NCBI GenBank assembly: GCA_919901555.1
Contig: CAKKPG010000107.1
Span: 14,600-52,079 of the forward strand
DNA from: Nitrospiria bacterium
Lineage (GTDB): Bacteria > Nitrospirota > UBA9217
DNA: 37,480 bases
Reading direction: 5' to 3'
The notes under the pieces are model-generated. The model ran no database searches and had not been told where the DNA came from. It was given only the letters and a program-made list of their open reading frames with translations. The position numbers were made by a program, and so were the translations under genes. Of the stretch, positions 1 through 37,480 are shown one piece after another; within the stretch, counting starts at the first letter, position 1, and each line of letters opens with the position of its first letter.

Positions 1-304
1 CCCGGAACTTCATGCTTATCCGGAACTTGACCTGCGCGTTGTTGTTCCCGGGCCAGCGATTTATAGAAAAATAATTCACCTTGTGCGTGGAAACAGGCCT
101 GTCCTTTTTTTGCCCAAAGTACTCGCTTTGAGGTGATTTTTGCTGCTGCTCAGTGGGCAGCGTGTCTTCAGGATTATTCACGTCATGTGCTTGACTCAAC
201 CTATCAGCCTGTTGGACCGCCTTCGCAGATTCATTAAGCTCACCTGCGTCGCCATTGACGGCAAAAAACAGCACAGTGGTAAAAACGATCATTAATTTTT
301 CCAC
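1..304 (-). CDS. pldA: Phospholipase A1 (OMPLA/PldA-like), N-terminal part, cut by the window edge
   Basis: The minus-strand frame runs off the left edge. A GTG at 304 with GGGAG five bases upstream gives a short basic start and a hydrophobic signal peptide (about residues 1-20, ending in NGDA). An ATG at 292 is an alternative start. After a Gln-rich linker, residues 75-101 contain a pattern ending in AQVKFRISMKFR, which resembles the first beta strands of outer-membrane phospholipase A, where EVKFQxSxK-type text follows a xxNYxLPxxY strand. The catalytic His/Ser lie beyond the window, so activity cannot be judged. Members of the family hydrolyse phospholipids that reach the outer leaflet. 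The identification rests on a short stretch and is tentative; another outer-membrane beta barrel is possible. Confidence 0.5.
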   Translation of the reverse strand, partial: MEKLMIVFTTVLFFAVNGDAGELNESAKAVQQADRLSQAHDVNNPEDTLPTEQQQKSPQSEYFGQKKDRPVSTHKVNYFSINRWPGNNNAQVKFRISMKFR

Positions 305-344
305 AATGGCTCCCAGGCGTACAATGGTACTGTCACAATCTTTC

Positions 345-423
345 ACCGCAGAGACGCGGAGACACGGAGAAATGCATATTGAAAATAACAGGGATTTTCT
401 CTGCGCCTCTGCGTCTCCGCGGT
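345..423. repeat. Intergenic imperfect palindrome (CGCAGAGACGCGGAGA type)
   Basis: Left arm 345-372 and right arm 395-423 are near-perfect inverted repeats of an alternating GCGGAGAC/GTCTCCGC text around a 22-base AT-rich loop. It lies between the end of the double-receiver gene and the phospholipase start. Similar long palindromes occur at 2859-2964 and 32250-32363. It could act as a bidirectional transcription stop, but there is no clean T-tract. Confidence 0.75.
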
Positions 424-447
424 TAAACTCGACTTATTGCCAGTCCA

Positions 448-1215
448 TCAAGAATGGTCGGCCTCTGATTGCCCAAGTGCAGCCCTTACGATTTTGACTA
501 ATTCGTCTGTTTCAAAAGGCTTATGGAAATACGCGAACACCTCATTGCTGAGAGACTTTATAAAAGACTCCACACCGGTATGCGCGGTAAGCATGACTAT
601 CGGTATGTTCTTGTACTTTTTGCTATCTTTGATCTTTCTGGACACCTGCAGGCCGTCCATCCCCGGCATCATAAGGTCCAGCAGTACGAGGTCTATGGTC
701 CGGGTTTTGATCTTCAGCAGGGCGTCTTCCCCGTTTGCGGCGCTTACCACCTCGTAGCCTCTCGGAACGAGTATGTTTTCGAGCAGTTTGAGGTTCGCAG
801 GTACATCGTCGACACAGAGGATGATCGGCTTCTTCAGCGTCATGTTTTCTTTCGGAAGAATGTTCTTTACGATCTCAATGAATTTTCGCGTATCAATGGG
901 TTTTGTCACATATTCGTCAAACCCGGCTTCCAGGGCCTTTTCCCTGTCGCCTTTCATGGCAAACGAGGTGACGGCGATCACCTTCAGCTTGCTCAGTTCC
1001 GGTGTTTTCCGCAATTCCCGTATCACCGCAAAACCGCCCATAACAGGCATCTGCAGATCAAGCAGTATAAGATCAGGCATGTGCTCTCCGGCCATCGCCA
1101 ACCCGGCTGCCCCATCAGCCGCCTCCAGCACCTCATAGCCGTGATGCTTCAGTATCTGTCTCATGAGGATACGGTTCTGCTCGTTATCTTCTACAACAAG
1201 GATTTTCTTAAGCAT
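448..1215 (-). CDS. Response regulator with two tandem receiver domains and no output domain
   Basis: The 255-aa protein is two CheY-like receivers joined by a short linker. REC1 (about 1-120) has the acidic pair at 9-11, phospho-acceptor D53, T83 and K105. REC2 (about 128-247) has D180 in LVLLDLMMPGMDG, T210 and K232, so both look competent for phosphorylation. No DNA-binding or enzymatic output domain follows, which suggests a phosphorelay intermediate or a regulator acting by protein contact. The ATG at 1215 has an AGAGGAGG Shine-Dalgarno inside the upstream kinase gene. The two frames overlap by 8 bases, so the pair is translationally coupled and the kinase is the likely phosphodonor. Confidence 0.93.
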   Translation of the reverse strand: MLKKILVVEDNEQNRILMRQILKHHGYEVLEAADGAAGLAMAGEHMPDLILLDLQMPVMGGFAVIRELRKTPELSKLKVIAVTSFAMKGDREKALEAGFDEYVTKPIDTRKFIEIVKNILPKENMTLKKPIILCVDDVPANLKLLENILVPRGYEVVSAANGEDALLKIKTRTIDLVLLDLMMPGMDGLQVSRKIKDSKKYKNIPIVMLTAHTGVESFIKSLSNEVFAYFHKPFETDELVKIVRAALGQSEADHS

Positions 1216-2770
1216 CCTTTTTCCTCCTCTGCTTTACGGGAATAACAAAGGCAAACAGGCTCCCTTTGCCGAACTCGCTCTCCACCCATATCCTCCCGCC
1301 GTGCAATTCAACAAGTTTCTTGGTGAGCGCAAGCCCGAGCCCGGTGCCCTCATACTTTTTATCATAGACCGGCGCCAATTGAGAAAACTCCTTGAAAAGC
1401 TTCGGGAGGTCCTCCTGCGTGATCCCTATTCCGGTGTCCCTGATGCTGATCTCTATGTCCTGAGCGCCATTTATTTCCTTCGACGTTACCCGCACCTGGC
1501 CGTTGTCGGGCGTGAATTTCACCGCATTGCTCAAAAGATTGAACAGTATCTGCTTGAGTTTCCTTTCATCCGCCTCGATCACGATCGAATTACCGGGTTC
1601 GATCTGAAGATCCAGCTTTATCCCATGCCTCGAGGCCTTCTCCCGCTGCATGGCCAGGGATGCGTCAAGCAGCTCTCGTAAAGATACGCTCTCCACGTCG
1701 AGTTCCATCTTGCCTGATTCCACTTTGGAGAGATCAAGGATATCGTTGATAAGGCTGAGCAGGTGCCTTCCCGCTTTGAGGATGTACATCACGTTTTCGC
1801 GCTGCGTCTCATTCAGCGAGCCGAGCAGTTGGTCCTCCAGGACCTCCGAAAAACCGATTATCGAATTAAGCGGGGTCCTCAGCTCATGACTCATGTTGGC
1901 AAGGAAATCGGACTTGGCCCGCGTTGCGGATTCCGCCTCGAATTGCGCCTTCTTCGCGTCTCGCGTTCGTTCCGCCAATTCCCGTTCCAGCCTCATTTTT
2001 TCAGTGACGTCTTCTATGGCAAGGAGGATCAGCTGAGAACCGATCTCTTTTTGGGTGATCCGTCGGGCATTGAGCAGCATTACCTTGTGCCCTATGCCTG
2101 AAAATACATGTTCAACTTTATAGTCATCAAACTTGTTGTCTTGGGGAAGGATCTCTTCAAGCAGCGTCCGAAGACTGGGGATATCCCATTGCCGGTCTCC
2201 GAGGTCATAGATAAGATTGCCGATCGTTTCCCCCGGTGTTACCTTGAATGAATCATAGAAGCTGCGGTTTGCCTTGAGGACCCTCAGGTCTGAATCCAGC
2301 ACCAAAAGGGGTTCTCGCACGGTCTCAATAATATCTTCATTGGCCCTCGTTGCGGCCTCGGCATCGAATTGCGCCTTCTTCGCGTCTCGCGTTCGTTCCG
2401 CCAATTCTTTTTCCAGGCGCGTTTTTTCCGTGATGTCCTCTATTGCCAGGAGGATCAGCAGAGGACCGCTTCCTGCTTGAGTGATACGGCGGGCATTGAG
2501 CAGCATTATTTTGTGCCCGATGCTTGAAAATACATGTTCAACTTTATAGTCGTCGAACTTGTTATTTTCGGGAAGCATTTCTTCCAGCAGCGTCCGAAGG
2601 CTGGGAATGTCCCATTGCCGGTTTCCGAGGTCATAGATAAGATTGCCCACCGTTTCCTTCGGCGTTACCTTGAAAGAATCATAAAAACTACGGCTGGCCA
2701 AAAGAACCCTCAGATCCGCATCCAGGACCATAAGGGGTTCACGCGCTGTCTCGATAATATCCTCAAACAT
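1208..2770 (-). CDS. PAS-PAS sensor histidine kinase
   Basis: The 520-aa protein has no membrane segment and is probably cytoplasmic. Two PAS domains (about 3-122 and 145-260) are near-duplicates sharing NLIYDLG, RQWDIPSLRTLLEE and VMLLNARRIT-type text; each is followed by the same AERTRDAKKAQF coiled linker, so they arose by internal duplication. HisKA (about 283-350) carries the H-box SHELRTPLN with phospho-accepting H295. The HATPase has an N box near N411-N415, G1 DTGIGI (445-450) and G2 GTGLGL (475-480). It should autophosphorylate and pass phosphate to the overlapping double receiver. The same PAS subtype recurs three times in the sigma-54 activator at 27832-30438. ATG at 2770 has GGAG eight bases upstream. 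Confidence 0.94.
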   Translation of the reverse strand: MFEDIIETAREPLMVLDADLRVLLASRSFYDSFKVTPKETVGNLIYDLGNRQWDIPSLRTLLEEMLPENNKFDDYKVEHVFSSIGHKIMLLNARRITQAGSGPLLILLAIEDITEKTRLEKELAERTRDAKKAQFDAEAATRANEDIIETVREPLLVLDSDLRVLKANRSFYDSFKVTPGETIGNLIYDLGDRQWDIPSLRTLLEEILPQDNKFDDYKVEHVFSGIGHKVMLLNARRITQKEIGSQLILLAIEDVTEKMRLERELAERTRDAKKAQFEAESATRAKSDFLANMSHELRTPLNSIIGFSEVLEDQLLGSLNETQRENVMYILKAGRHLLSLINDILDLSKVESGKMELDVESVSLRELLDASLAMQREKASRHGIKLDLQIEPGNSIVIEADERKLKQILFNLLSNAVKFTPDNGQVRVTSKEINGAQDIEISIRDTGIGITQEDLPKLFKEFSQLAPVYDKKYEGTGLGLALTKKLVELHGGRIWVESEFGKGSLFAFVIPVKQRRKKDA

Positions 2771-2858
2771 CTTAGCATCTCCAATCGGTAGCTACTCCGG
2801 CCTGTCCCGCGCTAAGCTTTACCCTAACCCGGACAATCCGGAACAAAGCAAAGCATTT

Positions 2859-2964
2859 TCTCGCAAAGACGCAAAGCGCGCAAAGAAATGCCTGTACGTC
2901 TTGAATGTAAACAATAAACTTTTTTGTTTTTGCCGTTCTTTGCGGCCTTTGCGTCTTTGCGAGA
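2859..2964. repeat. Long intergenic palindrome; only recognisable content of the 2771-3093 gap
   Basis: Arms at 2859-2887 and 2936-2964 are inverted copies of a TCGCAAAGACGCAAAG text with a roughly 48-base AT-rich centre. The remainder of the 323-base gap between the holin-like gene and the kinase start is AT-rich and shows no convincing open frame. The element is of the same architectural class as those at 345-423 and 32250-32363 but with different sequence, as expected of a heterogeneous dispersed palindrome family. Confidence 0.75.
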
Positions 2965-3093
2965 GATAAGTTTAAAGTTTTCGTCTTATTATTCTGTCCA
3001 TTATTAGTAGAATTTTATTCGTAACCGCATCTATTAATATCTTCGACCATTATCCTGCCGCTTCAAAGGATCACACGCGAACGGACGCGCAGC

Positions 3094-3387
3094 TCATTTC
3101 GGGTCAGCGGTCCGCCATTTTGCGAGGCCCGCGAAAATCAGCGCGAGTGTCAGGGCCAGGAGCGACACGAGGAGCGACGCGGCCGCGGGGGACATCTGCG
3201 CGGCAAGGTACTGGTATATACCCGCCAGGAAAAAGCCCGCCGCCACAAGGACCAGGAGGGAGGCAACCCCGACAAAGGCAAGCGCCCATCCCACTTTCAT
3301 CACCGCTCTTTTCAGTATTCTCACTTCCGCTTCCAGCAAATGCAGAAAGACCGTCGCGATATCAAGGAGCGTCGTTAACAGCTTCAT
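3094..3387 (-). CDS. YqjE/holin-superfamily-III-like small membrane protein
   Basis: From the ATG at 3387 this is a 97-aa protein with an amphipathic N-terminus, two strongly hydrophobic segments (about 30-58 and 66-88) and a short basic tail. The start is preceded by GGGGGA and overlaps the stop codon of the upstream gene as ATGA, indicating translational coupling; an upstream GTG at 3408 is less well placed. Phage-holin-like DUF1469/YqjE proteins have this size and layout, and in enterobacteria yqjE follows yqjD, as here. The role of YqjE is not established. The family call rests on topology and neighbour. Confidence 0.7.
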   Translation of the reverse strand: MKLLTTLLDIATVFLHLLEAEVRILKRAVMKVGWALAFVGVASLLVLVAAGFFLAGIYQYLAAQMSPAAASLLVSLLALTLALIFAGLAKWRTADPK

Positions 3388-3728
3388 TGCTTGTCCCCCT
3401 GGTACCACAGTTTGGCGATTATATAGCCGAGGCCGAATGCGGCCATAATACTGACCAGGGGGTGCTGTTCTACTTCAGCCGAAAGGTCCCTGACGACTTT
3501 TTCACCCTGGATCCTCGATGAGTCGAACTTGTGAAACAGGTCCGCCCATACACCATGGCCTTCCTCGCCATGGGTGGGGCCTTCCTGTTGGGCCGCTGCG
3601 TGCGACTGTTCGGCGTGAATTCCGGCGGATTTCTTCACGCCGGCAGCGAGTCCGGCGAGCTCTTCGCGCAGGCTCGCGACGGCAGCCTTCAGCGCCTCCA
3701 GTTCTTTATCATGTGCTTTTTCCGTCAT
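3384..3728 (-). CDS. YqjD/ElaB-like (DUF883-type) membrane-anchored protein
   Basis: A 114-aa protein with a charged, helical N-terminal half and a C-terminal membrane anchor with glycine-spaced residues (EQHPLVSIMAAFGLGYIIAKL from about 86). DUF883 proteins such as YqjD, ElaB and YgaM have this layout and bind stationary-phase ribosomes at the inner membrane. A His/Gly-rich insert at about 38-60 is unusual for the family. ATG at 3728 has GGAGAAGGGA upstream. It is coupled by a 4-base overlap to the holin-like gene. A stress or stationary-phase role is inferred from family and surroundings. Confidence 0.7.
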   Translation of the reverse strand: MTEKAHDKELEALKAAVASLREELAGLAAGVKKSAGIHAEQSHAAAQQEGPTHGEEGHGVWADLFHKFDSSRIQGEKVVRDLSAEVEQHPLVSIMAAFGLGYIIAKLWYQGDKQ

Positions 3729-3824
3729 ATTCCCTTCTCCTTATGAGCATTTTCCATAACTACTCTGATGGCATAGAATTATCGAAAACCACGACACGTA
3801 CGCTGCCGCCCTGCCGCATAGTAT

Positions 3825-3906
3825 CGTCATTCCCGAACGCTTTAATCGGGAATCCAGCGGTTCTCAACGTCCCTGGGTCCCCGGTAAGGGCATTCGGGGA
3901 CGACGG
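3825..3906. repeat. Dispersed GTCATTCCCG...CGGGAATCCAG repeat
   Basis: The inverted pair ATTCCCG / CGGGAAT at 3829-3852 is followed by a second weaker hairpin to 3906 (CCCTGGGTCCCC / CATTCGGGGACGACGG). Translated, this type of element gives the VIPAKAGIQ-like peptide seen in many genomes, so frames across it are artefacts. Related copies lie at 7775-7799 and 25368-25387. The 3729-3966 interval holds nothing else recognisable. Confidence 0.65.
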
Positions 3907-3966
3907 ATATTGGATACCTGAGTAGTTACCTTCCCCCTTTTTTTTCTCTCTCCTTCTCAATATTGT

Positions 3967-5046
3967 TTAAGACTCAGGATCGGGTCCTTTTTTCGACACC
4001 GGTGGACTGCTTCCAGCGGGCGCCTCGGGCCCGAGCAATACCGCGATCCATTGTGTGTCTTTATTGTTCTGGCATGCGAACTTCAGGGTCATGGTTAACG
4101 GTATGCACAAAACCATCCCGACCGGACCGAGCAGACTTCCCCAAAAAATCAACGAGAGAAAGACAACCAGCGTGGACAGTCCGAGACTCCGCCCCATGAG
4201 CCTCGTTTCAATCACATTGTCAAGTATGAAGTTAACGGCTATATATCCCGCGGTTGCCATGAGGGCGCGGCCTAGCCCCAATTGGATAAAAGCAAGAAGA
4301 ACCGCGGGAACGCCCGCGATTGTGGAGCCGATACTCGGCACATAGTTGAGCAGAAAGGCCAGGAAACCCCAGAGAACGGGAAAATCCACGCCGAGGATGG
4401 ACAGCCATGTCCCTATCAGGATCCCCGTGGCCAGACTGATGAGCGTCTTGATGACCATATAGCGTTCAATATCACCTACGAACCTTGTGAACTGGGGAAA
4501 TACCTGCTGAGGATCACCGAGAACAGCGCGGAGCTTGACGGGAAAGCTTGAGGTCTCGAACAGAATGAAGGCTACGGTGAGCAAAATCAGGACAATGTTC
4601 GAAAGCGCCGAGCCCAACTCCGCGAGCAAGCGGGCGGTCAGGCTCATTACCGCCCCTGGATTGATATATCCGAGCAGAACCTTGTCCATGCCCCGGATGC
4701 CTTTGGTCGCCAAAAACGACTGGAATGCCGAGACTTGCGCCTGTAAACGAGTCTGATAGACAGGCAACTCAGTGTAAAAGCTGTTGATGGACGCGCCTAC
4801 GATCGCGCCGACAATCAGCAGGATGGCGATCATGCCGGCCACCACGAGCAGCACCGCGACAATGGAGGGAATGCGTTTCCGCTCGAGCCAGAGTACCGGC
4901 GGCGTCCCGAGCATAGCGAGGAAAACGGCGACAAGGAAGGACACCAGGACCGACTGCGCCTGATTGACGCCCCCGATGATGATCACGAGCGCTGCCGCGA
5001 TGACGAGGAAGCGGATTCCCCGCTGAGAATTACTCTGTTCAGTCAT
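3967..5046 (-). CDS. AI-2E family (PerM-type) membrane transporter
   Basis: A 359-aa integral membrane protein with about eight hydrophobic segments: three near the N-terminus, a soluble 90-residue loop, then a C-terminal group with the family-typical LLNYVPSIGSTIAGVPAVLLA and IETRLMGRSLGLSTLVVFLSLIFWG blocks. Family members include TqsA (autoinducer-2 export) and YdiK/PerM, and some act as Na+/H+ antiporters, so the substrate cannot be stated. The ATG at 5046 was chosen because GAGG lies nine bases upstream; a TTG two codons earlier sits only three bases from it. The Ser/Pro-rich tail is presumably cytoplasmic. It stands alone between the sigma factor and the YqjD-like gene. Confidence 0.9.
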   Translation of the reverse strand: MTEQSNSQRGIRFLVIAAALVIIIGGVNQAQSVLVSFLVAVFLAMLGTPPVLWLERKRIPSIVAVLLVVAGMIAILLIVGAIVGASINSFYTELPVYQTRLQAQVSAFQSFLATKGIRGMDKVLLGYINPGAVMSLTARLLAELGSALSNIVLILLTVAFILFETSSFPVKLRAVLGDPQQVFPQFTRFVGDIERYMVIKTLISLATGILIGTWLSILGVDFPVLWGFLAFLLNYVPSIGSTIAGVPAVLLAFIQLGLGRALMATAGYIAVNFILDNVIETRLMGRSLGLSTLVVFLSLIFWGSLLGPVGMVLCIPLTMTLKFACQNNKDTQWIAVLLGPEAPAGSSPPVSKKGPDPES

Positions 5047-5189
5047 GGACAAATACCTCTTCGATCATTGCGCCTATTCTCTTTTCTTAGCTCAATGCTT
5101 ACCCTTCCCCTTTCATCGTGTCACTGGTCCGTATCAACCGGCCCTTCCGCTTCATGGACATGCGTTCACGGGAAACTATGGGTTTCGCG

Positions 5190-6137
5190 TTACAGCACGT
5201 CATTCGATACTATGTTTCTGTCCTTCGCCAGGTTTTTGAGCCTGTTGATCGCCTGATTCTCAATCTGCCGGACACGCTCCCGCGTGAGGCCGAACTGTAT
5301 GCCGATACTCGCGAGCGTGTGAGGATCCTCGTGGTTCAAACCATATCTCAACTCTATTACCTTACGCTCAACAGCCGGCAGGTGTGAAATCCATTCGTTG
5401 ATATGTTTTTTCCGGCAGCCGTCATCATAGAAATTTACGGATGAAGGCGCATTGTCGTCGCTCAGCACGTCCGTGAGAGTATCTTCTTCCTGATCGTTGA
5501 TACGCGTTTCGAGAGAACAGACGTCCCTTACGAGCTGGGATACGGCCCTCACCCTGTGGACGCTGATTTTCATCTCCCCGGCGATCTCCTGAGCGCCCGG
5601 CTCCCGCCCCAGCTGCTGCGTCAGATGCCTTACGGTGCGTGTATATTTATTGGCGATAACCAAGACGTGCACCGGCAAACGGATGATCCTCACCTGGTTC
5701 GCGATCGCCCGCTCGATGGACTGCCTGATCCACCACCACGCATAGGTGCTGAACCTGAACCCGCGCCGGTGCTGGAATTTTTCCACCGCCCGGATCAGCC
5801 CGAGGTTTCCCTCCTCGATGATGTCCGGGAACGGCAATCCCCGGTTGATATACCGTTTACCGATGACTATAACGAGCCTCAGATTCGACTCGATCAGCCG
5901 CGTGCGCGCTTCTTCGTCCCCGCGCGCGACCCTCTTCGCGAGCTCCTGTTCCTGCTCGAAGGTAAGGAGCGGGTTTTTCCGGATATCTTTCAGGTAATAC
6001 GCGATCGCGTCCCGACCGCCCGGTGAGGCGGCATCCTCTCGCCGGTTTGCAACCTTTCCCTCATGCTCCAGCCCGGTCTCCTCCGGCGCACGATCAAGGA
6101 CCGTCACGTTGTCGTCCTGCTGCTCCCATTCGCTCAT
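5190..6137 (-). CDS. rpoS: RpoS-like group 2 sigma-70 factor
   Basis: The 315-aa protein contains region 1.2 (about 42-72, IAYYLKDIRKNPLLTFEQE), region 2 (RLVIVIGKRYINRGLPFPDIIEEGNLGLIRAVEKF, then FRFSTYAWWWIRQSIERAI), region 3 (about 160-220) and region 4 (LPAVERKVIELRYGL and GLTRERVRQIENQAINRLKNL). It lacks the long non-conserved region of primary RpoD factors and matches RpoS in size and domain order, so a stationary-phase/general-stress role is likely. ATG at 6137 follows AAGGGGGG; the frame stays open 13 codons upstream, without a better start. It sits beside stress and envelope genes it could plausibly transcribe. The RpoS assignment versus another group 2 factor is inference. Confidence 0.88.
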   Translation of the reverse strand: MSEWEQQDDNVTVLDRAPEETGLEHEGKVANRREDAASPGGRDAIAYYLKDIRKNPLLTFEQEQELAKRVARGDEEARTRLIESNLRLVIVIGKRYINRGLPFPDIIEEGNLGLIRAVEKFQHRRGFRFSTYAWWWIRQSIERAIANQVRIIRLPVHVLVIANKYTRTVRHLTQQLGREPGAQEIAGEMKISVHRVRAVSQLVRDVCSLETRINDQEEDTLTDVLSDDNAPSSVNFYDDGCRKKHINEWISHLPAVERKVIELRYGLNHEDPHTLASIGIQFGLTRERVRQIENQAINRLKNLAKDRNIVSNDVL

Positions 6138-6228
6138 GAACACCCCCCTTCGACTGACAGATCTTTTTGCGGCCACAGAGGTAATACCTTAAAAAGTTGG
6201 GCCTTTTTGCGAACAAATCTCGAAGCGC

Positions 6229-7368
6229 TCAGAGCTGCCGCGCATGCTCTGCAATAGTATGCTGCCGTACCGTCGCGATCCGGTCGCGACCATCGGCCTT
6301 CGCCTGATACAGGGCCGCATCCGCCGCAAGCAGCAGTTCCTGAGCGGTCTGCCCGTGTTCAGGGTGCACTGCCACCCCCAAAGACAAGGTGATCGGATCG
6401 AGTAAGCGGCCGCGATAGCGGACTCCGAGAAGTCTCGCTTCTTTGCGAAATTGCTCGGCGCGCTGTTTGACGTTTTCCAAAGATGCTTCCGTCAATACCA
6501 GGAGAAATTCCTCGCCTCCGTAACGACAGGCGAAATCACCTCCCCTGATATGTTTTTGAGTAAATAGGCCGAATTCACGAAGCACGGCATCGCCGGCTCC
6601 ATGGCCGTAGGTGTCGTTGACTGTCTTGAAATGGTCGATGTCGATCATGATGACTCCCAACGGTTGCTTCTTTCGCGTCGTTCTCAGGAGCTCCTTTTCC
6701 AGGAATTCATACATCGGCCGTCTGTTCAACAGCCCGGTGAGCGGATCGTGGATCGACTGATGGTACAGGTTCTCCCGCAGTTTAATGCTTGCCAGAAACA
6801 GCGCAATGGTTTCCGCTGTTGTCACTGTCAACTGTCGTTTATATTGAATCACGCGCCGACGGTCGGCCCCGTTTTGTTTCGGCAGGTTCCCGTTAAGCCG
6901 TACATACAGCAAACCCAGCGTTTCGCGTTGACTCACCATCGGCGCGCAAAAGCAGATGTCTTGCCCCGACTGTTTCCCGTCGGAGCAGAGGACGGGAAAG
7001 TACCTTCCGTCGCCGGAATATGACCGTTCCTGGACCAGGGCCCATCCGGCCGGCCACGGAAGAAAATTGCCCGCCGGTACGTAGTCGCCCCATGCGGCAA
7101 CGGGCACTAACGCCTGGGGCGGGGAACCGAAGAGGTAGACTGCGCCGGATTCCGCAAAAAACAATTTACGCACCGTCCGGGCGATGACGGCGTGGGCTTC
7201 TTCAACGGTAAGGCATGATTGAAGCAATGTTGCCAATCCACGGAGACGTTCAAGCTCTCGATTGCGCTGTTCCAGAGCATCCACATAGGATGAGAGTTTT
7301 TCATTGACCTCCTGCATTACTTCTACGGCGCTCCAGTCCTTCTCCTCCTTTTTTTCACTTTTCATCAT
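6229..7368 (-). CDS. GAF-GGDEF diguanylate cyclase
   Basis: A 379-aa protein: an N-terminal coiled coil (about 15-45), a GAF-like sensor (about 48-195) and a GGDEF domain (about 205-365). The active-site signature is GGEEF at 284-288, with the upstream DIDHFKTVNDTYGH metal/substrate motif. An RGGD inhibitory site lies five residues before GGEEF, so both activity and product inhibition are expected. It would make cyclic di-GMP from two GTP, linking a bound or redox signal at the GAF to surface behaviour. No membrane segment is seen. ATG at 7368 has GAGG six bases upstream; an adjacent ATG at 7365 is equally possible. Confidence 0.93.
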   Translation of the reverse strand: MMKSEKKEEKDWSAVEVMQEVNEKLSSYVDALEQRNRELERLRGLATLLQSCLTVEEAHAVIARTVRKLFFAESGAVYLFGSPPQALVPVAAWGDYVPAGNFLPWPAGWALVQERSYSGDGRYFPVLCSDGKQSGQDICFCAPMVSQRETLGLLYVRLNGNLPKQNGADRRRVIQYKRQLTVTTAETIALFLASIKLRENLYHQSIHDPLTGLLNRRPMYEFLEKELLRTTRKKQPLGVIMIDIDHFKTVNDTYGHGAGDAVLREFGLFTQKHIRGGDFACRYGGEEFLLVLTEASLENVKQRAEQFRKEARLLGVRYRGRLLDPITLSLGVAVHPEHGQTAQELLLAADAALYQAKADGRDRIATVRQHTIAEHARQL

Positions 7369-7462
7369 CAATCACCTCGATTTCTCGATTTTCACGCTAA
7401 CCCGGTTAATGCACAGGCTTCTTCGGACGTTGCCGCCCGCGGCCTGCCTCCCTTCCGTCCCC

Positions 7463-7651
7463 TCACCGCAACCAGCGCCGGTAACATCCTCTGCAGGACA
7501 AGTCACAGCTCCACCACGCGTTGAGTTCTTTTTTCAGAAGGAGACAGACGCGCTCGGCAACTCTGGCGCCGAACAGGTCGCAATAGACCGGGGCGGCGTC
7601 CGGTCTGTAAGGATGCTCACCGGCGTGAGTGACGACATCAGAGGTCAGCAT
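7463..7651 (-). CDS. Small cysteine-rich hypothetical protein
   Basis: A 62-aa frame with an AAAGGAGAT Shine-Dalgarno about 12 bases before the ATG. It has five cysteines, three of them in a C-terminal SCDLSCRGCYRRW cluster, and a leucine-rich helix before that. The cysteine spacing could bind zinc or a metal cofactor. It lies between the diguanylate cyclase and the TMEM175-like channel gene, with its own spacing on both sides. I do not recognise the family; the call as a gene rests on the ribosome-binding site and the non-random composition. Confidence 0.4.
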   Translation of the reverse strand: MLTSDVVTHAGEHPYRPDAAPVYCDLFGARVAERVCLLLKKELNAWWSCDLSCRGCYRRWLR

Positions 7652-7724
7652 GGCGATTATTATCTCCTTTGGCGGCTTGTTGAAAAAGCCTTTCGTTGTA
7701 AACCCCGTGCAAGACTTTAGCCTG

Positions 7725-7743
7725 CCCCGTACTTGATACGGGG
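7725..7743. repeat. Perfect 7-bp hairpin CCCCGTA/TACGGGG
   Basis: The arms CCCCGTA and TACGGGG flank a 5-base loop, just past the stop codon of the TMEM175-like gene on the minus strand. There is no T-run after it on either strand, so it is a weak terminator candidate at best; it may belong to the adjacent dispersed repeat. Confidence 0.5.
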
Positions 7744-7752
7744 GGGACCCGG

Positions 7753-8571
7753 TTATGATTTGGAACTATCGGATTTCCGCCTTCGCTGGAATGACGGAAA
7801 AAAGAGCACTGCCGACCTCAGCGTCGGCCAGCCCTTGAAGCCGAAGAACACGGCCAGGCACAGACACAAACCCACGCTCAGGCCGACCGACACGAAGGAA
7901 AGCGCGAACGCCGCAAGGTACATCAGCGGCCCATATCGGTATTGCATGGTGATCTGCCGAATTTCCCTGTCGTCCACGTTCCGTGCAAGAAGCCTTCTGT
8001 TCTTTGACGCGTGATGCCACAAGCCCTTAAACGCAAATGCGCTCGCGACGTAGGTGCCGGCAAAGACCGCTCCCGCGGCCTTGGCTTCGGGGTGCAGGAG
8101 GTATTCCGCCAGCAGGGCCGTCGGAAAGGGCATGAACGTTATGAAGAGAAGCAATAAGCCGTTCCAGTACAGGAAAGGATGATCGGTTCTCTGGATAAAA
8201 CTGAAGATCCGGTGATGGTTTACCCACTTGGCAAGGATCGTAATGAAGCTTGTCACGAAGGCAAGGTAATGAGGCCACAGATTTATCAACGTTGAGCCGA
8301 GGCTGCCGCCTGCACCGAGTTCGTGGGGCTTCGGCACCGTGATCCCGAGAACCAGCAGCGTTATGGCAATGGCGAATACGCCGTCGCTGAACGCCTCAAT
8401 TCGCACTGTTTCGTTTCGTTCGAACGCCGCCGCCGTTTTCATGGCATTCTCAGGTGTAAATTCTTTTGTCCTGGCGACGATATCAGCGCTAACAATTCGA
8501 TCCGGCTGCTCCAACACTGCAGCTTTTGATCCCGGATGGAGCTCGAGCCGCTTCCCTGTGTGGTCATCCAT
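7753..8571 (-). CDS. TMEM175-like (DUF1211) potassium channel protein
   Basis: Starting at 8571 the protein has 272 residues. The core begins at about residue 44 with RNETVRIEAFSDGVFAIAITLLVL; the F-S-D triplet (61-63) is the hallmark of the first helix of TMEM175/DUF1211 channels, and six hydrophobic segments follow. Bacterial members are K+ leak channels. ATG at 8571 has GAGG eight bases upstream; ATG at 8442 gives a 229-aa protein closer to the usual family length but has only a weak ribosome-binding site. The last residues (FPSFQRRRKSDSS) are translated from a dispersed repeat at 7775-7799, so the natural C-terminus has been replaced or extended. The N-terminal extension follows a lipoprotein relic in the same frame. 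Confidence 0.82.
   Translation of the reverse strand: MDDHTGKRLELHPGSKAAVLEQPDRIVSADIVARTKEFTPENAMKTAAAFERNETVRIEAFSDGVFAIAITLLVLGITVPKPHELGAGGSLGSTLINLWPHYLAFVTSFITILAKWVNHHRIFSFIQRTDHPFLYWNGLLLLFITFMPFPTALLAEYLLHPEAKAAGAVFAGTYVASAFAFKGLWHHASKNRRLLARNVDDREIRQITMQYRYGPLMYLAAFALSFVSVGLSVGLCLCLAVFFGFKGWPTLRSAVLFFPSFQRRRKSDSSKS
7775..7799. repeat. REP-like TTCCGCCTTCGCTGGAATGACGG element inside the 3' end of the channel gene
   Basis: The text matches the widespread intergenic element whose other frame reads SVIPAKAEI. It overlaps the last codons of the TMEM175-like gene. Relatives in this window are at 3825-3906 and 25368-25387. Confidence 0.6.
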
Positions 8572-8762
8572 AATTCCTACCTCAGTAATTTCCGGTCGGC
8601 CATGGCGTTCACCTACCCCGATGACCATGATCTTACGGGGCCGCCCCTGATACGACGGGTCCGGTCCTTCCAGGCCGAGGTAAGCTTTGTCGCGGCACAT
8701 CCCGTGATGAACATCGCAATAAACATCCCAATACTGATCGAGCTTCGCAAAGTCCGCATCAT
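8572..8762 (-). pseudogene. Frameshifted lipoprotein (KDPxYxGxPxKIxVIGV family) relic
   Basis: An AAGGAGG site at 8773-8779 precedes ATG 8762, and the frame encodes a clean lipoprotein signal (MFIAMFITGCAATKLTSAWKD). After AWKD the frame is lost, but the next frame continues with PSYQGRPRKIMVIGV, the expected sequel in this lipoprotein family. The break coincides with an exact tandem duplication of the 5-mer GGTCC at 8658-8667 (plus strand); removing one copy rejoins the frames. Beyond about 8575 the homology fades and the frame runs into the TMEM175-like gene, so the 3' half is also lost. Confidence 0.75.
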
Positions 8763-8818
8763 TGTTCGCTCGCCTCCTTCAGATGGGGAATTTATTTTTC
8801 CGCAACGTACCGGGTCCG

Positions 8819-9358
8819 CTACTTTCCGGTCCCCGGCGACGCGGCTCCGCCTTGAACCGCTGTTTCAGGCTTGATATCCTCGGGACGCGGAACCAGGGGC
8901 ACCTCGCCGGCAATCGACAGGTCGACCAGCCGGTTCAGATAATTCTCGACCTGAATGGCCCGTGCCGCGGTCCGCGCAGACAGGACCTTGGTGAACTTCC
9001 TGAAATACTTTTTCCTCAGCTCCGTCGTTTGCTCTTCCGTCTTGAATAATTTCTTCATCATCTCCGTCGCATTCTGATCGGTCATGCTTTCGTACCGCTG
9101 TGCGTACTCCTTGAGCAGGGCGATCTTTTCGTCATTGATCTTGCCCAGTTCAGCCTCGTATTTCCGGTACACCGGCCAGAAAACAGCCGCCTGACTTTCA
9201 TCGAGCTTCATTGCCTTGGTGAGGATCCCCAGCTTTTTCGTTTTGACGTCTGACCGCAGCAGCTCGTAAGACGTATTGATATCCTGCGCATACGAGGCCG
9301 CGGCGATCAGGAAAACAGCCGCAACAGACAACGCCTGTACAACAAATATTCTTTTCAT
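8819..9358 (-). CDS. Spy/CpxP-like periplasmic helical protein
   Basis: From ATG 9358 (GGAGGAG upstream) the 179-aa product has a Sec signal peptide (about 1-25, AASYAQ cleavage) and a mature part made of long charged helices: MKLDESQAAVFWPVYRKYEAEL, then MTDQNATEMMKKLFKTEEQTTELRKKYFRKF. Helical periplasmic proteins of the Spy/CpxP and related LTxxQ type have this look: they grow on the pattern lxLtxeQ..xfwpvy and sense or buffer envelope damage. The C-terminal 25 residues are Pro/Gly-rich and disordered. Exact family membership is not proven. It sits in the envelope-stress gene array. Confidence 0.65.
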   Translation of the reverse strand: MKRIFVVQALSVAAVFLIAAASYAQDINTSYELLRSDVKTKKLGILTKAMKLDESQAAVFWPVYRKYEAELGKINDEKIALLKEYAQRYESMTDQNATEMMKKLFKTEEQTTELRKKYFRKFTKVLSARTAARAIQVENYLNRLVDLSIAGEVPLVPRPEDIKPETAVQGGAASPGTGK

Positions 9359-9517
9359 GACAGTGTTCTCCTCCAAGGTACCGGGGCCCGCCCCCCATCG
9401 GTACATTTGTAATATTTGCACGCTCTCCCGTAATAGTCATTCGGGTCATTGTAGTACGTGAACGGACATACTACGCGCCTGAAAGTAGATGGCTCCACGC
9501 CTTTATCCGCACAAAGT

Positions 9518-9658
9518 TTAATCAGTTATATATCTTTTAAACACTGTTACGTCTGTCACATGCGCTTTTATATAGTCCAGATATTTCTGTATATCCCGGC
9601 TGGTCCAGTCTGTAGGCTGCCTGCCTGTTTGTGATATGAATCGCTCCAGGAGTTTCAT
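9518..9658 (-). CDS. 46-aa protein translationally coupled to the preceding gene
   Basis: The ATG at 9658 overlaps the TGA of the upstream gene as ATGA, and GGAGGAG lies inside the end of that gene. The product is soluble and mixed-charge, beginning MKLLERFISQTGRQPTDW and ending KRYITD. No family is recognised. The strong site and 4-base overlap are the evidence that it is translated. Confidence 0.55.
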   Translation of the reverse strand: MKLLERFISQTGRQPTDWTSRDIQKYLDYIKAHVTDVTVFKRYITD

Positions 9659-9960
9659 AGGTTATCTCCTCCATATCTTGATCTTGAAAAACCCAGGTAC
9701 GCCATCTCGTCCTCATGTCTGTCGGCGAGCATCCACGCTCTTCTATAAAGATGTTTCGGCTGTTTCAAGATTATCCTGAATTGTCCGGCCTCATAATGCA
9801 CCGGCATGAAGAGTTCGGCCTCTCGAGCGAGGATGTTAGCCTGCACGAACGCCCATTCACTGCCTGTTGAAAATCCTCTGCTCTGGCCGATCGGAAAACC
9901 AGCGCCAAAACCCGCCATCAATAAAGCAATCATCAATGAAATTCGCATTATTATTTTCAT
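9655..9960 (-). CDS. Small exported hypothetical protein
   Basis: A 101-aa product with an AAGGAGGG site before ATG 9960. Residues 1-22 form a signal peptide or N-terminal anchor (MRISLMIALLMAGFGAGFPIG). The rest is hydrophilic with several aromatic and basic residues (FRIILKQPKHLYRRAWMLAD). I do not recognise a family. It is coupled to the 46-aa gene downstream and follows the ABM monooxygenase by about 120 bases, so the three may be cotranscribed. Confidence 0.65.
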   Translation of the reverse strand: MKIIMRISLMIALLMAGFGAGFPIGQSRGFSTGSEWAFVQANILAREAELFMPVHYEAGQFRIILKQPKHLYRRAWMLADRHEDEMAYLGFSRSRYGGDNL

Positions 9961-10082
9961 TGGCCCTCCTTTGTTTCTGCGCGCCCGGCTTGCTCGATTC
10001 GAGAAAACTACGCATAGTTCGTGATCGGCAACATTCCCGGGATCGCGCCGCCCGCCGGCCGTTCAACTCGTTTTTTCTTCCC

Positions 10083-10403
10083 TCACGCCCGCGCCGCTTT
10101 TATCGCCTCGAACCCTGCTGTGGATACAATGGTGTTGAACCTGATGTCCGGCTCTGCGCGGAGCAGCCTCATTGCCCCGTTCAAAACACCGAAATGGTCG
10201 GACCGCAGATGGTTTTCCAGGTCCTCTCTGGTCTTCCACCCCTCCTCGAAGAACAAGACGCTTTCATCCTCCACATCCACGTAGCAATTGCAGCTTATGC
10301 AGCCGGGCTCGCGCCGGATCGGGCCAAGTATCGCTTTTACCGTTTGAAGGACTTCCTTCCGTTTTTCAACAGGCACCGTCATCTTAATGGTGGTTTCGAT
10401 CAT
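10083..10403 (-). CDS. Antibiotic biosynthesis monooxygenase (ABM/YgiN-like) domain protein
   Basis: A 106-aa single-domain protein with the ferredoxin-like ABM fold pattern: an initial beta strand (IKMTVPVEKRKEVLQTVKAIL), EPGCISCNCYVDVEDESVLFFEEGWKTREDLENHLRSDHF and a C-terminal strand. Relatives such as YgiN are cofactor-free quinol monooxygenases; others have unknown substrates. ATG 10403 follows CAAGGAGAT. A paralogue with the same WKTRxDLExHxRxD segment is at 27188-27523 next to a sigma-54 activator. No catalytic residue can be asserted from sequence alone. Confidence 0.85.
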   Translation of the reverse strand: MIETTIKMTVPVEKRKEVLQTVKAILGPIRREPGCISCNCYVDVEDESVLFFEEGWKTREDLENHLRSDHFGVLNGAMRLLRAEPDIRFNTIVSTAGFEAIKAARA

Positions 10404-10546
10404 GGACGATCTCCTTGAGATGTGAAGCGATTGATGGCGCAGAGGACCTTTGCGGAATTAATCAGAGGCCCGTGCAAACAGCAACAACGGCGGCTGGAGG
10501 GAATTTCCCGCACATAATCTTCGCCCATGCCTCACGCCCCCATCGA

Positions 10547-10696
10547 CTATATGATTTTTCTCCCCTGAATGACTCTTATCAACACTACAACAATTGCGAT
10601 CACAAGCAAAATATGGATGAACCCACCCATGGTGTAACTGCTCACGAACCCCAGCAGCCACAGAATCAGCAGTACCACAGCGATTGTCCACAACAT
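10547..10696 (-). CDS. lmo0937/DUF5670-type 49-aa membrane protein, copy 1
   Basis: GGAGG sits six bases before ATG 10696. The 49-aa product starts MLWTIAVVLLILWLLGFVSS, has two hydrophobic helices separated by YTMGGFIH, and ends in a basic tail. This is the compact inner-membrane family annotated as lmo0937 family, common in stress gene clusters, function unknown. A paralogue with the same organisation is at 12718-12867, and the DNA upstream of both copies is also homologous (see the BON relic at 10775-10861). Confidence 0.85.
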   Translation of the reverse strand: MLWTIAVVLLILWLLGFVSSYTMGGFIHILLVIAIVVVLIRVIQGRKII

Positions 10697-10774
10697 TTGG
10701 TCCTCCTTCTGGATTGCTCAGGCCCGTTGCCCACGCGCTCATCGGTCCGGCAATCCATGCGTACCTGAACTCAA

Positions 10775-10861
10775 CTACCCGATGGTCATCCGGTTCTTTA
10801 CGTTCTTCACACCACTTATGTCGGTGACAAGTTTGGTGACCAGGTCCTTTCGTACGTTGTC
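10775..10861 (-). pseudogene. C-terminal relic of a duplicated BON-domain gene
   Basis: Read on the minus strand, 10861-10775 gives NVRKDLVTKLVTDISGVKN followed by VKNRMTIG and a stop. It aligns with the last 28 residues of the intact triple-BON protein at 12946-13701 (KDLVIKLVNDINGVKS, VKNQMTIE). The non-coding stretch between this tail and the downstream 49-aa gene is also nearly identical in both places. The rest of the gene is missing; the relic abuts the stop codon of the coiled-coil gene at 10872. Confidence 0.85.
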
Positions 10862-10871
10862 CCACCTCTGC

Positions 10872-11162
10872 TCATTTGAACCTCGAGCTCGCGTCGTGGT
10901 AGGCGGTCTTCACTTCAGCCCAGGCTTTCTCCGCGCCTGCCTTGAGGTCTTCCCATGCCTCATCGCCGGCGGTTTTCAACTCCCGCAGCTTCGCCGTGGC
11001 TTCATTCTGTTTTCGCTGCAATGCGTCGATGGTTTTGTAGTATTCGATCTTCGCGTCGGCCTTGGCATTGTCCGCCTTGGCCTTGAGCAGGGCGATCTGT
11101 GCGCTCCATTCCTTCAACTGTGCATCGAGCTTTTCTTCGTACGCTTTTCTGTTGTCCTTCAT
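10872..11162 (-). CDS. sll1863-type coiled-coil stress protein
   Basis: A 96-aa, almost entirely helical and highly charged protein (AYEEKLDAQLKEWSAQIALL, KADNAKADAKIEYYKTIDAL, AGDEAWEDLKAGAEKAWAEV). This matches the coiled-coil family named after cyanobacterial sll1863, found in stress clusters and without known biochemical activity. ATG 11162 has GGGAGG eight bases upstream; the GTG three codons earlier is too close to it. No signal peptide is seen. Confidence 0.8.
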   Translation of the reverse strand: MKDNRKAYEEKLDAQLKEWSAQIALLKAKADNAKADAKIEYYKTIDALQRKQNEATAKLRELKTAGDEAWEDLKAGAEKAWAEVKTAYHDASSRFK

Positions 11163-11199
11163 AGCAACCACCTCCCGAATTGGGCCGTTTTGACTTTTC

Positions 11200-11421
11200 T
11201 CAGCCTTTTTTGCTTCCCGTGACCAGCAGCACGATGCCGCCTACGAGCGCAATAGCGCCCACAATCGGAGTCAGTGGAAGCGTTCTCGTCCTTTCAGCCG
11301 TCATGTGCATTGGACCGAGATCGACGACCTTCTCTCTGGTCGTGTAGGTAATGCCCTGATACGCAAAGGCCATGATCCCCACAGCAATGAGGATGAGGCC
11401 CAGCAACGTGTATGTTTTCAT
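11200..11421 (-). CDS. DUF3185 small membrane protein
   Basis: 73 aa with two hydrophobic helices (about 4-24 and 50-69) flanking the conserved periplasmic text YQGITYTTREKVVDLGPMHM, the signature of DUF3185. GGAGG precedes ATG 11421. It lies 17 bases downstream of the OmpA-like gene's stop codon, so the two are probably cotranscribed. Function unknown. Confidence 0.88.
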   Translation of the reverse strand: MKTYTLLGLILIAVGIMAFAYQGITYTTREKVVDLGPMHMTAERTRTLPLTPIVGAIALVGGIVLLVTGSKKG

Positions 11422-11438
11422 TTCGCGCCTCCTCCAGC

Positions 11439-12278
11439 CTACGGGTTGGATGTCTGCGCACGTTCGATGACGATCTCGACGCGGCGGTTGTTGGCGCGCC
11501 CCTCGGGTGAAGCGTTGTCGGCGATCGGCCTGCCCTTGCCCTTACCGCGTGCCTGGATGCGGTCGGCTGGGTAGCCTCTCTGCACGAGGTAATCGCGGAC
11601 CGCGTCGGCCCGACGTTGCGAGAGACCCTGGTTGTATGACTCGGAGCCCTGGGAATCGGTGTGCCCCTCCACGATGAGGTTGCGCTCGCGGACCGCCAGC
11701 AGCGCTTTGGCCACCTGGTCAAGCTTTACCTGCGCGGAGGACAACAAGGTCGACTCGCCGGAACGAAAGAGGATGCTCCCGGAGAGTGTGACGACCAGTC
11801 CGCGTTCCTCTTCCTTGACCGCGGTGATCGCTGCGAGTGCGGCCAGCGCTGCGGCCGTCCGCTTCTCGGAGTCGCTCAAGGCCTGCCTCGCCGCCTGCTT
11901 CTCTGCGTCGCTCAAGTCCTGCTTCCCCCGCTTCACGAGCTCGGCTTGTTGCTTCTGGAAATCGGCGTCCGCTTTGTCCTTCCTTGCCTTGTCGGCGGCC
12001 ATGGCGCCAAGCGCTCCTGCCAGTTCAGACTTGCGCTGGGCGACGTAAGCGAGATCTTTCGTTTTGTACGAGTCAGGTTCCTTCAGGAATGACTGTTCCG
12101 CCAGGACGAGCGCCTCATGCGCCTTGTGTAATTCCGCCGGCGCGAGTTGCTCCGCCGGCCCCTCGCTCGCATGCAGGTAGGCCAAACGAGCGTTGATAAG
12201 TTCGTTGGGCGCCACGGTTGCGCAGCCGGCGAAGAGCGCGACGAACGTGACGAGGATCAATAATTGCGTCGTTTTCAT
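11439..12278 (-). CDS. DUF4398 plus OmpA-family peptidoglycan-binding lipoprotein
   Basis: 279 aa from ATG 12278 (AAAGGAGGA upstream). A lipoprotein signal ends at the lipobox LFAGC (Cys20). The first half is a helical DUF4398-type region (NARLAYLHASEGPAEQLAPA and following) continuing into a long Ala/Lys-rich coiled coil (about 90-160). The C-terminal OmpA domain (about 168-275) shows VEGHTDSQGSE and LSQRRADAVRDYL, carrying the Asp and Arg that hold diaminopimelate in peptidoglycan. It probably tethers the outer membrane to the wall. The next gene upstream encodes a stand-alone DUF4398 lipoprotein. Confidence 0.9.
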   Translation of the reverse strand: MKTTQLLILVTFVALFAGCATVAPNELINARLAYLHASEGPAEQLAPAELHKAHEALVLAEQSFLKEPDSYKTKDLAYVAQRKSELAGALGAMAADKARKDKADADFQKQQAELVKRGKQDLSDAEKQAARQALSDSEKRTAAALAALAAITAVKEEERGLVVTLSGSILFRSGESTLLSSAQVKLDQVAKALLAVRERNLIVEGHTDSQGSESYNQGLSQRRADAVRDYLVQRGYPADRIQARGKGKGRPIADNASPEGRANNRRVEIVIERAQTSNP

Positions 12279-12306
12279 AAAATCCTCCTTTTGGGTCATG
12301 ATTGGG

Positions 12307-12672
12307 TCATGGGTTGTCTTGCCGGAGCTGGCGCACACGCTCCACTGCCGCCCGGGCCTCCGACTTCTCGGCATCCCCGCGGGAGAGCGCGACAGCCAGC
12401 TCGGCGTCGGCTTCGGCCCGCAACAGCATCGACGCGGCCTTCTCCTTCTCGCCTTTCGCGGCCAGCCCCTTGGCGAGTTCCAGTTCCTCCTTGGCTAGCT
12501 GCAAATGAAGCGAGGCTTGCGGTACTTTGGCCGCCCCGGCCTCCTCGGCGGCGCGGATCCCCGAAGTAGACGCCTCGGTGCGCAGCGGGGCGCTTGCGCA
12601 TCCCGCGGCGATTGCGGCGGCCACGACGGCCACGGCGAATACCATAATTCCGATCTTGGATACGTGTCTCAT
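12307..12672 (-). CDS. DUF4398 lipoprotein
   Basis: 121 aa with a lipoprotein signal (lipobox AAGC, Cys25) and a helical mature region (VPQASLHLQLAKEELELAKG and KAASMLLRAEADAELAVALS). This matches the DUF4398 family usually found directly before an OmpA-domain gene, as here (28 bases apart). ATG 12672 follows AAAAGGAGGG. The function is unknown; envelope association is inferred from acylation and partner. Confidence 0.85.
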   Translation of the reverse strand: MRHVSKIGIMVFAVAVVAAAIAAGCASAPLRTEASTSGIRAAEEAGAAKVPQASLHLQLAKEELELAKGLAAKGEKEKAASMLLRAEADAELAVALSRGDAEKSEARAAVERVRQLRQDNP

Positions 12673-12717
12673 TTAGCCCTCCTTTTGTCGTCAGTTTGGT
12701 TTATGACCGAGCGCAAC

Positions 12718-12867
12718 CTACCCGGCTCTGCGCCCCTGAAGGAACCCGACCACCACCACGATAAGAGCGATTATCAGCAGGAGGTGGATGAACCCTCCCA
12801 TCGTATAACTGCTCACCAGCCCGAGTGCCCACAGAATCAGCATTACCACGGCGATCGTCCACAACAT
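12718..12867 (-). CDS. lmo0937/DUF5670-type 49-aa membrane protein, copy 2
   Basis: AAGGAGG precedes ATG 12867. The product begins MLWTIAVVMLILWALGLVSS and contains the same YTMGGFIH turn as copy 1 at 10547-10696, differing mainly in the second helix and the tail (GRRAG). It lies directly downstream of the intact triple-BON gene, the arrangement from which copy 1 was duplicated. Confidence 0.87.
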   Translation of the reverse strand: MLWTIAVVMLILWALGLVSSYTMGGFIHLLLIIALIVVVVGFLQGRRAG

Positions 12868-12945
12868 TTGGTCCTCCTTCCGGATTGCTCAGGCCCGTTG
12901 CCCACGCGCTCATCGGTCCGGAAATCTATGCGTACCTGAGCTCAA

Positions 12946-13701
12946 CTACTCGATGGTCATTTGGTTCTTTACGCTCTTCACACCGTTTATGTCGTTGACG
13001 AGTTTGATCACCAGGTCCTTTTCGGCCGCATTCCTGGCCTTGCCGCCCACCGTGACCACGCCGCGCTTCGTCGCGACCGTGGTGCTGAGGGCGCTGGTCG
13101 AACGATGGAGCAGCAGCGCCATCTTGACCTGGGCGGTAATGGAAGCGTCATCGATCTTTTCGCCTACCGTTCGCGTCTTTTTCGAGGTCTTGGACACGGT
13201 CATCTCATTGCTTACGTCTTTGACCCCTTCGACATCCCCGGCGTATTCGGTCGTCAGTTCCTTTTGCGCCTGGCTTACGGCATGGCCTCGCAGGGTCACG
13301 ATGCCGTCTTTGACGTCAACCTCGGTCATGCCGGCGCTCACGCTCCGATGGAACAAGAGCGTGACTTTCACTTTGTCCCTGAGCCATGCATCGGAGTTTG
13401 CGGTGGGGGGGGCGCCTCTCATTTCCAGCCTGTTGTCCACGCTTTTGACCCCGGGCAGGCCCGCCATGGTCTCCTGGGCCATGTCTTTGTGGTATTCATG
13501 GGAGACGATCCCCGTCAAGGTGACGGCGCCGTCCTTAGACTCTATTTTAATATCATCTTCCTTGAGGAAGGTCTTGAACACATACGACTTCCTGGCCGAT
13601 GATTCGATGCGGTCATCCATCTTGGAAGCGTGCACAGGCGCACCGAGCGCCGGCAGAGCGACCGCGGCCACTATCAGGGCGACAGAATATATTGCTTTCA
13701 T
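12946..13701 (-). CDS. Triple BON-domain periplasmic protein (OsmY-like)
   Basis: 251 aa with a Sec signal peptide (about 1-25). Three BON domains follow at about 30-95, 103-170 and 180-250. Each has the pattern IxxxV..aL/lLhr..........V.xkxGxVtLxGxVxxxxxkxxAxxxaxxvxGVkxVxNxm. BON domains bind phospholipid or envelope surfaces; OsmY is the osmotically induced, RpoS-dependent prototype. ATG 13701 follows AAAGGAGAA. Regulation by the RpoS-like factor at 5190 is inference only. Its C-terminus has a duplicate relic at 10775-10861. Confidence 0.9.
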   Translation of the reverse strand: MKAIYSVALIVAAVALPALGAPVHASKMDDRIESSARKSYVFKTFLKEDDIKIESKDGAVTLTGIVSHEYHKDMAQETMAGLPGVKSVDNRLEMRGAPPTANSDAWLRDKVKVTLLFHRSVSAGMTEVDVKDGIVTLRGHAVSQAQKELTTEYAGDVEGVKDVSNEMTVSKTSKKTRTVGEKIDDASITAQVKMALLLHRSTSALSTTVATKRGVVTVGGKARNAAEKDLVIKLVNDINGVKSVKNQMTIE

Positions 13702-13842
13702 GGTACGTTCTCCTTTTTGTTGATGCTTCCAGCCTTATTCACTCCAAAGATCTTATGGCTTATGGGGCAGGGGTCATCATGGCATCGCTATTCTCATGCA
13801 ACCACGCAGACCCGGCGCCCTGCGCTGCCATATGGATGTTTC

Positions 13843-13962
13843 TTAGGTCTTCATAATGTGTTTTCCTGCTGCGCGATCCTTTACCGGACCTTTTCCACCG
13901 GGCTTCTTTGCAGCACGCGTTTTAGCCGCAGTCATTCTGCCGCCTCTGCTTTTCTTTGCCAT
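13843..13962 (-). CDS. 39-aa strongly basic protein
   Basis: AAGGAGG lies nine bases before ATG 13962. The product starts MAKKSRGGRMTAAKTRAAKK and continues with PGGKGPVKDR to a stop at 13843. More than a third of residues are Lys or Arg and there is no hydrophobic core, suggesting nucleic-acid or polyanion binding. No family is recognised. It lies between CsbD and the BON gene in the stress array. Confidence 0.55.
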   Translation of the reverse strand: MAKKSRGGRMTAAKTRAAKKPGGKGPVKDRAAGKHIMKT

Positions 13963-14095
13963 TTTGAACGCCTCCTTAAACTGTTTGGTCTCCTTGGTGA
14001 TCGTGATTCATGTCTTACCGAGTTATAGTATCGATGCCCAATGCAACCTCGGCCACGGGCCCAGGGACGCGCCGGCGCATGATACGCCGCTCTCA

Positions 14096-14275
14096 CTACT
14101 TCCCCAGGACCTTCTTGACCTGACCGATCTTTTCCTGCACTTTACCGCCAATCTTTTCATCTTTTCCTTCGGCTTCCAGCCTGGAATTCATGCCGAGTTT
14201 TCCGGCGATCTCCTTGAGCTTGCCCCTTACTTTGTGAAACGTGCCTTCCGCCTGGTCCTTCGTGCCGGATTTCAT
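14096..14275 (-). CDS. CsbD family stress protein
   Basis: 59 aa from ATG 14275, which follows ACAGGAGGA. The text GTKDQAEGTFHKVRGKLKEI then GKDEKIGGKVQEKIGQVKKV is the standard CsbD pattern. CsbD-like proteins are small, soluble and among the most abundant stress-induced proteins; their molecular role is unknown. It opens the stress array downstream of the DUF3494 region. In-frame sequence before 14275 belongs to a half copy of an intergenic repeat (CCACAGAGAACTCAGAGA). Confidence 0.9.
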   Translation of the reverse strand: MKSGTKDQAEGTFHKVRGKLKEIAGKLGMNSRLEAEGKDEKIGGKVQEKIGQVKKVLGK

Positions 14276-14361
14276 AGTATTCCTCCTGTCCGGATCCCGA
14301 GTAGTGTCAAAAGCCACCACAGAGAACTCAGAGAAATGCATTTGATCTTAGTAAGTGTGGT

Positions 14362-14393
14362 AAAAAAATTCCCGGAGAACAGGTCTCCGGGAA
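14362..14393 (-). terminator. Rho-independent terminator after the DUF3494/post-COAP gene
   Basis: On the minus strand TTCCCGGAGA, a 5-base loop, TCTCCGGGAA and then seven Ts: a perfect 10-bp stem. It separates the DUF3494 gene at 14496 from csbD. Confidence 0.9.
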
Positions 14394-14495
14394 CTCACGG
14401 TTTCTCATGTTCTTCGCGCGCTGAGCATATCGTCGAGGATGAAGCTCGGCTTACCGCCGATCACGACGATCCTTGTCGTGATCCTTGTCCTGATC

Positions 14496-15656
14496 CTACT
14501 CATCTGCATCATCTTTATCGGACGGAAGACAGATCAGCGGGCGACACTTCTTGTGCAGCTGAATATTGCCGCCGGCCAGATTGCCCGAAGCGGTGTAATT
14601 GTTCGACAGCCGCAGACTGAACATGTCGTCGCGGCCGGGCTCGCCGCTGTCCTTCACGTCAACCTGGTAGGTGTAACCGGCTTCACCGTTGATCTCAGCT
14701 GTGCCCTCAATGTGACGGGTCGTGGCGTCGACCACCGTGTAGGCCGTAACGCCGGTGCCCTTCACCTTCATGTCTTTAACCTTCGAGCCCTTCGAGCCGT
14801 GGTCAACATAGGTCAGGTGGCCCCGGAGCTTGCCGTGTTTGATCCCGCCGGTTACTCCGAAGGTTCCCTTCGAGCCGGAAGGCAGCATGATCCATCCGCC
14901 GCCGGTCACGAAATCCTTGCAAACCATGGGCGGTGTTCCAGGGCTGCATGCGGAGACGGTGACTCCGGTCAACGTCGCGGCGGCTTTCGCCAAGTCTCGC
15001 CCGATCAAGCTGCCACCGGTGAAGGTGGTGGCCATACCCGCGAGAATGGTCCCCTGGAAGTTCGAAGTCGTCATTGTCGCGGCCTCGGCGACCCACCAAT
15101 ACACGTTGCACGCCTGTCCGCCGCCGGACATGACCACCGAGAAGTTTGTGCCTGTCAGGGCGCCGGTCCCGCTGGTCCCGATCTTGAAAATCCAGACCCC
15201 GTTCGCGGGCCCGTCAAGCGTCAACTGGCCCGTTAACGTCGCCGCCGCGTCGAAACAGTAGACACCGGGCGCAAGCGTAACGCCCGCGAGGGTGCCCGTC
15301 AAGTACTGGTCGCACTGCACGAGCGCGAGCGCATCGTACGCGCTGAGGAAGTCATTGTACGCCGCCATGGCGGTCGCGTCGCCCTGGTGAACCGTCCCGT
15401 TGACCGTGCAGTTGGTCTGCGTGATTGCGCTGCCGGTTAAGCCGGAGCCCACGTCTCCGTTGATGGTGGAATCGGTGCAGGTCACCGCCGGACCGGCCAG
15501 GACCGCGAAGCTCCCCGCCGAGCCCAAATCCGGCGCGGTTTGAGCAAATGCCGCGTGGAACGGCGCCGCGGAAAGAAGCGCGGCAAACAAGGCAATGGCG
15601 ACGAGCCTTGCCGTAAACCGCGTAAACGTGTGCGAACGAACTGTTTGATGTTTCAT
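14496..15656 (-). CDS. DUF3494 (ice-binding-like) secreted protein with a C-terminal post-COAP-like domain
   Basis: 386 aa. The signal peptide spans about 1-38 (FHAAFAQ cleavage). DUF3494 (about 43-240) shows the family text LGSAGSFAVLAG, INGDVGSGLTGS, LAPGVYCFDAAATLTGQLTL, WIFKIGTSGT, NVYWWVAEAATM and FQGTILAGMATTFTGGSLIGRDLA. A second domain (about 248-375) has GGGWI, GTFGVTGGIKHGKLRGHLTY, VDHGSKGSKVKD and GYTYQVDVKDSGEPGRDDMFSL, the pattern of post-COAP beta domains. DUF3494 proteins fold as right-handed beta solenoids; some bind ice, many are adhesins or matrix components, so ice binding is not implied here. ATG 15656 has ACGGAGGA upstream. Confidence 0.9.
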   Translation of the reverse strand: MKHQTVRSHTFTRFTARLVAIALFAALLSAAPFHAAFAQTAPDLGSAGSFAVLAGPAVTCTDSTINGDVGSGLTGSAITQTNCTVNGTVHQGDATAMAAYNDFLSAYDALALVQCDQYLTGTLAGVTLAPGVYCFDAAATLTGQLTLDGPANGVWIFKIGTSGTGALTGTNFSVVMSGGGQACNVYWWVAEAATMTTSNFQGTILAGMATTFTGGSLIGRDLAKAAATLTGVTVSACSPGTPPMVCKDFVTGGGWIMLPSGSKGTFGVTGGIKHGKLRGHLTYVDHGSKGSKVKDMKVKGTGVTAYTVVDATTRHIEGTAEINGEAGYTYQVDVKDSGEPGRDDMFSLRLSNNYTASGNLAGGNIQLHKKCRPLICLPSDKDDADE

Positions 15657-15734
15657 GTTGTGTTCCTCCGTCTGTTTTATTTAAACTCTAAGATCAGCGT
15701 TAAACGCTTGACCTCACGAATGCGCTTCGGCCCC

Positions 15735-15758
15735 TTGACGGTTCCTCCTGACCGTCAA
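15735..15758 (-). promoter_or_regulatory. Hairpin with a Shine-Dalgarno-like loop in the DUF3494 gene leader; main content of the 15657-15961 gap
   Basis: TTGACGGT and ACCGTCAA form a perfect 8-bp stem; on the minus strand the 8-base loop is CAGGAGGA. It lies about 80 bases before the ATG at 15656. No start codon follows the looped site at a usable distance, so it may be a decoy or the relic of a leader. A second small palindrome, AGCGTTTAACGCT (minus strand), lies nearer the gene. Nothing else is recognised in the gap. Confidence 0.5.
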
Positions 15759-15961
15759 TGTACAGACTCCTCTATTTTCCACTATGCTTTTGGAGAATCC
15801 CCCCCGCCGGCATAAGGGAGATCAAAAACCAGCGAGGGGCGAGGTTTCCTGGAAACTCTATAAAAAGCGCTCTCATGTCGGCCTTAATTCTTACGAACCC
15901 ATGGTGCTGCCGTCCAGGGTAGCCGCGTTGATCCGCGGCAACGCTCTGTGGTCCGGCGTGG

Positions 15962-16276
15962 CTACTTTAGAAGCAGGTTATTTGTCACCAAGCCGACGCC
16001 CGCAACCCTGCCGGCAATTTCTCCCGCCTTTCTGACACTCTGTTCCGAATTAACAAAACCGCTTAACTGGACTTCCCCTCTGAATGTCTCGACACTGATC
16101 TGGAACACTTTCAGCGACGGCTCGTCAAAGATCGCGGCTTTTACCTTGGTGGTGATCACCAAGTCATCGACATACTGGCCGGTGCTTTCACGATTTTGCG
16201 TGGCTGCGCACCCCAGGAACAGGGTTATCAGCCCGATACAGACCAAAAATTTCACTATGCGATGGGGTCTTACCAT
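15962..16276 (-). CDS. Single BON-domain lipoprotein
   Basis: 104 aa from ATG 16276 (AAAGGAGAAGG upstream). The lipobox is LFLGC (Cys23). A single BON domain fills the rest (VDDLVITTKVKAAIFDEPSL, FRGEVQLSGFVNSEQSVRKA, GRVAGVGLVTNNLLLK). It is an outer-membrane-associated lipid- or surface-binding protein by family. It lies between two DUF3494 genes with its own ribosome-binding site. Confidence 0.88.
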   Translation of the reverse strand: MVRPHRIVKFLVCIGLITLFLGCAATQNRESTGQYVDDLVITTKVKAAIFDEPSLKVFQISVETFRGEVQLSGFVNSEQSVRKAGEIAGRVAGVGLVTNNLLLK

Positions 16277-16338
16277 GAGGCCTTCTCCTTTCCCGTACAG
16301 GACCACGCAGGATATTGGCAGGCAAACGTAATTGGCGG

Positions 16339-16386
16339 GTAAAGAAAGGGGAACAGACTGAATTTTGAAAAGCAGCCTGTCCCCTT
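16339..16386 (-). terminator. Hairpin terminator after the DUF3494 lipoprotein gene (dispersed AAGGGGACAG repeat)
   Basis: On the minus strand AAGGGGACAG and CTGTTCCCCTT pair with one bulge around a loop of about 20 bases, followed by TCTTT. It stands 33 bases after the stop codon at 16420. The same AAGGGGACAG palindrome type is a common dispersed element, so the terminator role is inferred from position. Confidence 0.6.
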
Positions 16387-16419
16387 ATATCCTATCTTGC
16401 TTTCATACTACTTCATACC

Positions 16420-17205
16420 TTACGGCTGTGTAACCGTAGTCGCATTAAGATTGACCGCGGTCTGCGCCAGCAGCCTGCCGTTGATCGATGCGCCAGCCCC
16501 AAAATTGATCGTTGTCATACTCAGTATAATTCCCTCAAAGTGCGTTCCCGCTTCAATGGTCACACCTTCGGCAACCTGCCAGAAGATGTTCTTGGGCAGT
16601 GCGCCACCGCTTAGGACAACGTTCTTAGCACCGGCCATGGTGAGAGCTTTCGCCACCTTGAAGATCCAGACATCTGTTGAGCTGCCGCTGAGAGTGAGAT
16701 CCGTTGGTATGTAAACAGCGGTCCCCCATTCGTAGACGCCAGGGGCGAGGGTTAAATCGGTAAGCGTTCCGCCGCCCACGTTGGTAGTAGCAGCAGATGT
16801 AGCTGTCCGTCCGGCGGCGTCGGTGTACGCAAGGCCCATGTCGGTTGAGGCCGTGGTCACCTCAGTTGGAGTAGGGGGCGCATAGTCGAATGCGTAGAAC
16901 TTTCCGGATACTTGACCGTCGGTTGAAGTTGCAAATGCAGCCCCTGCGCCTAGGTTCATTGCAAATCCGGTGAAGGCGGTCGAGGTGACTCCTTGGCCGA
17001 GTCCGATATCTCCCGTAATCACCACCCCTGAACTCGTGGCACTGTCGATCCCCGTGTTTGCGAAAATCGCATAGTTGGCGGCCGTTCCAAGGTTCACTGG
17101 GCCTGAACTTCCTCCTCCCCCATTATCATCTCCGCCGCATCCTGTCATAGAAACAGTCAGGAGTAATGCCATAAACCACATCTTGTTATTAAATATCTTA
17201 CGCAT
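16420..17205 (-). CDS. DUF3494 lipoprotein (ice-binding-like/adhesin)
   Basis: 261 aa. A lipoprotein signal ends at SMTGC (Cys23), followed by a Gly/Asp/Ser spacer and a complete DUF3494 domain (about 36-259): LGTAANYAIFANTGI, VITGDIGLG, LTDLTLAPGVYEWGTAVYIP, DVWIFKVAKALTMAGAKNVV, NIFWQVAEGVTIEAGTHFEG and GASINGRLLAQTAVNL. The lipid anchor would hold the beta solenoid at the outer membrane. ATG 17205 has TTAAGGAGG upstream. The leader contains the conserved structured element at 17285-17453, also found before the large DUF3494 lipoprotein. Confidence 0.9.
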   Translation of the reverse strand: MRKIFNNKMWFMALLLTVSMTGCGGDDNGGGGSSGPVNLGTAANYAIFANTGIDSATSSGVVITGDIGLGQGVTSTAFTGFAMNLGAGAAFATSTDGQVSGKFYAFDYAPPTPTEVTTASTDMGLAYTDAAGRTATSAATTNVGGGTLTDLTLAPGVYEWGTAVYIPTDLTLSGSSTDVWIFKVAKALTMAGAKNVVLSGGALPKNIFWQVAEGVTIEAGTHFEGIILSMTTINFGAGASINGRLLAQTAVNLNATTVTQP

Positions 17206-17284
17206 AGGTGTTGCCTCCTTAAGTAAATTTGAAAAGCAATATGCTGCAATCCTTATGACCTTTCACACAAAGTGTATTACACTA

Positions 17285-17453
17285 ATCGTGCCATGGGATA
17301 ACTACGGACACTTCGAGAGCAATGCGTTGATTGTTCAGGATAAGATAGAGAGTGGCGGACAGAGGCGAAGGGGAATCCGTCTAAAGCGGCCGTCATATGC
17401 AACAGAACCGCCAAATATGACGGGCTGCACGGAGAGATTCTTTTGTAAGTCTT
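17285..17453 (-). ncRNA. Candidate structured leader element, copy A (upstream of a DUF3494 gene)
   Basis: About 170 bases are clearly homologous to 21481-21650 although both are non-coding. The centre is a hairpin at 17390-17423 (minus strand CCGTCATAT, 16-base loop, ATATGACGG). The other copy keeps the stem but changes two neighbouring base pairs (A-T,T-A to G-C,C-G). The loop contains the conserved CGGTTCTGTT; further GACGG/GGCGG motifs could pair alternatively with CCGTC. Strand and function are inferred from the downstream gene. Confidence 0.45.
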
Positions 17454-17531
17454 AAGTGAGCATTTATTGGTTCATTCGCAAAAAGGTTGAACGGATACTT
17501 CCGTCAGCGAATTTGGCGGCAAGGAACAGAC

Positions 17532-17566
17532 ACAAAAAAACCCACGGGGGTTTCCCCCCGCGGGTT
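17532..17566 (-). terminator. Rho-independent terminator of the 1103-aa DUF3494/DUF11 lipoprotein gene
   Basis: On the minus strand AACCCGCGGGGG, a short loop, CCCCCGTGGGTT with one mismatch, then a T-run. It lies about 55 bases beyond the stop codon at 17620. Confidence 0.9.
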
Positions 17567-17619
17567 AGCGTTACAGACTGGTGATTCTGCCCGCGGTCAT
17601 CCGCGGCGCAGGACCTCTC

Positions 17620-20600
17620 CTATGGGAGAACGGTCGTGGGTTCGGACTTGGTGGTCGAGTAAGTTATCGTTTTGCTTACTCCTTCCGAAAGCCACTGGTA
17701 GCTCGTGTTGTACAGAGTTCCGCCTGTCGCCGAGCCTGTACCAACCACGTGCACGAGATAGAGCGCCGTGTTTGGTTGCAGGACGACATTCGGGGTCATG
17801 GTGAGTACCTGCAGCCCAGGAGTGCTGTTATTGACCGTGTAGTCGGCGCCCTCTGTCTGAAGTACGGCAGTGGGATTCGACGTATCCGATAGGACCATGC
17901 CCGTAATGGGATCTCGAACCGGCGCGGAGTCGAGATAGACCTTCGTCGAGACTATCGAGAAGTTGCCGGGAGTCGAGACGTTGAACGCTCCAAGATGGCC
18001 GAAACTGTACGTCAGCCTGTTAGTATCCACTCCCTCGTTGGAGAGCGCCTCGACATAGAGCACCGAGAAGTAGGTGACGTTGTTTCCCACCACGACCGGA
18101 TCATTGAGGTCGACAAGCTGGGTCTGGAGCGCCGAGAAGGCCGGGACTGCGACACAATCCGAGGCCTGCTTCGTGACGGCGTTGCTGCTCGTGGCTGTCG
18201 CCGTGTCGCAGTAGGTGCCGCTGACTGCGCCAAGCGGGATGCGGCTCACGACCGTGAAGGTCATGCTCCCACCCGCCGGGATATCGACCGTGTTGGCCGT
18301 GACGACGTTGTTGGCCAGCGTGCCGCCCGCGCCGTTCAAGCTCGAACTCACGTAGATGGCCCGTACGTTGGCATCGGAGTTGAGGCCGAGCAGGTCGCTG
18401 ATGACGACATTTTTGGCAGTGGCCGTGCCGTCATTACCCACGACGATCGTCGAGGTATAGGTGGCGCCCGGAAGAACGCTGTCCGGAGCGTCGGTCTTCG
18501 TGATCGTGAGGTTGGGCGTGGCCACGGTCAGGCAGGCGTCGTCACTGCCGATACCGATGGTCCCGGAAGTGGCCGTGACGGTAGCCGTGTCGCAGTATGT
18601 CCCATCAGCCGAGGCCGCGACCGTAAAGAGCACTGTCGTGGTGGCCCCCGCGGTGAGGTCGCCGATGGTGGTGTCGAAGCCGCCGCTGCTGTTCGGCGTG
18701 CCCGACGAAACGCTGATGAGCTGGTAATTTGCGAGGTCGCCGCTCGTGAGCGCGTCGTTGACTTGGACGCCCGTCGCGGAACCCGTGCCGTTGTTGATCA
18801 CCCGCGCGCGCAGCTTGGCGGGCACATTGGCTGCCACGGTCCGTGCCTTGCCCAGGCTCGTCGTGTTGTCATCGGCAACGAAGTCCTTGACGATCGACAG
18901 ATTCGACTCGAGGGCGGTGAAGCATGCCTGCGCGCCGAGGTCGACCGGGGTCCACGTGTTGGTAGCGTCACTATACGAGAGGATCTTGGCCTCGTTGCAG
19001 TAGGTGCCGGGCGCGGTGACGGTGGCCGTGAAGGTCAGGGTCTCCGTGCTGCCCGGAGCAGCTACGCATGCCAGAGGGGCGTTGATCGCATTCGTGTCCA
19101 GGGTCACCGTGCCGGTGCGGGCCAGCGCCCTGCCCGAGATGCTCGCGCCCGTGACCGCCGTAATGCTCGCCTGCGCGAGGATATTCCCCACGAAGAAGGT
19201 GTTGGTGCCGAGCGTCGCTGAGCTGCCGACCTGCCAGTAGACGTTGCAGGGGCTCGCGCCATTGATCAGGCTGACCGTGGCGCCGGCCGGGGTCGTCAAC
19301 GTGCTGCCGATCTTGAAAACGAACTCCGCAGCGGGGTCGCCCTGCGCGTCGAGGACAACTGGTCCTGTCAACGCAGCCGAAGAAGAGTAGCAATACACGC
19401 CCGGCGTGATCGTGCCCGTGAGGGGTTGGGAGTTATCAGCACCACTGCACGCCCTCGCCCCCAGATCGACGTATGCGGCCGTGAGGGCGGTCTGCGCTGC
19501 CAGCGCTGCCGCGTCGTTATTGTGAATCGTGCCGTTCAGCACGACCCCCGGCGGGAATCCGGTGACCGCCGAGCCTGCGCTGACGCCCACATCGCCGCTC
19601 ACTACGCTTGAGCCGGTGTTCGTCACTGTCGCGTTTGCCAGGACGGCAAAGCTCTGGGCATTACCCAGGAGCTGCGCGGTCTGGGGCGGGGCAGGGGTGA
19701 ACTCAGAAGCGAGCGGGAAGGAGATAGTGAAGCCATCGCCGACCGGGGTGCTGCCTGAAGGAAGTGAGCCGGGCGTGTAGTTCGCCCCGTCGCCCGATGC
19801 CAGGAAGTCGCTGAGGCTGACGGTCGTGGCGTCACCAGTGCCGACATTCTTGATAGTGACGGTCCAGGTGACGGTGCCCGTGCCGCCGACGAGGTTCACG
19901 ACAGCCGAGTCGACGGTCTTGGTGATCTCGAGTTTCGGTGCGGGCGCGAAATTCTTATACAGGATCTGCTTTCCGATCTCTTCCCCGTTGATGGTCGCCA
20001 CGGCCACGATGCGGGCCGCTGCCTTTGTGTCCGGCGAGAAGAGCGTCACCCAGGTGAACCCATCGGCAAAGGGAGTGCCGATCCCGGTCTGATTGTAGAG
20101 CGGGAATTCGCTCGCGATAAGAGGGAAGCGCTCGGCCGCAAGACGGCCGTTATTGGTTCGCGTATCGGCCTGGTCATCGTAGACCCCGTACCCGAGCCCG
20201 ATTCTGTTATCATCGGATGTGCCGAACTGCATGCTGTTGACTCTTCCCCAGTACCACTGGTCGAGTTCCCAGCGGACATCCGCGCCGATCACGGGCCGGA
20301 CAACCCCTGTGGCGTCCATGAAGCCGACATACGCGCCGGCAAGGTTCTGGGTGAAGCTCGGCGCGGACTCCGCCTGCTCGGTGACCAGGGGTTTGCCGGG
20401 ATCACTGACGGTCGTGGAGGTCAACTTGGCGGGGAGGATCCCCAAGGGCTTGTCCTGGAGCCATGCGTAAAAAACGAACTGACCGGACTGCAGGCTGCCG
20501 GAGTCGAGCGGAATGAGGTTCCCCTGACCATCGCGATACACTGCGCGGGGCGCCTCGGAGATGATCTGCGTCGCCTGGAGGGCTAACTGAATGCTTGAGG

Positions 20601-20931
20601 TCTGGCCGACGACGACGTTTATTTCACTGGCCCCATCGATAAACCCAGGCGCGGTCGCCTTCGCCGTGTACTGACCCGGCGCCAAATCGGTGAGAAATTG
20701 GTTGCCGGTGAAGGTCTGCGTGTAACTCTCCGGTCCCGTCACAACCACCTCGGCCGACGCCGGATTGACGGTGACATTGAGGGAACCGGTCGTCGGCGGC
20801 GGGAGTTGATTGACGGTCGTCTCGTCTCCTGCGCACCCGAAAAGCGCCACGGCGCAGACGAGTGCCACGAGAAGCCCCCCGATTCCACGGGAAAGGGGAG
20901 CATAGCGAAGTGTTCGTAAGTATCTTTTCAT
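17620..20931 (-). CDS. 1103-aa multidomain lipoprotein: PEGA-like, DUF11 repeats and an inserted DUF3494 domain
   Basis: Lipobox LFGC (Cys33) follows a long n-region. Residues 48-117 look PEGA-like (GSLNVTVNPASAEVVVTGPE, LAPGQYTAKATAPGF). Residues about 125-325 are an unassigned beta-rich region. A DUF11 domain begins at about 333 (LEITKTVDSAVVN), is interrupted at about 415 by a complete DUF3494 domain (about 418-615: LLGNAQSFAVLANATV, ITPGVYCYSSSAALTGPVVL, FVFKIGSTLTT, NVYWQVGSSATLG, ISGRALARTGTVTL) and resumes at about 626 (PGSTETLTFTATVTAPGTYC). Two uninterrupted DUF11 units follow (about 677-802 and 806-926), then a 170-residue tail. DUF11 repeats form stalks in surface proteins. A surface display or matrix role is inferred. 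ATG 20931 follows GAGGAGG. Confidence 0.88.
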   Translation of the reverse strand: MKRYLRTLRYAPLSRGIGGLLVALVCAVALFGCAGDETTVNQLPPPTTGSLNVTVNPASAEVVVTGPESYTQTFTGNQFLTDLAPGQYTAKATAPGFIDGASEINVVVGQTSSIQLALQATQIISEAPRAVYRDGQGNLIPLDSGSLQSGQFVFYAWLQDKPLGILPAKLTSTTVSDPGKPLVTEQAESAPSFTQNLAGAYVGFMDATGVVRPVIGADVRWELDQWYWGRVNSMQFGTSDDNRIGLGYGVYDDQADTRTNNGRLAAERFPLIASEFPLYNQTGIGTPFADGFTWVTLFSPDTKAAARIVAVATINGEEIGKQILYKNFAPAPKLEITKTVDSAVVNLVGGTGTVTWTVTIKNVGTGDATTVSLSDFLASGDGANYTPGSLPSGSTPVGDGFTISFPLASEFTPAPPQTAQLLGNAQSFAVLANATVTNTGSSVVSGDVGVSAGSAVTGFPPGVVLNGTIHNNDAAALAAQTALTAAYVDLGARACSGADNSQPLTGTITPGVYCYSSSAALTGPVVLDAQGDPAAEFVFKIGSTLTTPAGATVSLINGASPCNVYWQVGSSATLGTNTFFVGNILAQASITAVTGASISGRALARTGTVTLDTNAINAPLACVAAPGSTETLTFTATVTAPGTYCNEAKILSYSDATNTWTPVDLGAQACFTALESNLSIVKDFVADDNTTSLGKARTVAANVPAKLRARVINNGTGSATGVQVNDALTSGDLANYQLISVSSGTPNSSGGFDTTIGDLTAGATTTVLFTVAASADGTYCDTATVTATSGTIGIGSDDACLTVATPNLTITKTDAPDSVLPGATYTSTIVVGNDGTATAKNVVISDLLGLNSDANVRAIYVSSSLNGAGGTLANNVVTANTVDIPAGGSMTFTVVSRIPLGAVSGTYCDTATATSSNAVTKQASDCVAVPAFSALQTQLVDLNDPVVVGNNVTYFSVLYVEALSNEGVDTNRLTYSFGHLGAFNVSTPGNFSIVSTKVYLDSAPVRDPITGMVLSDTSNPTAVLQTEGADYTVNNSTPGLQVLTMTPNVVLQPNTALYLVHVVGTGSATGGTLYNTSYQWLSEGVSKTITYSTTKSEPTTVLP

Positions 20932-20973
20932 TTTTTTGTTCCTCCTCTGGTTGGTATTGGTGCTTCACTTTTT

Positions 20974-21103
20974 CATTTCAGAGCGGTATTCGTGCGTTCA
21001 GCTTTCTGTTCGTTCCTCCTTTCCTGGAAATTTACCGGCATTCCAGCGCGGTGTTCTTTCGTTCATCTTCATGTTCGTTCCTCCTTTTCCGGAGATTCAC
21101 CGG
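20974..21103. repeat. Two tandem 65-bp repeats in the leader of the large lipoprotein gene
   Basis: 20974-21038 and 21039-21103 are the same length and align end to end without gaps, with the start of a third unit after 21103. Each unit carries, on the minus strand, AAAGGAGGAACGAACA. In the outer unit this site precedes an ATG opening a 24-codon frame (starts MKMNERTPRW); in the inner unit the ATG has become AGA. The real start has a third GAGGAGGAACA. These look like duplicated ribosome-binding regions. Confidence 0.8.
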
Positions 21104-21480
21104 CGTTTCAGTGCGCGCCGCCGGGTACGCTTTCGCCCGGGCGAGTACCATGCGTGACGTACGGGGAAAGAAAGAAGGCAAGACCGCTTCCGTCACCGGA
21201 CCCGACTTTTAGATACAGACAACCAACGGGGCAGGGACCCCGTATACGTCAACACTCTCAACACATTATGTTATTTCTCCTGAAGACTTGACATGGCCGC
21301 GCGAATCTTGAAAAATGTGGCATACCTCAATTTTGCAATTTGAAATTTCCAATTTTAAATTTTCAATTGCGGCCAAAGGCCGCGCTATGAAGGGATTTTT
21401 TGGATTTCCGCCGGGGTCTGACTTCAGCCTCCGCAGTGGCGCCCCCGGTAAATGGGGGAACCTGTAAGTATCTTTACAAC

Positions 21481-21650
21481 TATCATGCCGGGGGAAAACT
21501 ATGGTTATTGCGAGGAGTAGCACATTGATTGTTTTGAATTAAGATGGAAAGTGAGCTGCAGAGGTAAAGAGAAAACCGTCAAGGGCGGCCGTCGCATTTA
21601 ACAGAACCGTCAAATGCGACGGCCGTGAAGAGAGAAAATTTTGTAAGTCT
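21481..21650 (-). ncRNA. Candidate structured leader element, copy B
   Basis: Homologous to 17285-17453. The central hairpin (21587-21624) has a perfect 13-bp stem, GGCCGTCGCATTT with AAATGCGACGGCC, around a 12-base loop. It lies about 560 bases before the start of the large DUF3494 lipoprotein, whereas copy A is within about 250 bases of its gene. That distance, and lack of transcription data, leave an independent small RNA or a mobile palindromic element as alternatives to a leader. Confidence 0.45.
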
Positions 21651-21806
21651 TGTGTTGTATTTGATTGGACTTTTTTAAACTACTCAGGACCCGATAAAAA
21701 AGACTATAAAAAAATATTCGCGCAATGGCCATAGACCACACCGAGGCGTCAAAGTCGCAAAGAAAAACAAATCGATTGTTCTTTAAAAAACTTTGCGCGC
21801 TTCTTG

Positions 21807-21846
21807 CCCCGTTAGAGATCGCGTCAAGCGAAAAAACTCTACCGGG
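21807..21846. repeat. Hairpin CCCCGTTAGAG/CTCTACCGGGG
   Basis: The arms pair except at one position around an 18-base loop. It lies about 65 bases past the stop codon of the gene at 21912. On the minus strand no T-tract follows, so it is not a standard terminator. Confidence 0.5.
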
Positions 21847-21911
21847 GTAAAGCTTTGCGCGAGACCGACCTTGGCAGTTACGAACTGAAGAGAGGTTTCC
21901 CCCACCCGGAA

Positions 21912-23213
21912 TTACTTGCCGAATTGAATTTCAAGGGTAGCCATAAAAGCGTAAGTGGAATTCCTGCGGCCGCTTGCATCTTTCGGCCAGGTGACTTCGG
22001 GCGCAAGCTCGAAAAAGAGCCAGGGCCGGTAAAAATTCCGTCGATAGAGTGATCCGACCCGATAATTTTGAGTGACCCAATGGGGATGATTCACTCCCCA
22101 TATACTGGTATCATAGGAAATTGCGCTCTTGGGTGACAATTGAGTGAAAAGACTGATCCCGGTATTCCAGGTTACGCCGGGCGTGTCCTCGGTGTAGGTC
22201 ACGTTATTGCCCCACCGGACGAACGTAAACGTGGTGAACTTTCGTTCAAGATCGAGTTGCACGGTGTTCGTGAAATGTTCAATGGTTTGCCACATGGCGA
22301 TTTCGGAAAATCGGAAGAGGTAAACCTCGCCAAAGGGCTTCTTGTACTGATACCGCATCCTGATATGGGCATCGGTATGGATACCGATTTTGATACCGCT
22401 GTCAATACTGACTAATGAACGGAGCCGGGTATACAGATCCGCTCGCGCCCCGATGATGGGTTTTCTGACTCCCGTTTCCCGGTCGACTCCCGGTTGGACG
22501 GGCTGACCGGGCTGGGTAGTGTATTTGTCGGCAGCAGATCCCGACTCGATATATAACTTCCATTTTTTCAGCAATCTTTTCCATTGGGGCAGCCTCCACT
22601 CGAGCTGAAAATCGAGGACATAAGCGACAGTATGCCCCTCGGTCCACCGGGCTGAATTTCTTAATATGATGAAAGTGCCGGGCCGGAGATCCAGCAAAAC
22701 ATGGTCCTTCACAAAGAAGGAATCAAACCATACCGCTGGTTCACAGGTGTTATCCTGCACGAAGCTATGGACCTGGTCCAGCCAATTATCTCCGGCTGTT
22801 CTGACGGTAAAACAGGGGTCTACTTGCGGCCCCAATCGCACCGCGGCTTCGGTTTTTGCCGCTGGTTGATGCGCCTGGTCGGTTTTAGGCTCCTGCTGTG
22901 CTGCAGGTGAAGACGGGTCCTGTTGGGTAGTCGTTTCAGCGCTCACCGGGTCGCTATCCGTCGCAGCCGAATTTGTTCCAGGCTGTCCCGGGGTTTCAGC
23001 GCTCGCGCCATAAAAACCGGCGAAAAGAAGAACGAGGCTGAAAAACAACGTGATCGGGGAATAGCGGGGACGCCTCGCAGCAATAATTATGCGGTCTTTG
23101 GTTCTGATATGCTCCTCCCTTTGGAGCAAACCCGGCAAATGACCATCTCTTGCTGCAATTTGGTCATGATAACCTCTTCTCCTGTGTGGTTCGAAAACCC
23201 CTCGTTGGTCCAA
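21912..23213 (-). CDS. Predicted outer-membrane beta-barrel protein of unknown family; start codon doubtful
   Basis: The signal sequence is RYSPITLFFSLVLLFAGFYGASA, followed by a disordered Thr/Gln/Pro-rich linker (about 75-125) and about 300 residues of alternating aromatic/polar beta strands (VAYVLDFQLEWRLPQWKRLL, IHTDAHIRMRYQYKKPF, STYAFMATLEIQFGK at the C-terminus), consistent with an outer-membrane barrel. No family is recognised. The listed TTG start at 23213 (GGGAGG four bases upstream) leaves about 50 residues before the signal peptide. A strong GGGAGGAG site precedes codon 23108, which is ATC where an ATG would be ideal. A 26-codon frame (23087-23167) overlaps this region in another frame. 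Confidence 0.65.
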   Translation of the reverse strand: MDQRGVFEPHRRRGYHDQIAARDGHLPGLLQREEHIRTKDRIIIAARRPRYSPITLFFSLVLLFAGFYGASAETPGQPGTNSAATDSDPVSAETTTQQDPSSPAAQQEPKTDQAHQPAAKTEAAVRLGPQVDPCFTVRTAGDNWLDQVHSFVQDNTCEPAVWFDSFFVKDHVLLDLRPGTFIILRNSARWTEGHTVAYVLDFQLEWRLPQWKRLLKKWKLYIESGSAADKYTTQPGQPVQPGVDRETGVRKPIIGARADLYTRLRSLVSIDSGIKIGIHTDAHIRMRYQYKKPFGEVYLFRFSEIAMWQTIEHFTNTVQLDLERKFTTFTFVRWGNNVTYTEDTPGVTWNTGISLFTQLSPKSAISYDTSIWGVNHPHWVTQNYRVGSLYRRNFYRPWLFFELAPEVTWPKDASGRRNSTYAFMATLEIQFGK

Positions 23214-23264
23214 TCATCCTCCCGGAAGAAAGATGCGGACTCTATGACTAAAGAGGATCTGAAA

Positions 23265-24293
23265 CTACATGAGCCAGCGTTTTTTCATTAACCGATATGA
23301 TAAAAAACAGGCCAAGAGTCCGACTAAAATTAAATATATCCATTCCAAAGAGAAATTCGATATTCCGCCGCCCTCCAACAGGATTGCTTTGATCGGTCCA
23401 TAAAACTGATAGGAAGGTAATAAAGGAGCAACCGTATTTAATTTTCGTGAAACGTCGGATAACGCGGAAGGAAGCAGAAGAGGCAGATAAAAAATAACGC
23501 CTAACGTTCTGGCACTCGCCTGGGTGCGGCATAAAAACCCCAAAAATATTCCAAATGAGCTGAAGCAGAAACTACCAACGCCTATAAATGCAGCATAACT
23601 CAGGCAGTTTCCCAAATCAAATTTCCCCAGCAGATGAAGAAATAGAACCGCCAGGTGTATCAAAATCATCCCTGAAAATATCTTGGCAAGCAGCCACTCA
23701 GATTCACGCATGGGTGTTTGCAAGAGTCCAAGGAGTAATTTTTTTTCTTTTTCTTCGGCAACTTGCGCGGGAGCTATAATGAAGCTTACAAGCAAAACCA
23801 GCATTAATATCCAGGTGGGCAGCGTCTGTTTTTGAATCCCGCTGTCCTGAAGAGGCTTGATATCTGAAATCCAGTTTTTACTACCTCCTTCGACTGCTAC
23901 TTGCAATGCTGAAAAGCTTTCTACTATTGCAAGGGTTTGGAAGGATGCTTTTGTTAAAACTAAAAGCTCTACCCGTTGCGGTTCTTTCTCGGATCTTATC
24001 AAAATGCCATCCAGTTTTTTTTCTTTCAACCGCCTTTTGCCTTCCTCTTCATGAGAAAGCCAGGAAATTGCAAATACGTTATCAGCTGCTTTGATGCTTT
24101 TCATAATAACAGGAGGATATTTTTCATTTTGGATGAGTCCAATATTTGTTTTCCGAAAGTTGGCGTCTTTCTGATCTACAAATTTCAAGGATATGAAAAC
24201 AAACAGTGGAATAAATAAAATCAGGTATATGGTCTTGTTTTTAAAAGCAATGGATAGATCATTCAACGTTAATATAATGATATTTCTTATCAT
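23265..24293 (-). CDS. ABC-2 type transporter permease
   Basis: 342 aa with one N-terminal transmembrane helix, a large extracytoplasmic region (about 45-155) and five to six C-terminal helices, the NatB/YhaP-like layout. EEKEKKLLLGLLQTPMRESEWLLAK, immediately after the second membrane segment, is the typical coupling region of this family. Its ATG overlaps the TGA of the ATPase gene by four bases, so the two make one transporter. The substrate is unknown. The gene is visibly AT-richer than the flanking regions, suggesting acquisition. Confidence 0.9.
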   Translation of the reverse strand: MIRNIIILTLNDLSIAFKNKTIYLILFIPLFVFISLKFVDQKDANFRKTNIGLIQNEKYPPVIMKSIKAADNVFAISWLSHEEEGKRRLKEKKLDGILIRSEKEPQRVELLVLTKASFQTLAIVESFSALQVAVEGGSKNWISDIKPLQDSGIQKQTLPTWILMLVLLVSFIIAPAQVAEEKEKKLLLGLLQTPMRESEWLLAKIFSGMILIHLAVLFLHLLGKFDLGNCLSYAAFIGVGSFCFSSFGIFLGFLCRTQASARTLGVIFYLPLLLPSALSDVSRKLNTVAPLLPSYQFYGPIKAILLEGGGISNFSLEWIYLILVGLLACFLSYRLMKKRWLM

Positions 24294-24970
24294 GCGTATA
24301 GATTCTCATGAATTTTTGACTGGAAATATTCCCGGGGCGGGCCATCGAAGACCAGACTCCCCTGATGCAGCAAAATGACACGCGTTGCAAGGGTTTTAAT
24401 CTCTTCCGGGCGATGGGAGGTAAAAAGGATCGTTTTCCCTGAAGCATGAGTACTTTTCAGCAGTCTATAGATCTCTTTCGTCATCTCAAAATCCAGGCCT
24501 GAGGTTGGTTCATCAAAGAGAAGCACCGGCGGATCTGCTAAAAGAGAACGCCCGATGCTTACCCTTTGTTTTAACCCCTTTGATAAAACCTGTATTTTGT
24601 TATGACGATAAGGCAGTAAATTAAATTCTTCCAGCGTTTCTTCTATTCGCAATAAAGGGATTTGAAAAAGACGGGCGAATAGTTTGAAATTGTATTCAAC
24701 GGAAAAGAAATCAAAAAGATTGGGCGCTTCCGGGACAAAACCAACCTTCCTTACCAGGGCCGTCCTGTTTTTCAGATCGATTCCATCCACCGAAACTTCT
24801 CCGCTGTCAGGAAGGAGCCAACCGGCTAACATTTTCAGAAGAGTGGATTTGCCGGCCCCGTTGTGCCCGATAATGGCGATTAATTCCTTTTTTTCTACTT
24901 CAAAACTGGTTGGGAGAAGCCCTCTTTTTTCATTATAGACTTTTGTAAGATTATGAACCTCGATCAGCAT
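24290..24970 (-). CDS. ABC transporter ATP-binding protein
   Basis: 226 aa with Walker A GHNGAGKST (about 35-43), Q-loop region VGFVPEAPNLF, signature LSKGLKQRVSIG (a variant of LSGGQ common in ABC-2 ATPases), Walker B VLLFDEPTSGLD and switch His in TSHR. All catalytic elements look intact. It energises the permease encoded by the overlapping next gene. ATG 24970 has only a weak ribosome-binding site. Natural function (export of a lipid, peptide or ion) cannot be resolved. An IS256 fragment lies about 110 bases upstream. Confidence 0.94.
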   Translation of the reverse strand: MLIEVHNLTKVYNEKRGLLPTSFEVEKKELIAIIGHNGAGKSTLLKMLAGWLLPDSGEVSVDGIDLKNRTALVRKVGFVPEAPNLFDFFSVEYNFKLFARLFQIPLLRIEETLEEFNLLPYRHNKIQVLSKGLKQRVSIGRSLLADPPVLLFDEPTSGLDFEMTKEIYRLLKSTHASGKTILFTSHRPEEIKTLATRVILLHQGSLVFDGPPREYFQSKIHENLYA

Positions 24971-25084
24971 GATGTAGTACCATCTTTTTACTTAAGTCGG
25001 CATTCATAGATTGACTACCAGGACATTGTCATGAGTGGGGTGCGTGGGGCGGAGCCCCACACCTTTAACGCATCAACGGAGCGG

Positions 25085-25252
25085 AGACGATGGGGTAGAC
25101 TTCATCGAGCGGCCGATTCTGCCAACGTGTGATCACTCCCCGGTGACTGCATCAGTGACCTGGGAAACAAGTCTGGGGCACACCTCGATCCCATGGCTTT
25201 CCCGTAGATGCCCCCGGATGTCCCGAGTGGTCATCCCGCGTAGCTCATGTGC
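25085..25252 (-). pseudogene. IS256-family (Mutator) transposase fragment
   Basis: Minus-strand reading gives SYARG, MTTRDIRGHLRESHGIEV, CPRLVSQVTDAVTGE, then in another frame VITRWQNRPLDEVYPIV. This is the well-known internal segment of IS256-type transposases before their first catalytic Asp. At least one 1-base loss (near the GAGTGATC step) breaks the frame, and both ends of the gene are missing. A GTGGGGC/GCCCCAC hairpin lies beside it at about 25042-25060. With the 18-codon frame at 25272 and a repeat at 25368 it is the only content recognised in 24971-25445. Confidence 0.8.
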
Positions 25253-25271
25253 ACATGAATCGGTCTGAAAA

Positions 25272-25328
25272 TTATATTAGTTTTATTATTACTATCACTA
25301 AAATTATCACAACTAAGAGTGCAATCAT
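25272..25328 (-). CDS. Candidate 18-aa hydrophobic peptide
   Basis: AAGGAGG sits six bases before ATG 25328, and the 18-codon frame MIALLVVIILVIVIIKLI ends in TAA. The peptide would form a single membrane helix with one Lys near the end. Very short hydrophobic peptides of this kind include type I toxins and regulators of membrane complexes. No antisense RNA is evident, and no family is recognised. It may also be the relic of a larger membrane gene. Confidence 0.35.
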   Translation of the reverse strand: MIALLVVIILVIVIIKLI

Positions 25329-25367
25329 TTTTTCCTCCTTACCCAAGTATATGTTTGAAAAGACTAA

Positions 25368-25387
25368 ATTCCCGATTGCACGGGAAT
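25368..25387. repeat. ATTCCCG/CGGGAAT dispersed hairpin
   Basis: Perfect 7-bp inverted repeat with a 6-base loop followed by GAT, related to the elements at 3825 and 7775. It lies just beyond the stop codon of the sigma-54 activator at 25446. Confidence 0.55.
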
Positions 25388-25445
25388 GATGGAATACGCA
25401 GTATTTCGACTTTTTACGACTTCATCAATAATAATGACCTTTTTT

Positions 25446-27164
<1,719 letters not shown>

Positions 27165-27187
27165 ATCTCTTTTTGCAACTATGTTCG

Positions 27188-27523
27188 TCAGGTTTTACAA
27201 AGAACCGTTGATAAGAGCTCCATCCCCGCCGTTTGTGACACGGTGTTGAACTGCAACTGAGGAGGCTCGCTGAGGAGGTCCATCAAGGCGAGGAGCCTCC
27301 GATAATTGTCCGTACGAACGTGCTTCTCGAGATCGTCCCGTGTTTTCCACTCCTCCACGAGGGCAAAGGTGTTTTTGTTCTCAATGTCCTCATACAAACT
27401 GTAACTGATGCAACCCCGTTCAACCCGCGTGGGCTCGAGCGTTCCCCGGATCGTCTCCGCGAGATCATTACGCCTGTCCGGTCGCACAGTCATTTTCAGT
27501 GTTACGATTATCATGTCGGTCAC
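27188..27523 (-). CDS. ABM/YgiN-like monooxygenase-fold protein, paralogue
   Basis: 111 aa with the same fold pattern as 10083-10403: IIVTLKMTVRPDRRNDLAET, RGCISYSLYEDIENKNTFAL, VEEWKTRDDLEKHVRTDNYR and LQFNTVSQTAGMELL. The GTG at 27523 has AGGA four to five bases upstream; the ATG at 27514 is an alternative. It precedes the sigma-54 activator at 25446 by 23 bases. A candidate -24/-12 promoter (27691-27706) and paired palindromes (27794-27830) lie upstream, suggesting sigma-54 control of this gene pair. The substrate is unknown. Confidence 0.83.
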   Translation of the reverse strand: MTDMIIVTLKMTVRPDRRNDLAETIRGTLEPTRVERGCISYSLYEDIENKNTFALVEEWKTRDDLEKHVRTDNYRRLLALMDLLSEPPQLQFNTVSQTAGMELLSTVLCKT

Positions 27524-27690
27524 GGCTTCCTGATGCGGAAAATATTTGACCTGATCCGTTACGTTTTTCTTTTGTTAAGTTTTGGATAGCGGTCTGTTTT
27601 GGAACGGCCGGCAAAGGGGACGCTGCTCATGCTGTCCGTGTATTTATTGTCATGCGGACAGTGATGATTTGCATCCTTATGGCAACATAT

Positions 27691-27706
27691 AGCAATATTT
27701 GTACCC
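27691..27706 (-). promoter_or_regulatory. Candidate sigma-54 (-24/-12) promoter
   Basis: The minus strand reads GGGTACAAATATTGCT: GG and GC are separated by exactly ten bases, and the -12 half TTGCT is consensus, while the -24 half GGTAC deviates from GGCAC by one base. It lies about 110 bases downstream of the paired palindromes, a normal enhancer distance, and about 165 bases before the ABM gene. The 27524-27831 gap contains nothing else recognisable apart from a CTGTCCG/CGGACAG hairpin near 27632-27662. Confidence 0.4.
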
Positions 27707-27767
27707 GGGGGGGATGGGAACCGTATTGTATTGATAGTATTGAAATGTCTAAGAGCGGACTACAACG

Positions 27768-28826
27768 AAGGGATTATGACAGGAAAATTTCTGTTCCTGA
27801 TATTTCAGAAAATTCCTGACATGTCAGGAATTCATTTCTTCCTTTGAATGCCCAGCTTTTTCATCCTCGAGTGAAGCGTCTTCGGGTTGAGACCGAGGAT
27901 CTCTGCTGCTCCGCCTTTTCCGCTCACGCGCCAGCCCCTGGAGTTCAAGACATCGATGATATGCCGGCTCTCGATCTCTTCGAGCGTGCCGGAGCGCCCG
28001 TTTATTGCCTCAATCGACTTCGGTATCTCGATGCGGAGGACCGGGCCAATGGTCATAATCATCGCCCGCTCGATAACGTTGCGCAGCTCCCGTACATTTC
28101 CAGGCCACCCATAGTTCTGCAGGGTTTCGATGCCTTTCCGGGGTATGGATTCGATCCGTTTCCCCATTCTCGTACCGAGCTCCTGAATAAAGGACCACAC
28201 CAGCGGAAGGATGTCTTCCGTGCGCTCGCGCAGAGGCGGCACGAAGAGCGGAAAGATGTTGAGCCGGTAAAACAGGTCTTCACGGAACCTGCCATCGCGA
28301 ACATATTGGTTCAGATCGCGGTTCGTGGCGGTAATGAGCCGGACGTTTACCTTGATGGTTTTGGGGCTCCCGAGCCTCTCGAACTCACCGTCCTGGAGCA
28401 CCCGGAGCAGCTTGGCCTGCAGCTCCAGCGGCATCTCGCTGATCTCGTCGAGGAACAGAGTGCCGTTGTCAGCCAGTTCGAAGCGGCCCATCTGCCGGGC
28501 AAGGGCGCCGGTGAAGGCGCCCTTCTCGCGGCCGAAGAGCTCGCTCTCGATGAGGGTCGGGGGCAGTGCGGCGCAGTTTATTTTCACCAGGAGACGCCCC
28601 TTGCGCAAGCTCAGGTTATGGATCGCATTGGCCAGCAGCTCTTTCCCTGTGCCTGTCTCACCCTGGATCAGGACCGTGGAATCCGTACCGGCCACCTGCT
28701 CCACCTGTTTCAGCACGCTGCGAATCGCCTCGCTGTTGCCCACGATGTTCTCATGAGTGTGCAGCAGCTTGACCTCATCCAGGAGGTAGCGGTTCTCGGC
28801 TTGAAGCTGTTCCTCGAGCTTCTTAT
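27768..28826. repeat. Segmental duplication, copy 1 (AAA+/HTH half plus 3' flank)
   Basis: This stretch of about 1.06 kb recurs at 30462-31520 with a constant offset of 2694 bases, no indels seen and few substitutions in the coding part; the 3' non-coding flank has diverged more. It covers the AAA+ and HTH regions of two neighbouring sigma-54 activators. Confidence 0.9.
27794..27830. promoter_or_regulatory. Paired palindromic operator candidates beside the 868-aa activator gene
   Basis: Two related dyads, TTCCTGATATTTCAGAA (27794-27810) and the perfect palindrome TTCCTGACATGTCAGGAA (27813-27830), have centres about 20 bases (two helical turns) apart. The same pair recurs in weaker form at 30488-30523. 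Fis-type activators bind such dyads. Since the perfect dyad is followed on the minus strand by TTTT directly after a stop codon, a short terminator hairpin is an alternative reading. Confidence 0.45.
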
Positions 28827-30438
28827 GGGCCTCGAGAATTTGTTTTTCAAGCTTTTTGCGTTCAGTGACATCGCGAATATTACATTGTGCGAGCCTTGCC
28901 CTGTCGACCATATATATTTCCGTGTCGATATATTGCCCGGACTTGGTTTTTATTTGAACATCATCGTAATTAATAATGCCGCTCTTGTTCAAGTTTTGCA
29001 TTATCGTTGGAAAATCACTCATATCGAGCGATACACCGATATCCTGAAGGTTTTTCCCGATGCACTCCTCTTTGGGATATCCCAGCATTTTCTCGGCGGC
29101 CGGATTAACATGGGCTATATTTCCTTCGCGTTTTTCGAGAAGCACTATCCCGTCGCTCGCGGTCTCAAAAATACGCCTGTAGCGCTCTTCAGACTCTGTT
29201 AACAAGTCTTCCAGTCGCTTGCGCTCGGTAATGTCCTCAATGGCCAGGAGGATGATCCGCTCCTTGCCTCTCCCTCGTTCAATTTGCCGGGCATTCAAAA
29301 GCATTATGCGCCTGCCGATGCCGGCAAAATAGTGTTCAACCTCATAGTTATCAAAGGTTGTCTTTTGGGGAAGGATGGTTTCCAGCAGTTCACGCAGCTT
29401 GGGGATATCCCACTGTTTATTGCCCAGGTCATAAATAAGATGCCCCACGGTCTCTTCAGGTTTTACCTTGAAGAATTCATAGAAGGAACGACTGACGGTG
29501 ACCACCCTGAGGTCTTGATCCAAGGAAATCAAGGGTTCGCGCACAGTGTTGATGACGCTCTCGGCAAATTCACTGGCTTCATCTGCGGCTTTTTTAATGA
29601 TCACCAGTTCTTTTCGGGTCTTTTCCAGGCCGGCCTCTATCTCCTTACGCTCGGTGATGTCCTCAATGGCCAGAAGGATGATCCGCTCTTTTCCCAACAC
29701 TCTTTGAATTTGCCGGGCATTTAAAAGCATTATGCGCCTGCCAATGGTAGAAAACTCGTGTTCAACCTCATAGTTATCAAAGGTCGTCTTTTGGGGAAGG
29801 ATGGTTTCCAGCAGTTCACGCAGCTTGGGGATATCCCACTGTTTATTGCCCAGGTCATAGATAAGCTGCCCAACGGTCTCTTTGGGGGTTACCTTAAAGA
29901 CTTCATAGAAGGAACGGCTGGCGGTGACTACCCTTAAATCCTGATCCAGCGCGATTAAGGGTTCACGCACGGTGTTGATGATGCTCTCGGCGTACTCACG
30001 GGCTTCATCTTCGGATATTTTAGTTACTGCCAGTTCTTTACGGGCTTTTTCCAGCCCATTTTCTATCTCCCTACGCTCGGTGATGTCCTCAATGGCCAGG
30101 AGGATTATCGGCAGGTCGTTTTTCTTTTCTCTGATTTTGCAGGCGTTAAGGAGCATGGTTTTCCGTCCGATGCTCTCAAAATTATGTTCAATTTCATAAT
30201 CATCAACGGTTTCGTTCTTCGGAAGAATATCCTCAAGCAGCACGCGAAGTTCCGGGATGTTCCATTGTCCGTTTCCAAGATCGTATAAAAGAGAGCCGAT
30301 AGTATTTACGGTATCTGCTTTGAAAATATTTAAGAAACTACGATTTGCCGACAGAACTCTCATGTTTTCATCCAGTATGAGAATGCCTTCACGAACCGTG
30401 TTAAAAATATTCTTGAAATAGTCTTCCTGGATTAACAT
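27832..30438 (-). CDS. Four-PAS sigma-54-dependent transcriptional activator
   Basis: 868 aa: three near-identical PAS units (about 8-122, 150-264, 292-404) of the IYDLGNxQWDIPxLRxLLE subtype, then a distinct PAS (about 417-527, [20 protein letters not shown]), AAA+ (about 562-800) and Fis-type HTH (about 820-866). Walker A GETGTGKE is at 593-600, GAFTG at 640-644, Walker B LFLDEI at 661-666. The recognition helix is [12 protein letters not shown]. All elements for sigma-54 activation are present, with no receiver. The AAA+/HTH half is nearly identical to that of the gene at 30526. The PAS subtype is shared with the histidine kinase at 1208. ATG 30438 follows GGGGAG. Confidence 0.93.
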
Positions 30439-30461
30439 CTAATCTCCCCTGTTCCCAATCT

Positions 30462-31520
30462 AAGGAATTATGATGGGAAAATGTCTATTCCTGATATTTC
30501 GGAATTATCCTGACATGTCGGGAATTCATTTCTTCCTTTGAATGCCCAGCTTTTTCATCCTCGACTCAAGCGTCTTCGGAATGAGACCGAGGATCTCCGC
30601 TGCTCCGCCTTTTCCGCTCACGCGCCAGCCCGTGGAGTTCAAGACATCGATGATATGCCGGCTCTCGATCTCCTCGAGTGTTCCGGGGTGCCCGTTTTTT
30701 GCCTCAATTGACTTCGGTATCTCGATGCGGAGAACCGGGCCAATGGTCATGATCATCGCCCGCTCGATAACGTTGCGCAGCTCCCGTACATTTCCAGGCC
30801 ACCCATAGTTCTGCAGGGTTTCGATGCCTTTCCGGGGTATGGATTCGATCCGTTTCCCCATTCTCGTACCGAGCTCCTGAATAAAGGACCACACCAGCGG
30901 AAGGATGTCTTCCGTGCGCTCGCGCAGAGGCGGCACGAAGAGCGGAAAGATGTTGAGCCGGTAAAACAGGTCTTCACGGAACCTGCCATCGCGAACATAT
31001 TGGTTCAGATCGCGGTTCGTGGCGGTAATGAGCCGGACGTTTACCTTGATGGTTTTGGGGCTCCCGAGCCTCTCGAACTCACCGTCCTGGAGCACCCGGA
31101 GCAGCTTGGCCTGCAGCTCCAGCGGCATCTCGCTGATCTCGTCGAGGAACAGAGTGCCGTTGTCAGCCAGTTCGAAGCGGCCCATCTGCCGGGCAAGGGC
31201 GCCGGTGAAGGCGCCCTTCTCGCGGCCGAAGAGCTCGCTCTCGATGAGGGTCGGGGGCAGTGCGGCGCAGTTTATTTTCACCAGGAGACGCCCCTTGCGC
31301 AAGCTCAGGTTATGGATCGCATTGGCCAGCAGCTCTTTCCCTGTGCCTGTCTCACCCTGGATCAGGACCGTGGAATCCGTACCGGCCACCTGCTCCACCT
31401 GTTTCAGCACGCTCCGAATCGCCTTGCTGTTGATCACGATGTTCTCATGAGTGTGCGACAGCTTGACCTCTTCCAGGAGGTAGCGGTTCTCGGCTTGAAG
31501 CTGTTCCTCGAGCTTCTTGA
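30462..31520. repeat. Segmental duplication, copy 2
   Basis: Partner of 27768-28826. The match ends abruptly at the coiled-coil linker ([12 protein letters not shown] region), beyond which the two genes have unrelated PAS parts. The near-identity suggests a recent duplication or ongoing gene conversion. Confidence 0.9.
30488..30523. promoter_or_regulatory. Paired palindromic operator candidates between the two activator genes
   Basis: TTCCTGATATTTCGGAA (30488-30504) and TCCTGACATGTCGGGA (30508-30523) reproduce the pair at 27794-27830 with a few changes that weaken the second dyad. They lie 50 to 85 bases before the start codon at 30438 and directly after the stop codon at 30526, so they could serve autoregulation. 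Confidence 0.4.
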
Positions 31521-32172
31521 TCTCAACAAAGGCGTTGCGAAGCGTTTCCTCTGTCTCTTTTTGGGCGGCCACGTCCGTTATGACGATACCGATCCCGCGG
31601 ACCTCATCCAGAGGCAATCTGCGCCCGGACAGAAGCACAGGCAGCAAGGCCCCTTTTTCCTTTTTCAGGGAAAGTTCCGCCTTTCCACTGCCCTGCAGAC
31701 TTTGTTTGATAAATTGGTCGAACGCGGGCAGAAATTCCGGCGGCACGTACCGTTGCAAGGCAGAGCCTATGACCTTTTCAAGAGATATTTCCAGCAGGGA
31801 AGCAAGCGAGTTGTTGCAATAATGAATGACGCCGTCTGCGTTCAGCGTGGCCGCGCCTTCGTTCATTTCTTCCACAAGCACACGGTAGGCATGGTCAACT
31901 CCCTTCAGAGTGAAGACCTGGTCTCCGCCGGGCTGTGAAACAAGCAGCGCATCAACCTCTCCGCCCCTGATGGCGCGCAGCGTTTCCTCGGCTTCTGCAA
32001 GCCGCGCGCGAAGTTCTTCTATTTCAGCACGAAGACCGTGGGATGATTTTCGCCTGCTTTTCGGTTCGTCGTAAGTTTTCGTTTTTACCGTGCCCTGCAC
32101 GGACTTCCCGTTCGGCGTCTTCGGATGCCGGCTTTTCAATTTTGGCTTTGAAGTGTCTGATTTATTGTTCAT
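30526..32172 (-). CDS. PAS-containing sigma-54-dependent activator, second paralogue
   Basis: 548 aa: a basic, low-complexity N-terminus (1-45), a coiled coil (47-70), one PAS (about 95-205, [20 protein letters not shown]), AAA+ (about 242-480) and Fis-type HTH (about 500-546). Walker A GETGTGKE (273-280) and GAFTG (320-324) are intact. The recognition helix reads [12 protein letters not shown] where the sister proteins have LGLNP, the most notable change in an otherwise almost unchanged C-terminal half. ATG 32172 lacks a clear ribosome-binding site. It lies about 190 bases downstream of kaiB, separated by a palindrome, so it is probably not strictly in the kai operon. Confidence 0.92.
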
Positions 32173-32249
32173 CGGGAATGACGGTTACCTATCCAAAGTG
32201 TACGAGAAATTACGTGACAATTCCTTAACCTGGACAAGCCGGAAAACTG

Positions 32250-32363
32250 TTTAGCCACAAAAGTCACAGAAGGCACAGAAGAAAGCGAAAACCAGAACAG
32301 ATTATTAAAAGCTTTCAAGCTCTCCTTTGTGCCTTATGTGCCTTCTGTGGCAAAATTTCTAAA
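32250..32363. repeat. Long palindrome downstream of kaiB
   Basis: Arms of TTTAGCCACAAAAGTCACAG text at 32250-32286 and its inverted counterpart at 32325-32363 surround an AT-rich centre. The right arm overlaps the kaiB stop codon. It belongs to the same architectural class as 345-423 and 2859-2964 and may end the kai transcript. Confidence 0.7.
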
Positions 32364-32730
32364 CGCTCTTTGATGAAGTTTTTGTTTTTCCCGGCCTCAG
32401 ATCCAGGCCCAGGAGGATCTTTTCGGTACTGGTCATATCGCCGATGAATCTCCGCAGGGGGAGAGGTAGTTTTTTGATGAGCGTCGGCGCGGCGATGATC
32501 TGCTCCCCTTCTGCGAGCGTGGGCCGCTGGTAAATATCGATGACCTCAAGGTCGTAACGGCCGTTCAAGTATTCCTCGCATAGTTTCTTTATGTTCGTAA
32601 TTGCACGGAGAGAACGGGGGGTCATACCGGTCACGTAAAGGCGAAGAATATATTTCTTGCCTGCCGCGGCCTTGATTCTCTTTTCGAACCCCTTTGATCT
32701 TACACTCTTTGTTGTATCGGTTTTTTTCAT
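32359..32730 (-). CDS. kaiB: KaiB-family protein
   Basis: 123 aa with a basic N-terminal extension (1-25) and a KaiB thioredoxin-like domain (about 26-112): KKYILRLYVTGMTPRSLRAI, GRYDLEVIDIYQRPTLAEGE, IIAAPTLIKKLPLPLRRFIG and a TSTEKILLGLDL end. In cyanobacteria KaiB switches fold and binds phosphorylated KaiC; in other bacteria the pair acts in stress or timing responses that need not be rhythmic. Its ATG overlaps the kaiC stop by four bases. No kaiA is seen. Confidence 0.92.
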   Translation of the reverse strand: MKKTDTTKSVRSKGFEKRIKAAAGKKYILRLYVTGMTPRSLRAITNIKKLCEEYLNGRYDLEVIDIYQRPTLAEGEQIIAAPTLIKKLPLPLRRFIGDMTSTEKILLGLDLRPGKTKTSSKSV

Positions 32731-34475
32731 TTGGCGGGTCTCCCGCTCCCGGACTTGTTTGCCTTCACTCCGGCGCCATGCTCACGCCTTAGGAACATTT
32801 TTTCGTGGTCTTCCTTGACAACCTGTTTTTTCAACTTCAACTCGCCGAGATTGACGTTTAGTTCTTCCTCTTCCGCTTCGTATTGCGACTGTAAAGCCGC
32901 GACCTGCGCTTCCATTGCTTGTCGTTTACGGTCCAGCTCTCGTTTCTTGCGTTCGATCTCTTCACTGCGCAGGGTTTCTTCCGCCCGTTCCTTTGTCTCC
33001 TGTGCGGCCCGGGCGGATCCGGTCAGCACATTTTCTCCGCCCACATACACGTCGATGAGATCGATGCCTTTGTCGGTCAACAGGAACTCGCGGATCTGGT
33101 TCGAATGCTCCATGCCTCGGGATTTCAAGACATACAGGCCGCGGTTGCGCTCGCCGCCCAGCTCGATATCGCGCAGGGATATCCAGGTGTCCATAAGAGA
33201 TGAAACGGCGAGGTCCGTCTGTTCAAGCGTGTGCTGATGGGAAAGGTTCGTAAAGAATGCGGTGATCTTGTTCAATTTCAGATAATCGATCAAACGGGTC
33301 AGCATGGCCTTTACTTCGTTGGCGCCGGCAACGGCCATAAGGTTCGTTATGGGGTCGAAGAGTACGGCTTGCGGCTTAACAGTCTCGATGAGGCGATGAA
33401 TCCTGGCGAGGTGCATCTCGAGCCCGTACATCGTCGGCCGGGCCGCGTGGAACGTGAGGCGTCCCTGCCTTGTCCACTGCTCGAGCTCGATGCCGATGGA
33501 GCGCATGTTGCGGATGATCTGGTTTTCCGATTCCTCAAAGGCAAGATAAAGGCAGCGCTCCCTTCTCCTGCAAACGGAATCGGCAAAATGGGCGGTCATG
33601 CTTGTCTTTCCCGTCCCCGCCGTGCCCGAGACCAGAATACTGCTGCCCCGAAAGAAGCCTTTTCCTCCCAGCATCGCATCGAGGCGCGGGATGCCCGAGG
33701 AAATTCTCTCAATGCTTGCCGCGTGGCGAAGCGCAACGGACGTGATCGGGAGCACCGAGATGCCGGTATCGTCGATGAGAAAGGGATATTCGTTCGTCCC
33801 GTGGCTCGAGCCGCGGTATTTGACGATGCGCAGGCGACGGGTGGCGACCAGGTTCGTAACGAGGTGATCGAGGGCTATGACGCAATCCGAGACATATTCC
33901 TCGAGGCCGTGCCGCGTCAGGTTGCCGTCGCCCTTTTCAGCGGTGATGACCGCGGTGAGGCCCTTTGCTTTGAGCCAGCGGAACAGCCTGCGCAGCTCGG
34001 CGCGGAGGATGCCCTCGTTCGGCAGCGCGCTGAAAAGCGTCTCGATCGTATCGAGCACGATCCGCTTTGCCCCGATCGAATCGATAAGGCTCTGGAGCCT
34101 GACGAACAGCCCTTCGAGGTCGTATTCTCCGGTCACCTCGATCTCGGAACGTTCGATGTAGACGTGATCGAGAATGAGCTTTTTGCGCGCAACCAGCTCG
34201 TTCAGATCATACCCGAGGGAGGAGAAGTTCTTCGTAAGTTCCCGCGAGTTTTCCTCGAAGGACACGAATATCCCGGGTTCGTTATACTGCCTCGCCCCCT
34301 GCACCAGAAATTCCATGCCGAAGAGCGTCTTGCCGCATCCTGCACCGCCCGCAACCAGCGTCGGCCTTCCCTTCGGCAGTCCGCCGCCCGTAACCTCATC
34401 GAGCCCTTGGATCCCGGTGGGACTTTTCGACAACTGCGATCTCTGATGCCCTCGTTTTATCGTTTTGTCCGTCAA
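32727..34475 (-). CDS. kaiC: KaiC-family double-ATPase with C-terminal coiled coil
   Basis: 582 aa with two RecA-like domains. CI (about 15-245) has Walker A GGAGCGKT (43-50) and catalytic Glu pair E74/E75. CII (about 255-480) has GTAGTGKT (284-291) and E314/E315. The S431/T432 phosphosites of cyanobacterial KaiC align with S425/S426, so both remain phosphorylatable as Ser-Ser. From about 490 a highly charged coiled coil extends to 565, in place of the short KaiA-binding tail; no KaiA site is evident. The TTG start at 34475 has GAGGAGG five bases upstream. It is coupled to kaiB. Partner and output are unknown, though a PAS activator lies next downstream. Confidence 0.94.
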   Translation of the reverse strand: MTDKTIKRGHQRSQLSKSPTGIQGLDEVTGGGLPKGRPTLVAGGAGCGKTLFGMEFLVQGARQYNEPGIFVSFEENSRELTKNFSSLGYDLNELVARKKLILDHVYIERSEIEVTGEYDLEGLFVRLQSLIDSIGAKRIVLDTIETLFSALPNEGILRAELRRLFRWLKAKGLTAVITAEKGDGNLTRHGLEEYVSDCVIALDHLVTNLVATRRLRIVKYRGSSHGTNEYPFLIDDTGISVLPITSVALRHAASIERISSGIPRLDAMLGGKGFFRGSSILVSGTAGTGKTSMTAHFADSVCRRRERCLYLAFEESENQIIRNMRSIGIELEQWTRQGRLTFHAARPTMYGLEMHLARIHRLIETVKPQAVLFDPITNLMAVAGANEVKAMLTRLIDYLKLNKITAFFTNLSHQHTLEQTDLAVSSLMDTWISLRDIELGGERNRGLYVLKSRGMEHSNQIREFLLTDKGIDLIDVYVGGENVLTGSARAAQETKERAEETLRSEEIERKKRELDRKRQAMEAQVAALQSQYEAEEEELNVNLGELKLKKQVVKEDHEKMFLRREHGAGVKANKSGSGRPAK

Positions 34476-35232
34476 GGCGGCCTCCTCTGAGAAATATTTT
34501 TTCAGAACTTCATGAGTGCCGATCTGACTTTGTGCCTGAGCAGATGAAGCGCCCTATGAAGTCCAACAGGGATGTGAGCGATTGGATATTTATAGCATAA
34601 TAGCATAACCGTATTATGGACGCAAGAAATTGCAGAACCCCGGGAACAGCAATAGAAATTACCAGATGCTCTACCAAAGGACCTCCAGCGGTTTATTAAA
34701 ACGCTGCCACCCTTGTGTTATCGATAGAGACACTCAAAGCTGTTTTCTGCCCACCGGGGCGTATATTCCTGAGCGCGCGCATGTTGAACATATTTCACAT
34801 TTATGATCTGGAAAAAGTCGCAAATGGCGTATTGTATCTTGCTGAGCGCAGCTAAGAATCTTATGAAATCAATATGTTAAAAACCATTCGCTTCGTTCAG
34901 GTTGACAGATGAGGACTTCTTGCGGATGGATCAACTGTATATATTTTACTTGCCGAGTACAAGTTGTCAAGGCTGGGCTATCACAGGTGTTCGCGTCTTT
35001 TCAAGGATGGCGCCCGACGTTAGGGTGCGGCGATCCGCGTTTCACCCTCGGGCCATATGCGTTTTAAAGTCATTCACGTAGAACGTTAGTATTAGATCAA
35101 CTTTGGATTTCCGGGCTGTCTTCACGATAACGCATCGTATACCGCCCCGCCTGAAATTCCAAGATCGCAAGAGCTTCTTAGGGTCACCCATTTGAAGGCT
35201 CCCTGTCAAGTGAAGAAGCCCGCCCCGTCCAC
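34476..35232. other. AT-rich intergenic region between kaiC and the integration relics
   Basis: No gene is supported here. It holds a kaiC promoter candidate, a CATAATA/TATTATG dyad overlapping it, a short tRNA-like scrap near 34655-34690 and, toward 35180, the decayed upstream part of an integrase relic. The 64-codon minus-strand frame at 35042-35236 lacks a ribosome-binding site and overlaps that relic, so it is not called. Confidence 0.5.
34597..34625 (-). promoter_or_regulatory. Candidate sigma-70-type promoter of kaiCB
   Basis: Minus strand TTGCGT, 17 bases, TATTAT. The -10 matches consensus at five of six positions, the -35 less well. The leader would be about 115 bases. The -10 lies in a short direct repeat TTATGCTATTATGCTAT and overlaps a dyad, which may mean regulation. 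Confidence 0.4.
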
Positions 35233-35373
35233 CCACATAAGGACTTGCGCATGACTCTCAGATACTGCCAGCTTGCGCCGGAGAACTTGAGCGGGGCTGT
35301 TAAGGTGCTGGATAAGGAAGGAAGTGGTTACGTTTTGGTTACGGATGCAAAAAAAGGATGGCGAATTCGCTAA
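35233..35373 (+). pseudogene. Tyrosine recombinase (integrase) C-terminal relic 1
   Basis: The plus frame reads PHKDLRMTLRYCQLAPENLS and GAVKVLDKEGSGYVLV before its stop at 35371. This corresponds to the last box of phage-type integrases (GHKDIRMTMRYAHLAPE), including the nucleophilic Tyr in LRYCQ. Upstream the frame closes at 35179 and the homology is lost, so only the tail survives. Twelve bases after the stop begins the first copy of the tRNA-end repeat. Confidence 0.8.
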
Positions 35374-35385
35374 CCTCTTGATTTG

Positions 35386-35421
35386 TTGGCGTCCCCAGGG
35401 GGATTCGAACCCCCGTTATCG
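35386..35421 (-). other. Attachment-site scar 1: 36-bp tRNA-Glu-like 3' end
   Basis: Minus-strand text has the T-arm GGGGGTTCGAATCCCCC, the acceptor strand TGGGGACG and CCA. It is identical over 36 bases to 36774-36809. The GATAAC before the T-arm and GGGGACGCCA after it resemble bacterial tRNA-Glu. The 5' part of the tRNA is absent. It is read as an att site left by an integrative element. Confidence 0.85.
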
Positions 35422-35630
35422 GGTTCAAGTTCGGCGGGACGAAAAAACGCAACCTTGATAAGAAGCCTGGTTTCCCGTTTTCTCTACGCAATCAAGGGTC
35501 TTCTGAATTGCGTGCTGTATACCTATTTTGGAATTATGCCCTTTTGGATAATTTCTTGGAACAATTTTGGAACAGTGGAAAGTCAGTGTTTAAGCCATGC
35601 CTGGCGCAATCCCCGGGCACTGCATGATCC

Positions 35631-35981
35631 TCAGCGAATTTTTACACTATCTCTGTATAAAGTCGCCAATCTGCCGCTGAATTCAGTGTAGGGATGATTC
35701 GAGAGGAATTTCGTGACCAGCAGAATCTCCTCTTCCGAGGTCAGATTCCCATGTCGGATATAAATTATTCCACCGGTCTTTTCCGGAGGAAATCTCAAAG
35801 GATTCGTAAAGTGGTAATCTCTGGTGATAAGGACAGACTTGCTGTTACATGCGAGGGCGAATACTTCCTCGTCGGAATTTCCGGAGGTTGCCGACGCCGC
35901 AATGGCAACGATCTGATGGCCGTCACGAAGCAAAACTTCGGCAAGACCATAGCTTACGCTTTCATCAAGAACAATCTTCAT
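35631..35981 (-). CDS. DUF5615 PIN-like toxin
   Basis: 116 aa with the pattern MKIVLDESVSYGLAEVLLRD, ATSGNSDEEVFALACNSKSV and LITRDYHFTNPLRFPPEKTG, typical of DUF5615 proteins. These have a PIN-like nuclease fold: the first Asp (D6) and the later SDEEV and TRDYHF acidic residues would form the metal site. Its ATG overlaps the stop of the DUF433 gene by four bases, the usual antitoxin-toxin order. It probably cleaves RNA when freed. It survives intact inside a decayed island. Confidence 0.87.
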   Translation of the reverse strand: MKIVLDESVSYGLAEVLLRDGHQIVAIAASATSGNSDEEVFALACNSKSVLITRDYHFTNPLRFPPEKTGGIIYIRHGNLTSEEEILLVTKFLSNHPYTEFSGRLATLYRDSVKIR

Positions 35982-36193
35982 GCCACAGCAAGCTTCTCGG
36001 TCGCGAGAAATGAGGCATATTCAAGGCATGCCTTAATGTCTTCAATCGTCAGCCGCGGAAAATTCTTCAAAATCGTTTCGTAATTTTCACCTGCTGCCAT
36101 ATGGCTGAGAATGATATGGACGGGAACACGGGTGCCTTTTACACACGGTTCTCCCCCGCAGATGTTAGGATCGGATGCAATACGAGGATTCAT
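35978..36193 (-). CDS. DUF433 antitoxin
   Basis: 71 aa from ATG 36193, which has AAAGGAG nine bases upstream. The text RIASDPNICGGEPCVKGTRV, PVHIILSHMAAGENYETILK and NFPRLTIEDIKACLEYASFL is the standard DUF433 HTH pattern. DUF433 proteins pair with DUF5615 toxins and bind their own promoter. It overlaps the toxin start by four bases. Confidence 0.9.
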   Translation of the reverse strand: MNPRIASDPNICGGEPCVKGTRVPVHIILSHMAAGENYETILKNFPRLTIEDIKACLEYASFLATEKLAVA

Positions 36194-36407
36194 TCTTTCG
36201 CTCCTTTCACTCCAAGGTTGATTGATTATATACCAAATGGCGCCCGTTAACAATATTTTTTGCAGTCGTTTACACTCGTCCTGAGAACACGCAGACGAAA
36301 AATGGGCCGCCAACATCCACTCCCCGCATCACTTTAACCTGTAACGAATGACTGGACACAGGTAAAGATATCGCCGCTCCTGCCTGCGAAGTCGTAAAGG
36401 AAACCAT

Positions 36408-36772
36408 GAAGTCGTGCACATTAGCTGTCCGTGCGTGTTCTGCCATGCGGGCGGGAAACCTTATACCTTGATGCGAGCGCAGAGGGCTTTCAAAGAGACT
36501 CACGGGAACGCTGAGATCGAAGACTGCCGGTTCCACTATCTGCGGCGCTGCTGTGCATCGTGGAACTGGCAGGCTGGGGTTGACCTGGACACCCTGGCCG
36601 ACCTCAGGGGCCACAAGGACACGAGGATGACGAGAAGTATGCGCTCATCGGGGAGCAGCATCTTGCCGATGCGATCAGCCGACCTGAGGAAAGCTACAGA
36701 AGGTTTAGTACAATTTTGAAACAGTCAAAAGAAAAGGAGCTACAGGCAACCTGTTGTAACTCCTTGAATTGA
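36408..36772 (+). pseudogene. Tyrosine recombinase (integrase) C-terminal relic 2, frameshifted
   Basis: The plus frame from 36414 reads CVFCHAGGKPYTLMRAQRAF, IEDCRFHYLRRCCASWNWQA and GVDLDTLADLRGHKDTRMT. This is the HxLR box (altered to HYLRR) and GHK box of integrases. At about 36632 one base is missing, and the sequel EKYALIGEQHLADAIS continues in another frame to a stop at 36770-36772. The shift puts the presumed catalytic Tyr (EKYA) out of frame. The N-terminal part is absent. The stop is one base before the second tRNA-end repeat. Confidence 0.87.
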
Positions 36773-36773
36773 T

Positions 36774-36809
36774 TTGGCGTCCCCAGGGGGATTCGAACCC
36801 CCGTTATCG
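36774..36809 (-). other. Attachment-site scar 2: 36-bp tRNA-Glu-like 3' end
   Basis: Identical to 35386-35421. Four further bases on the anticodon side (minus strand CACG before GCGATAAC) also match the tRNA-Glu pattern, so this copy keeps slightly more of the tRNA. The sequence directly beyond is coding sequence of a transposon ATPase, not the rest of a tRNA. Confidence 0.85.
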
Positions 36810-37210
36810 CCGTGCGGCTTGACGTGTTTACCGAGCTTCATACCATCACGCAGTTTGAGGGGGACTCAAGACCCATCCTGCCGATCATCCTTGCCGGCCG
36901 GAACAATCTTCTCGACAATCTCACGTTCCGACAGGCAAAGTCATTGGCCTCGCGCGTGGTGGCGCGGGGACACCTGGAGGCGCTGGATCAGAGCGAAATG
37001 TGCGCCTACCTGACGCATCATCTCGACATTGCGGGAGTAAAACAAAACCTCTTTGCCGACCAAGCCGTGACCGCTATCCATCAGGGTTCCGGAGGTCTGC
37101 TCAGAAGAGCGACCAACCTGGCTCGGGGCGCTCTCATTGCCGCTGCCGCCGAGAAATGCAATATCGTTTCCGCCGACCACGTGCGCGTTGCATCCACTGA
37201 GATCCTCTGA
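36810..37210 (+). pseudogene. C-terminal fragment of an ExeA/TniB-like transposon AAA ATPase
   Basis: The open frame begins immediately after the tRNA-end repeat and reads VRLDVFTELHTITQFEGDSR, PILPIILAGRNNLLDNLTFR and LFADQAVTAIHQGSGGLLRR to a stop at 37208. The FEGDSRPxLPxILAG and AVTAIHQGSGGLLRRAxxLA blocks belong to ExeA-like ATPases that accompany DDE transposases. The Walker A and B part is missing, so this is a truncated gene. The truncation point coincides with the end of the att scar. Confidence 0.83.
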
Positions 37211-37212
37211 AA

Positions 37213-37245
37213 TAAACCGGGGGGCGGTTGCTCTCCGGTTCTTTT
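37213..37245 (+). terminator. Possible terminator after the ATPase fragment
   Basis: AACCGG and CCGGTT enclose a 14-base loop, followed by CTTTTGTTT. The stem is short and the T-run interrupted, so this is tentative. Confidence 0.4.
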
Positions 37246-37427
37246 GTTTCAGATAGGCCGGACGAATATGAAAGGGCTGTTATAATCAGAAAGATTAGGC
37301 CGGATTAATTCGGAAAACAACAGTATCGAAAGCGCCACAACCGTTGCGGATATTACTTCAGCGGCTTGGTTTTTCTCTTCCGAACCAGCCGAAAGTAATC
37401 GAAAATGTAGTGCAGAATTTGGCGGTT

Positions 37428-37466
37428 TAGGCGCTTACGCCTATTACATCGACAAAAGATTGTCGA
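37428..37466. repeat. Two adjacent perfect hairpins at the right edge
   Basis: TAGGCGCTTACGCCTA (37428-37443) and TCGACAAAAGATTGTCGA (37449-37466) are perfect stems with 4-base loops, five bases apart. They lie beyond the ATPase fragment, where the end of the transposon may be. The rest of 37211-37480 shows no gene. Confidence 0.5.
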
Positions 37467-37480
37467 TCTTTGAATCGAAT

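Follow-up and report, generated by a model that had tools for sequence, protein, structure and literature searches.

The DUF3494 genes and the non-coding copies before them

The window analysed here is a stretch of 37,480 nucleotides from a Nitrospiria bacterium and includes three genes encoding DUF3494 (PF11999) proteins, two of which are preceded by copies of a non-coding element of about 170 bp. The two copies, A (17285-17453) and B (21481-21650), are 73% identical over their full 169-170 bp (E 3e-16 in a search within the genome), lie in no plausible gene and are surrounded by genes that are all on the minus strand (16420-17205, 17620-20931 and 21912-23213), each copy lying upstream of one DUF3494 gene. 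A third copy was not detected by the same nucleotide search of the 3.45-Mb genome. The preliminary description of this DNA had proposed an alignable non-coding pair of about 170 bases, and the alignment indeed holds from end to end with neither copy coding; the intervals given there cover a conserved region, but both stop within a sigma-54 type box which is the most conserved part of both copies (17278-17294 and 21475-21491), and the conserved block runs on to 17278 and 21475. The features of both copies and their predicted target genes are as follows.

16420..17205, minus strand: gene for a DUF3494/Ice_binding protein of 261 aa (PF11999, 5.8e-58), predicted target of copy A
17278..17294, minus strand: sigma-54 -24/-12 box of copy A, ATGGCACGATTAGTGTA, separated by 73 bp from the start codon of 16420-17205; TGGCA..A....TGTA is kept in homologues
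17320..17332, minus strand: IHF-type site of copy A, AATCAACGCATTG, a full match to WATCAANNNNTTR, with predicted IHF binding
17390..17423, minus strand: putative UAS/enhancer of copy A, a side-by-side pair of CYGTY-N6-RACRG dyad operators (the hairpin of the preliminary description)
17441..17453, minus strand: conserved motif upstream of the UAS of copy A, AAGACTTACAAAA
17620..20931, minus strand: gene for a DUF3494 protein with DUF11 repeats, 1103 aa (PF11999, 2.8e-57), predicted target of copy B
21475..21491, minus strand: sigma-54 -24/-12 box of copy B, CCGGCATGATAGTTGTA, about 540 bp before the start codon of 17620-20931
21518..21530, minus strand: IHF-type site of copy B, AATCAATGTGCTA, one mismatch
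21589..21622, minus strand: putative UAS/enhancer of copy B, CCGTCGCATTTGACGG-TT-CTGTTAAATGCGACGG
21639..21651, minus strand: conserved motif upstream of the UAS of copy B, AAGACTTACAAAA

Read on the minus strand, the element is composed of AAGACTTACAAAA, a dyad of the form CCGTC-N6-GACGG-TT-CTGTT-N6-GACGG, a third GACGG half-site, a C/T-rich spacer, AATCAA-N4-TTR and TGGCACGATnnTTGTA, which is of the sigma-54 -24/-12 type, ends with AGTGTA in copy A and begins with CGGCAT in copy B. In copy A, GGCGG stands in the middle of the dyad and TTGCATAT at the right. In both copies the dyad is perfect or near-perfect (CCGTCATAT...ATATGACGG in A, CCGTCGCATTT...AAATGCGACGG in B), and the stem with paired changes from AT to GC between A and B was found as first described. 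The motif AAGACTTACAAAA lies about 20-25 bp upstream of both UAS copies, and similar motifs occur in the homologous copies of genomes G001, G010, G007 and G013.

Homologous copies and their downstream genes

Sixteen copies of the element were found in 11 genomes, of which eight belong to one Nitrospirota family, two are Syntrophaceae and one is a Deltaproteobacterium. Nucleotide searches of the family retrieved copies in G001, G005 (three), G009 and G010, and a pattern joining the IHF core to the -24/-12 box gave nine matches in 14 family genomes and none in the reversed control, all nine being preceded by the UAS and those of G007 and G011 being newly found. A matrix scan yielded further copies, upstream of the DUF3494 genes in G007 and G013 and following an activator gene in G397. 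Among the GTDB species genomes the pattern had 16 matches; the nine without AATCAA at the fixed position were judged to be chance for that reason, and the other seven comprise four known family members (Nitrospirae GWC2_57_13, GWC2_57_9 and DeMMO3_8, and Nitrospiria Hainich-H41-bin277) and three genomes of other lineages (Syntrophaceae UBA4810, Syntrophaceae Zod_Metabat.309 and Deltaproteobacteria RIFOXYD12_FULL_50_9), whose copies (L058, L063 and L065) keep the same module order. A stricter pattern run on 396 genomes of the phylum of the window matched in this family only.

The spacing of the module is conserved as well as its parts. All 13 aligned copies have AATCAA, at 38-40 bp from the -24 box on its upstream side (39-40 bp in copies A and B); it is the invariant portion of the IHF-type site, the TTR portion of which is partly degenerate among copies. 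The distance from UAS to box is 95-99 bp (about 95-98 bp in copies A and B; an apparent 122-123 bp in G007 and G011 reflects the regular expression picking site 1), which places the tandem dyads within the range of about 80-200 bp expected of a sigma-54 enhancer. The box itself resembles [T/C]GGCA..A....TTG[T/C] with constant GG-N10-G[T/C] spacing; in the majority of copies from either lineage its -12 element reads TTGT (or GTGT/ATGT) instead of the canonical TTGC, which occurs in the DUF3494 copies of G007 and G013 and in G397:C65.

Scans with a plain sigma-54 consensus were not above chance in the window (7 matches, 9 expected), and TGGCACN5TTGYW over the genome was uninformative (10 matches, 6 for the reversed control). 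A matrix trained on only the three Syntrophaceae and Deltaproteobacteria copies ranked the two window elements first, with scores of 50.5 and 35.9, the best of 20 shuffled windows under the same matrix reaching 19.1. The informative signal is the conserved, spaced combination and not the sigma-54 consensus alone.

The link to DUF3494 genes first noted in the window extends to the homologues, as nine of the 16 copies precede such a gene (copies A and B of the genome of the window, G000, and those of G001, G005b, G007, G009, G010, G013 and, in the Syntrophaceae, SynZod). The remaining copies mostly precede envelope or signalling genes. Three (G005c, G007, G011) are followed by a hydrophobic micro-ORF of 18 aa and an ABC transporter; copy G005a precedes an OMP beta-barrel gene that is followed by a BON gene, the L058 copy lies about 700 bp upstream of a BON gene, and those of L063 and L095 precede, respectively, the gene for a DUF4382 protein and a PAS histidine kinase gene adjoining activators. 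The window also has an 18-codon ORF with a strong RBS, MIALLVVIILVIVIIKLI (about 25276-25332, minus strand), before ABC transporter genes; its homologues MIGLLVVIILIIVIIKLL (L035) and MIYLLVVIILIIVIIKIL (L050) each have a sigma-54 element on one side and the same transporter on the other.

The presence of several copies per genome in G000 and G005 could suggest a mobile palindromic repeat of the REP/MITE type. This explanation was rejected and has next to no probability, given that only two copies were detected in the 3.45-Mb genome, that these face the downstream gene at a fixed distance from the promoter, and that homology extends over about 170 bp with conservation specific to the modules.

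Each of the two window copies is very probably an enhancer-dependent sigma-54 promoter serving the DUF3494 gene that follows it, and they probably turn on the expression of ice-binding-like surface proteins. Counting against the promoter reading are the prevalence of TTGT at -12, the failure of a plain consensus scan to stand out in the window and the distance of about 540 bp between the promoter of copy B and the annotated start codon. The genome encodes RpoN (E 4.6e-62), and three sigma-54 activators are encoded in the window.

The dyad as folded RNA or as DNA operators

The dyad had been proposed to form a folded and possibly switching RNA, and a cis-regulatory RNA (riboswitch-like, or a leader bound by a protein, in either case with a covarying hairpin and pairings that alternate) would agree with a dyad that is perfect over 9-11 bp, with the paired changes between copies A and B and with further paired changes in the outer arms of copies G005a, G010 and SynZod. 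The covariation asked for as a check was measured on the homologues and did not rise above background, since the values observed for 11 distinct dyads were reached by 36-132 of 500 shuffles, and the left arm is degenerate or lost in copies G009, G005b and RIFOXYD12. Energies do not support a stable RNA hairpin either: only the fold of copy B surpasses most of its shuffles (z -1.6); for copy A, 191 of 200 shuffles fold better. The preliminary description could match the element to no riboswitch, and a search of Rfam agreed, with no family matched at the gathering threshold or at E<=1. In addition, the dyad lies about 95 bp upstream of the conserved -24 box, not between promoter and start codon, and would therefore be absent from a transcript made by the predicted promoter, although read-through from an upstream gene could yield an RNA that contains it. 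Taken on both sides, a regulatory RNA is very improbable.

The dyad is better described as a pair of 16-bp operators, CYGTY-N6-RACRG, forming an enhancer that lies upstream of where transcription is predicted to start. Among the 11 distinct dyads, 76% of cells pair under the long hairpin and 88% under the two short operators, with 96% for site 2 (CTGTTAAATGYGACGG), which is retained in G009 and RIFOXYD12 despite the loss of the left arm. Paired changes may also arise from repeated operators for a dimeric protein, and some symmetry constraint may act on the long dyad as well.

The hairpin before the third DUF3494 gene, which had been grouped with these dyads, turned out to be a different feature, with half-sites in the opposite orientation and no sigma-54/IHF module.

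15735-15758, minus strand: hairpin before the third DUF3494 gene, TTGACGG-TCAGGAGGAA-CCGTCAA, with loop TCAGGAGGAA

Its homologues in G007, G013 and G009 are located about 87-131 nt downstream of a sigma-54 box, that is, in the 5' UTR, and keep the loop GAGG while two stem pairs are changed on both sides, a result not above shuffles. One idea is that it is a CsrA/RsmA-type site with GGA in the loop. Before the same gene there is a GC-rich inverted repeat, CCCCTCGCTGG...CCGGCGGGG (about 15785-15860, minus strand), also present in G001, G010 and G005, which is perhaps the terminator of the upstream unit.

Candidate activators, Kai genes and related regulons

Just upstream of the DUF3494 cluster, the window encodes KaiC, KaiB and three activators of PAS-AAA+-HTH architecture.

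25446..27164, minus strand: candidate activator, PAS - sigma-54 AAA+ - Fis-type HTH (PF00158, 2.6e-70; HTH_8)
27832..30438, minus strand: second PAS sigma-54 activator, with a related HTH
30526..32172, minus strand: third PAS sigma-54 activator
32359..32730, minus strand: KaiB (PF07689, 1e-25)
32727..34475, minus strand: KaiC (PF06745, 4.4e-111; above the cut-off for KaiC PRK09302)

For the enhancer-promoter reading, a PAS-domain activator, most likely the product of 25446-27164, would bind the tandem dyad operators in response to a presumed signal; IHF, if it occupies AATCAA, would bend the DNA so that the activator meets the sigma-54 RNA polymerase at its -24/-12 box; the AAA+ ATPase of the activator would then open the promoter for the predicted transcription. 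This choice of activator is favored by its proximity to the elements: in G005 and G010 the element-carrying contig closes with the C-terminal 33 residues of the orthologue of 25446-27164 (97% and 91%), and in G397:C65 the element directly follows such an activator gene. In G001 a longer fragment of the orthologue occurs on another contig, beside the orthologue of 21912-23213. The HTH is shared by G000, by G001, G005, G007 and G010 at 73-97% identity and by all three distant carriers at 60-68%. The assignment is not tight, because no close HTH match was found in three carriers of the element (G009, G011 and G013) and G006 has the HTH and no detected element (table 8/3/1/5, one-sided Fisher p about 0.04). 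These three carriers, together with the 51-112 candidate activator relatives that the initial search returned in each genome, make it a possibility, though the less favored one, that another genomic sigma-54 activator drives the enhancer-promoter instead of the neighbouring PAS proteins linked to KaiBC.

The closest published parallel is the PrsK/PrsR regulon of the PEP-CTERM system, whose element has a first motif, a 17-mer ending in TTTACA, about 63 bp from the sigma-54 motif and whose PrsR is a response regulator (Haft et al., 2006; PMC1569441). Both elements were found by comparative genomics, are intergenic, precede genes for exported surface proteins and combine an activator motif, a spacer and a sigma-54 -24/-12 box. 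They are alike in logic and different in motif, spacing and activator: the UAS described here is built of tandem CYGTY-N6-RACRG dyads, lies about 95 bp upstream and comes with an IHF-type site. The activators have PAS instead of receiver domains. Membership of the window activators in PrsR (TIGR02915) was rejected (318 bits, cut-off 502.6; motif and distance differ).

The FhlA/NifA-type promoters have the same architecture of UAS, IHF site and -24/-12 box, and the FhlA model is the best NCBIfam match of all three window activators, at scores below half of the FhlA cut-off. The half-site spacing of the FhlA box is similar to that of the element, which offers a lead and no more. The FhlA/NifA UAS consists of TGT/ACA inverted repeats (PMC6615313) with a spacer of 10-12 bp, compared with 8 bp from TGT to ACR in the element, and its targets are hydrogenlyase or nif genes, unlike the DUF3494 and other envelope genes observed here. 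These mostly exported or envelope targets fit the claim made in the title of a paper on sigma-54 as a controller of the bacterial exterior (PMC3162934). The literature search returned no paper containing both DUF3494 and sigma-54, and the conserved sigma-54 enhancer-promoter family is real, apparently undescribed, and belongs to a known kind of regulon.

A proposed orphan RNA motif is in this way replaced by a testable regulon with a named candidate activator, which supplies a control context for ice-binding-like proteins. Its signature (UAS CYGTY-N6-RACRG, IHF-type site and TGGCACGATnnTTGTA) predicts DUF3494 and envelope targets in uncultivated Nitrospirota and Syntrophaceae. Named relatives of these lineages come from groundwater and deep-mine samples, where we take ice binding to be an unlikely role.

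The cluster recurs in other carriers of the element, and its order KaiC, KaiB, activator is seen again in G007, G396 and G397. A link from KaiBC to sigma-54 control is no more than suggestive, and the regulon raises the question of the role of KaiBC outside cyanobacteria. Speculatively, and with rather low probability, a non-cyanobacterial KaiC/KaiB module would signal via the adjacent PAS sigma-54 activators and time or gate the DUF3494 surface proteins, with enhancer, activators and Kai genes either travelling or being retained as a set in different phyla. The literature search found no paper joining KaiC with sigma-54 and a PAS domain, and the Kai link is the part worth pursuing. The arrangement of KaiC and KaiB (often two KaiB) followed by PAS sigma-54 activators (30526-34475 in the window; L095, L096 and L100) is conserved in Nitrospirota, Syntrophaceae and a Deltaproteobacterium.
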